DNA from: a virus
Strand: one strand, 5' to 3'
DNA: 38,640 bases
Virus record (IMG/VR): IMGVR_UViG_3300048924_000336
Location: 1-38,640 of that record
Below are positions 1 through 38,640 of this stretch, piece by piece. A program made the translations under genes and the position numbers. Position 1 is the stretch's first letter. Every line of letters starts with the position of its first letter. Under the pieces are notes generated by a model. It worked only from the letters and a program-made list of their open reading frames with translations. It was not told the DNA's origin and searched no databases.

Positions 1-180
1 CTCCGGCGTGGGGGTGGGGGTCCCGGTCGGCTGGGGGGACGGATCGACCGTGGGCGCCACGGTGAACGTGGGCACGGGCGCCGGGGTGTCGTCGTCCGTT
101 GACGCGGCCGCCACGCATCCCACGGCGGCCAGAGCGACGGCAGCGCCGCCGATCGCGGCCAGGGCAAGCCGCCGGTTCAT
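1..180 (-). CDS. Putative lipoprotein, 3' end beyond window
   Basis: Leftward gene starting with ATG at 178-180 and running off the left edge; 60 codons are visible. The protein begins MNRRLALAAIGGAAVALAAVGC: two arginines, a hydrophobic stretch, then a lipobox ending LAAVGC, so Cys22 is the likely lipidated residue after signal peptidase II cleavage. A Ser/Thr/Asp/Pro-rich linker follows (TPAPVP, PTGTPTPTPE), typical of an extracytoplasmic spacer. The ATG overlaps the TGA of the next gene upstream (177-179) as ATGA, so translation is coupled. Phage lipoproteins are often surface proteins that block superinfection or DNA entry; that role is inference here because the functional domain lies outside the window. 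Confidence 0.75.
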   Translation of the reverse strand, partial: MNRRLALAAIGGAAVALAAVGCVAAASTDDDTPAPVPTFTVAPTVDPSPQPTGTPTPTPE

Positions 181-395
181 CGCTTGACCAGCATGTCTGC
201 ATCGAGCGCCTCGAGCTTGCGAGCCGCGGCGAGCCATTGGCTACGGTACGCGCCGGATCGGCGCTGCAGGCGGGCCACTTCTGCTTCGCTGCAGGTGGGG
301 TCGTGGAACGCGACGACGGCATCCGCCGACGCGCTCACACTTTTGCTGTAGGCGAGCGCTTCCGCATTGATCGCCTTCTGAATCCGACTGGCCAT
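177..395 (-). CDS. Hypothetical small protein (72 aa)
   Basis: ATG at 393-395, with a purine-rich GGAAGGAAA upstream at a somewhat long distance. The protein is charged and predicted helical (MASRIQKAINAEALAYSKS...), with one cysteine, no membrane segment and no recognisable domain. Its TGA overlaps the start of the lipoprotein gene, so the two form one leftward operon. A perfect 19-bp palindrome (414-432) sits 18 bases before the start. An identical palindrome precedes the gene at 576-1256, which suggests shared control. Function unknown. Confidence 0.7.
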   Translation of the reverse strand: MASRIQKAINAEALAYSKSVSASADAVVAFHDPTCSEAEVARLQRRSGAYRSQWLAAARKLEALDADMLVKR

Positions 396-413
396 GATGA
401 CCGTTTCCTTCCC

Positions 414-432
414 GATTCAGACGGTCTGAATC
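414..432. promoter_or_regulatory. 19-bp perfect palindrome, copy 1 (operator-like)
   Basis: GATTCAGACGGTCTGAATC: two 9-base arms around one central base. It lies just upstream of the leftward gene starting at 395. An identical copy is at 1274-1292, 17 bases before another leftward start. The symmetry, identity and matching placement suggest a binding site for a dimeric regulator, though an RNA hairpin in the leader is possible. Confidence 0.6.
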
Positions 433-534
433 GTTCGTTGAGTGGGTCGTGCGGATGCACGGCTCACAGGTGCAGTACGCACCACAGGCCCGCCCGGCGT
501 GCGGGAGAGTCTGCGCTACGGATGCAGCGGGGAA

Positions 535-565
535 GGGCCCGCGGGAGGGGGAATCCCGCGGGCCC
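535..565 (-). terminator. Intrinsic-type terminator after the 576-1256 gene
   Basis: Perfect 12-bp GC-rich stem, GGGCCCGCGGGA (535-546) and TCCCGCGGGCCC (554-565), with a 7-base loop. It starts 10 bases downstream of the leftward stop codon at 576. There is no U-track beyond TT on the leftward RNA, as is common in actinobacterial terminators. Bases 396-534 otherwise hold only the palindrome and, presumably, a promoter for the 177-395 gene. Confidence 0.75.
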
Positions 566-575
566 GGCGTGGGGG

Positions 576-1256
576 TTACTTCGCGGCGACGGCCGTGGCC
601 ACCTTCGCGGGGGACGGCGCCACCTTCGCCACGGTGAGCGCTTCCGCCAGGGCGGCGACGGCCGCGCGGAAGTTGTCATCCGGGGTGAACTTGCCGGAGA
701 CGATCGACGCGGTGATGCCGCGCACCACACGGGCGGGCCCGCCGTCGGTGTGCACGTCCGCTTCCGGCGATACCTCGACGGTCGTGGTGCGCGTCTTCGC
801 GGGGGACACCTTCCGCTCCGCCTTGGCTGCGTCGACCTCAGCGGTCGCTGCTTTCTGCGCCCGTGCCAGCTTCGCCGACGTCGACTTGCCCGGCATCCCG
901 GCGGCGGGGACCGACTTCAGGATGGACGCGCGACCCTGCCGCATCACTGCCCGGTACGTCTCCGCCACCATGCGGGGGTTCTCCGCGACGGCCGTTTCGA
1001 GCGACACGCCCAGCTTGTGGAGCACGTCGCCCACGGCTTTCGCGTAGCCCAGGACCGACTGGCCCACGGGGATGATGCGGGGGTCTTTCGCGCTCGCGGT
1101 GACCAGATCGGCGGCCAGCGTTTTGACCGTGACACCGGCGCTCAGCGTGTCCGCTACAGCGACCACACGGGCCACGATTGCGGCGTCGTCGATGCCATGG
1201 GCGGTGGAGATTGCGGCGAGTTGTGCGCCTGTCGCGTGTGTGATTTCAGCGGCCAT
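576..1256 (-). CDS. Hypothetical protein, Ala-rich (226 aa)
   Basis: The start is taken as ATG at 1254-1256 because GGAG lies 8 bases upstream; the frame is open further upstream but there the palindrome and leader would be read as protein. The product begins MAAEITHATGAQLAAI. It has a helical N-terminal half (about residues 1-110), a Lys/Ala-rich linker containing KVSPAKTRTTTVEV (about 140-160), and a C-terminal segment ending in VAPSPAKVATAVAAK. No catalytic motif or membrane helix is visible. The basic Ala/Pro/Lys C-terminus could contact DNA, but I do not recognise the family. It is a single-gene unit, with its own leader (1257-1360) and a strong terminator at 535-565. Confidence 0.7.
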   Translation of the reverse strand: MAAEITHATGAQLAAISTAHGIDDAAIVARVVAVADTLSAGVTVKTLAADLVTASAKDPRIIPVGQSVLGYAKAVGDVLHKLGVSLETAVAENPRMVAETYRAVMRQGRASILKSVPAAGMPGKSTSAKLARAQKAATAEVDAAKAERKVSPAKTRTTTVEVSPEADVHTDGGPARVVRGITASIVSGKFTPDDNFRAAVAALAEALTVAKVAPSPAKVATAVAAK

Positions 1257-1273
1257 GATTGTGCTCCGTTCTC

Positions 1274-1292
1274 GATTCAGACGGTCTGAATC
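1274..1292. promoter_or_regulatory. 19-bp perfect palindrome, copy 2 (operator-like)
   Basis: Identical to 414-432. It lies in the leader of the leftward gene at 576-1256, between the candidate promoter at 1335-1362 and the ribosome binding site. Confidence 0.6.
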
Positions 1293-1334
1293 GGTGGGGT
1301 GTCGGGTTGCCGTGTGCATCCCCGATCAAGAACA

Positions 1335-1362
1335 ACACTACTCGGTTCATCAAGTAGCGCAA
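1335..1362 (-). promoter_or_regulatory. Candidate leftward promoter with palindrome in the spacer
   Basis: On the minus strand TTGCGC (1357-1362) and TAGTGT (1335-1340) are separated by 16 bases, a moderate match to the actinobacterial TTGAC-N17-TAnnnT pattern. The region carries the imperfect palindrome CTACT...AGTAG (1338-1357), which could be an operator. Transcription would run through the 19-bp palindrome to the gene at 576-1256. Confidence 0.35.
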
Positions 1363-1659
1363 CCCCTGACGTGTTCGAGCGGCTCAGATCGGGCCCGGAC
1401 CCCCCACCCCCTCCAATTCGTCCGGGCGGGGTGCGCCGGCCCCGGTGCCCTCCCCGACGGATATGACCTGGGGATAGAGAATTTCGTTTTACAGTCCGCA
1501 TCGAAGCCCGCGGAGCTTCAGCGCAGCGGGCGAACTGAAGCCGTGCGGAGGAACCGGTTTCGCTGCTCGATTCCATGGGAAAAATCGGGACGTTCGAGTT
1601 GCGCTGACGCTCCACTCGAACTTGTGCGGAACGCGCACGCAGCTCGGTTATATCTATGG

Positions 1660-1809
1660 GGCCCGATAATCGGGCCCACAAGGCACCCCCTGGACCGATA
1701 GTCGGGCCTCTAGAACGTCGTTGAACAGTTCAATCGGGTGCCCCATAGTACTAGTCCTGGCACGATAATCGGGCCTCAAACGCACCTGTAGGGGCCCGAT
1801 AGTCGGGCC
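1660..1809. repeat. Iteron-like array of a 17-bp palindromic motif
   Basis: Four copies of GGnnCGATArTCGGGCC, at 1660-1676, 1692-1708, 1759-1775 and 1793-1809. The first sits inside a perfect 19-bp palindrome, GGGCCCGATAATCGGGCCC (1659-1677). A degenerate fifth copy (CAATCGGG at its core, 1724-1740) fills the gap, so the TCGGG cores are spaced 32, 32, 35 and 34 bases. The right half CGATArTCGGGCC is conserved while the left half drifts, which favours protein-binding sites over pure RNA hairpins. The last copy abuts the stop codon of the leftward gene at 1810. Confidence 0.75.
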
Positions 1810-2073
1810 TCAGAGAAGCTCGGAGTGGGACCAGAGAAGACGGCCGCCGTGGTCGTGGCATTCACCCGGCGTGACGGTGCGCGCGAACCGCTCGTGTTCG
1901 GCGCACATCGGGAAGGCGTGGGGGCAGAGGTAGTGCACGATGTACTCGGCGTCGTTCGGGCAGTCGGTCTCGCTGTCGTCACCGGCGATCGAGATCACGC
2001 AGCACCGCGGGACGAACGCGCGCAGCAGATCCTCGGCCAGGAGATCCTCGACAGTGGTGCTCTGTGCGTTCAT
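1810..2073 (-). CDS. Small Cys/His-rich protein, possible Zn-binding (87 aa)
   Basis: ATG at 2071-2073; a TTG directly upstream is an alternative. The TGA of the upstream gene overlaps as TGATG. The acidic N-terminus (TTVEDLLAEDLLRAFVP) is followed by a Cys/His-rich section: PRCC, then ETDCPNDAEYIVHYLCPHAF, then PMCAEHERFARTV and GECHDHGG. The C..CPH..C..H spacing resembles small zinc-binding phage proteins, but I cannot assign a family. It is the last gene of the leftward operon 1810-3338 and ends at the palindrome array. Confidence 0.7.
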   Translation of the reverse strand: MNAQSTTVEDLLAEDLLRAFVPRCCVISIAGDDSETDCPNDAEYIVHYLCPHAFPMCAEHERFARTVTPGECHDHGGRLLWSHSELL

Positions 2074-2210
2074 CAATCGGTCCAGAACTTCCCGGTGCGA
2101 TATCGGGGCTGCGGCTCGACGCCACGGCGAAGATCGCGACGGACCCGAGTGCGCTCGCGCTTCCCGCGCAGACGCTCGCTCCCGAAGAACGCGAGCCAGC
2201 GGCGGCTCAT
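2073..2210 (-). CDS. Hypothetical very basic microprotein (45 aa)
   Basis: MSRRWLAFFGSERLRGKRE..., with many Arg/Lys residues. Both ends support it: the ATG (2208-2210) overlaps the TGA of the upstream gene as ATGA, and its own TGA (2073-2075) overlaps the next start as TGATG. A short basic protein could bind nucleic acid or a host enzyme; nothing in the sequence decides this. Confidence 0.6.
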   Translation of the reverse strand: MSRRWLAFFGSERLRGKRERTRVRRDLRRGVEPQPRYRTGKFWTD

Positions 2211-2446
2211 CGGCGATACCACCGGATCAGCAGTACGCGCTGACCGTCCACGGGCTCGAAGTGCTTCGGCATCACCATCGCGGTGAGGTGCTGCCGGATG
2301 CCTGCCCACTTCCCGCGTTGCTGCGTCCGGCTCGTCACGACCTCGTAGCACCGGCCAGTCTGGGTGCGCACGATGTCGCCCGGCTGCAGGGTCATCACGC
2401 GCGTGTCGACGTAGAGCGAAACGATCGCGCCGGCAGGGGCAGTCAT
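2207..2446 (-). CDS. Hypothetical protein (79 aa)
   Basis: ATG at 2444-2446 overlaps the upstream TGA as ATGA. The same frame stays open further upstream, but there it is only antisense-like Arg-rich sequence overlapping the better-supported 2443-2748 gene. The protein is predicted beta-rich (VSLYVDTRVMTLQPGDIVRT, CYEVVTSR, FEPVDGQRVLLIRWYRR), like a small SH3/KOW-type barrel. No motif gives a function. It is coupled to its neighbours on both sides. Confidence 0.65.
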   Translation of the reverse strand: MTAPAGAIVSLYVDTRVMTLQPGDIVRTQTGRCYEVVTSRTQQRGKWAGIRQHLTAMVMPKHFEPVDGQRVLLIRWYRR

Positions 2447-2748
2447 GGCTTGATCCTCTCGACGGTCCAGCCGTGCGACCGCAGCCACTCGACCATTACC
2501 TGCTCGCGCACGCCCTCCTCGGCGGCCACGATCCTCTCGAGCATCTCGTGCACGATGCTGCCGGTGTCGATCTCGTACTCGTACGTCATCGAGTTGTCGT
2601 CGAGGTCGAAACGCGGCGACCGCAGCGCCTTGACCTCGGGATAGTGCACCGGCTCGAAGCCGAGCTCGTCGTGATAGGCACGGACCACCTCGGAGGGCGT
2701 GCACCAGCCGCCCGCCGCGGCGAACAGTGAGGGTCGCTCGTCTGTCAT
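2443..2748 (-). CDS. Hypothetical acidic protein (101 aa)
   Basis: ATG at 2746-2748 is preceded by GAGGAG at good spacing, and the upstream TGA overlaps as ATGA. The protein has an alpha/beta composition: TPSEVVRAYHDELGFEPVHYPEV, SMTYEYEIDTGSIVHEMLERIV and a C-terminal helix EEGVREQVMVEWLRSHGWTVERIKP. It is soluble, without Cys motifs or membrane segments, and not recognised. Confidence 0.75.
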   Translation of the reverse strand: MTDERPSLFAAAGGWCTPSEVVRAYHDELGFEPVHYPEVKALRSPRFDLDDNSMTYEYEIDTGSIVHEMLERIVAAEEGVREQVMVEWLRSHGWTVERIKP

Positions 2749-3107
2749 GCTCGTCTCCTCTGTCGCATCTGCGCTTCATCGCGCATGGTGGGGGCTGGGA
2801 TCTTCGACGGCGGCCAGGGCATCGACTCGGGGATCTCGTACTGCGCGGCCGTCTTCACGCTGGCGTGCCAGGTCTGCTCGACCAGATGGAGGCGGAGAAG
2901 GTCGCCGAGTGCGCCTTGCACGGTCGACCGGCTTGCGCCGGTGCGTTCCATCATGGTCCGCTGGCTGATCTTGGATCGGCCCTGCGCGTCGATCTGGTCA
3001 CAGATCACGACGAATACCGCGATGTGGCTCAGCTTCAGCTCGAACGCCGGCACTGCGTCTCGCACGAACCAGTGCGGCACCGCGCCGTGCGTCCGGTAGG
3101 ACGGCAC
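2745..3107 (-). CDS. Winged-helix DNA-binding protein (120 aa)
   Basis: GTG start at 3105-3107 with AGGA upstream. After a short N-terminus (PHWFVRDAVPAFELKLSHIAVFVVICDQID), residues about 40-75 read SKISQRTMMERTGASRSTVQGALGDLLRLHLVEQ. This is the helix-turn-helix plus recognition helix and first wing strand of a winged-helix domain, of the type seen in phage replication-initiation (helix-turn-helix/DnaD-like) proteins and small regulators. It lies directly downstream of the excisionase-like gene. It is a candidate for binding the palindrome array at 1660-1809 or the 19-bp palindromes, but that link is inference. The extended C-terminus (MPWPPSKIPAPTMRDEAQMRQRRRA) is basic. Confidence 0.75.
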   Translation of the reverse strand: MPSYRTHGAVPHWFVRDAVPAFELKLSHIAVFVVICDQIDAQGRSKISQRTMMERTGASRSTVQGALGDLLRLHLVEQTWHASVKTAAQYEIPESMPWPPSKIPAPTMRDEAQMRQRRRA

Positions 3108-3110
3108 GAC

Positions 3111-3338
3111 TCAGTCCTGGGGCTTCGGCAGCGCGACCAGCGGGCGTCCGGTGCGAGAGCGCATCCACTCCTCAAGCACCTCCTGCTGATATCGCACGGT
3201 CCTGTGCCCGACTCGCACGAACGGGGGTCCTTGCTTCAGTCGGCGCCATCGCACCAGCGTGGAGGGCTGGACGCCGAGGATCTCCGCCACCTCCTCGGGG
3301 GCCAGCAAGGGCGTCATGGGGTGTGCTGCGTTCAACAT
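3111..3338 (-). CDS. Excisionase-like / MerR-type HTH protein (75 aa)
   Basis: ATG at 3336-3338. The core LAPEEVAEILGVQPSTLVRWRRLKQGPPFVRVGHRTVRYQQEVLEEWMRSRT (about residues 11-63) matches the helix-turn-helix_17/excisionase (Xis, AlpA) pattern: a helix-turn-helix with STLVRW recognition helix, then the GPPF-rVG-RtvRY wing and a helix ending EEWM. Such proteins act as recombination directionality factors or small repressors. No Shine-Dalgarno sequence is visible, but TATAGT lies 6 bases before the ATG, so the mRNA may be leaderless. First gene of the leftward 3338-1810 operon, divergent from 3379. An integrase is not in this window. Confidence 0.8.
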   Translation of the reverse strand: MLNAAHPMTPLLAPEEVAEILGVQPSTLVRWRRLKQGPPFVRVGHRTVRYQQEVLEEWMRSRTGRPLVALPKPQD

Positions 3339-3378
3339 AGTGCTACTATACCATCACAAGTCTCTGGAAGGAGAAACC
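3339..3378. promoter_or_regulatory. Divergent intergenic promoter region
   Basis: Only 40 bases separate divergent starts. Leftward, TATAGT (about 3345-3350 on the minus strand) is 6 bases before the ATG at 3338, the distance expected when transcription starts at the A of ATG. Rightward, TATACC overlaps the same AT-rich stretch, and GGAAGGAG (3366-3373) is the ribosome binding site of the gene at 3379. No good -35 box is seen on either strand. Confidence 0.45.
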
Positions 3379-3891
3379 ATGGAACCCACCATTGAACAGA
3401 TCGTCCAGGAGGCCCTCGACCGGATGCGCAAGACGTTCGTACAGAGCGCGCCGCCGCAAGCGATGCGCAGCGCAGGCTCCGCGTTCGACGGATTCGCCAA
3501 TGGGGCGCATCTGCGCGAGACGCTGCACGACCTGCACACCGACCTCCGTGCCGCGTACGAGCGCGGCCGCGCCCAAGCTGAGGAGATCGACAGGCTCTCC
3601 CTGGTGAATCAGGTCCTCACCAGGTCCAACAGGGACCTGCTGGCCGAGAACACGATCAGTGTGAGTGCAGACGCAGCCGCCAGCCTCCGGCAGGAGCTTG
3701 AGAGCTACAAGGCGCTCGCCGATCGGCTCGGCCGCAGCAATGCCGCCGCTCGGCGCGCGCTTGACGGGCAGTACCCCAATGGCGTCACCGTCACCTTCGG
3801 GGGCTGGAACTCGGTGCTCGAGCCCGGGTCGTCGATCGACATCCAGGCGGTCGTGACAGAGCCCGAAGCTAGCCCGGGGACAGGGGAGTGA
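3379..3891 (+). CDS. Hypothetical coiled-coil protein (170 aa)
   Basis: ATG at 3379 with GGAAGGAG six bases upstream; the frame is open 5' of this but only as a shadow of the excisionase-like gene. Residues about 45-120 are strongly helical and heptad-like (LHDLHTDLRAAYERGRAQAEEIDRL, LRQELESYKALADRLGR). The C-terminus is beta-rich (GVTVTFGGWNSVLEPGSSIDIQAVVTEPE). First gene of the rightward run. Its TGA overlaps the GTG of the next gene as GTGA. Function unknown. Confidence 0.8.
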   Translation: MEPTIEQIVQEALDRMRKTFVQSAPPQAMRSAGSAFDGFANGAHLRETLHDLHTDLRAAYERGRAQAEEIDRLSLVNQVLTRSNRDLLAENTISVSADAAASLRQELESYKALADRLGRSNAAARRALDGQYPNGVTVTFGGWNSVLEPGSSIDIQAVVTEPEASPGTGE

Positions 3892-4211
3892 AGCGGTTCA
3901 TCGGGCTCGGCGAAACCTGGGTGGACGTCGAGGAGATCGCGGCGATCGAGCCCGGGGAGGTCGAGGTCACCGTGAAGCGGGCGGTGGACTCGGAGCCCAA
4001 GGAGCAGCAGGGATCGACGATCATCCTGAAGTCCGGCGTACAGCTCTCCGTCGAGACCCCGGTGCAGTCCGTGCTCGCCGTCATCCGGGAGTCGCTCGGC
4101 GGCAAGCCCGAGCCCACGCCGCCGCCGGCAGAGCCGCTGCCCACGGTCGATGTGTCGGACCTTCCGTCCGGCTACCTCGATCCGTTCGCGCACCACACCC
4201 ACCACCACTGA
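3888..4211 (+). CDS. Hypothetical protein (107 aa)
   Basis: GTG start at 3888, overlapping the previous stop, with GGGG just upstream. The protein is small and predicted beta-rich (WVDVEEIAAIEPGEVEVTVKRAV, TIILKSGVQLSVETPVQSVLAVI), followed by a proline-rich segment and a natural HHTHHH ending. An SH3-like or PH-like barrel would fit the strand pattern, but I do not recognise it. Coupled to the next gene by TGATG. Confidence 0.75.
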   Translation: MKRFIGLGETWVDVEEIAAIEPGEVEVTVKRAVDSEPKEQQGSTIILKSGVQLSVETPVQSVLAVIRESLGGKPEPTPPPAEPLPTVDVSDLPSGYLDPFAHHTHHH

Positions 4212-4483
4212 TGGGCGTGCTCGACAACTACCGACTACTCGCCGGGCCGCTCGAGCCCGGCGAGTACCGGTTCGATCATGCCGAGGCGGTGCCGGCGCGA
4301 CCGACCGACCAGGAGCTCGAGTGGCGGGTGGATCACCTGCGCCGCTACTTCGATAAGGACGAGGACGAGATCGTGGTGGGCCCGAAGGCGATCCGCGAGA
4401 AGGTGACCAACCACGGCGAAGTCGACTGGGTCATCCGGGTCGTCGCGATCTGCCGGGAGACACGGCCTGCCATCACGCAGTAG
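4211..4483 (+). CDS. Hypothetical protein (90 aa)
   Basis: ATG at 4211 overlaps the preceding TGA. The product, MGVLDNYRLLAGPLEP..., carries a central acidic helix (PTDQELEWRVDHLRRYFDKDEDEIV) and a basic C-terminal part (AIREKVTNHGEVDWVIRVVAICRETRP). No known motif. A short intergenic gap with the palindrome GCGTATTACGC (4483-4493) follows. Confidence 0.7.
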   Translation: MGVLDNYRLLAGPLEPGEYRFDHAEAVPARPTDQELEWRVDHLRRYFDKDEDEIVVGPKAIREKVTNHGEVDWVIRVVAICRETRPAITQ

Positions 4484-4493
4484 CGTATTACGC
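4483..4493. promoter_or_regulatory. 11-bp palindrome directly before a start codon
   Basis: GCGTATTACGC, 5-base arms around one base, ends at the base before the ATG at 4494. The 13-mer TAGCGTATTACGC (4481-4493) occurs in reverse complement at 24660-24672, also between genes. The following gene encodes a ribbon-helix-helix protein, so autoregulation is a reasonable guess. Confidence 0.35.
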
Positions 4494-4661
4494 ATGGGAC
4501 GCAGGAAAGAGGGCGCCACGATCCGGACGCACACGAAGTGCATCCGGCTGGATGATGATGGTGTCCAGATGCTCGAGCGCAACCGCGCGCGCCGCGGTCT
4601 CGAGATCTCGGACTACTTCCGCACCCTGATGGAGGAGGACAGATATGCCGAGCAGGGATGA
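4494..4661 (+). CDS. Ribbon-helix-helix (Arc/CopG-type) protein (55 aa)
   Basis: ATG at 4494, TGA at 4659-4661. The sequence RTHTKCIRLDDDGVQMLERNRARRGLEISDYFRTLMEED fits the ribbon-helix-helix fold: a short N-terminal strand (TKCIRLD), helix A (DGVQMLERNRARRG), a turn, and helix B (EISDYFRTLMEED). Proteins of this size bind DNA as dimers through the strand. No clear Shine-Dalgarno; an 11-bp palindrome touches the start. The 3' end overlaps the start of the next gene, whose ribosome site GGAGGAGG lies inside this gene. It may be a transcriptional regulator, or assist DNA recognition at packaging given its place before the terminase genes. Confidence 0.75.
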   Translation: MGRRKEGATIRTHTKCIRLDDDGVQMLERNRARRGLEISDYFRTLMEEDRYAEQG

Positions 4662-4932
4662 GAAGATCAGGCAGGATCTCGCTCGCCGCAAGCGTGAGTG
4701 CTGGGGATCTCCCTGGCGCGGCGCCCGTCGCGATGGACAGACGGATCTGCCTCGCAAGTATGTCCGCCTGAACGCGGTCGAGATGCGCCACGCCGCTCTC
4801 ACCGGTGGCGTGGCGATCTCGGAGCGCGAGGCGACCCGCCTCGGTCTGATCGACCCACCGGAGCTGAAGATGGAGAACATCGAGCCCGGCGAGGATGTCT
4901 TCCTGGCCGGAGCGATGGAGGTGCCGCGATGA
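4645..4932 (+). CDS. Hypothetical basic protein (95 aa)
   Basis: ATG at 4645 with GGAGGAGGAC upstream. The basic N-terminus (SRDEKIRQDLARRKRECWGSPWRGARRDG) is followed by PRKYVRLNAVEMRHAALTGGVAISEREATRLGLIDPPELKMENIEPGEDVFLAG. It has one Cys and no membrane segment. It overlaps the ribbon-helix-helix gene at its start and the putative small terminase at its end (ATGA). Possibly part of the packaging cassette; family not recognised. Confidence 0.75.
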   Translation: MPSRDEKIRQDLARRKRECWGSPWRGARRDGQTDLPRKYVRLNAVEMRHAALTGGVAISEREATRLGLIDPPELKMENIEPGEDVFLAGAMEVPR

Positions 4933-5582
4933 GCCAGGACGCGATGCGTGCCGACTTCGAGGAGCCGGCACGGCGGGGACTGAAGCCCGGAAGGGCACCG
5001 CGGGTGCCGCTGAAGGCGCGTATCCCTGAGCTGCCGCCGCTCGAGCACGACTTCGACGCGACGAAGCTGCCCACGCCCGACCAGCGCTCCGAGGCGTGCG
5101 TGAACATGAAGCTCGCCGGTGCGCCATGGCCGGAGATCGTGAAGGAACTCGGCTACGCGGATGTGCAGTCGGCGCGCTCGGCGTACATCGCCGCCCTCGC
5201 GAACTCCCATCCGCCGGAGGACTGGGACACGCTGCGCCAGACGGCCATGCTCCGCGCCGAGGGTTCGCTGGCGCGCTCGAACGCGATGGCCTCTGCCGAC
5301 TACCTGATCGTGCGCTACGAGAAGGACGGCGAGATCGTCGAGGAGTACGTCCCGAATGCGGACAAGCTGCGCTGGCACGAGCAGGCCAGCAAGGACCTGA
5401 TGAACTGGGCGATCATCTCCGGCGCCAAGGCTCCGAGCCGCGTCGAGGTCACCGCCTCCTCGGCCGAGCTGAACCAGATGGTGCAGGTGCTGCTGGCAGG
5501 TCAGGAGCAGCGCGAGATCGAGGCGGATATCTGGGACGCCGAGGTCGTACCGGATGGCGAGACCGAGGACTGGGCCGACTGA
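4929..5582 (+). CDS. terS: Putative terminase small subunit (217 aa)
   Basis: ATG at 4929 overlaps the previous TGA. After a Pro-rich N-terminus (residues 1-50), residues about 55-90 (RSEACVNMKLAGAPWPEIVKELGYADVQSARSAYIAALAN) form a helix-turn-helix of the kind small terminases use to recognise the packaging site. A helical middle (DTLRQTAMLRAEGSLARSNAMASADYLIVRYEKDG, then DKLRWHEQASKDLMNWAIISGAKAP) fits the oligomerisation region, and the acidic C-terminus (EIEADIWDAEVVPDGETEDWAD) could contact the large subunit. Size, helix-turn-helix and position 600 bases before terL support the call; direct homology cannot be checked here. Confidence 0.65.
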   Translation: MSQDAMRADFEEPARRGLKPGRAPRVPLKARIPELPPLEHDFDATKLPTPDQRSEACVNMKLAGAPWPEIVKELGYADVQSARSAYIAALANSHPPEDWDTLRQTAMLRAEGSLARSNAMASADYLIVRYEKDGEIVEEYVPNADKLRWHEQASKDLMNWAIISGAKAPSRVEVTASSAELNQMVQVLLAGQEQREIEADIWDAEVVPDGETEDWAD

Positions 5583-5731
5583 TGCTGTCAGTGGTTCCCG
5601 TTCCCGAGAGCACGGTCGAGATGCGTCGCCGTGCGATGTGGCGCAAGATCCTGAAGAACACCAGCCGGGTGAAGATGTCCCGCGCCGGTCGGCCGCGTCT
5701 GCGACGCACGTTCCCGAGGAGTGGACGATGA
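5582..5731 (+). CDS. Hypothetical basic microprotein (49 aa)
   Basis: ATG at 5582 overlaps the TGA of the gene before (TGATG), and its TGA overlaps the next ATG at 5728 (ATGA). The sequence MLSVVPVPESTVEMRRRAMWRKIL... is strongly basic in the second half (KNTSRVKMSRAGRPRLRRTF). Translational coupling at both ends is the main evidence. Function unknown; nucleic-acid binding would suit the charge. Confidence 0.6.
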   Translation: MLSVVPVPESTVEMRRRAMWRKILKNTSRVKMSRAGRPRLRRTFPRSGR

Positions 5732-5859
5732 TATTCATCTGGGCGCTCGCATTCATCATCGGCTGGTGGCTGATCTGGAAGCTCATCGTCAAGCCGTTCC
5801 TGTGGACGATCTCTCGACCCGGGATGCCGGGGGACCGCCATGGCCGCAGGCGACGCTGA
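5728..5859 (+). CDS. Single-pass membrane microprotein (43 aa)
   Basis: ATG at 5728 with GAGGAG upstream. MIFIWALAFIIGWWLIWKLIV is one long hydrophobic segment rich in Trp and Ile, followed by a basic tail (DRHGRRRR), so N-out/C-in topology is expected. The last 20 bases overlap the next gene. Small membrane proteins between packaging genes are of unknown role in phages. Confidence 0.65.
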   Translation: MIFIWALAFIIGWWLIWKLIVKPFLWTISRPGMPGDRHGRRRR

Positions 5860-6208
5860 CTGGCGCAAGCTCGTCAAGGACGCCGTCGCGGTCAAGGCGG
5901 CGACGTCCTCGCAGAAGTCCGGCGCCAGCGATCACATCCGGATCTCGCGCGTCGGACTGTCCACCGACGCCCACCCCTTCCTGGTGGAGGCCGCGCGTAA
6001 GCGCGGCATCTCACTCACCGGGTACATCCGTCGGGCTACGATGGCGCACGTGGCGATGGACCTCGGTCTCGAGGCAGTCGACCTGTTCGACAAGGACTTG
6101 AGCATCGCGCCGATCGGTCGGCGCGGTGGGCCCCCGACGAAGGATCTGGACGGCGAGCGCTACGGTCGCTGGGAGGTACAGCCACATGACGTTGGAGACG
6201 ACGCCTGA
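5840..6208 (+). CDS. Ribbon-helix-helix-like protein (122 aa)
   Basis: ATG at 5840; its ribosome binding site is weak, so translation is probably coupled to the membrane microprotein it overlaps. Residues about 35-75 (HIRISRVGLSTDAHPFLVEAARKRGISLTGYIRRATMAHVAMDLGL) have the strand-helix-helix order of MetJ/Arc-type proteins, the second helix being SLTGYIRRATMAHVA. The C-terminus (IGRRGGPPTKDLDGERYGRWEV) is extended. It overlaps terL by 23 bases. It could be a regulator or a second DNA-recognition component for packaging. Confidence 0.7.
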   Translation: MAAGDADWRKLVKDAVAVKAATSSQKSGASDHIRISRVGLSTDAHPFLVEAARKRGISLTGYIRRATMAHVAMDLGLEAVDLFDKDLSIAPIGRRGGPPTKDLDGERYGRWEVQPHDVGDDA

Positions 6209-7703
6209 CGCGCGAGAGCTTCTCCGCAAGATCGATCGGCTGCCCGAGAAGCAGCGCGCCGAGCTCATGGAGCGCTACGCCAAGAAGACCTCGGGCGAGA
6301 TCCAGATCTGGTACTGCAAGCGCGGCCGCATGTGCGACGGAGAGCCGCACGCGGGGGTCCCCTACCGCCACGCTCGCAGCGACCAGTGGCCGCCGCCGGG
6401 CACCGACTGGGACACGTGGTTCTACATGTCCGGCCGAGGTGCCGGGAAGACGAAGGCCGGTGGCCACTGGACCCGGAAGATGGCCCGGGTCACCGACCGG
6501 ATCGCACTGATCGGTCGCCGCGGTACGGACGTCCGCGCAACCATGGTGGAGGGGCCCGCCGGTCTCATCAAGGCGTGCGAGGCTGCCGGCGAGAGCTACG
6601 ACTGGAAGCCCGCCCTGAAGGAGTTCACCTTCGAGAACGGCGCGAAGGCGTTCGGCTACTCCGGCGAGGAGCCGGAGTCGCTGCGTGGCCCGGAGCACGG
6701 CGCCGGCTGGCTGGACGAGCCGTGCCACATCGTGCTGATCGAGGAGGTCTGGTCGAACTACACCCTGGGGCTGCGGTCTGAGGGTGTGCCTGGCGGGGCG
6801 AAGACGCTGCTGACCAGCTCGCCGCTGCCGACGAAGTGGACCCGCGAGCGGATCGACGAAAAGGGCCAGGAGCTCGAGTCGATCGACGAGGAGACGGGCG
6901 AACGCGATCGCGCACCCCGGACGGTCCTGGTGTCGGTGCCGACGTCGGTGAACCTGAAGAACCTGGACGAGGGCTACAAGCGCCGCGTCATCAACCCGCT
7001 GAAGGGCACGCGGAAAGGGCGCCAGGAGCTGGACGCCATGCTGCTCGAGGATGTCGAGGGTGCGCTCTGGAAAGCAGAGTGGCAGGTCCGTGCGCGGTTC
7101 AAGCGCGAGGACATGGATCGCGTCGTGGTGGCGATCGACCCCGCTGGTTCCGACGCGAAGTCGTCCGACCTCACCGGCATCATCGCCGCCGGCAAGATGG
7201 GCGAACGCTTCGGCGTGTTCAAGGACGTCTCCGACCGCTACACCCCGATGGGCTGGGCCGCGGCCGCCATCGCGCTGTACGAGGAGCTCGAAGCCGATGC
7301 GATCGTGCTCGAGCGCTATGGCGGTGCGTCGGCGACCACGATCCTGCGCAACGCCGGGTTCGAGGGCAAGATCATCGAGGTGAAGGCGCGCGTGGGCAAG
7401 ATGGCTCGCGCCGAACCGATTGCCGGACTCTACGAACAGAAGCGCGTCGACCACCTCGAAGGCGCGGACCTCGCGGATCTCGAGGAGGAGCAGGTCTCCT
7501 GGGTCCCTGGCGTCACGAAGAAGTCCCCGGACCGGATGGACGCCGTCGTCTGGGCGCTCACGGACCTGTCGGGCAAGCACCACGTCACCGCTGCCGTCGG
7601 CAACGCGAAGGGCTCGATCAGTCGGTCACCGCAGAACCATGCACCCGGCTCGAAGTATCGGAGGAAGAATTGGACGCAGGGCATTCGCCGCTCATCGCGG
7701 TGA
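6186..7703 (+). CDS. terL: Terminase large subunit (505 aa)
   Basis: ATG at 6186 with GGGAGGT upstream. The N-terminal ATPase has a Walker A motif SGRGAGKT at residues 82-89 and a Walker B-like WLDEP with D177/E178 after the RGPEHGAGW stretch. It also has a coupling-motif-like LLTSSPLP around residue 214. The C-terminal nuclease domain begins near VVVAIDPAGSD (D318 a metal ligand), continues with AIVLERYGGAS, and has the final acidic site in SPDRMDAVVWALTDL. The full length is as expected for phage terminases of this class. It powers DNA translocation into the prohead and cuts the concatemer. The last 34 bases overlap the DUF1360 gene. Confidence 0.95.
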   Translation: MTLETTPDARELLRKIDRLPEKQRAELMERYAKKTSGEIQIWYCKRGRMCDGEPHAGVPYRHARSDQWPPPGTDWDTWFYMSGRGAGKTKAGGHWTRKMARVTDRIALIGRRGTDVRATMVEGPAGLIKACEAAGESYDWKPALKEFTFENGAKAFGYSGEEPESLRGPEHGAGWLDEPCHIVLIEEVWSNYTLGLRSEGVPGGAKTLLTSSPLPTKWTRERIDEKGQELESIDEETGERDRAPRTVLVSVPTSVNLKNLDEGYKRRVINPLKGTRKGRQELDAMLLEDVEGALWKAEWQVRARFKREDMDRVVVAIDPAGSDAKSSDLTGIIAAGKMGERFGVFKDVSDRYTPMGWAAAAIALYEELEADAIVLERYGGASATTILRNAGFEGKIIEVKARVGKMARAEPIAGLYEQKRVDHLEGADLADLEEEQVSWVPGVTKKSPDRMDAVVWALTDLSGKHHVTAAVGNAKGSISRSPQNHAPGSKYRRKNWTQGIRRSSR

Positions 7704-8041
7704 CGTGGGAGACGCTCCCGATCATCGTAGTGACGATCCTCGTCGCCATCCTCGGTGTCGGGCGACTCACGCGCGTGATCGTCTACGACGACTTCCCGCC
7801 CGCCCGCTGGTGGCGCGAGACCTGGGCGATCTGGTGCGAGGAGCACAACTGGTCCGGGTGGGAGAAGCTGTTCACCTGCTGGTGGTGCTTCTCGTTCTGG
7901 TGCACGCTCGCCTGCGTCGGCTGGTACATCGGCGGCCTGTTCGTGGTGTGGCTCGCGTGGTCCTGGTGGATCTTCTGGGGGTCGCTCGCGATCGCGTACG
8001 TAGCGGCGATGGTGATTACGCGGGACGACCCGAACAGCTAG
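7670..8041 (+). CDS. DUF1360-type membrane protein (123 aa)
   Basis: The start is taken as TTG at 7670 because GGAGG lies five bases upstream; a GTG at 7700, overlapping the terL stop, is the alternative but has no ribosome site. A first hydrophobic segment (LPIIVVTILVAILGVG) is followed by RLTRVIVYDDFPPARWWRETW, then TCWWCFSFWCTLACVGWYIGGLFVVWLAWSWWIFWGSLAIAYVAAMV. The RLTRVIVYD signature and a C-W-W-C-x-S/G-F-W motif just before the membrane helices are typical of DUF1360 proteins found in actinophages and Bacillus. Function of the family is not known to me. Confidence 0.8.
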   Translation: MDAGHSPLIAVTWETLPIIVVTILVAILGVGRLTRVIVYDDFPPARWWRETWAIWCEEHNWSGWEKLFTCWWCFSFWCTLACVGWYIGGLFVVWLAWSWWIFWGSLAIAYVAAMVITRDDPNS

Positions 8042-8088
8042 GATGGCGGCGTCGATCCCCATGTCGATCCGGCAGGCCGCCCTGCCAT

Positions 8089-8121
8089 CGGTCCCCGAGT
8101 CTCCCCAGGGCTCGGGGACCG
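8089..8121. terminator. Bidirectional terminator between convergent genes
   Basis: Perfect 11-bp stem CGGTCCCCGAG / CTCGGGGACCG with an 11-base loop. It lies between the stop of the rightward DUF1360 gene (8041) and the stop of the leftward gene (8132), so it can end transcription from both sides. Confidence 0.85.
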
Positions 8122-8131
8122 CGCCGTTCCC

Positions 8132-8476
8132 TCAGCGCGTCACGGTCATGATGAGCGCGATGATCGCGACCAGGCCGGTGACCGCCGAGAACCCGAGTGC
8201 GATGTTCTGCCGGATGCCGGTCGTGCCCGCCTTGCCAGAGTCGGTGTCGTAGCGGCGGGTCGCCTCGAACTCGGCACGCGGCATGTAGGTGGCCTGCGCG
8301 TCGGTGGCCATACCGCGCAGCTCGTTCAGGCTGCCGAGGCGCTGATCCATCGAGTGGATCGCGGCTTCGATGGCCCGCTGATCCGCCTCGCGGAGGGCGT
8401 CCTGGTAGCGGCGATCCTGCGCTCGGAGCTCGTCATAATGCTCCTTGAGGGTGTCGACGGTCCATTCGCTGGGCAT
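8132..8476 (-). CDS. Tail-anchored coiled-coil membrane protein (114 aa)
   Basis: Reverse-strand gene inside the rightward late region. I prefer ATG at 8474-8476, beginning MPSEWTVDTLKEHYDELRAQD, because TACACT sits 6 bases upstream (leaderless arrangement). A GTG at 8501-8503 with GGAG nearby would add nine residues. Residues about 8-50 form an acidic coiled coil, then a linker, and the C-terminus IALGFSAVTGLVAIIALIMTVTR is a single membrane anchor ending the protein. Tail-anchored coiled-coil proteins of this type are common in actinophages, usually without assigned role; holin-accessory or exclusion functions are possible. Confidence 0.75.
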   Translation of the reverse strand: MPSEWTVDTLKEHYDELRAQDRRYQDALREADQRAIEAAIHSMDQRLGSLNELRGMATDAQATYMPRAEFEATRRYDTDSGKAGTTGIRQNIALGFSAVTGLVAIIALIMTVTR

Positions 8477-8548
8477 GGCTGCAGTGTATGCGGTGGTCGA
8501 CACTTCACTCCGAGCACCGGGATCGAGCGCGAGAAGCCCGACCTGGGC

Positions 8549-8605
8549 TAGGCTCGTCGCATGCGTAGTTATTCGTCGGAGTCATCGGAGCCCAGGCCCC
8601 GGTAG
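8549..8605 (+). promoter_or_regulatory. Promoter-like box and 14-codon leaderless mini-ORF
   Basis: TAGGCT (8549-8554), 6 bases, then ATG at 8561 opening MRSYSSESSEPRPR and stopping at TAG 8603-8605. A strong terminator starts 20 bases later. Together they would make an RNA of about 105 bases that is either a small regulatory RNA or encodes a Ser/Glu/Arg-rich micropeptide. No -35 box is recognisable. Bases 8504-8674 contain no other gene. Confidence 0.4.
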
Positions 8606-8624
8606 TTCGACGACCCTTGTCCCC

Positions 8625-8663
8625 GAACTCCCTCGGCCCTCCTGGGTCGGGGGAGTTCTTTAT
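8625..8663 (+). terminator. Strong intrinsic terminator upstream of tRNAs
   Basis: A 15-bp stem (8625-8639 with 8644-8658, two G.T pairs) closed by the tetraloop TCCT and followed by TTTAT. It has the best U-track of any hairpin seen in the window. It separates the 8549 mini-unit from the tRNA genes. Confidence 0.9.
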
Positions 8664-8674
8664 GTCCGGCCAAT

Positions 8675-8744
8675 GGCATCGAAACCAGGCGGTGGGCGCG
8701 GGCTGTAAACCTGTAGCCACGGGGTTCGACACCCTGCGGTGCCA
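8675..8744 (+). tRNA. tRNA-Tyr (anticodon GTA)
   Basis: Acceptor GGCATCG (8675-8681) pairs with CGGTGCC (8737-8743, one T.G pair), with discriminator A8744. Anticodon stem GCGGG/CCTGT holds the loop CTGTAAA (8703-8709) with anticodon GTA. T-stem CGGGG/CCCTG holds the loop TTCGACA. The D-arm is unusually short (13 bases, 5-base loop) and has one mismatch. CCA is not encoded. Reads UAC/UAU. Confidence 0.8.
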
Positions 8745-8745
8745 C

Positions 8746-8827
8746 GGAGAGTGAAGCAGCGTGGCGCTGTACCCGTCTCGAAAACGGTTGGTCCGCAAGG
8801 GCAGGGGTTCGATCCCTCCTCTCTCCG
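8746..8827 (+). tRNA. tRNA-Ser (anticodon CGA)
   Basis: Acceptor GGAGAGT pairs with TCTCTCC except at the innermost T-T; discriminator G8827 as expected for serine. Anticodon loop CTCGAAA is closed by CCGT/ACGG. A long variable arm (GGTCCGCAAGGG region) marks a class II tRNA. T-loop TTCGATC has a 4-bp stem and an A-C mismatch at the junction. Starts one base after the tRNA-Tyr. Reads UCG. Confidence 0.8.
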
Positions 8828-8828
8828 C

Positions 8829-8913
8829 GGAAGGTGAGCTCGGCCGGAGTCCGAGGCGCGCTTGCTAGGCGACGTGCACTTCGCGGTGTGGGGTTCGACT
8901 CCTCCGCCTTCCG
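8829..8913 (+). tRNA. tRNA-Ser (anticodon GCT), imperfect anticodon stem
   Basis: Acceptor GGAAGGT (8829-8835) pairs with GCCTTCC (8906-8912), discriminator G8913. Strong D-arm CTCGG...CCGAG; loop TTGCTAG with anticodon GCT; a long variable arm (GCAC TTCGC GGTGT) and T-loop TTCGACT. Only the three inner anticodon-stem pairs form; the outer two are mismatched, so it may be weak or decaying. Starts one base after the tRNA-Ser(CGA). Reads AGC/AGU. Confidence 0.7.
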
Positions 8914-8965
8914 CTGATACGCTCTGCTCGACTGGCAATGGCCGGGCTCACACCCGCTTCGCAGC

Positions 8966-8996
8966 CGAATGCTCCGTACGTAGTGCGGGGCATTCG
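8966..8996 (+). terminator. Hairpin terminator after the tRNA cluster
   Basis: 11-bp stem CGAATGCTCCG / CGGGGCATTCG with one G.T pair and a 9-base loop, followed by TGCTTCC. It separates the tRNA transcript from the portal gene promoter region. Confidence 0.75.
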
Positions 8997-9018
8997 TGCT
9001 TCCTGCCGACCACCCCGC

Positions 9019-9024
9019 TATGAT
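9019..9024 (+). promoter_or_regulatory. Candidate -10 box for the portal/head operon
   Basis: TATGAT in the context CCCCGCTATGATCC, after the terminator at 8966-8996 and 45 bases before the portal start. A small GGCGCTCAGCGCC hairpin follows in the leader (9033-9045). No convincing -35 box. Confidence 0.4.
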
Positions 9025-9069
9025 CCTCGCAGGGCGCTCAGCGCCACCAGTGCGATGTGAGGGGTCGGG

Positions 9070-10881
9070 ATGCCGCGGAGAGAGCTCACGGTTCGCCCCC
9101 GTTCCATGGTGGCGGCGGGGCGCAGCTACGGCGGCCGCAAGGACAAGAGCAAGGACAAGAGCTTCCGTGCCGGCGAGGAGTGGCAGCGCGCCGGATGGGA
9201 CTTCTACGACCTCGTCCCCGACTACGGTCAGGCCGCGAACATCGAAGGCGCCCTGATCTCCCGAGCCAAGCTCATCATCGAGGAGCGCGACGCCTTCGGC
9301 GTGTGGAAGACCACCGAGAATCCCGTAGCGCTGGCGGTGCTCGACGATTTCTACGGCGGCGAGGAGGGGCACAGCGAGTTCCTGCGCCTGGCCGCCATCC
9401 ACCTCACCGTGGCCGGCGAGGGGTGGACGATCTCACCGGACGTCAATGGCCTCGAGATGGCCATGCCCGAGGACTGGCAGGTTGCTGCCGCCACCGAGAC
9501 GGCGAAGAACGGCAGCGAGTGGCGGGTCAACGGCAAGCCGCTCTCGGGCGTCCGCGCCGGTGTTCGCATCTGGCGGCCACACCCGGTCAACCGCAAGAAG
9601 GCAGACACGCCGACGCGCCGCCTGCTGGCTACGCTCTCTCAGGCCGTCCAGCTTCAGAAGCGCATCTCGGCACAGATCGACTCCCGCCTGTCGGGTGCCG
9701 GCGTCTGGCTGATCCCGTCGGAGACGTCGTTCCCGTCGCAGCCGATGCAGCAGCTCAACGCGGGCGACCCCCCGGTTCACACGGATTCGATCGCGGCCGG
9801 CGACGCGCAGGGCCTCGCGGACCTGATGCTCGCACGCGCGCAGGAGGCGGTGGCGAACCCGGAGTCCGCGGCTGCCATGATCCCGCTGATCGGCGAGGTG
9901 CCCGGCGAGTACATCGAGAAGATCCGGGACCCCGTGACCTTCTGGTCCGAGCTGGACAAGGTCGCCCCGAATCTCCGCAAGGAGCTGCGCGAGGAGATCG
10001 CGCGCGGCATGGACATCCCGATCGAGGTGCTGCTCGGTGGCGAGGGGTCCAACCACTGGACCGCCTGGCTCTCCGACGAGAACAACATCAAGATCCACGC
10101 CGAGCCGACGCTGAAGATCATCACGTCCGGCCTGACCACCGGGTGGTTGTGGCTCGCGCTCGAGGATGAGCCGGGCATCGACAACCCCCGGCGGTTCCGT
10201 TTCGGCGCGGACACGGCCCAGATGCGCCTGCGCCCGAACCGCTCCCAGGAGGCGCTCGAGCTCAACGACCGGATGCTGCTCTCCGATGTGGCGACACTGC
10301 GCGAGAACGGCTTCACCGAGGCCGACCTGATGGACGAGGCGAACCTCCGGGTCGCGATCCTGCGCAAGATGGCGTCGGGTTCGACCACACCGGAGATCGT
10401 CGCCATCGCCGCCCGCATGCTGGGCGTCGAAGTGCCGCAGATCACCGACAATCGGCCGCCCGTGGAGGCTCGTCCTACGCCGTCGCTCGAGGATCACCCC
10501 ACTCGGGACATCCCAGATCGCGCCACGGAACCGCCTTCGGGTGCGGCGAACCTGCATCCGCTCGCGCTCGTGGCCGAACAGATCGTGGACAGGGCCCTGC
10601 AGCGTGCCGGGAACCGGATGAAGGTCAAGTACGGCGTGAAGCAGCCGCCCTGTGGGGCGAATCGGCTCTATCAGGCCGTCACGATCCAGGTCGGCGACCT
10701 GGATGACCTGCTCCTGGACGCCTGGGAGGCGTGTTCGCTTGCCGATTACGGTGTGGATGCCGTTGTCCTGGCGCGTGCGCTCGACTTCTACACCCGATCG
10801 CTGATGATGAGCCGCCGCGAACCGTCGAGGGCCACCATCTCGGCCGCCCTGAAGCTGCTCGTGCCGGAAAAAGTCGCCTGA
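9070..10881 (+). CDS. Portal protein (603 aa)
   Basis: ATG at 9070 with GAGGGG upstream. Length and gene order (after terL, before the maturation protease) match phage portals. Recognisable portal-like stretches are the N-terminal YDLVPDYGQAANIEGALISRAKLIIEERD (residues 46-75), IHLTVAGEGWTI, the long helical stem region NLRKELREEIARGMDIPIEVLLGGEGSNHWTAWLSDENNIKIHAEP (about 299-345), and LTTGWLWLALEDEPG. The C-terminal 100 residues (from LHPLALVAEQIVDRALQRAGNRMKVKYG) are an extra helical region. It forms the dodecameric ring at one capsid vertex through which DNA passes, binding TerL outside and connectors later. Confidence 0.9.
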   Translation: MPRRELTVRPRSMVAAGRSYGGRKDKSKDKSFRAGEEWQRAGWDFYDLVPDYGQAANIEGALISRAKLIIEERDAFGVWKTTENPVALAVLDDFYGGEEGHSEFLRLAAIHLTVAGEGWTISPDVNGLEMAMPEDWQVAAATETAKNGSEWRVNGKPLSGVRAGVRIWRPHPVNRKKADTPTRRLLATLSQAVQLQKRISAQIDSRLSGAGVWLIPSETSFPSQPMQQLNAGDPPVHTDSIAAGDAQGLADLMLARAQEAVANPESAAAMIPLIGEVPGEYIEKIRDPVTFWSELDKVAPNLRKELREEIARGMDIPIEVLLGGEGSNHWTAWLSDENNIKIHAEPTLKIITSGLTTGWLWLALEDEPGIDNPRRFRFGADTAQMRLRPNRSQEALELNDRMLLSDVATLRENGFTEADLMDEANLRVAILRKMASGSTTPEIVAIAARMLGVEVPQITDNRPPVEARPTPSLEDHPTRDIPDRATEPPSGAANLHPLALVAEQIVDRALQRAGNRMKVKYGVKQPPCGANRLYQAVTIQVGDLDDLLLDAWEACSLADYGVDAVVLARALDFYTRSLMMSRREPSRATISAALKLLVPEKVA

Positions 10882-10885
10882 GCGG

Positions 10886-10891
10886 TACGAT
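10886..10891 (+). promoter_or_regulatory. Candidate -10 box before the maturation protease
   Basis: TACGAT, four bases after the portal stop codon and 30 bases before the protease ATG, whose ribosome site is AGGAGG (10912-10917). No -35 match. Confidence 0.25.
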
Positions 10892-10921
10892 GGCGGCGCC
10901 GAATCACCCACAGGAGGCGTG

Positions 10922-13084
10922 ATGCCCAAGGAGACCGAGGCCACCGAGGTCGCGAAGCTGTTCGTGCTCGAGTTCGACTACCGATCGGACGACGGCGACC
11001 GCATCGTGGGCCCCTTCACCTCCCAGGAGGGCGCCCAGGAGTACGTCGATCAGGCCCGCGACGCCTGGAAGGCCGAGGCCGACCGGGAGTGGAGCGCCGA
11101 GTACAGTATCGTCTCGCTGGCGGCCGCGACAGATGCCGCAGAGGCAGCTGACGACACCGAGATGCCCCCCGATGAGCTGGATGATGGCGAAGAGGTCACC
11201 AGCCTGGTCCCCGTGCACGGCGTGTCCACCATCGAGGGGCGCGCGACTGGCGACGGCCGCGGGTTCCGCGCCGGTGCTGCCGATATCGAGGCCGTTCCGC
11301 AGCCTCTGGGCTTCGAGTTCGAGTCCGGGCACGGCAGCGACAACTCCAAGGTCGCGATCGTCGGTCAGATCACCGAGATGTCCCGCGTTCCGGTCCCCGG
11401 CGAGGATGGCGTCTTCGAGATCCGCTGGCGCGGCATGATCGACATGACTCGCCCGTACGCCGGGCTCGCCGTGCAGGGCATTGCGGATGGTACGTACACC
11501 GGGGCGTCTGTCATCGTCGACTCGGTCACAGTGGATGTCTCCGAACAGCGTGAGGAGCTGCGCGCGCGCATTCTCCGCGATCAGGCCAGCGATCAGGTCG
11601 ACGACAACCTGCCGCACAAGATGTCCACCCAGGAGATCGAGGATCTGGTCGACACCCTGGTGGGCGACGGCACCCAGCAGGTCCAGTGGTACTCCGAGAT
11701 GCGCCAGCGGCGCCTCGACATGGTGCCGACAGGGGCCTTCATCGAGGCGTACGTCGGCCTCGGCTGGGAGTTCGCCGACGAGATGACGCCCGACCAGCTC
11801 GTGGCCAGTGCCCAGGCGCTCACCGACTGCGGCTGCGGCGACATGAGCATCCTGCAGGAGCTGGACGAGGCGGGCTCGTGGGCCGTGGTCGACCTGACCG
11901 AGCTCTCCGAGGAGGAGCGCGAGGAGTATGACGGCCTTGCTCCGGCGCAGCAGGAGGAGTTCGCCCGCGAGCACGGCGCGCTCGTCGCCTCCGCGAACTT
12001 CGCCCCTGGCACGCACGACGGTCCCGGCTGGATCACGCACCCGCTAGCCACCGCGCGCATCCGGCGCTATTGGGTGCGCGGCAAGGGCGCGGCGAAGATC
12101 CGCTGGGGTGTCCCCGGCGACTTCAACCGTTGCCGCCTGCAGCTCGCGAAGTACGTCCAGAACCCCGACTGGCTCGCGGGTCTCTGCGCGAACATGCACA
12201 AGGAGGCCCTCGGGATCTGGCCGGGCATGGAGGACGGCGGCCGCGGCCGCCGGCACTCGCTCGTGGCATCCGCCGCGGCGCCCCAGCCGCTGTTCTCGAT
12301 CACCGCGTCCGCCGCGCCCCTGTCGGCCGACTACTTCGCCAACCCGAACTTCACCCAGGCGGAAGGCATCCACGTCGAGGGCGACAAGATCACCGGCTAC
12401 ATCGCCGTGTGGAACGTCTGCCACATCGGGAACCCGCAGGGCCCCGGCCGCTGCACGCTCGCCCCGAGGTCGAACGCGAACTACGCCTGGTATCGCACCG
12501 GCAAGGTTCTCACCGATGAGGGCTACGTTCCCGTCGGCCAGATCACCATGGCAACCGGCCACGCCGGGCAATTCCTGTCCGCGCGCGACGCCGTCGAGCA
12601 CTACGACAACACGGGCTACGCGATCGCCGACGTTGCCTGCGGAGAGGACGCCTACGGCATCTGGTTCTCGGGCAAGGTGCGCCCCGGGGTCAGCGACGAG
12701 GACATCTTCGAGGTCATGGCGTCCGGCATCGTCTCCGGCGACTGGCGAGAGATCCCCGGCGTCGGCTACGAGCTGGTCGCCGGCCTCGTCGTGAACGTCG
12801 GCGGGTTCGGCATCCCCAACGTGGCGCTCGCGGCGTCCGCGGCTGGTGTCACCTCGATCGTCGCGGCAGGTATGTACCAGCCCGAGACTCAGGTCACCTC
12901 TGACGAGGAGCCCGTGCAGTTCACGGCCGCGGAGGTGGCAGGTCTCATCGAGTCCACCGTGGAGACTTTTATCGCACGCCAGACGCGCGCGAAGATGGTG
13001 GAGGAGTTGGCGCCGATCCGCGCCCAGTTCCGCGCTCGCCAGCTCGCCGACGCGCGCTCCAAGTTCATCTCGATCGAAAGGTAG
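10922..13084 (+). CDS. Capsid maturation protease, two-lobed (720 aa)
   Basis: ATG at 10922 after AGGAGG (a GTG just before it is also possible). The N-lobe (about residues 90-210) has a protease-like pattern with H137 (ESGHGSD) and S196 (TYTGASVIVDSV). A central module (about 360-440) carries the actinophage-type sequence ATARIRRYWVRGKGAAKIRWG, GDFNRCRLQLAKYV, then GLCANMHKEALGIWPG. The C-lobe (about 465-650) has H547 (ATGHAGQ) and S605 (GIVSGDWREI). The C-terminal helix (ESTVETFIARQTRAKMVEELAPIRAQFRARQLADARSKF) could be scaffold-like. The family cleaves the scaffold and itself during prohead maturation. Which lobe is catalytic cannot be settled by eye. Unusually large for a prohead protease. 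Confidence 0.85.
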   Translation: MPKETEATEVAKLFVLEFDYRSDDGDRIVGPFTSQEGAQEYVDQARDAWKAEADREWSAEYSIVSLAAATDAAEAADDTEMPPDELDDGEEVTSLVPVHGVSTIEGRATGDGRGFRAGAADIEAVPQPLGFEFESGHGSDNSKVAIVGQITEMSRVPVPGEDGVFEIRWRGMIDMTRPYAGLAVQGIADGTYTGASVIVDSVTVDVSEQREELRARILRDQASDQVDDNLPHKMSTQEIEDLVDTLVGDGTQQVQWYSEMRQRRLDMVPTGAFIEAYVGLGWEFADEMTPDQLVASAQALTDCGCGDMSILQELDEAGSWAVVDLTELSEEEREEYDGLAPAQQEEFAREHGALVASANFAPGTHDGPGWITHPLATARIRRYWVRGKGAAKIRWGVPGDFNRCRLQLAKYVQNPDWLAGLCANMHKEALGIWPGMEDGGRGRRHSLVASAAAPQPLFSITASAAPLSADYFANPNFTQAEGIHVEGDKITGYIAVWNVCHIGNPQGPGRCTLAPRSNANYAWYRTGKVLTDEGYVPVGQITMATGHAGQFLSARDAVEHYDNTGYAIADVACGEDAYGIWFSGKVRPGVSDEDIFEVMASGIVSGDWREIPGVGYELVAGLVVNVGGFGIPNVALAASAAGVTSIVAAGMYQPETQVTSDEEPVQFTAAEVAGLIESTVETFIARQTRAKMVEELAPIRAQFRARQLADARSKFISIER

Positions 13085-13088
13085 CGCC

Positions 13089-13253
13089 ATGGGGTGCTCG
13101 TGCAACAGCAAGCGACAGAACCCGGCCCCGATGACGACGGTCGTCGTCTATCAGGATGGCCACGAGAAGTCGTTCGCCTCGAGAATCGCTGCTCTGGGCG
13201 TCGTCCGGCGCACCCCAGGCGCCTACCTGCGGCCGATCACTCCGACTCCGTAG
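13089..13253 (+). CDS. Small conserved-type protein between protease and capsid (54 aa)
   Basis: ATG at 13089 with GAAAGG upstream, four bases after the protease stop. It begins MGCSCNSKRQ and continues with VVVYQDGHEKSFASRIAALGVVRRTPGAYLRPI, a pattern I associate with small actinophage proteins encoded just before the capsid gene. The CxC near the N-terminus could bind metal. A small beta-hairpin plus helix is predicted. Possible head-assembly role by position only. Confidence 0.8.
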   Translation: MGCSCNSKRQNPAPMTTVVVYQDGHEKSFASRIAALGVVRRTPGAYLRPITPTP

Positions 13254-13265
13254 ACCGTGTCGGCT

Positions 13266-13290
13266 TGACACGCGCCCGCAGAGCGTGTCA
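13266..13290 (+). terminator. Hairpin in the capsid gene leader
   Basis: Perfect 8-bp inverted repeat TGACACGC / GCGTGTCA with a 9-base loop. It follows the small gene and precedes a 106-base leader to the capsid gene; a second small hairpin CCGAC-GTA-GTCGG is near 13322. TTGACA overlaps its left arm but no -10 lies at the right distance. It may be an attenuator, processing site or 5' stabiliser of capsid mRNA. Confidence 0.5.
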
Positions 13291-13396
13291 TCCTCTCTCG
13301 CAGCAGCAGTAGCTTCGCTCCGACGTAGTCGGGTGATGATCCAGGCCATAGGCCCAGTCGAACCATCCCCGTTTTCTTCTACTGAGGAGTGACCTC

Positions 13397-15190
13397 ATGA
13401 AGTTCCAGATGCCCAAGAGCCTCGACGGCCTCTCCCTCAAGGAGATCTCCGAGCTCGTCGCTGCCGCTCGCGCAGAGGCGACCGAGCTGGCCGCCATCGA
13501 CCCGAGCGAAATCACCGACGAGCAGGGCTCCGACCTGATCGACCTGTTCGGCTTCGTCGGCACGCTCGAGGACCACCAGGCCGAGCTGCAGACCGCGGCC
13601 GACGAGCGCGCTGCCGCTCTCGAGGCGGCTCGTGCCGGTCTCGCCGCAGCCGACGAGGAGGGTGGCGACGACGACTCGGGTGACGAGGACGGCGACGACG
13701 ACTCCGAGGGCGGAGACGACGAAGGTGCCGACGCCGACGCAGAGGGCGCCGACGACAAGGAGCCCGCACTCGTGGCAGCCGGCGCCAAGCGCACCCCGGC
13801 CAAGAAGTCCTTCGCCAAGAAGGTCTCGTCCTCCTCGAAGCAGGACCCGGCGCCCGTGGTCGACAAGCCCCAGGGCCTCGCGATCACCGCGGCCGCCAAC
13901 ATCCCGGGCTTCAGCTCGGGCCAGGAGATCACCGACCTGAAGCAGCTCGCCGACGCCTACGTGGGCCGCGGCAAGTCCTTCGCCTCCGGCAACCGCAAGG
14001 GTGGCCTCGGACTCCGTGCGCCGGGCCGCTACGAGATGTCGAAGAACGCGCAGCGTTTCTCCGTCGCCAAGCTCGAGAAGCCGGTGAACGAGTTCACCAT
14101 CGGCGAGAAGGACTCGACCGAGCAGCAGTACGACCTCATCAAGGCCGCGGCCAAGGAGGGTCGCCTCTCCGGCGGCTCGCTCACGGCGGCCGGCGGATGG
14201 TGCTCGCCCTCCGAGCAGATCTACGGCTTCCTCGAGCTCGAGTCGGCCGACGGCATGCTCTCCGTGCCGGAGATCACCGCACGCCGCGGTGGCATCCAGT
14301 TCACGAAGGGCCCGGACCTCGGCGCCCTGCTCGCCGAGACGGACCTCGGCTGGCACATGACGGAGGCCGAGGTCGAAGCTGGCACGGACGAGAAGCCCTG
14401 CTACGAGATCGAGTGCCCCGACTGGGCTGAGGTCCGGATGGACGCGGTCGGCTTCTGCATCCGTGCAGGTCTGCTGACCAACGCCACCTACCCGGAGCTG
14501 ATCCGTCGCTACCTGGGCCTCGGTCTGCTGGTGCACGCCCGCCGGATGAACGCGCTGACGATCTCGCAGATCTCGGCGCTCATCACGGCGACGAGCTCCT
14601 TCGCGGCGGTCGGCGCAGCCGGTCACCAGGCGATCACGTCGGACCTCCTCGACGCGATCGAGCTGAACGCGATCCGCATCCGCGAGCAGTACAGCATGTC
14701 GCTGACCGCGACGCTCGAGGCTGTCTTCCCGCTGTGGATTCTGCCGTTCATCCGTTCGGACATCTCGCGTCGCCCCGGCGGCCTCGAGATGCTGAACGTC
14801 TCGGACGCGCAGATCCGCGCCTGGTTCACGGCTCGCCACATCAACCCGCAGTTCGTCCGCGACTACCAGGGCATCAACTCGACGGCGAACACGAACCCCG
14901 GCGGCACGTCCACCTGGACGACCTACCCGACCTCGGTCACCTTCATGATCTACCCGGCAGGCGCCTTCGTCCGTCTGGCCACCGACGTCATCGACCTCGA
15001 CACGGTCTACGACACCGACGGCCTGAAGGCGAACACCTACACCGCCGCGTTCTTCGAGGAGGGCTTCGCCATCGCGAACACCGGTGGCTCCGGCGTCAAG
15101 GTCACGGTCACCCTCGGCAACCGCTTCGGCGCGACGGGCTACCCGTCGGTCGGCGCTGTCGACGGCGTCGCGTTCTCGGCCGCCGCGTAG
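13397..15190 (+). CDS. Major capsid protein with N-terminal scaffold-like arm (597 aa)
   Basis: ATG at 13397 with GAGGAG upstream. Residues 1-84 are helical and heptad-like. Residues about 85-121 are a very acidic, low-complexity run of Asp/Glu/Gly, followed by a Lys/Ser segment (KRTPAKKSFAKKVSSSSK). This resembles the delta-domain/scaffold arm of HK97-type capsids, removed by the protease during maturation. The shell domain begins around residue 160, with SGGSLTAAGGWCSPSEQIYGFLELES, then ARRGGIQFTKGP. Its C-terminal half has AVFPLWILPFIRSDISRR, then ARHINPQFVRDYQ and FVRLATDVIDLDTVYDT. It forms the icosahedral shell. A perfect hairpin follows the stop. Confidence 0.9.
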   Translation: MKFQMPKSLDGLSLKEISELVAAARAEATELAAIDPSEITDEQGSDLIDLFGFVGTLEDHQAELQTAADERAAALEAARAGLAAADEEGGDDDSGDEDGDDDSEGGDDEGADADAEGADDKEPALVAAGAKRTPAKKSFAKKVSSSSKQDPAPVVDKPQGLAITAAANIPGFSSGQEITDLKQLADAYVGRGKSFASGNRKGGLGLRAPGRYEMSKNAQRFSVAKLEKPVNEFTIGEKDSTEQQYDLIKAAAKEGRLSGGSLTAAGGWCSPSEQIYGFLELESADGMLSVPEITARRGGIQFTKGPDLGALLAETDLGWHMTEAEVEAGTDEKPCYEIECPDWAEVRMDAVGFCIRAGLLTNATYPELIRRYLGLGLLVHARRMNALTISQISALITATSSFAAVGAAGHQAITSDLLDAIELNAIRIREQYSMSLTATLEAVFPLWILPFIRSDISRRPGGLEMLNVSDAQIRAWFTARHINPQFVRDYQGINSTANTNPGGTSTWTTYPTSVTFMIYPAGAFVRLATDVIDLDTVYDTDGLKANTYTAAFFEEGFAIANTGGSGVKVTVTLGNRFGATGYPSVGAVDGVAFSAAA

Positions 15191-15197
15191 TCCACTC

Positions 15198-15230
15198 CCT
15201 GGGGGCCACGGGCCCAGTGGCCCCCAGGGA
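15198..15230 (+). terminator. Perfect 13-bp hairpin after the capsid gene
   Basis: CCCTGGGGGCCAC (15198-15210) and GTGGCCCCCAGGG (15218-15230) with a 7-base loop, 7 bases after the capsid stop. It probably acts as a partial terminator or 3' end protector that keeps capsid mRNA abundant relative to downstream genes. Confidence 0.85.
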
Positions 15231-15256
15231 TTCAACTCCGAGAGGAGGTGGGCATC

Positions 15257-16327
15257 ATGGCAGGACCAGACATCCTCATCGCGTCCCCGCCGCGCAAGCC
15301 GCGCGTGGGTGGCATCGGCTCGATCGCTTCGTTCCGGCTGAACGGCCGCCTCGGGATCGCGCAGTCGCTGATCTTCCAGTCCGACGCATGCACGTTCCCG
15401 CAGGTCAGCGAGCACCTCTGCTACGTCGGCGAGGAGAGCCCGACAGACAAGGCGTTCGACGGCATCGTCATCGCGGACGCCATCGGCACCCCTTTCCCGC
15501 TGTATGCGGGCGTGAAGTGCTGGGCGGGTCCCGACCCCGACGAGCTTGAGCGCGCGAACGAGATCCTCACCGAGGGCCGGGATCGTGCGCTCGAGGAGCA
15601 GCTCGCCATCTGGGCCAACCAGGGCACCATCGTTCCCGGTGGCGGCACGGGCGGCACGGTCACCGGCGCGATCGCTCTGATCGAGCAGGAGCTCGACGAC
15701 AACTACATCGGCCAGGGCGTCATCCTGATGAGCCGCGCCGACGCGGTTCGCGGCGACGCGGAGGGCTCGCTGCACGTGTCGAACGGCCTCATCACCACGA
15801 TCAATGGCACGCCCGTGATCGCCAGCGGCCGGGTCGCCCCGGGTCAGGCGTTCGGACTGGGCGCGATCGTCGTGGAGCATGGTGGCGCAGAGTCCCGCCA
15901 GGTGGTGCGACCCACCTTCAACGAGATCTGGGCGCTCGCCGAGGAGATCTACGCGCTCGCCGTCGACTGCGAGTTCCGCGTGCGCGCGTCGACCACGGCG
16001 TCCGCACCGCCCGCGGCACCGGCGATCACCGCGTTCACCTCGAGCGGGACGTTCACCGCGGCCAGCACCACGGTGGCGTTCACGATCACCGAGACCGGGG
16101 CATCCCCGATCGCGAACACGCTGCAGTACCAGGACCGCACGTCGGGCGCCTGGACCGACGTGGAAGACGACCCGTCGATCGCCGGCAGCGTCTACACGTG
16201 GGACTTCGACGTGGAGGATCTGGGCTTTGTCGCCACCGACATCGTCCACTTCCGCCTGGTCGCCAACAACATCGCAGGATCGGCCACGAGCAGCACGGTG
16301 AACCGCACCGTGGCGGCCGCACCGTAA
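15257..16327 (+). CDS. Second capsid-like protein with Ig-like C-terminus (356 aa)
   Basis: ATG at 15257, just after GAGAGGAGG. Residues 1-245 contain IASFRLNGRLGIAQSLIFQSDACTFPQVSEHLCY, a helical stretch DELERANEILTEGRDRALEEQLAIWA, and VILMSRADAVRGDAEGSLHVSNGLITTINGTPVIASGRV followed by a hydrophobic C-terminal strand region. The last block looks like the A-domain/P-domain part of an HK97-fold capsid protein. Residues about 255-356 (APAITAFTSSGTFTAASTTVAFTITETG...) form an Ig/bacterial-Ig-like beta-sandwich. Some actinophages encode separate hexamer and pentamer capsid proteins side by side; this gene may be the vertex (pentamer) subunit or a large decoration protein. Confidence 0.65.
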   Translation: MAGPDILIASPPRKPRVGGIGSIASFRLNGRLGIAQSLIFQSDACTFPQVSEHLCYVGEESPTDKAFDGIVIADAIGTPFPLYAGVKCWAGPDPDELERANEILTEGRDRALEEQLAIWANQGTIVPGGGTGGTVTGAIALIEQELDDNYIGQGVILMSRADAVRGDAEGSLHVSNGLITTINGTPVIASGRVAPGQAFGLGAIVVEHGGAESRQVVRPTFNEIWALAEEIYALAVDCEFRVRASTTASAPPAAPAITAFTSSGTFTAASTTVAFTITETGASPIANTLQYQDRTSGAWTDVEDDPSIAGSVYTWDFDVEDLGFVATDIVHFRLVANNIAGSATSSTVNRTVAAAP

Positions 16328-16340
16328 GGAGAGAGAGATC

Positions 16341-16820
16341 ATGGCACCCGCACTCATTCCCGACGGCTTCGTCTTCGTCCCCAAGGCGGACGGCGTCGCC
16401 GCGGCGCTGCTCGATGCAGCAGACAAGATCGGCGCCGACCGCAAGAGCGGCGTCCGGACGGTCCACGGCGGCTACAACGTGCAGCTCGAGATCGCCCAGC
16501 GCTACCAGGAGAAGCTCGAGAAGAAGGCGGCCAAGGCCGCCAAGGTCGAGACGGGCCCCGCAAAGCCGGGTGACCCCCCGGCCGATGTCACGAACCCCGA
16601 TGGCTCGAAGCCGCCGGTGGACGAGAACGGTGTCCCGATCCTCACCTCGACCGAGGACGACGGCACCCCCAAGGAGGGCTGGACACACGCCCAGTTCAAC
16701 GACTGGGCCGCGAAGCAGGAGCCGCCGGTCGTCTTCCCGAACCAGGCGAACCTGGCCACGAAGCTCGAGGTCGCAACCAAGCCCGCAGACCCCGCTGACC
16801 CCGACAAGAACAAGGAGTAG
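16341..16820 (+). CDS. Hypothetical head protein with C-terminal helical motif (159 aa)
   Basis: ATG at 16341 with GGAGAGAGAG upstream. The N-terminal 60 residues carry an alpha/beta segment and a coiled segment (VQLEIAQRYQEKLEKKAAKAAKVE), followed by a disordered Pro/Asp/Thr linker. Then comes a small helical unit, PKEGWTHAQFNDWAAKQEPPVVFPNQANLATKLEVA, which looks like a HeH/SAP-type or peptide-binding motif, ending in an Asp/Lys tail. It sits between the capsid genes and the major tail protein, where minor head or completion proteins are expected. Not assigned further. Confidence 0.7.
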   Translation: MAPALIPDGFVFVPKADGVAAALLDAADKIGADRKSGVRTVHGGYNVQLEIAQRYQEKLEKKAAKAAKVETGPAKPGDPPADVTNPDGSKPPVDENGVPILTSTEDDGTPKEGWTHAQFNDWAAKQEPPVVFPNQANLATKLEVATKPADPADPDKNKE

Positions 16821-16823
16821 GTC

Positions 16824-17765
16824 ATGCCTTCGAAGCCATTCAAGCTCGTCAAGGGCAAGAGGATTCGAGCCACACGTCTCGACGGCTGTGGCCGCCCCGT
16901 CTACGGGGAGTCCTCGGTCGCGGTCTCGAACGGTACGGTCTCGGTCGCCATGACCCTGAACACGACCGACACGGACGCGATCGAGCAGACGAACATGAAC
17001 GGGGACACCTGCGTCTCCGAGCCGGCTCAGACGAAGTTCTCGAGCTACTCGGTGGTGCTGACCTTCTGTGAGGTCGACCCCGAGCTGTTCTCGCTGCTCA
17101 CCGGTCAGCGCGTGTACCTCGACGCTGACGGCAACGCCATCGGCTTCGCGGTCAGCACGGACGTCTCGCTCGAGGACCAGGGCTACGCGCTCGAGGTCTG
17201 GGCGGGCGTCTCCGCCGGCTCCGCCTGTGACACGGAGGGCGCGCAGGGCAGCTTCGGCTATCTCCTGCTCCCCTACCTCAAGGGCGGCGTCCTCGGCGAC
17301 CACACGATCGAGAACGGCTCCATCAACTTCACGGTGTCCGGCGCAACCACGCGCGACGGCAACCGGTGGCTGTCGGGCCCGTTCAACGTCATGCTGGACG
17401 GCGACGGCGACCCGGCTCCGCTCATCACGCCGCTGCAGCCGAACGACCACGAGCTGCTCATCCAGGTGGGCGTTGCTCCCCCGGAGGCGTACGCGGGCAC
17501 GCGGCCGCTGATGGACCCGGACTCGACCCCCGTCACCGCGGTGGTTGCTGCCGAGGGCGGCTCGCCGAGCGAGGCCGACTTCACCTTCACGGGTGCGGCC
17601 GCCGACGTCCCGGTGTGGATCGACTTCGGCGACGGCACGTGGGACTACGTGGCCGACGGCACCGACGGCTCGTCGCACACCTACCTGGCGAACGGCGTCT
17701 ACACCGTGAAGGCGACGTCGAACGGGATCTGGCACACGACCACCGTCACGATCCCTTTCCCGTAG
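16824..17765 (+). CDS. Major tail protein with C-terminal PKD/Ig-like domain (313 aa)
   Basis: ATG at 16824. The tail-tube domain spans about residues 1-235: FKLVKGKRIRATRLDGCGRP, VSVAMTLNTTDTDAIEQTNMNG, YSVVLTFCEVDPELFSLLTGQRVYLD, and WLSGPFNVMLDGDGDPAPLI. A C-terminal Ig-like domain (about 240-313) contains VWIDFGDGTWDYVADGTDG and HTYLANGVYTVKATSNGIW, the PKD signature. Such Ig domains decorate tail tubes of many siphoviruses. Two codons before the stop is CCCTTTC, a -1 slippery heptamer leading into a 20-residue Gly/Tyr-rich extension. Its place before the head-tail connectors is unusual. Confidence 0.8.
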   Translation: MPSKPFKLVKGKRIRATRLDGCGRPVYGESSVAVSNGTVSVAMTLNTTDTDAIEQTNMNGDTCVSEPAQTKFSSYSVVLTFCEVDPELFSLLTGQRVYLDADGNAIGFAVSTDVSLEDQGYALEVWAGVSAGSACDTEGAQGSFGYLLLPYLKGGVLGDHTIENGSINFTVSGATTRDGNRWLSGPFNVMLDGDGDPAPLITPLQPNDHELLIQVGVAPPEAYAGTRPLMDPDSTPVTAVVAAEGGSPSEADFTFTGAAADVPVWIDFGDGTWDYVADGTDGSSHTYLANGVYTVKATSNGIWHTTTVTIPFP

Positions 17766-17821
17766 GCCCCGGCTCGGGCTACGGCTCAGGTCCCTATGGG
17801 CACGGCGCCTACGGGCACTAG
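17753..17821 (+). CDS. Predicted -1 frameshift extension of the major tail protein
   Basis: In frame 0 the codons are ATC CCT TTC CCG TAG. The heptamer C CCT TTC (17753-17759) is a textbook X_XXY_YYZ site: after slipping one base back, Pro and Phe tRNAs re-pair with CCC and TTT. The -1 frame then reads PVGPGSGYGSGPYGHGAYGH and stops at 17819-17821, giving a 332-residue product. No other gene occupies this stretch, and the Gly/Tyr-rich composition looks like real coding. A strong hairpin (17827-17862) follows the extension, though it is farther away than usual for a stimulator. Minor longer forms of tail or capsid proteins made by frameshift at the stop are known in other siphophages (for example Listeria phage PSA and SPP1). 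Confidence 0.6.
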   Translation, partial: PFPVGPGSGYGSGPYGHGAYGH

Positions 17822-17826
17822 CCCCT

Positions 17827-17862
17827 GCGGCCCCGACCTAGCTCCGAGCTAGGCGGGGCCGC
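17827..17862 (+). terminator. Strong hairpin after the major tail protein
   Basis: Stem GCGGCCCCG-(A)-CCTAGCT / AGCTAGG-CGGGGCCGC: 16 pairs with one bulged A and a three-base loop. It begins six bases after the stop of the frameshift extension, which is further support for that stop being a true end. Confidence 0.85.
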
Positions 17863-17883
17863 CTTCGTTCCACTGGAGGAGAC

Positions 17884-18120
17884 ATGGCATCTGCACCCAA
17901 GGTCACGGCGAACCCGCCCGCGGAGAACACCAACCCGTGGTACGCCGCACGCACCACGTACGACGGGCAGCTCAAGGCGCGTGCGAACGGGGCGGTCGTC
18001 ACTGACGGCACAGCGGCATCCGCCGGCGCCGTCTTCTGGGGCGTCTTCGAGGAGGGCTCTGAGCCCACGCCGCCCGACGACGGCCAGGTGCACTGGGGAT
18101 TCCGGGTGAACACGCCGTGA
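17884..18120 (+). CDS. Hypothetical small protein (78 aa)
   Basis: ATG at 17884 with GGAGGAG upstream. The N-terminus KVTANPPAENTNPWYAARTTYDGQLKARANGAVVTDG is followed by SAGAVFWGVFEEGSEP and HWGFRVNTP. No Cys, membrane segment or recognised motif. Overlaps the beta-helix gene (GTGA), so it may be its partner, for instance the attachment domain for that protein. Confidence 0.75.
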   Translation: MASAPKVTANPPAENTNPWYAARTTYDGQLKARANGAVVTDGTAASAGAVFWGVFEEGSEPTPPDDGQVHWGFRVNTP

Positions 18121-19181
18121 GTCCGCTGGTGCTGTGGGATGCCGACGCCCAGGTCTGGAACGACCTCGGCGAGGTTCCTGCACTCCTGCCGCCGACGATC
18201 ACCACCCCGGATCTCCACCCCTTCCTGCAGGGCTACGCGCCGCTGCAGTTTCTCACCGGCACCGGATCGCCTACGTGGTCCGTGGTCGGTGGCGCACTCC
18301 CTGCCGGCGTTGTCCTCGACTCATCGGGGGCCATGACCGGGGCGACGTCGGCAGGGGACACCTCTGGCACCGTGACGGTGCGCGCGACGAACTTCCTGGG
18401 CCACACCGACCAGACGTTCGCATGGACCACGTTCGCCGTGCTCGCCGCCAAGCCCGGCCCGACGAACACCGGAAACCAGGGCGGCACCGGTGGCTACGAG
18501 ACGATCGACGCCTATACGGTTACGACGCCGGGCACCGTGATCGCGAACAAGATCATCAACGGCCAGATGACGATCGCCGCGGCCAACTGCATCATCCGTG
18601 ACTGCGTCATCAACTCGGGCTACTGGGCGGCCGAGACGAAGGTCGACGCCGACGACTTCCTGATCGAGGACTGCACGATCATCACCGGCCTGAACTGCGG
18701 CCTGATGATTGCCGGCGGCTCCCGCAACGTGGTCGTGCGACGCTGCGACATCTCGCAGGCGGTCGACGGCATGAAGGTCTCCGGCGTCGGACTGCGCGTG
18801 TTCGACAACTACATCCACGACCTCGTCTACGACCCGGAGACGGACACCCACAACGACGCTATCCAGGGGTACAGCTTCTCCGAGACGCAGGTCGTGCACA
18901 ACTCGCTCGCGACGCCGGACACGGGGTGCATCTCGCTGTTCGACGGGCAGGGCAACCGTTGGAGCAACGTGCTCATCCAGGACAACTGGCTCGTGGGCGG
19001 CATCTTCCCCGCCTACCTCGGTGGCCCCGACATCTGGGGTCTGCAGTTCCTGGACAACACGATCTCCGAGTGGGGGGAGTACCCCTTCACGAGCTTCACC
19101 GCCGATCCCCCTCGTCCGCCGGGCGAGCCAGGTAACGTGATGTCCGGCAATCACGAGCCCGACGGCACCCCGATTCCATAG
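18117..19181 (+). CDS. Right-handed beta-helix protein with N-terminal Ig-like domain (354 aa)
   Basis: GTG at 18117, overlapping the previous stop. Residues about 40-115 (APLQFLTGTGSPTWSVVGGALPAGVVLDSSGAMTGATSAGDTSGTVTVRATNFLG) match a putative-Ig (cadherin-like) fold. From about residue 140 a series of coils follows, each with a V/I-x-x-C/N pattern: NCIIRDCVINSG, DFLIEDCTIITG, NVVVRRCDISQ, GLRVFDNYIHD, TQVVHNSL, NVLIQDNWLVGG and LQFLDNTISEW. This is the parallel beta-helix of pectate-lyase-like proteins. In phages such domains are tailspikes or polysaccharide-degrading or -binding proteins. Catalytic residues cannot be identified, so binding rather than cleavage is equally possible. Confidence 0.8.
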   Translation: MSPLVLWDADAQVWNDLGEVPALLPPTITTPDLHPFLQGYAPLQFLTGTGSPTWSVVGGALPAGVVLDSSGAMTGATSAGDTSGTVTVRATNFLGHTDQTFAWTTFAVLAAKPGPTNTGNQGGTGGYETIDAYTVTTPGTVIANKIINGQMTIAAANCIIRDCVINSGYWAAETKVDADDFLIEDCTIITGLNCGLMIAGGSRNVVVRRCDISQAVDGMKVSGVGLRVFDNYIHDLVYDPETDTHNDAIQGYSFSETQVVHNSLATPDTGCISLFDGQGNRWSNVLIQDNWLVGGIFPAYLGGPDIWGLQFLDNTISEWGEYPFTSFTADPPRPPGEPGNVMSGNHEPDGTPIP

Positions 19182-19190
19182 GAGACCACC

Positions 19191-20075
19191 ATGTCGAGAT
19201 GGCTGCAGCGCACCCCGATCAGCGCGGACGGCAACGGTACGACCAGTCAGCACCTGGCCTTCGGCGAGCCGGCCGATGGCTCGACGCTCGTGCTGATTGC
19301 GGCCTCGACCGCGATCATGGACCTGGGCACGCTCGACTGGGACGTGATGGAGCACTCGCTTTCCGGCCAGGATCTCTACGTCTGGACGAAGGTTGCCGAC
19401 GGCACCGAGGACGGCGTCGACATCGTGGTCAGCGTGGCCGATGCGCCCGTTCAGGCCCTGCTGCTCGAGTTCCCGCAGACGACCGACTCGATCGCCACTG
19501 CGCATCAGTCCGACGTTCCGCGCTCGGGAGTGCCGGTGACCGGACTGACCGGCCTGCCGTCGTCCGAGAAGCTGCTCATCCACATCGCCTCGTATGGAAG
19601 CAACAACCCCACGGCCGGAGTGAGCTCGGTGGCCTGGGGCGACGCCACGGTCACGGACAGCTTCCTGGGTGCCGACGGCGGCGGATCGGTGCCGGGCATC
19701 TCGCTGCTCGTCGGCTACCTCGAAGACTCCGTGCTCACGAGCTGGGCGCCGACGGTCCTCCTGGGTGACCCGTCGCCCTTCGGTAGCACGACCGAGCGCA
19801 TCACGCTCGCTCTGCAGGTGCCGACCACGCTCGACAACCCGGTGGTCACCGTCGTCTCGACGACCGCACCGACCGTGCCGGGCGCAGAGGACGGGGAGAT
19901 CGAGATCTCGTGGCCGGACGTGACCGACGCGGACCACTACACGGTGGGCATCGCTGATGGCTACGACCAGACCACCGGCTTCACGGTCACCGACCCCGCC
20001 ACCAGTCCGCACACATTCACCGGGCTGGCCGCGGGTCACTACACCGTGGCCGCGAAGGCGATCGCGAGCGCCTGA
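19191..20075 (+). CDS. FN3-containing structural protein (294 aa)
   Basis: ATG at 19191 with TAGGAGAC upstream. The N-terminal 215 residues are beta-rich (LAFGEPADGSTLVLIAASTA, ALLLEFPQTTDSIATAH, KLLIHIASYGSNNP), suggesting a jelly-roll or fibre-head domain. The first part resembles the N-terminus of the 20944-22587 protein. Residues about 218-294 (VTVVSTTAPTVPGAEDGEIEISWPDVTDADHYTVGI..., ending AAGHYTVAAKAIASA) are a fibronectin type III domain. Probably a virion surface protein that binds carbohydrate or host surface. Confidence 0.7.
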   Translation: MSRWLQRTPISADGNGTTSQHLAFGEPADGSTLVLIAASTAIMDLGTLDWDVMEHSLSGQDLYVWTKVADGTEDGVDIVVSVADAPVQALLLEFPQTTDSIATAHQSDVPRSGVPVTGLTGLPSSEKLLIHIASYGSNNPTAGVSSVAWGDATVTDSFLGADGGGSVPGISLLVGYLEDSVLTSWAPTVLLGDPSPFGSTTERITLALQVPTTLDNPVVTVVSTTAPTVPGAEDGEIEISWPDVTDADHYTVGIADGYDQTTGFTVTDPATSPHTFTGLAAGHYTVAAKAIASA

Positions 20076-20344
20076 TGGCCTTCACCGACTCGGGCTGGGG
20101 GACCGCGAACGCCGCCGTGACGGCGCCCGCGGGCGGCCCGGGCGACTCCGGCTGGGGTACGGCGCGCGCGCGGCTCCTGGACCCCTACACGGGCGGCACG
20201 CACGACTCCGGCTGGGGTGTGGCGAATGCCAGCGTGGAGGCTGCACCGCCAGGTGCGGCCGTCGTCGTCTTCATCGAGGACGACTGGGTCGAGGTCGAGG
20301 CCGTGCGCTATGACACCGACACTTCCACCTGGGTGTCGTCCTAA
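20075..20344 (+). CDS. Small protein with three DSGWG repeats (89 aa)
   Basis: ATG at 20075 overlaps the previous TGA (TGATG). Three tandem units open with TDSGWGTANAAV, GDSGWGTARARL and HDSGWGVANASV, at residues 4, 24 and 44, an exact 20-residue spacing. The C-terminal part (AAVVVFIEDDWVEVEAVRYDTDTSTWVSS) is a predicted beta hairpin. Repeat plus aromatic motif suggests a small structural linker or fibre component. Not recognised. Confidence 0.75.
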   Translation: MAFTDSGWGTANAAVTAPAGGPGDSGWGTARARLLDPYTGGTHDSGWGVANASVEAAPPGAAVVVFIEDDWVEVEAVRYDTDTSTWVSS

Positions 20345-20358
20345 GCTCTCGAACCCGC

Positions 20359-20364
20359 TATCCT
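20359..20364 (+). promoter_or_regulatory. Candidate -10 box
   Basis: TATCCT in CCCGCTATCCT, 15 bases after a stop codon and 24 before the next start, which has GAGGAG (20377-20382) as ribosome site. No -35 match seen. Confidence 0.3.
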
Positions 20365-20388
20365 GACCCCTGAACCGAGGAGAACCCA

Positions 20389-20928
20389 ATGGCCATCGTA
20401 TCGACCGACATCCTGCTCAAGCTGGCGACGGTCGCTGGTGCGGCCGGCAACGCGAACACCAGCACGCCTGGCGCGTCCCTCGGCAAGTACATCTCCACCA
20501 CGCAGCTCTCTGCGACCGCGCTCAACAACCTGTTCTCCGACATCACCGGCGCCCAGAACGCGGCCAGCCAGGTCGACTACCAGTGCGTGTTCATCCACAA
20601 CAATCACGCCACCCTCACCGCGCAGAACGTCGTGGTCTACGGGACGGGCGACGTCACCGGCGGAGCAAGCTGGGCGCTCGGAGTGGACACCACGGCAGAG
20701 TCCGCGATCGGATCGTCCTCGGCACAGGCGCTCACCATCGCCAACTCGACCACGGCACCCTCCGGCGTGAGCTTCTCCGCACCCACCACGGATGGCACCG
20801 GCCTGGCCGTGGGCTCGATCCCCCCGGGGCACACGCGCGCCATCTGGGTCCGCCGTACGGCCGCGAACACTCCCGCGGTCAACAACGACGGCTTCACGCT
20901 CGACGTCGCGTTCGACACCGCCGCGTAA
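20389..20928 (+). CDS. Hypothetical structural protein (179 aa)
   Basis: ATG at 20389 with GAGGAGAA upstream. The sequence is mostly small and polar residues in alternating strands: SLGKYISTTQLSATALNNLFSDITGAQNAASQVDYQCVFIHNNHATLTAQNVVVYG, a virion-like segment seen in tail or head fibre proteins, then SSAQALTIANSTTAPSGVSFSAP and AIWVRRTAANTPAVNNDGFTLDVAF. It is likely a beta-sandwich decoration or fibre protein; the exact site on the virion is unknown. Confidence 0.75.
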   Translation: MAIVSTDILLKLATVAGAAGNANTSTPGASLGKYISTTQLSATALNNLFSDITGAQNAASQVDYQCVFIHNNHATLTAQNVVVYGTGDVTGGASWALGVDTTAESAIGSSSAQALTIANSTTAPSGVSFSAPTTDGTGLAVGSIPPGHTRAIWVRRTAANTPAVNNDGFTLDVAFDTAA

Positions 20929-20943
20929 CCAGAAGGAGGGGCC

Positions 20944-22587
20944 ATGGCGGCTACCCCCTTCGCCACTGCGGCAAACTCGGCGGGCACGCAGGTCGTCGGC
21001 GACGCAGGTTCGTACTACAAGGATCTGGCGTTCACCGGCGCGCAGAACGGCGACCGCATCCTGGTCATGGCCGTCGGCGCCGAGTACAACAAGACCGCCG
21101 GTACGCGCAGCCTGGCCGCCACGGGCGGCAGTATCGGCTCCTGGACGACGGCGTCCCCCACCGTAGCCCTGACGAACGACGTCGACCTCATCATCGGCTT
21201 CGTAGACGTGACCGCCACCGGCACGGTCACCGTCCGCGGCACGGTGCGGTCGGGCAACGGTGCGTTCGTCCAGGTCCTCGGGTGGCTGATCCCCGCTGCG
21301 GAGAAGGGGGCCAACCCCTCCATCTCCACCCTGGTCGCAGACGCTGACGGGCAGCTCTCACTCGCCCTCACTGGCGCGACGAAGGACATCCTCGGGCTGC
21401 TGGGAGACTGGTCCGCCGCTGACATGGGCACCGGCACAGTGCCCTCCGGCGGCACAGTGGACAGCCACTACTTCGACGGAACGCAGTATTCGACGTGGGC
21501 GGCACGCTGGACGGCGCAGACCGCCGCCACCCGCACCTACGGCCCGTCGGGCTTGAGCGGCCGTCGGATCTCTGGCGGGTTCTACCGACAGGACACCGTC
21601 TCGAGCCTGACTCGCGTCACGAAGACTCTCGACCTGGCCTGGAACGTCGCCGCCCGGGTGACTAAGGCCGCGGATACCAAGTGGATGACGCTCGCTCGCG
21701 TCACCACCACTCGCGACGTCGCGTGGAACGTGCTCGGCAGGGTCACAAAGACGCGCGACATCGGGTGGAACGTGGCGTCGCGCGTCACCCTGGCGGCCGA
21801 TGTCGCCTGGAACACGCTGAGTCGAGTGCTCTCGACGCGCGATATCGCGTGGAACGTCTCCGCCCGGATCACGAAGACCCGGGACATCGCTTGGATGACG
21901 GCGGCCCGCGTCTCGTCCAGCGCGCCGATCGCGTGGAACGTGCTGTCTCGCGACGGCGTCGCAGCGGATGTCGCCTGGGCCGTGCTCGCTCGGGGACTCG
22001 TTGCGCAGGATCTGCAGTGGAACACCTTCCAGCACGTAACGGTGGAAGCGCCCCTGGCGTGGCAGGTTCTCGCGCGCCTCGGCCTGTCTCGAGACGTCCA
22101 GTGGGGCGTGCTTCAGCGCGCCGCGCTCAGCCGAGACATCCAGTGGAGCATGGCCGGCCGCGTCATCACGGGCCGGGATATCTTCTGGAACATCCAGAGC
22201 GAAGACGGCCGAGCTGTCCTGATGGTGGGTGTGGCGTGGACGACACTCGAGCGCGACGAGCTCGCGGCGGATGTCGCCTGGCGTGTGGCGCAGCGGGTCA
22301 CCGCATCACGTGCCATCCAGTGGGATCTGCTCGGTCGCGTCCTGGTGGACCTCGACATCGCCTGGAACCTCCGAGCTCGCCCTGTTCGCACACTCCCGAT
22401 CGAGTGGATGACGCGCGCGCGCCAGACGCGCGCACTCCGGTCGGAGTGGAATGTCGGGTCCGACATCGTGCCCGAGTTCTGCTGGCCGGCCACGATGTTC
22501 CTGCACTTCGAGACCCCCACCTACGGCCTCAGTTTCGAGGGTCCGACTGGTAGCCTCTCGTTCGAGAGCTGCACTCCGGAGGGCTGA
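20944..22587 (+). CDS. Trp-repeat structural protein (547 aa)
   Basis: ATG at 20944 with GAAGGAGGGG upstream. Residues 1-223 form a beta-rich globular domain (DLAFTGAQNGDRILVMAVGAEY, DVDLIIGFVDVTATGTVTVRGTVRSGN). Residues 224-506 are 20 tandem copies of a 14-residue unit of the form RVTKTRDIAWNVLA, with Trp at position 10 of every unit and usually Arg at position 1. One unit carries a 3-residue insertion. The last 41 residues (PEFCWPATMFLHFETPTYGLSFEGPTGSLSFESCTPEG) form a cap with two short Y/SLSFE-like repeats. The repeats would make an elongated beta solenoid or fibre. Overlaps the next gene (TGATG). Position suggests a head or tail fibre. Confidence 0.85.
   Translation: MAATPFATAANSAGTQVVGDAGSYYKDLAFTGAQNGDRILVMAVGAEYNKTAGTRSLAATGGSIGSWTTASPTVALTNDVDLIIGFVDVTATGTVTVRGTVRSGNGAFVQVLGWLIPAAEKGANPSISTLVADADGQLSLALTGATKDILGLLGDWSAADMGTGTVPSGGTVDSHYFDGTQYSTWAARWTAQTAATRTYGPSGLSGRRISGGFYRQDTVSSLTRVTKTLDLAWNVAARVTKAADTKWMTLARVTTTRDVAWNVLGRVTKTRDIGWNVASRVTLAADVAWNTLSRVLSTRDIAWNVSARITKTRDIAWMTAARVSSSAPIAWNVLSRDGVAADVAWAVLARGLVAQDLQWNTFQHVTVEAPLAWQVLARLGLSRDVQWGVLQRAALSRDIQWSMAGRVITGRDIFWNIQSEDGRAVLMVGVAWTTLERDELAADVAWRVAQRVTASRAIQWDLLGRVLVDLDIAWNLRARPVRTLPIEWMTRARQTRALRSEWNVGSDIVPEFCWPATMFLHFETPTYGLSFEGPTGSLSFESCTPEG
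21613..22461 (+). repeat. 20 tandem 42-bp coding repeats (14 aa each)
   Basis: DNA period 42 bases, protein period 14 (19 units of 14 and one of 17). Consensus RVTxxRDIAWNVxx; the Trp codon TGG is invariant. Units are diverged at the DNA level, so the array is old and under selection for protein pattern rather than recently expanded. Confidence 0.9.
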
Positions 22588-22901
22588 TGAGCATCGTCGA
22601 CACGATCAAGCAGGGCGACACCGATGAGCTGTGGCTCGTCGCCACCGACGGCACCGGCGCTCGCATCGACCTCACAGACGCCACGGTGGAGGCCCTCTAC
22701 CGCAGGGGGCGCACCACGGTCGCCGCGACTGTCACCGGCTACGACCGTGAGAACGGGAGAGTCCGCGTGGAGAAGTCTTCGCTCCCCGAGGGGCCGCTCG
22801 CCTGGGTGATGCACGTGACGAAGGCTGGCGTCCGGACCACCATCCCCACCGAGGGCACGGCGAAGCTCGAGGTCGAAGCGAACATGGAGGCCACGGCGTG
22901 A
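22587..22901 (+). CDS. BppU N-terminal-like baseplate/fibre protein (104 aa)
   Basis: ATG at 22587 (TGATG overlap). The sequence DTIKQGDTDELWLVATDGTGARIDLTDATVEALYRRGRTTVAATVTGYDRENGRVRVEKSSLPEGPLAWVMHVTKAGVRTTIPTEGTAKLEVEA follows the beta-sandwich pattern of the BppU N-terminal domain, which anchors receptor-binding proteins to baseplates. The full receptor-binding part is absent, so it may serve as an adaptor for the preceding repeat protein. GTGA overlap with the first connector gene. Confidence 0.6.
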   Translation: MSIVDTIKQGDTDELWLVATDGTGARIDLTDATVEALYRRGRTTVAATVTGYDRENGRVRVEKSSLPEGPLAWVMHVTKAGVRTTIPTEGTAKLEVEANMEATA

Positions 22902-23731
22902 TCTGCTACCCGGATACCACGGACTGGTCGTGCTGGGGAACCCCTGAGGACATCTCCACGCTCGACCCGGACAAGAAGGCGCTCTCCGAGGCGCGTGCCT
23001 GGTACACCCTGGCCGCCATGACGGCGTACCGGATCGGCGTGTGCCCCACCACGATCCGGCCGTGCTCGCGCGGCTGCGCGCCAGCAGGCTCCTGGATCGC
23101 CGCGCCGGCATCCGCCACCGGAGCGAACATGGGCGCCCTGCCACTGCAGACCATCGGCGGGATCTTCACCCCGCACATCACCGGCGGCGTCTGGGTGAAC
23201 TCGTGCCGCTGCGGTTCCGTGTCGGACTGCTCGTGCGGCAGCTCCCTGTCGGCCGTGATCCTGCCGGGTCCGGTCGGCGCGATCGAGTCCGTGGTCCTGA
23301 ATGGCGAGCTGGTGGACCCCACGAAGTACCGCGTCGACAACGGCAACGAGCTGATCTCGCTCGACCCCGATATCGTGTGGCCGTCCTGCCAGAACATGAC
23401 GGCGGACCTCGAGTCCGATGGCACCTTCGCGGTCACCTACTACCGCGGCATGGCGCCGAACGAGATGGTCAACTCGACGGCGGGCGTCCTCGCCGCAGAG
23501 TTCTACAAGGCGTGCACTGGCGGGAAGTGCCGGCTACCGCAGAACGTGAAGCAGGTCGTGCGCTACGGCGTCACCATCGAGGTCAACCCCGACCTGTTCT
23601 CGAGCATGATGGTCATCCCCGAGGTGGCCATGCTGGTCAATGTGCTCAACCCGAACCAGCTCAAGCAGGCCCCGCGGGTGCTCTCCCCCGACGGGCCGTC
23701 GCGTCCGCGTATGCAGACGTGGGGTCGGTGA
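22898..23731 (+). CDS. Head-to-tail adaptor protein (277 aa)
   Basis: GTG at 22898. It has many cysteines (12 or more) in RPCSRGCAPAG and NSCRCGSVSDCSCGSSLS, followed by SAVILPGPVGAIESVVLNGELVDPTKYRVDNGNELISLDP, the conserved strand region of actinophage head-to-tail adaptors, and a helical C-terminus AAEFYKACTGGKCRLPQNVKQVVRYGVTIEV. It should bind below the portal after DNA filling. The Cys-rich part may be a metal-binding or disulfide-linked loop. Confidence 0.75.
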   Translation: MICYPDTTDWSCWGTPEDISTLDPDKKALSEARAWYTLAAMTAYRIGVCPTTIRPCSRGCAPAGSWIAAPASATGANMGALPLQTIGGIFTPHITGGVWVNSCRCGSVSDCSCGSSLSAVILPGPVGAIESVVLNGELVDPTKYRVDNGNELISLDPDIVWPSCQNMTADLESDGTFAVTYYRGMAPNEMVNSTAGVLAAEFYKACTGGKCRLPQNVKQVVRYGVTIEVNPDLFSSMMVIPEVAMLVNVLNPNQLKQAPRVLSPDGPSRPRMQTWGR

Positions 23732-24252
23732 TGGAGCCTGACCTTGTAGACGACCAGCGCGTCTACCCGATCCTGCTCGAGCTGCTCGCCTGCCTGAAGG
23801 CTGAGCTCGGCGCGCAGCAGGTCAAGGACATGTGCTTCGTGAATCTGCTGGTCGGCACGGAGGTGCCGGCCGAGTTCGTGCACATGAATCCCACCGACAC
23901 GGTCGGGGCGGCATACGTGCGTCTCGGCAGCGCCTACCCCTCGGTGCAGAACTTCCCCGAGCCGGACCCAACGCCGACCTGCAGTACGGCCCTCGCGTTC
24001 CCGATCGCTGTCGGCATCCTGCGCTGCGCGTCCATCGGGGACGACACGGGCAATCCGCCCGACCAGGACGAGTACGCCCGGATCGTGCGGCGCTCGACGG
24101 CAGACATGGCGCTGATGAGGCGCGTCATTCAGTGCTGCCTCGCCGACAAGTTCGACGACTCGACCTACGTGCTGGGCACCTGGGAGCCGCTGCCGAACCT
24201 CGGCGGTGTCGTGGGCGGTGAGTTCAGCTTCATCATCCAAGAGCCGATCTGA
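23731..24252 (+). CDS. Head-tail connector / completion protein (173 aa)
   Basis: ATG at 23731 in TGATG overlap with the adaptor gene. Features: DDQRVYPILLELLACLKAELG (helix), CFVNLLVGTEVP, AYVRLGSAYPSVQNFPEPDPTPTCSTALAFPIAVGILRC, then a long helix DEYARIVRRSTADMALMRRVIQCCLA and a beta-strand ending EPLPNLGGVVGGEFSFIIQEP. The closing V-G-G-x-F-S-F-I/W pattern is typical of actinophage connector or tail-terminator proteins located before the gp10-like gene. Confidence 0.7.
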   Translation: MEPDLVDDQRVYPILLELLACLKAELGAQQVKDMCFVNLLVGTEVPAEFVHMNPTDTVGAAYVRLGSAYPSVQNFPEPDPTPTCSTALAFPIAVGILRCASIGDDTGNPPDQDEYARIVRRSTADMALMRRVIQCCLADKFDDSTYVLGTWEPLPNLGGVVGGEFSFIIQEPI

Positions 24253-24665
24253 TGGCCGAGGCTTACCGGGTCACGGTCTACAACAGCCGGATCGCTGCCC
24301 TCATTCAGACCGGCGAGGGCGCGCGCTGGTCGCACGGTGTCGCCAAGGACATCGAGCGCACTGGACGTCGCTTCGCCCCCGTCCGCACTGGCCGCCTGCG
24401 CGACTCGCACGTCACCCTGCCCGGCGTCGGCACGAACCAGTACCAGAAGCGTTGGGTCGTCTCGGCGCTGGCGCCCCACGCCGCCTGGGTGGCGAAGGGC
24501 ACCGGCATCTACGGGCCGCTCCACCGGCCGATCCTCGGCTGGCAGAAGCTGCCCTGGAACATCGGTGGCCGCAACCGTCCCGGGATCAACTCGGTGGTCT
24601 GGTCGACGAAGGGTCAGCGTCCGAACGACTGGCTGTCGCGTGCTGCAGCCGTGGTGCTGGCGTAA
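24252..24665 (+). CDS. HK97 gp10-like head-tail/tail completion protein (137 aa)
   Basis: ATG at 24252 (TGATG). The core VAKDIERTGRRFAPVRTGRLRDSHVTLPGVGTN is the AP-x-R/K-TG-x-L-R-x-S signature of the HK97 gp10 family, followed by VSALAPHAAWVAKGTG. The C-terminus (RNRPGINSVVWSTKGQRPNDWLSRAAAVVLA) matches the usual GQ-x-x-x-x-W-L ending. It completes the connector or the tail end. Confidence 0.8.
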   Translation: MAEAYRVTVYNSRIAALIQTGEGARWSHGVAKDIERTGRRFAPVRTGRLRDSHVTLPGVGTNQYQKRWVVSALAPHAAWVAKGTGIYGPLHRPILGWQKLPWNIGGRNRPGINSVVWSTKGQRPNDWLSRAAAVVLA

Positions 24666-24676
24666 TACGCTAACCT
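24660..24676 (+). promoter_or_regulatory. Palindrome GCGTAATACGC with adjacent -10-like TAACCT
   Basis: 11-bp palindrome (24660-24670) containing the stop codon of the preceding gene, followed directly by TAACCT (24671-24676). The 13-mer GCGTAATACGCTA recurs in reverse complement at 4481-4493. The next start (24704) has a strong GGAAGGAG site. Confidence 0.35.
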
Positions 24677-24703
24677 TGCACCATCCGCTGGAAGGAGACT
24701 CCC

Positions 24704-25249
24704 ATGTCCGAAGCAGATAGCCGGTCATTCCGCAGGGCCGTCGCCCGCCACTCCGAGACGGACCCGGAGGATCTTGAGGACGTCGTCACGTTCGACCTGA
24801 CGACGACGAAGGAGTTCCCCGTCTACGAGGATGGTGAGCCCGTCTTCGACGAGGATGGCGAGCAGGTGTACGAGGAGAGGGTCGTCCGCCAGGACTTCTT
24901 CACCGCGCACAAGCCGAAGATGGAGACACTGATCCTCGCGGCCGCGCGCGGAGGGCGGGTGGGCACGAACCCCGCCGAACAGCTCGCCGCCGTCCTGTCG
25001 CTGTTCCGAGCTGCGCTGCCGGAAGTCCAGATGGGCATCATCTACGACCGACTCGAGGACCCCCAGGACGAGGTTGGCCTGTACATGCTGCTCGAGGTGT
25101 TCGAGTGGCTGCAGGAGCAGTGGCAGTCTTTTCCTACCCCGCCCTCGTCCGCCTCGTCTGCACAGCCGAGGCCGACTGGCGGGCGCTCGACGGGACGTTC
25201 GCCCGGCAGGGGTTCGACCCGCTCGCAGACGGGCTCGACCGCTTCCTGA
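24704..25249 (+). CDS. Tail assembly chaperone, short form (181 aa)
   Basis: ATG at 24704 with GGAAGGAG. The protein is acidic at the N-terminus (DPEDLEDVVTFDLTTTKEFPVYEDGEPVFDEDGEQVYEER) and helical from FFTAHKPKMETLILAAARGG to YMLLEVFEWLQEQWQSF (residues about 65-143). After that, frame 0 gives only Ser/Pro/Arg/Gly-rich sequence, the look of a shadow of the -1 frame. It precedes the tape measure gene as the lambda G-type chaperone does, and helps fold the tape measure protein while the tube assembles. Confidence 0.8.
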   Translation: MSEADSRSFRRAVARHSETDPEDLEDVVTFDLTTTKEFPVYEDGEPVFDEDGEQVYEERVVRQDFFTAHKPKMETLILAAARGGRVGTNPAEQLAAVLSLFRAALPEVQMGIIYDRLEDPQDEVGLYMLLEVFEWLQEQWQSFPTPPSSASSAQPRPTGGRSTGRSPGRGSTRSQTGSTAS

Positions 25250-25458
25250 ACATCATCTACTCGCTACTGCTTCCGATGGATAGCGAGGAGTCTGGTGGGG
25301 CGGAGCGACTGGCGTTCATCGTCGACCTGAATGAGCCGCTGCCCAAGCCGGACTGGATGCTGCAGAACCCCGACGGCACCCGCAACGGCACGAGGATGGA
25401 CATCTCCGCGGAGGCGGAGATGGACCTGTTCCGTGCTGCCGCGGGCGGTGCCCAGTAG
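24704..25458 (+). CDS. Tail assembly chaperone, -1 frameshift fusion (about 251 aa)
   Basis: Around 25127-25133 the sequence CAG TCT TTT CCT allows slipping by one base on TTTT. The -1 frame then reads SYPALVRLVCTAEADWRALDGTFARQGFDPLADGLDRFLNIIYSLLLP and ends at 25456-25458. This frame has protein-like composition and no good start of its own, as in the lambda G-T arrangement that is conserved in siphoviruses. The slip site is not a classic XXXYYYZ (only the A-site codon re-pairs perfectly), so the exact position is approximate. Confidence 0.75.
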
Positions 25459-25461
25459 AGT
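25456..25461 (+). promoter_or_regulatory. Candidate -10 box overlapping a stop codon
   Basis: TAGAGT at the end of the chaperone gene, 30 bases before the tape measure start. It is one of a set of TAnnnT boxes at gene ends, but its TAG is simply the stop codon, so the evidence is weak. Confidence 0.2.
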
Positions 25462-25491
25462 GTCGTCCAGCATCTAACCGGACGGGGCACC

Positions 25492-28400
25492 ATGGCGACT
25501 ACCATCGGGCGCGTCGACTTCATCGTCGGCCTCGACGGCACCACCGTCCCCACGCAGGGCCGGGTGATCGGTGAGAAGATTGCACAGGCCATCTCCGGCG
25601 CAATGCGCAAGCGCCTGGGAACCGAGCTCGGCAAGCTGAACCTCGACAAAGAGGGGACTGCGCTGGGCAATCGCTTCGCCGATCGTTTCTTCCAGGGCCT
25701 CCGTGGCAACATCGCCCGCCAGATCTCCTCCGTCCAGAACGAGCTGGGCAGCCGGTTCCGCAGCCTCGGCGGCCAGCTCTCGCTCCCGGCCAGCGCTTTC
25801 AACGACCTCGGCGAGCTGCGCCAGGTTGTCGACGACCTCGGAGACAGTGCTCGCAACGCCAACGACGGCTTCGTCCTGATCCGCCGAGAGATCACCGCCA
25901 GCGGCAACGATGCCGACACCTCGTCGCGGAAGTGGTCGAGACTCCGTGGTGCGCTCAGCGATGCCAGGGTCGGGATGATGCGCCTGGGCGACTCCATCGG
26001 GGGCGTGCACGCGCGGCTGCAGGCTGCAGGCGACGACGGGGGCGAGTCTCTGTGGCGCCGGCTGTCGGCGAACACCCGGCAGTGGACCCTCATCATCGCC
26101 GCGATCGCGACGGGCGGCGAGGATATCGCAGCGCTCGGCTCGGCTGCCGGAGCAGGGCTCATCGCGCTCGGCGCAGCCCTCAGCTCGGCGGTGGTCGGCG
26201 TGGGTGTGGGTATCGCCGCCTTCGTGAAGCTCAACAAGGAGATCTCCACCCTGCCCGCATCGCTGCGACCAGCGGCCGCGGCGTTCCAGGGGCTGAAGGG
26301 GCCACTCTCCGACCTGCAGACCTTCCTGTCCGTGCAGGCCCTGGCGGGTACGGCGGACGCATGGAAGTCGCTCGGCAACACGATCCGCGCGCTTCAGCCG
26401 TCCCTCACCCCGATCTCGAAGGTCATCGGGGGGATCGTCAACGACCTGGCCAAGAACCTCAAGCCCGGGACGGACCAGTTCGCGATCCTCACGGGCAATC
26501 TCGCGACGGCCGCGCCCATCTTCGACTCGCTCGTGCGCTCGGTGGGCACCTTCGCGGAGGCGTTCGGGCGCTCCTTCATCCGCGCGACGCCGATCGTCGC
26601 CGGGCTGGTCGCGTGGATCTCCCGCCTGGCGAACCAGTTCAACGCCTTCACCCAGGGGAACGGCTTCGACGAGTGGATGGACCACGCCCAGTCCGTGTTC
26701 TCTCACCTGGGACCACTGCTCAACTCCGCAGGGCGCCTGCTGAACAACCTCGTCACGGATGAGTCCGTCGGCCGGCTCGACGGCTTCCTGGATTCGCTCA
26801 CCTCCTTCATGCCGAACCTGCAGCGCCTGCTGAACATGCTCGGCAATCTCGACCTGTTCGGCTTCCTGGCCGAGACCCTCGACCAGATCGGCACCGCGCT
26901 GCGCCCGCTCGCTGGCCCGGCGACCGAGCTCGCCGCTGCCCTGCGGCGGCTGGCGTCCATCACCCTCGGTGCCTTGGCCGGTGACCTGCAGGAGGTGGCG
27001 TCCGCACTGGCGCCGGTCGTGCGCGGTCTCGCAGACTTTATCAACGCCGTACCGCCGGGCGCCATCGAGGCGCTCACCCAGGCAGTCGTCCTGTTCTTCG
27101 CCGCCTGGGGTGGCTACAAGGTCATCACCCTGGCTGCCGGCGCGATCGCTGGCGTGCAGGCGGGGCTTGCTCTACTCGGTCGAAACCTCACCATCACCGG
27201 GCGCGCAGCCCAGGTGTTCGGCGGCACCGTGACGGCGGGCCTGGGCAAGGCTGCGACCGCCGCGGGTGGCTTCGCCACGAAGATGTCCACCGTGACCAGC
27301 CTGCTGCGCGGCGCGGCCGCCATCGGCATCATCGCGATCGGCGTGAAGTTCATCGGAGACCAGCAGATCGCCGACCTGACTACGAAGCTCAAGCAGGCGA
27401 CGTCGGCCGCGCAGACGATGAAGGTGGCCCTCGACTCACGCGGTGGGAACATCTCCATCAAGGACGCGACGGCGAGCGTGAAGGGCCTCGGTAAGGCACT
27501 CGATGGCATCAACAAGACCCAGAACCTGTGGGAGTTCCTGAACGGACCCGCTGGCACCGCGCGGCCGCTCCTCGCCGTGCAGCAGCTTAACTCCTCGCTC
27601 ACTCAGCTCGCGCAGACGAGTCTCCCGGCCGCCCAGCAGCAGTTCAAGCAGCTTTCGGACGCAGCGAACCTCAACGACAAGCAGCAGCGCACGCTGCTCA
27701 AGTCGATGGGCGACTTCAAGTCGACCCTGGTCGACCAGGCGACCGACCTCGGGATCTCGACGAGCATGCAGAACCTGCTCGCCCTGGCGACGGGCGACAC
27801 CTCGCTGGCCACGGACTCCGCGCGCGCCAAGATCGAGGCCATGGGGGGCGCGACGGATGGGGCGAACGACTCGGCCAAGAACCTCTCGGCCACTCTGCGC
27901 GACCTCGGCAACTCGCAGCTCTCCGTGAACGGCGCCGCGCGCGACTACAACCAGGCCCTCTCCGACGCCACACAGTCGATCAAGGACAACGCGGCCGCAC
28001 TCGCCGACCACAAGAACAAGCTCGACCTCACCACGCAGGCCGGGCGCGACAATCAGGCTGCGCTGGATCAGCTCGCGCAGTCCACGAGCAACTACGCCGC
28101 CCAGGTGTTCGACGCCACCCAGGACCAGGGGCAGGCCAACGCGATCATCTCCGCGGGACGCGACCAGCTCATCAAGATGCTGGGGCAGCTCGGCATCACC
28201 GGCAAGGCCGCGCAGGACTACGCCGACAAGCTGGGTCTCATCCCCCAGAAGATCACCACGGTGATCTACGCGAACACCGACTCGGCCACCGGCACGATCG
28301 ACCGCCTCTACCGGACGTGGAACGGGAAGACGATCCACATGTACGTGACGGCGCAGGGCGTCGGGCACGTGCCCGGGACGGGGGCGAATTTCATGGCCTC

Positions 28401-28686
28401 CGGTGGCGTGCTCACGGGACCGCGCAACATCGTGGCCGGCGAGGCTGGGCCGGAGGCGATCGTGCCCCTGAATCGGCCGCTGTCACAGGTGGACCCGAGT
28501 GTGCGCGCGCTGTCTGCGATCGCCCAGGGCCTCTCCTCCACCCCGCACCTGGCCAGCGGCGGAGTGGCGCTGCCGGGCGGCGGCCAGACTACGATCATGC
28601 CGGGGGCGTTCCAGATCAACACGCGCGACCCGTACCGCGCGGCCATCGAAGTGCTCGACGGCATCGCCGAAGGGGTGAATAGCTGA
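25492..28686 (+). CDS. Tape measure protein (1064 aa)
   Basis: ATG at 25492; the ribosome site is GGACGGGG. It is the longest gene here. Features: a helical N-terminus (GRVIGEKIAQAISGAMRKRLG), and hydrophobic membrane-like segments at about 210-245 (ALGSAAGAGLIALGAALSSAVVGVGVGIAAFV), 530-565 and 605-620 (GAAAIGIIAIGVKFIG). Long coiled regions around 615-890 are rich in Gln/Asn/Ala. The C-terminal motif ASGGVLTGPRNIVAGEAGPEAIVPLNRPL is typical of tape measure C-termini. By the usual 0.15 nm per residue rule the tail would be about 150-160 nm (inference). The protein fills the tail lumen, sets tail length and is ejected ahead of DNA. Confidence 0.95.
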   Translation: MATTIGRVDFIVGLDGTTVPTQGRVIGEKIAQAISGAMRKRLGTELGKLNLDKEGTALGNRFADRFFQGLRGNIARQISSVQNELGSRFRSLGGQLSLPASAFNDLGELRQVVDDLGDSARNANDGFVLIRREITASGNDADTSSRKWSRLRGALSDARVGMMRLGDSIGGVHARLQAAGDDGGESLWRRLSANTRQWTLIIAAIATGGEDIAALGSAAGAGLIALGAALSSAVVGVGVGIAAFVKLNKEISTLPASLRPAAAAFQGLKGPLSDLQTFLSVQALAGTADAWKSLGNTIRALQPSLTPISKVIGGIVNDLAKNLKPGTDQFAILTGNLATAAPIFDSLVRSVGTFAEAFGRSFIRATPIVAGLVAWISRLANQFNAFTQGNGFDEWMDHAQSVFSHLGPLLNSAGRLLNNLVTDESVGRLDGFLDSLTSFMPNLQRLLNMLGNLDLFGFLAETLDQIGTALRPLAGPATELAAALRRLASITLGALAGDLQEVASALAPVVRGLADFINAVPPGAIEALTQAVVLFFAAWGGYKVITLAAGAIAGVQAGLALLGRNLTITGRAAQVFGGTVTAGLGKAATAAGGFATKMSTVTSLLRGAAAIGIIAIGVKFIGDQQIADLTTKLKQATSAAQTMKVALDSRGGNISIKDATASVKGLGKALDGINKTQNLWEFLNGPAGTARPLLAVQQLNSSLTQLAQTSLPAAQQQFKQLSDAANLNDKQQRTLLKSMGDFKSTLVDQATDLGISTSMQNLLALATGDTSLATDSARAKIEAMGGATDGANDSAKNLSATLRDLGNSQLSVNGAARDYNQALSDATQSIKDNAAALADHKNKLDLTTQAGRDNQAALDQLAQSTSNYAAQVFDATQDQGQANAIISAGRDQLIKMLGQLGITGKAAQDYADKLGLIPQKITTVIYANTDSATGTIDRLYRTWNGKTIHMYVTAQGVGHVPGTGANFMASGGVLTGPRNIVAGEAGPEAIVPLNRPLSQVDPSVRALSAIAQGLSSTPHLASGGVALPGGGQTTIMPGAFQINTRDPYRAAIEVLDGIAEGVNS

Positions 28687-29957
28687 TGTTCCAGGGCTAC
28701 CTCGAGCTCGGCGGGACGGAGATCCTCAACGCCGCCCGCGCCTACGGCTACTCGCAGACCGCGGACTGCCCTGTCACGTGGTTCAAGGACCCCGAGTGCC
28801 CGGAGATCGCGGACGCGCTCGGCGACGCCGTGTACGACTACGCCGACATCAGCTCGGCGCCCTGGTACGACCCGGCCGAGGAGGCGACGTCGCGGTTCTT
28901 CGGGGTGTACCCCCTGACGATCCAGGGGCTCGACGATTCGACGGCCGTGGGTCAGAGCGTCCAGGCCATCGGCAACGGTGGCGACATCCAGCGCGAGCGC
29001 TTCGCCACCCGGCAGGTGAAGGTCAAGGCGATCCTGGTCGCCCGCGGACTGGACGCGCTCGAGTCCGGCATGTCCTGGCTGGCCGCCACCATGATGCTGC
29101 GGGCGTGCGCGACGCACGACTCCGCATGCGGCGACATGGACCTGCACTTCTTCGCCGACTGCCCCACCACCCCGGATGATGCAGAGGTGTGGGGGCGGAA
29201 CGTGCACGGGGTTCGGAGGATCTCCGGGCCGATCGTCATCGACGAGATGCGCCGCCGCAGCAGCCACGGCGACATCGTCGGGCGCACGGTGCAGTTCGTG
29301 CTCGAGTCGTCCTCTGCGTTCATCTACGCGAACCCCGTGGACGTGGAGCTCAACCCCACCGACCCCACCACCTTCGAGGACGTTGCGACGAACCTCGTCA
29401 CGCGGCCGTCGGCTCAGATCCGCAACGCGACGGCGGACGTCGTCGTCGCGACGAACTACGCCACGAACCCGTCGAACGAGACGAACGTCACCGGCTGGTC
29501 GTCCGGCAGTAGCAACATCGTGCTCGCCGCACCCGCCGCGCCGGTGCGGGACACGACCCAGTTCTACGCAGGCGCGGCATCCGCGCGCGCCACGCTGACC
29601 TCTACGGGCTCGGGCACAAACCAGTATTTCTACCTGCGCCAGGAGGTCACGATCCCCACGTCCCCGGCCCGCTTGCGGTTCTCGCTGGGGATGTGGGCGA
29701 TGATGAACAACCAGACGGGCGCCGCGGTGCTGAACGGCATCGACATCGTCGCCATGTGGCGAGCCGGGGGCTCCACCCTACGCACGGACGCCATCGCCAC
29801 GCTGCCCAACGCGGGAGGCTTCGTGTCGCTGGCGTCCGTCGCACCGCCTGCCGGTGCGACGTCGGTGATTATCGAGGCGCGTGGCAAGCTGTCCTCGTGG
29901 GCCAACGGCAACGTCATCCGACTGTTCGCCGACGCCTGCCTCGTGTCGGTTCCGTAG
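28686..29957 (+). CDS. Minor tail protein, distal-tail type with CBM-like C-terminus (423 aa)
   Basis: ATG at 28686 (TGATG). The first protein after the tape measure is normally the distal tail protein. The N-terminal 230 residues (MFQGYLELGGTEILNAARAYGY, TSRFFGVYPLTIQGLDDSTAVGQ, RTVQFVLESSSAFIYANPV) fit that actinophage family. From about residue 255 a carbohydrate-binding-module-like sandwich follows: NYATNPSNETNVTGWSSGSSN, AGAASARATLTSTGSGTNQYFYLRQEVTIPTSPARLRFSLGMWAMM. It joins the tail tube to the tip and may bind cell-wall sugar. Confidence 0.85.
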   Translation: MFQGYLELGGTEILNAARAYGYSQTADCPVTWFKDPECPEIADALGDAVYDYADISSAPWYDPAEEATSRFFGVYPLTIQGLDDSTAVGQSVQAIGNGGDIQRERFATRQVKVKAILVARGLDALESGMSWLAATMMLRACATHDSACGDMDLHFFADCPTTPDDAEVWGRNVHGVRRISGPIVIDEMRRRSSHGDIVGRTVQFVLESSSAFIYANPVDVELNPTDPTTFEDVATNLVTRPSAQIRNATADVVVATNYATNPSNETNVTGWSSGSSNIVLAAPAAPVRDTTQFYAGAASARATLTSTGSGTNQYFYLRQEVTIPTSPARLRFSLGMWAMMNNQTGAAVLNGIDIVAMWRAGGSTLRTDAIATLPNAGGFVSLASVAPPAGATSVIIEARGKLSSWANGNVIRLFADACLVSVP

Positions 29958-29967
29958 GGAGGGTGGG

Positions 29968-32181
29968 ATGAGCGTTCTGTCATGGGGTGCCGGCGGCACT
30001 ACCCGTTCCACGAACACCTCCGGCCCCGGCGACGGCTGGCGCACCCCTGGGCTCACCATGCCCACCTGCCGTCAGATCTACGACGGCAGCCGCCCGATCT
30101 ACATCTTCTCCGTCGCGCCCACCGCGGGCTCCGGCGATCGGCTCGGCCGCTTCCGCCTGCAGGGCGACGGCTCAGACCGCTCGAGCGTGTACCTCGCTAC
30201 GTCCGGCCAGGCGTTCGAGTTCCGCGTCATCCGCAACAGCGGCAACATCCAGCTCGGCCTGCTGGGCAACGGGGGCGGGCCGACATACTGGATCTCCTCG
30301 GGTAATCCCGTCAACTGGTCGCCGAACGGCATTCAGCCAGGCCAGATGACCTACTACCAGGCGCCGAGTGCACCGCAGAACGTGGTCATTACGCCCGGCG
30401 CTGGGCAGATCTCCGTCGCTTTCACGAACCCGGCCGACAACGGCGGTTTGGCGCTGACTCAGTTCCGCCATCAGGTCTCACTGCGCAGCGATTTCGCGAC
30501 CATCGTGAAGGAGGTCACGGACACTGCCACGCCGACGGTCATCACGGGCCTGCCGTCCGGCGTCGTGCTCTACCACCGGATGCTGGCGGAGAACAACGTA
30601 ACCTCCACGCTGGGCAAGAAGGGCGGCGCCGCCTCCGCAACGAAGTCCTTCACGCTCGGCGCGGCACCGGCGACATCCCCGACGATCACGGCTGGCACCC
30701 CCAGCGCAGACGGCAAGTCCATCTCGCTGTCGATCACGCCGCCCACCTCGAGCGGCGGCCTGGCGATCACGAACTACACCGTCGACTACACGCCTGTCGA
30801 CGGAGCGGGTGGATCAACGGGGGCAACCCACACGGCCACCTTCACCCCAGGGCCGAACGGGGTCATCACCGGCCTGAACCCCGGCCAGCGCTACAAGTAC
30901 GTGGCGAAGGCAGTTACGTCCGCCGGCTCATCGCCGGCATCGGCGAACTTCTTCGTGACGCAGACGCGGCCGACCCTGCTGCCGGGCGAATACTACGATG
31001 GCGCATCCACCGCGCTGACGGACAGCACGTTCGCCTGGTCCGGGACCGCACAGTTGTCCGCCTCGCAGGCCAAGGGCTATTCGGTCCCCGGATGGCTGGC
31101 CTTCCCGACCGGCACAGACGCATCGGGCGCCACCGGTGTCGTCCACTCGCTCACGGGCGGATTCAACCGGAGTCGTGCGGCACGGGCGCGGTTCTTCTCT
31201 GACGCAACCGCGGACGGGGTGGTCCTGGGTACGGCCGCCGACCCGGCTGCAGAGTCGGTCAGGTACGGTGCCCGGATGTCCGTGCGTCCCACGCGCGAGC
31301 AGTCAATGGTGATGGGTCTGCGCTACCTCGACGGGTCGAGCGCGGTGCTCGCGACAGAGCTGAGCACGGATGTCGTTGACTGCCCCGCGGGGATCTGGAC
31401 GAACCTCACCCCGATCGCAGGCAGCCTGTCCCCCGCCGGCACTGCGTCGATCCAGGTGATCGCGGTCGACTCCGACTCCGGCGACTCGTGGTCGCTGTGG
31501 CTGGGCGGCGACGCGCTGGACATGGACTCGGCCATCCGGGTGATCGGGCTGGTCGACACCTACTTCGATGGCGCCAGCGGTGATACGGCGCAGTTCACCT
31601 ACGCCTGGACCGGCCCCGATGACGCATCGACGTCGACACGCACTCCGGCTCCGGTGAACACGGTCGACCCGCTCGCGGACCCGGACTGCCCCGCTCCGCC
31701 GGAGCCGCCGCGGCCGCCGATGATCCTCGACGACTGCATCGACGAGACGGGCACCTGGCGGCGGTACTGGGTGTCCATTCCGGCAACCCTGATCCCGGAG
31801 TGGGCCAGCGCGCTGCCCACTCTGGTGATGACGACTGCCGGTGCGGCCGCCCGGCAGGCGCGCATCCGCACGTACCCCAACCCGGATGGCGACGACCCGA
31901 CCGACGTCGATCCGGCCAGCTACGACTCCGAGCTGATCGTCTCTTACCTTCCGGCCAACACGCAGCTCACCCTCGACTCGGCGATGCAGCGCGCGTACGC
32001 ATCGGTTGCCGGCGCCAGCCCGATCCCGGCCGACAGCCTGATCTACGGGACGGACAACACCCCGCCGGTGTGGCCGGAGCTGAGCTGTGGCCAGGCGTAC
32101 GTGGTCTCCTTCGACGTCCCGCTGGATGCGCCCATCGGCAACCTCGACACCGCGGTGTCGCTGACCAGGAAGATCATCTGA
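29968..32181 (+). CDS. Minor tail protein with two FN3 domains (737 aa)
   Basis: ATG at 29968 with GGAGGGTGGG upstream. Residues 1-130 form a beta-rich start (LSWGAGGTTRSTNTSGPGDGW..., QIYDGSRPIYIFSVAPT). FN3 domains lie at about 131-225 (SAPQNVVITPGAGQISVAFTNPADNGG) and 230-333. Two related modules follow, each opening Y-x-DGAS and containing an AWSGTA or AWTGPDDASTST motif (about 338 and 531). The C-terminal region (GTWRRYWVSIPATLIPEWASALPTLVMTTAG, FDVPLDAPIGNLDTAVSLTRKII) is typical of tail-tip proteins. It likely forms part of the tail tip or a fibre contacting the envelope. Confidence 0.85.
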   Translation: MSVLSWGAGGTTRSTNTSGPGDGWRTPGLTMPTCRQIYDGSRPIYIFSVAPTAGSGDRLGRFRLQGDGSDRSSVYLATSGQAFEFRVIRNSGNIQLGLLGNGGGPTYWISSGNPVNWSPNGIQPGQMTYYQAPSAPQNVVITPGAGQISVAFTNPADNGGLALTQFRHQVSLRSDFATIVKEVTDTATPTVITGLPSGVVLYHRMLAENNVTSTLGKKGGAASATKSFTLGAAPATSPTITAGTPSADGKSISLSITPPTSSGGLAITNYTVDYTPVDGAGGSTGATHTATFTPGPNGVITGLNPGQRYKYVAKAVTSAGSSPASANFFVTQTRPTLLPGEYYDGASTALTDSTFAWSGTAQLSASQAKGYSVPGWLAFPTGTDASGATGVVHSLTGGFNRSRAARARFFSDATADGVVLGTAADPAAESVRYGARMSVRPTREQSMVMGLRYLDGSSAVLATELSTDVVDCPAGIWTNLTPIAGSLSPAGTASIQVIAVDSDSGDSWSLWLGGDALDMDSAIRVIGLVDTYFDGASGDTAQFTYAWTGPDDASTSTRTPAPVNTVDPLADPDCPAPPEPPRPPMILDDCIDETGTWRRYWVSIPATLIPEWASALPTLVMTTAGAAARQARIRTYPNPDGDDPTDVDPASYDSELIVSYLPANTQLTLDSAMQRAYASVAGASPIPADSLIYGTDNTPPVWPELSCGQAYVVSFDVPLDAPIGNLDTAVSLTRKII

Positions 32182-33347
32182 TGGCGGCAGGTCGCTGGGT
32201 CGATTCGTGCGTGCAGGGCCACACGGCGTACATCATGGATCGAGGCGGCACGAAGCGCATCCCCGGCGGCAAGCTGCAGGATCTGTCGATAGTGCAGTGG
32301 AGTCGCATCCGGGACACGGTCAGCGAGGCGTCGCTACGCATCCAGGGGGATGCGTGCGCTCCCCAGGCGGATCTGCTGCGCTCGATCGAACCACACCGTC
32401 ACGAGCTCGTGATCTTCCGCGGTCAGGAGCGCGTCTGGGAGGGCCCGATCTCGCTGGTCGGCTGGCACGACGACTACGTGGAGGTGTCCGCGAAGGACGT
32501 CGTGGAGTACCTCAACTTCCGGCCACTGTCGAAGGTGTGGGACAACTCCTACCCGCACAACACGACGGCCACCGGGCGCATCGAGGCCATCATCGAGTAC
32601 GAGCTGGCCAACAGCTTCACGTTCAAGAACACGGCCGGCGCCACGGTCACCCTGCCGGGGTGGGAGCAGATCGACCCGCCGATCAACGTGCTGCCCTTCC
32701 TGGATGTGCGCCACTTCCCGAACGAGGCCGGGACAGCAGCCCTGACCGCGAAGGCGCAGATGTCGGTGGGTGCACACCTCGACAACCTGGCGCGCACGGG
32801 CGGTATCGACTACACCGTGATCGGTCGCTCGATCATCATCTGGGACGTCTCCCACCCGCTGTCGACGACGAAGACGATGACCGAGGCTGACTTCATCGGT
32901 TCCCCCGTGGTCTCCTCCTACGGCACCGACCACTGCGTTGTCGCCCTGACCACCGGTGCAGATGACGCCTTCGGCGGAGCCGGTGCGAACGACGACTACT
33001 ACGGCCCCTGGGTGAAGATCTTCACGGTCTACGACGAGACCTCCACCGACATCCCCACCCAGGCGGACCTGAACTCGCAGGCGCAGCGAAACCTCTCCGG
33101 CCGCAACCCGGTGCCCGTGGAGGTGCGACTGCCGGACGGCACGTCCGTGCGCCTGAGCCCCGGCTTCACGATCGACCAAATGGTCCCCGGTGTCTACGTC
33201 CCGCTGCGCGCTACGCTCAACGCGCGCACGACCGTGCAGATGCAGAAGATCCACGAGGTCGTCGTGCGCGAGACTGCGGACGACGGTGAGACTGTCGCAC
33301 TGACCATGGTGCCGGCAACGGCGCCCGACCTTGAGGACGAGGGCTGA
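32181..33347 (+). CDS. Minor tail protein, Gp37/Tal-like (388 aa)
   Basis: ATG at 32181 (TGATG). The protein runs AAGRWVDSCVQGHTAYIMDRGGTKRIPGGKLQDLSIVQWSRIRDTVSEASLRIQGD, HRHELVIFRGQERVWEGPISLVGW, VEVSAKDVVEYLNFRPLSKVW, and later SRIDYT-like repeats and VPVEVRLPDGTSVRLSPGFTIDQMVPGVYVPL. This matches the ReqiPepy6 Gp37-like/tail-associated family, which builds the tail-tip hub by beta-barrels akin to lambda gpJ/gp27. The C-terminus VQMQKIHEVVVRETADDGETVALTMVPA is the expected final sheet. Confidence 0.8.
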   Translation: MAAGRWVDSCVQGHTAYIMDRGGTKRIPGGKLQDLSIVQWSRIRDTVSEASLRIQGDACAPQADLLRSIEPHRHELVIFRGQERVWEGPISLVGWHDDYVEVSAKDVVEYLNFRPLSKVWDNSYPHNTTATGRIEAIIEYELANSFTFKNTAGATVTLPGWEQIDPPINVLPFLDVRHFPNEAGTAALTAKAQMSVGAHLDNLARTGGIDYTVIGRSIIIWDVSHPLSTTKTMTEADFIGSPVVSSYGTDHCVVALTTGADDAFGGAGANDDYYGPWVKIFTVYDETSTDIPTQADLNSQAQRNLSGRNPVPVEVRLPDGTSVRLSPGFTIDQMVPGVYVPLRATLNARTTVQMQKIHEVVVRETADDGETVALTMVPATAPDLEDEG

Positions 33348-33348
33348 G

Positions 33349-33858
33349 ATGACCGGCGCAGGCTCGACCCCACGTACCGCGGCTGAACTGTGGCGAGACC
33401 AGAACGCCCGCATCGGGGCGCTGCAGAGCGCGCGTCGCACGTCGATCGGCCGCGGCGTCCGCTCGGGCCCGACCGCCCTGCGCACGGAGATCACCCCGAA
33501 GTATTGGGACTTCTGGCTCGACACCGATGACGGTCACATGTACGTCGGCAGCAAGAGCGGCACATGGCGGCAGTACAGCGGGAGTACTGCGGCCGCGGCC
33601 GCGGCCTGGGACACGATCAATGGCACAGGCACGGCAGCACTCGCGGGTCGCACCGTGAATATCACGATCCCGACCGTGCTCGAGACAACGGAGACTCTGC
33701 TCTTTCAGGCCGGATCGGTCGGGTCTGGGTTCGGCTTTCTCTCCGGAGTGTCTGTCACTCGCAACCCGACGAACACGACTCTCACCGTCCGGTTCATGCA
33801 GATCATGTCGACCGCGACCCAGTCGTTCTCGGTCAACTGGGAGATCATCCCTCTGTAA
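33349..33858 (+). CDS. Minor tail or tip-associated protein (169 aa)
   Basis: ATG at 33349, two bases after the previous stop. The helical N-terminus (TAAELWRDQNARIGALQSARRTSIGRG) is followed by PKYWDFWLDTDDGHMYVGSKSGTWRQYSG, a motif common in actinophage tail-tip or fibre proteins, and a beta-rich C-terminus (TVNITIPTVLETTETLLFQAGSVGSGFGFLSGVSVTRNPTNTTLTVRFMQI). Probably a small receptor-side protein of the tail tip. Its TAA is part of GTAATACG. Confidence 0.75.
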   Translation: MTGAGSTPRTAAELWRDQNARIGALQSARRTSIGRGVRSGPTALRTEITPKYWDFWLDTDDGHMYVGSKSGTWRQYSGSTAAAAAAWDTINGTGTAALAGRTVNITIPTVLETTETLLFQAGSVGSGFGFLSGVSVTRNPTNTTLTVRFMQIMSTATQSFSVNWEIIPL

Positions 33859-33870
33859 TACGAAAAGGGC

Positions 33871-33876
33871 TAGACT
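33871..33876 (+). promoter_or_regulatory. -10 box for a probable leaderless endolysin mRNA
   Basis: TAGACT, 7 bases, then ATG at 33884. No Shine-Dalgarno sequence lies in between; AAAAGGG at 33863-33869 is too far to serve. The spacing fits transcription starting at the ATG. GTAATACG (33855-33862) lies just upstream. Confidence 0.5.
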
Positions 33877-33883
33877 GCCGCCC

Positions 33884-34759
33884 ATGGTGCAATCCCTGAT
33901 CCTCCCGTTCACGGGTCACGGCGTCGACATCCCGTGCTCGTGGCAGTGCCACAGGAACCGCAAGCCCCCGTCGACAGAGGCGGGCACGGACTTCGCGATC
34001 CCCAAGGGAACGCAGCTCGTCTCCCCGATGGACGGCACCGTGCGCGGCGTGAAGCTGTCGAACACGGGAGCGATGGGCCGGGTCGTCTTCCTTCAGGGCG
34101 ATGACGGCACCACGTGGGTGCGCCTGCTGCACATGCTCGAGGTGAACATCCGCAACGGCTCCCGTGTCCACCAGGGTGACGACCTCGGCCTCTCCGGCTG
34201 CTCAGCGAACGGCTATGACGTTCCCATGTTCGGCGTCGGATGGCACGTGCACACGAGCCTTTGGGTGGACCGGAAGGCTCCCGTTCCTGGCCTCACCCCC
34301 ACGGTCGACTTCATGGCCTACGTCGGCGGATCTCCCGCAGGCGGAGGCGGCAAGCCCATCAATCCACCCACCCCAACCCCGACGCCTCAGGAGGAGGACG
34401 ACATGGCCGGAAACAGCGGCTTCTACTACACCCGCAAGGGCACTGGTGGCGTCAAGGACGCCATCATCTACCTCATCGTCAACGGCGATGAGTCCACGTA
34501 CCACGAGTACAGCAACGGCGCCGGCAACGGCCCGATGCCCTCGGGATACAACAACGCGATCGCCGCGGCCTACCGGACGGGCTCGTTCGCGCCCATCACC
34601 GAGGGTCACGCGAACGTCATCAAGGCGCAGAACTCGGCCAAGGCCGGGCAGCTCGCCGTCGACCTGGACTGGGACGACGTCGAAGGCGTCAAGAAGCTGC
34701 TCACCGCGCAGGCCGCGTCCGGCGCGGTGGCCGCCACGGCGGAATCGCTCACCCGCTAG
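33884..34759 (+). CDS. Endolysin with M23 peptidase domain (291 aa)
   Basis: Residues about 5-148 are a lysostaphin-type (M23) endopeptidase: STEAGTDFAIPKGTQLVSPMDGTVRGV, VFLQGDDGTTWVRLLHMLEVNIRNGSRVHQGDDLGLSGCS, and WHVHTSLWV. The metal-site H121-x-H123 and D36 are present. The usual first ligand His of HxGxD is Glu32 here (E-A-G-T-D). A Gly/Pro/Thr linker (150-173) leads to the C-terminal domain NSGFYYTRKGTGGVKDAIIYLIVNGDESTYHEYSNGAGNGP..., probably wall binding. It cleaves peptide bridges of peptidoglycan at the end of infection. An in-frame internal start at 34403 with its own ribosome site is likely. Confidence 0.85.
   Translation: MVQSLILPFTGHGVDIPCSWQCHRNRKPPSTEAGTDFAIPKGTQLVSPMDGTVRGVKLSNTGAMGRVVFLQGDDGTTWVRLLHMLEVNIRNGSRVHQGDDLGLSGCSANGYDVPMFGVGWHVHTSLWVDRKAPVPGLTPTVDFMAYVGGSPAGGGGKPINPPTPTPTPQEEDDMAGNSGFYYTRKGTGGVKDAIIYLIVNGDESTYHEYSNGAGNGPMPSGYNNAIAAAYRTGSFAPITEGHANVIKAQNSAKAGQLAVDLDWDDVEGVKKLLTAQAASGAVAATAESLTR
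34403..34759 (+). CDS. Predicted internal-start product: endolysin C-terminal domain alone (118 aa)
   Basis: Inside the endolysin, AGGAGGAGG (34389-34397) is followed at good spacing by an in-frame ATG at 34403, exactly where the linker ends. The product MAGNSGFYYTRKGTGGVKD... would be only the presumed cell-wall-binding domain. The ribosome site encodes the otherwise unremarkable QEEDD linker residues. Several Gram-positive phage endolysins are known to use such internal starts to build multi-subunit enzymes. Confidence 0.6.
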   Translation: MAGNSGFYYTRKGTGGVKDAIIYLIVNGDESTYHEYSNGAGNGPMPSGYNNAIAAAYRTGSFAPITEGHANVIKAQNSAKAGQLAVDLDWDDVEGVKKLLTAQAASGAVAATAESLTR

Positions 34760-34798
34760 ACTCTGCGGTGACTGGGGTGGTCGGGCAACCGGCCACCC
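34757..34798 (+). promoter_or_regulatory. -10-like box and hairpin between endolysin and membrane gene
   Basis: TAGACT (34757-34762, sharing the endolysin stop codon) is followed by a 10-bp hairpin GGGTGGTCGG-GCAA-CCGGCCACCC (34775-34798, one G.T pair, a tetraloop). The hairpin may be a terminator for lysin mRNA, or it may structure the leader of the gene at 34824. Confidence 0.5.
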
Positions 34799-34823
34799 TT
34801 CGCCATGAACAGGGGGAGCTGGG

Positions 34824-35309
34824 ATGCCGGGAGAGCTCTATGCCGCGGCGCTGGTGGCGATCGCCGCCGTCAGGACGGTGAACCCCGACTGGGGCTCCTG
34901 GCTCGGCGATACGATCTCGGCCCAGTCCATCCTGCAGCTCCTCGGCGGCGGCATCCTCATCCTGCTGTTCGCGACGAACCGCATCCTCACGCGCGGCCAG
35001 CATCTGGACCGCATCGCCGACCTGCAGAAGCACCATGCCGCGGAGATGGTGGCGGCCGAGGAGCGACGCAAGGGCGACGTCGCAGCGGCCGAAGCTAAGT
35101 ACACTCTCATGCTTTCCGAGAAGGACGCGCGCTACTCTGAGCAGAAGGAGCAGTTGGTCTACTGGCAGAACACCGCCGAGCGGCACGACGTCAGAGCGAA
35201 CAAGGCCACCGAGCAGCTCGTGGAGATGAACGAGCTGGCGAAGCTGAGTGTCCACGCCTTCGCTTCGTTCGAGGAGGCGGCCAAGCTCGAAAGGGGAGAG
35301 TCGGCATGA
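34824..35309 (+). CDS. Membrane protein with coiled coil, lysis-associated (161 aa)
   Basis: ATG at 34824 with GGGGGAGC upstream. A first weakly hydrophobic stretch (LYAAALVAIAAVRTV) and a clear membrane segment (SILQLLGGGILILLFATNRIL, about 33-53) are followed by a long charged coiled coil (LDRIADLQKHHAAEMVAAEERRKGDVAAAEAKYTLMLSEKDARYSEQKEQL...). This layout, directly after the endolysin, fits a holin-like or spanin-like lysis protein. Spanins are not expected for a Gram-positive host, so holin accessory is the better guess. Overlaps the next gene. Confidence 0.75.
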   Translation: MPGELYAAALVAIAAVRTVNPDWGSWLGDTISAQSILQLLGGGILILLFATNRILTRGQHLDRIADLQKHHAAEMVAAEERRKGDVAAAEAKYTLMLSEKDARYSEQKEQLVYWQNTAERHDVRANKATEQLVEMNELAKLSVHAFASFEEAAKLERGESA

Positions 35310-35536
35310 TGCTCGACGATGACGACCCGATCGACGAGAACACCGAGGTCCGCCATCAGCGCACTGCGGAGGCTAAGGTCGCTCTCGACAGCGCGCAGAT
35401 CGCGACCATCCACACCGACGAGGTCGTGGCAGAATCTATTGGCCTGGTCACCATGATCCGGGCGATCCGCCAGGAGAACCACCTCACGCAGAAGTGGCGG
35501 TCGATCATCCAGGGGTACGGACAGGGGGCAGCGTGA
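35306..35536 (+). CDS. Small soluble protein in the lysis cassette (76 aa)
   Basis: ATG at 35306 (two consecutive ATG codons; either may be used), overlapping the previous TGA, with GGGGAGAG upstream. Acidic N-terminus (MMLDDDDPIDENTE), then a helical body (AEAKVALDSAQIATIHTDEVVAESIGLVTMIRAIRQENHLTQKW). No membrane helix. It could be an antiholin-like or membrane-peripheral partner of the surrounding membrane proteins. Not recognised. Confidence 0.7.
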   Translation: MMLDDDDPIDENTEVRHQRTAEAKVALDSAQIATIHTDEVVAESIGLVTMIRAIRQENHLTQKWRSIIQGYGQGAA

Positions 35537-35865
35537 ACGCCGAGCAGATCAATGCGCTGGCGACGCCGTTCGCCCTGGGGATGGGTATCCCCTGGTTCCT
35601 GTTCACGGTCATCTACGGACTGCTCTCGCCCTGGTTTCGCTCGCTGCTGGGAACGGTGATGTTCCTGCTTGGGCTGTCCATCACGCTCGTCTTTGCCAAC
35701 ATCGTCGCGCGCCGGGTCTGGGGTGAGTTCGCCGGCTACGAGTGGTGGGCTCTCGGCATCTACGCCTTCGGCCTCTTGACGGCCACCGCGTTCGTCGTCA
35801 TCGTTGTCGTGGAACTCGCCCGTGGTGGCGTGCTCACCATCCTGCTCAAACGGAAGAAGATCTGA
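35533..35865 (+). CDS. Three-helix membrane protein, holin candidate (110 aa)
   Basis: GTG at 35533, overlapping the previous TGA (GTGA). Three membrane segments: FALGMGIPWFLFTVIYGLL, SLLGTVMFLLGLSITLVFANIV, and WWALGIYAFGLLTATAFVVIVVVELA, with a basic C-terminus LLKRKKI. Size and topology fit class I holins, which make lesions that release the endolysin. The next gene is a second candidate. Confidence 0.75.
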   Translation: MNAEQINALATPFALGMGIPWFLFTVIYGLLSPWFRSLLGTVMFLLGLSITLVFANIVARRVWGEFAGYEWWALGIYAFGLLTATAFVVIVVVELARGGVLTILLKRKKI

Positions 35866-36308
35866 TGCTCCCCTCTCTCGCCCACAAGTACCTCGTCGCC
35901 GCGCTGCAGGCCGGCTTCGTCGTCCTGACCGCGCTGCTCGCCGTGCTGCAGAAGGGCACCGTCACCGGCGTGGATGTCTGGCAGCTCATCGGTGTCGGCG
36001 TCGGCGCCGTGCTGGCCGTCTGGCTGCCGCTGGTCGGCACGAAGCAGGCTGCGCTCCTGAAGATCGTCGGCGTGCTCGTCGGCGCGCTCATCACTGCCGG
36101 CGCCATCTTCTTCGCCCCCGGTGGCTGGAACGCGACGAACATCATCATCGTGATCCTCGCCGTGCTGAATGCGCTGTTCACTCAGATCGGTGTCGCCGTC
36201 CGGGTGGACGGTGTTGCGAAGGCGCTGGCTGATCCGAATACCGACAACGACGTGGTGCGCGGCCTGGATCCTGCCGCAACCAAGGCCGCCTACGCCCAAG
36301 CCGCGTAG
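35865..36308 (+). CDS. Holin candidate with three membrane segments (147 aa)
   Basis: ATG at 35865 (TGATG). Membrane segments YLVAALQAGFVVLTALLAVLQ, QLIGVGVGAVLAVWLPLVG, and LLKIVGVLVGALITAGAIFF with a further hydrophobic stretch NIIIVILAVLNALFTQIGVAV. A soluble C-terminal tail follows (RVDGVAKALADPNTDNDVVRGLDPAATKAAYAQAA). The pattern resembles actinophage holins that lie at the end of the lysis cassette. Last rightward gene, closed by a bidirectional terminator. Confidence 0.8.
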   Translation: MLPSLAHKYLVAALQAGFVVLTALLAVLQKGTVTGVDVWQLIGVGVGAVLAVWLPLVGTKQAALLKIVGVLVGALITAGAIFFAPGGWNATNIIIVILAVLNALFTQIGVAVRVDGVAKALADPNTDNDVVRGLDPAATKAAYAQAA

Positions 36309-36319
36309 TCGTCTGGCTC

Positions 36320-36351
36320 AGGAGCCCGTCACCTTTCGGTGTCGGGCTCCT
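36320..36351. terminator. Bidirectional terminator at the convergence of late and leftward genes
   Basis: AGGAGCCCG-T-CACC-TTTC-GGTG-T-CGGGCTCCT: 9 bp, a T-T mismatch, 4 bp, tetraloop. It lies 11 bases after the holin stop and contains the stop codon of the leftward gene ending at 36329. Confidence 0.9.
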
Positions 36352-36592
36352 CGCCTGTCATGGCCCATCGCTGCAGCGCTTCATCCGGCGCCTCGAACAC
36401 GAGCAGGTTCGGGCGGTGGTTCCACTCGCTGTCGATGGTGACGTGCCAGTGTTTGCACTCGGGACAGCGGTAGGCGTAGATGTCCATCACCAGAGTGCCC
36501 TCGCGGTTCAGCCGTCGGGCTTTCGTTCGCGCGTAGATGCGGACATTCGCGATGCTGCTGTGCTTCGTCTTGCCGCTCGAGCAGCCCTTCAC
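36329..36592 (-). CDS. Small Zn-ribbon-like protein (87 aa)
   Basis: GTG at 36590-36592, overlapping the upstream TGA. A basic N-terminus (KGCSSGKTKHSSIANVRIYARTKARRLNREG) leads to DIYAYRCPECKHWHVT, a CxxC plus His pattern of a small zinc ribbon, and an acidic C-terminal helix. The motif suggests nucleic-acid or protein binding. Final gene of the leftward cassette; its stop lies within the terminator hairpin. Confidence 0.75.
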   Translation of the reverse strand: MKGCSSGKTKHSSIANVRIYARTKARRLNREGTLVMDIYAYRCPECKHWHVTIDSEWNHRPNLLVFEAPDEALQRWAMTGEEPDTER

Positions 36593-36819
36593 GATCCAGA
36601 GTCCGGATCACTCGATTCCTGGTCAAGCCCAAACCGGGCCAGGATGATGCGTCGCTTGGACTCCGCCGCCTCGGGGTTGTAGCTCACACCGACGACGGCA
36701 CCGGGGAAGTCGGCACGGAAGACATCGGCCATCCGTAGCGCGACGATCAGTGCGTCATCGCCGCGGTACACCTCAGGGTCGAAGTCGTTCACGTGCACTC
36801 TTGCGATCGCCTCAGCCAT
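36589..36819 (-). CDS. Hypothetical protein (76 aa)
   Basis: ATG at 36817-36819 with GGAGGAAG upstream, an excellent ribosome site. The sequence MAEAIARVHVNDFDPEVYRGDDALIVALRMADVFRADFPGAVVGVSYNPEAAESKRRIILARFG is a compact alpha/beta protein without Cys. Not recognised. It overlaps both neighbours. Confidence 0.75.
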   Translation of the reverse strand: MAEAIARVHVNDFDPEVYRGDDALIVALRMADVFRADFPGAVVGVSYNPEAAESKRRIILARFGLDQESSDPDSGS

Positions 36820-37228
36820 GGTCTTCCTCCGATACGGTCGGAACGACGCGGACGCCCTTGCAGGAATGCGTCACCATCCACACCCACTTCCCGCAGGTCG
36901 GGCACTGGGTACGCCCGTCACCAGGGTCGGAGTGCGGATGATCCGCGGGTGGTCTATCGGAGAGGGCACGGCGGTACGGGTTTGCGTTCCTGCCGAACGT
37001 GGGCGGGAGCGTGTACGCGGGTCGCGGATCTTCCTCTTCGTCCTCCCGCTTCCAGGGATATCGACCGCGCATGTAGCCCTCGTCCCATGCGTCCGCGATC
37101 TTCGCCTCCTGAGCTACGAGAGCAGCCCGAAGCCGCGAGATCAGATCGGCAGGAGAAGCCGCAGGCTTCGGGCCATCGGGCGACGGCCACCGCATGGCCT
37201 CCTCCGCGAGTGCGGCGATGTCAGTCAT
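36812..37228 (-). CDS. Hypothetical protein with C-terminal zinc-finger motif (138 aa)
   Basis: ATG at 37226-37228. The N-terminal helical part (DIAALAEEAMRWPSPDGPKPAASPADLISRLRAALVAQEAKIADAWDEGYMRGRY) is followed by a charged, Pro-rich linker and the C-terminal CPTCGKWVWMVTHSC, a CxxC...HxC possible zinc site. The AADAWDEGY/MRGR-type helix is common in actinophage early proteins of unknown role. Overlaps on both sides. Confidence 0.75.
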   Translation of the reverse strand: MTDIAALAEEAMRWPSPDGPKPAASPADLISRLRAALVAQEAKIADAWDEGYMRGRYPWKREDEEEDPRPAYTLPPTFGRNANPYRRALSDRPPADHPHSDPGDGRTQCPTCGKWVWMVTHSCKGVRVVPTVSEEDHG

Positions 37229-37406
37229 CAGCCTCCACCTCGATCTCGCACATGTCGGCCCGCCAGTGGTCGCGGGTGCCGTCCGCGTACTGGATGCCGA
37301 CCGTGGGGACGTCGGTGTAGGAGAACACGGTCCCGCGGCCGCGCTCGTCGCCCTGGGCGTAGCGCGCGACGACGCGCTGTCCGACGGCCTCCACGCCGAC
37401 GGTCAC
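37221..37406 (-). CDS. SH3/KOW-like small protein (61 aa)
   Basis: GTG at 37404-37406, which overlaps the upstream TGA (GTGA); the frame stays open further upstream without a better start. The sequence GQRVVARYAQGDERGRGTVFSYTDVPTVGIQYADGTRDHWRADMCEIEVE has the strand pattern and G-TV / DG-x-RDHWRAD-M loops of a small SH3/Tudor-like barrel. Likely a nucleic-acid or protein-binding accessory; function not known. Confidence 0.7.
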   Translation of the reverse strand: MTVGVEAVGQRVVARYAQGDERGRGTVFSYTDVPTVGIQYADGTRDHWRADMCEIEVEADD

Positions 37407-37660
37407 AGCTCTGTCCGCCGCAGGATCGCGCCGCACTCGGCGCAGACGATGTTGAGATCCGCGTCGAGGGTCGCCTCACGTGGATTGCAGTCGCACCCGA
37501 GCTTCTGCGGAGCCGGGGGCTCGCTCGGCATGAACATCTCGAGGAGCCGGATGGTGCGACACGGGTAGGGGTCTCCGTCCTCGACGCAGTCGCCGTACTC
37601 CTCGCGCGCGTGGATGATGCGCAGGGTCTCGACGAACTGCTCCTGGGTGATCGCAGCCAT
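37403..37660 (-). CDS. Cys-rich possible Zn-ribbon protein (85 aa)
   Basis: ATG at 37658-37660 in TGATG overlap with the 2H phosphoesterase gene. N-terminal helix (TQEQFVETLRIIHAREEYGDCVEDGDPYPC), then a CxC at residues 56-58 and CAEC at 73-76, spaced like the two knuckles of a zinc ribbon. Not assigned to a family. Confidence 0.75.
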   Translation of the reverse strand: MAAITQEQFVETLRIIHAREEYGDCVEDGDPYPCRTIRLLEMFMPSEPPAPQKLGCDCNPREATLDADLNIVCAECGAILRRTEL

Positions 37661-38232
37661 CAGTCGACCGTCCGTCCGTAGTCGACGCCGGTGACCTTGA
37701 GCTTCGTGAACTGCAGTGCGGCGCTCAGCGCGTCGATTGCCACCTCACGGACTCGCGGCTGCACGTAGGCAAGCGTGATGTGCGAGCGGTAGTTCGCGAA
37801 CGAGTCGATGTGCGGCAGCACACCGAGTGCGGCATTGAGGTCGTGCATCTCGCTGCCGAGTTCAGCGACGATGCAGGAGTAGGGAAGCTCGGGATTCTGC
37901 GAACCGAAGTCGACGATGTGGGCGATCTCAACCTCGATCCCGGCGACGTCGCCGAGCAGCTCGTCCACGATCTCCTTCATCTCGTGCGCCGGGGTCAGCA
38001 GGCCGTACTTCACCGTGGCGTGCGGGTGTTCGCCGACCGGCCCCTTGACCCAGTGCATCTTGGAGGTAGGCCCCGCGTAGACATAGTCCGGCTCTGTGAA
38101 GCCGACCTCGAACAGGATCTGCCCGACGGGGATCGGGGCGAACTCGAGCCCGACGAAGCCGAGGTTGTACGTGTCGATCCCGAGGCCCTTGTGGATCGCC
38201 TCGCGGCCCACGAACTGGTTGCGGTCAGCCAT
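37660..38232 (-). CDS. 2H phosphoesterase (2'-5' RNA ligase/LigT superfamily), 190 aa
   Basis: The start is ATG at 38230-38232, with AAGGAG at ideal spacing. Two HxT motifs mark the superfamily: H71-A-T73 in EHPHATVKYGLLTP and H151-I-T153 in NYRSHITLAYVQP, separated by about 80 residues as expected. The N-terminal MADRNQFVGREAIHKGLGIDTYNLGFVGLEFAPIPVGQI and YVYAGPTSKMHWVKGP are extra to the minimal fold. Members cleave 2',3'-cyclic or 2'-5' phosphodiester bonds. Phage members may repair RNA or destroy immune cyclic oligonucleotides (Acb1-type anti-CBASS). The substrate cannot be told from sequence alone. Coupled to genes on both sides. Confidence 0.85.
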   Translation of the reverse strand: MADRNQFVGREAIHKGLGIDTYNLGFVGLEFAPIPVGQILFEVGFTEPDYVYAGPTSKMHWVKGPVGEHPHATVKYGLLTPAHEMKEIVDELLGDVAGIEVEIAHIVDFGSQNPELPYSCIVAELGSEMHDLNAALGVLPHIDSFANYRSHITLAYVQPRVREVAIDALSAALQFTKLKVTGVDYGRTVD

Positions 38233-38560
38233 GAAATTGCTCCTTGCTCTCAGAGGGCACAGAATCGCCTGTGCCGCGCGCGACCCCCACTTGGCTAGGG
38301 TCATGTGTCCCCGCCTCTACGGCGGGCAGGACGGTGGCGGCGAGCCGCTGTGCGATGGCAAGCCGTTCTTCGGGGGTAGCGAAGGCGACCACAACGGCCA
38401 CCCCGAACCCCACGAACGCCTGACGCATCTGCTCCACGGCCTTCGCCATGGCGTTCGCGATGATAGGGAACGCCGCCAGCGCGACAATCTCCTCGTTCCA
38501 CATCGCCTCGCGACGAGCCTTGCGGATGGCGCGTCCAGCGCGCCGCTTCTCAGGAAGCAT
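38225..38560 (-). CDS. Hypothetical protein with hydrophobic segment (111 aa)
   Basis: I prefer ATG at 38558-38560, because GGAGG lies five bases upstream; an ATG at 38572 is also in frame. A basic N-terminus (EKRRAGRAIRKARREAMWNEEIV) is followed by two moderately hydrophobic helices (ALAAFPIIANAMAKAVEQM and AFVGFGVAVVVAFAT) and a polar C-terminus. It could be a membrane-associated early protein. It overlaps the phosphoesterase start by eight bases. Confidence 0.7.
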   Translation of the reverse strand: MLPEKRRAGRAIRKARREAMWNEEIVALAAFPIIANAMAKAVEQMRQAFVGFGVAVVVAFATPEERLAIAQRLAATVLPAVEAGTHDPSQVGVARGTGDSVPSESKEQFHG

Positions 38561-38640
38561 TCGGTCCTCCATTCAGTTCCAGGTTCTCCGGGTCCGACGT
38601 CGTCGGCACGGCTACTGCAGTGAACGTGCTGGGCGGCTGG
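38550..38640 (-). CDS. Partial gene, C-terminal end only (at least 29 aa)
   Basis: An open frame enters from the right edge and ends with TGA at 38550-38552. Its visible end reads QPPSTFTAVAVPTTSDPENLE and finishes NGGPNAS, protein-like composition. It overlaps the start of the next gene by 11 bases, the same tight coupling as elsewhere in this cassette. Identity unknown because most of the gene is outside the window. Confidence 0.5.
   Translation of the reverse strand, partial: QPPSTFTAVAVPTTSDPENLELNGGPNAS

Follow-up and report, generated by a model that had tools for sequence, protein, structure and literature searches.

The tail-tube gene and its 3' junction

The window, i.e. the whole stretch of 38,640 nucleotides of the IMG/VR virus record IMGVR_UViG_3300048924_000336 that was analysed, carries a gene whose product matched the profile of PHROG 792 (major tail protein) with E=1.5e-79 and whose homologs in cluster EG Microbacterium phages bear the annotation "major tail protein" (Table 1). 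Residues ~10-217 of the structure predicted for this protein (mean pLDDT 84) could be aligned to tail tube proteins of solved structure, at Z 8.6-8.8 and over ~155-161 residues. Pfam matches to PKD at its C-terminus were weak and below cut-off, and the same region of the model gave a fold match to the PKD domains 6aem/4l9d with Z of ~9. Judged from the profile and the model, the product is a siphophage tail-tube protein with a PKD domain. The final strand of this domain stops in the model at residue 310, three residues short of the zero-frame stop, so that the tube gene ends directly behind its outer domain.

Table 1. Features of the tube gene and its 3' junction in the window, and a related peptide in three homologs
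Feature	Position	Strand	Remarks
Major tail (tube) protein gene	16824-17765	+	zero frame, 313 aa, ends ..TIPFP*
C-terminal PKD (Ig-like) domain	17517-17762	+	residues 232-313; weak Pfam matches and fold match
Slippery heptamer CCCTTTC	17753-17759	+	zero frame C CCT TTC, X XXY YYZ register; direct reading
Zero-frame stop TAG	17763-17765	+	one codon past the heptamer
-1 extension PVGPGSGYGSGPYGHGAYGH and its stop TAG (17819-17821)	17759-17821	+	open, conserved in the -1 frame
Strong hairpin	17827-17862	+	-33.6 kcal/mol, z=-5.4 against shuffles (RNA fold)
Zero-frame related peptide QG.DYGLG.FGSGAFGGV*	L024:5885-5948; L028:5909-5972; L032:5885-5908		L032 cut off after the start of the peptide

By direct reading, the last codons of the tube gene are ATC CCT TTC CCG TAG. 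Read in the -1 frame, the junction becomes CCC TTT, followed by CCC GTA GGC ... CAC TAG, and the predicted C-terminus is ..IPFPVGPGFGYGHGPYGHGPYGH for the extended product versus ..IPFP for the short form. No ATG, GTG or TTG begins the -1 extension in the window. CCT makes up only 5.2% of the Pro codons in a sample of the window genes, which speaks against a chance origin of the heptamer. The initial annotation had described a canonical -1 heptamer ahead of the TAG, a -1 frame open up to a stop ending at 17821 and a strong hairpin beginning six bases past that stop, and direct reading and RNA folding agreed with it on each of these points. It had further held that the composition of the extension is not that of random GC-rich DNA. 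In concordance with this, the 13-residue tail motif had two matches in 157,272 residues when the window and the cluster EG phage OneinaGillian were translated in all six frames, at one place in each, namely the junction, and the -1 frame bears the mark of purifying selection (see below).

The hairpin 3' of the extension starts ~67 nt from the heptamer, too far for it to be a stimulator of frameshifting. It was not called as a T-tailed terminator and is probably an end-of-transcript or processing structure; homologs without the extension, as judged by eye, also have a hairpin 3' of the tube gene. Further downstream, the gene at 18117-19181 encodes an Ig-like (He_PIG) domain together with a right-handed beta helix, and its product is a possible tail-associated depolymerase or spike.

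Distribution of the tail and selection on the -1 frame

Homologs were collected from 39 IMG/VR loci and from GenBank phages. The succession of heptamer, a single codon, stop and open -1 frame was common to 18 phage loci, comprising Microbacterium cluster EG phages, phage Hendrix and metagenomic phages, some of them with very divergent tube proteins. All cluster EG phages that were read have this layout (Phinky, RubyRalph, Fregley, Fizzles, OneinaGillian, Marcie, Pepe25, Blab, Rudy, Squash, Rowlf and SallyK), with -1 tails such as PVGPGFGYGHGPYGHGPYGH, LSPGTGLGHGPLGHGPLGNGPA and LSPGAGFGHGPFGHGPFGHGPV. Wherever the feature table of a named EG record was inspected, the tail protein was entered as one plain CDS. 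The heptamer was CCCTTTC in 16 of the 18 loci, GGGAAAA in one and an imperfect GGCTTTC in another. In each of the 18 the -1 frame was free of stops and encoded a Gly-rich extension of 20-24 residues with the core G-[Y/F/L]-G-x-G-P-[Y/F/L]-G-H-G-x-[Y/F/L]-G; K and R are absent from most of the tails. The spacing from heptamer to stop was exactly one codon in 18/18 loci, where the script that tabulated them looked for this spacing and the direct junction readings did not; the intervening codon varied (CCG, GCC, ACC, AGC, GCG), as did the stop itself (TAG, TAA, TGA). The conservation of heptamer and -1 frame among relatives, proposed as a check by the initial annotation, was thereby borne out.

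When IMG/VR was searched at the DNA level for the peptide motif, without reference to the heptamer, nine tube-protein loci turned up that share this arrangement. They include Microbacterium phage Hendrix (C CCT TTC AGC TGA), L067 (G GGA AAA GCG TAG) and L106 (imperfect G GCT TTC), the tube proteins of which are much more divergent and possess another C-terminal domain: tube protein identity was 32% for Hendrix and 39% for L067, and the L106 protein reached PHROG 792 at E=2e-12 only. A canonical heptamer was present in 8/9 of the blind-found loci versus 0/43 homologs without the tail, in which it was sought within the last six codons (Fisher p=1.2e-8, the loci being not all phylogenetically independent). 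Among 30 bacterial genome matches to the same DNA motif, none had the -1 layout. Sharkboy, the one EA-cluster phage checked, shares the C-terminal domain of Hendrix and has no tail, and tblastn with the tail peptide alone gave no matches, the query presumably having been masked as low complexity.

Seven distinct close sequences of equal length, a group not chosen by its substitutions, gave an NG86 dN/dS of 0.16 when read in the -1 frame; the zero and +1 frames gave 3.6 and 1.4, respectively. Their variable columns were distributed 2/2/11 over the three -1 codon positions. When the core alone (13 codons) was taken from 14 distinct sequences, the ratio was 0.21 in the -1 frame and 2.0 and 1.8 in the others, a contrast partly built in, as these sequences were picked by the peptide motif. 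A looser group of six longer tails had a weaker -1 ratio (0.47 vs 0.65 and 2.5). The -1 core is under purifying selection across divergent phages. Furthermore, the three aromatic/Leu positions of the core are identical within each phage, i.e. YYY, FFF or LLL (18 loci, 12 distinct peptides), and close cluster EG relatives differ at all three together, as do Rowlf (FFF) and Blab (LLL). The amino-acid conservation and this concerted variation show selection on the peptide, beyond the shift itself.

Homologs that keep the gene and lack the heptamer, which the initial annotation had named as the case that would speak against a frameshift, were indeed found in numbers; the extension was absent along with the heptamer, however, which is a pattern of gain and loss and no contradiction of frameshifting. 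On a tree of the tube domain of 54 proteins the tail was scattered, with 10 changes, at least 8 of them forced by well supported branches; L106 and L068 sat on long branches. The scatter indicates that the tail was often lost or moved, and fits an earlier suggestion that frameshift-encoded extensions spread by recombination (PMC5009743). Many close homologs are devoid of the tail (L001, L002 and L004 among them), and it is therefore dispensable to the family. The closest homolog by segment identity (86%; L004:5001-6281) has an altered C-terminal region of the tail protein, without the frameshift tail, and its sequence suggests that the gene has recombined at its 3' end.

No tube protein that was examined carried the tail other than behind the frameshift. 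On a few other phage proteins the motif occurs in frame, namely in L060 (PHROG 838), in the L104 minor tail protein and in L064, L065 and L058. This in-frame G-aromatic-G-H-G motif may be C-terminal, internal or N-terminal (L060:1263-1970, the L104 minor tail protein, L058:2003 onward), with L058 as the N-terminal case. A tail set behind a frameshift on the tube and in frame elsewhere is what would be expected if few copies per virion were wanted.

The surroundings of the heptamer were also searched for a stimulator of slippage. Pseudoknot-free RNA structures can form downstream, but their strength did not exceed that of synonymous controls (mean z ~0), and no consistent Shine-Dalgarno-like sequence was detected upstream of the heptamer. 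A hairpin right after the heptamer (CCGTAG...CTACGG) was considered and rejected, as its pairing register shifts between groups and its energies do not exceed those of synonymous shuffles; Blab and Squash have a longer version made of other bases. Heptamers made up wholly of pyrimidines, and UUY codons, rank among the motifs more prone to shifting in E. coli, and some slippery motifs shift without a stimulator (PMC4066793).

Probable programmed frameshifting and its alternatives

The comparative data make it very probable that a programmed -1 frameshift yields a minor, extended form of the tube protein, as the initial annotation had proposed for the major tail protein, and they support it as the only reading that fits all of them. 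In a share of the passages, the Pro and Phe tRNAs would slip by -1 simultaneously at C CCU UUC, and the slipped ribosomes would bypass the stop one codon on and add a 20-residue tail of the G-aromatic-G / P-aromatic-G-H type. The phage would in this way make a major tube protein plus a minor, C-terminally tagged form; we infer that slippage proceeds at a useful rate and that the tagged subunit enters the tube. The flexible Gly/Pro/aromatic/His tail would then project from the outer tip of the PKD domain and, by analogy with the role proposed for the FN3 domain of SPP1 (PMC8718954), make weak multivalent contacts, with the host envelope as the most likely partner and possibly with other parts of the virion. 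The function of the tail is unsupported by homology, and weak adhesion to the envelope of the host is a conjecture; we propose the adhesive role tentatively, as one that has appreciably less than even chances.

On a par with it, and just as compatible with the frameshift, stands a role of the extended form in assembly, where it would mark the first or the last ring or bind the tape measure or terminator and would be no surface adhesin. Minority subunits could mark the ends of the tube, and related tails do occur in frame on other tail proteins, such as the minor tail protein of L104 and the PHROG 838 protein of L060. In the model, on the other hand, the chain finishes with the PKD domain, at a site that in known tubes is situated away from the lumen and from the interfaces between rings (PMC8718954), and the many homologs without the tail presumably assemble normally. 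Assembly and adhesion are about equally open as roles of the tail.

The other readings fare much worse. The heptamer might be coincidental and the Gly-rich -1 reading an untranslated by-product of GC-rich DNA or of a terminator region: DNA rich in GGC/CCC does give G/P/R-rich frames, a GHGPYG-like string lies by chance within the hairpin of L010, and no stimulator was found. Purifying selection specific to the -1 frame over 14 distinct sequences, the fixed distance between heptamer and stop ahead of a frame that is open in every locus, and the association of the heptamer with the tail nevertheless render coincidence highly improbable. A regulatory purpose of the shift, which would slow or tune termination or act on the downstream hairpin and not serve the peptide, could draw on the strong hairpin 3' of the extension; a hairpin, however, also follows genes without extension, and conservation at the amino-acid level together with the concerted YYY/FFF/LLL variation leaves this reading with equally slight chances. 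Least probable of all are stop-codon readthrough into the tail and a tail that forms an independent small ORF, because, in spite of the related zero-frame peptide directly after the TAG in three homologs, the tail lies in the -1 frame in the 18 loci, the zero frame past the stop is unconstrained (ratio 2.0-3.6) and the extension in the window has no start codon of its own.

The three homologs in question (L024, L028 and L032) are of Arthrobacter type, and their related peptide, ..DYGLGDFGSGAFGGV, is possibly reached by stop readthrough, as its position in the sequence would allow (Table 1).

Known frameshifts in tail genes and possible meaning of a tagged subunit

Tail assembly chaperones of the lambda gpG/gpGT type are made by a -1 frameshift in the tail gene region and are routinely annotated in actinophages; the lambda GT product is absent from mature virions. 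The frameshift proposed here differs from them in that it would affect another gene; a chaperone pair of this phage lies apart from it, at about 24704-25460. In that pair, G occupies 24704-25249 and the overlapping -1 T frame about 25141-25458; no canonical X XXY YYZ heptamer was found in the G gene of the window or of OneinaGillian, and the chaperone shift site may be a G_GGN tetramer.

Closer counterparts are found among tail proteins proper. In SPP1, the major tail protein is extended by frameshifting into gp17.1*, which bears an FN3 domain, is present in a 3:1 ratio and is dispensable in the laboratory (PMC8718954). Common to both cases would be a shift where the major tail protein ends and the minor status of the longer form, and the SPP1 addition is C-terminal and directed outward; in place of a folded FN3 domain, however, the phages considered here would add a Gly/aromatic/His tail of 20-24 residues past a PKD domain borne by all subunits. 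The tail shaft protein (tsh) of Listeria phages PSA, A118 and A500 has a second product made by frameshifting at the stop codon, by +1 at CCC_UGA (PMC5009743), whereas here the shift would be -1 on C_CCU_UUC and the extension is another one. In phage A2 of Lactobacillus casei, a tail protein is lengthened by -1 frameshifting (PMC5009743), as the tube protein would be here. In distinction from the whole SPP1/PSA/A2 type, the present extension is not Ig-like or FN3 and is too short for an Ig fold. The precedents of SPP1 and PSA, invoked by the initial annotation, hence hold for frameshift-extended tail proteins in general and differ from this case in the event itself.

Frameshift-extended major tail proteins being already known, what sets this case apart is the short non-Ig tail, its wide conservation in actinophages and the concerted Y/F/L variation. 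The non-subscription literature that was searched yielded neither a report of frameshifting in these tail proteins nor a mention of the tail, and it yielded no proteomics of these phages. The conserved module G-Ar-G-x-G-P-Ar-G-H-G-x-Ar-G, with uniform Y, F or L positions and displayed at low copy on actinophage tails through a -1 shift on the tube and in frame on other tail proteins, may serve generally as a weak adhesive or as a tag for assembly, of a type undescribed so far, a view to which we accord slightly less than even chances.

Every deposited cluster EG genome inspected would accordingly miss a probable component of the virion. The role of minority frameshift-extended tube subunits is unclear for SPP1 and PSA, and Microbacterium foliorum phages, which are easy to grow, make it approachable with a peptide of ~20 residues. 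Moreover, the concerted Y/F/L changes provide natural variants for linking the chemistry of the tail to host binding.
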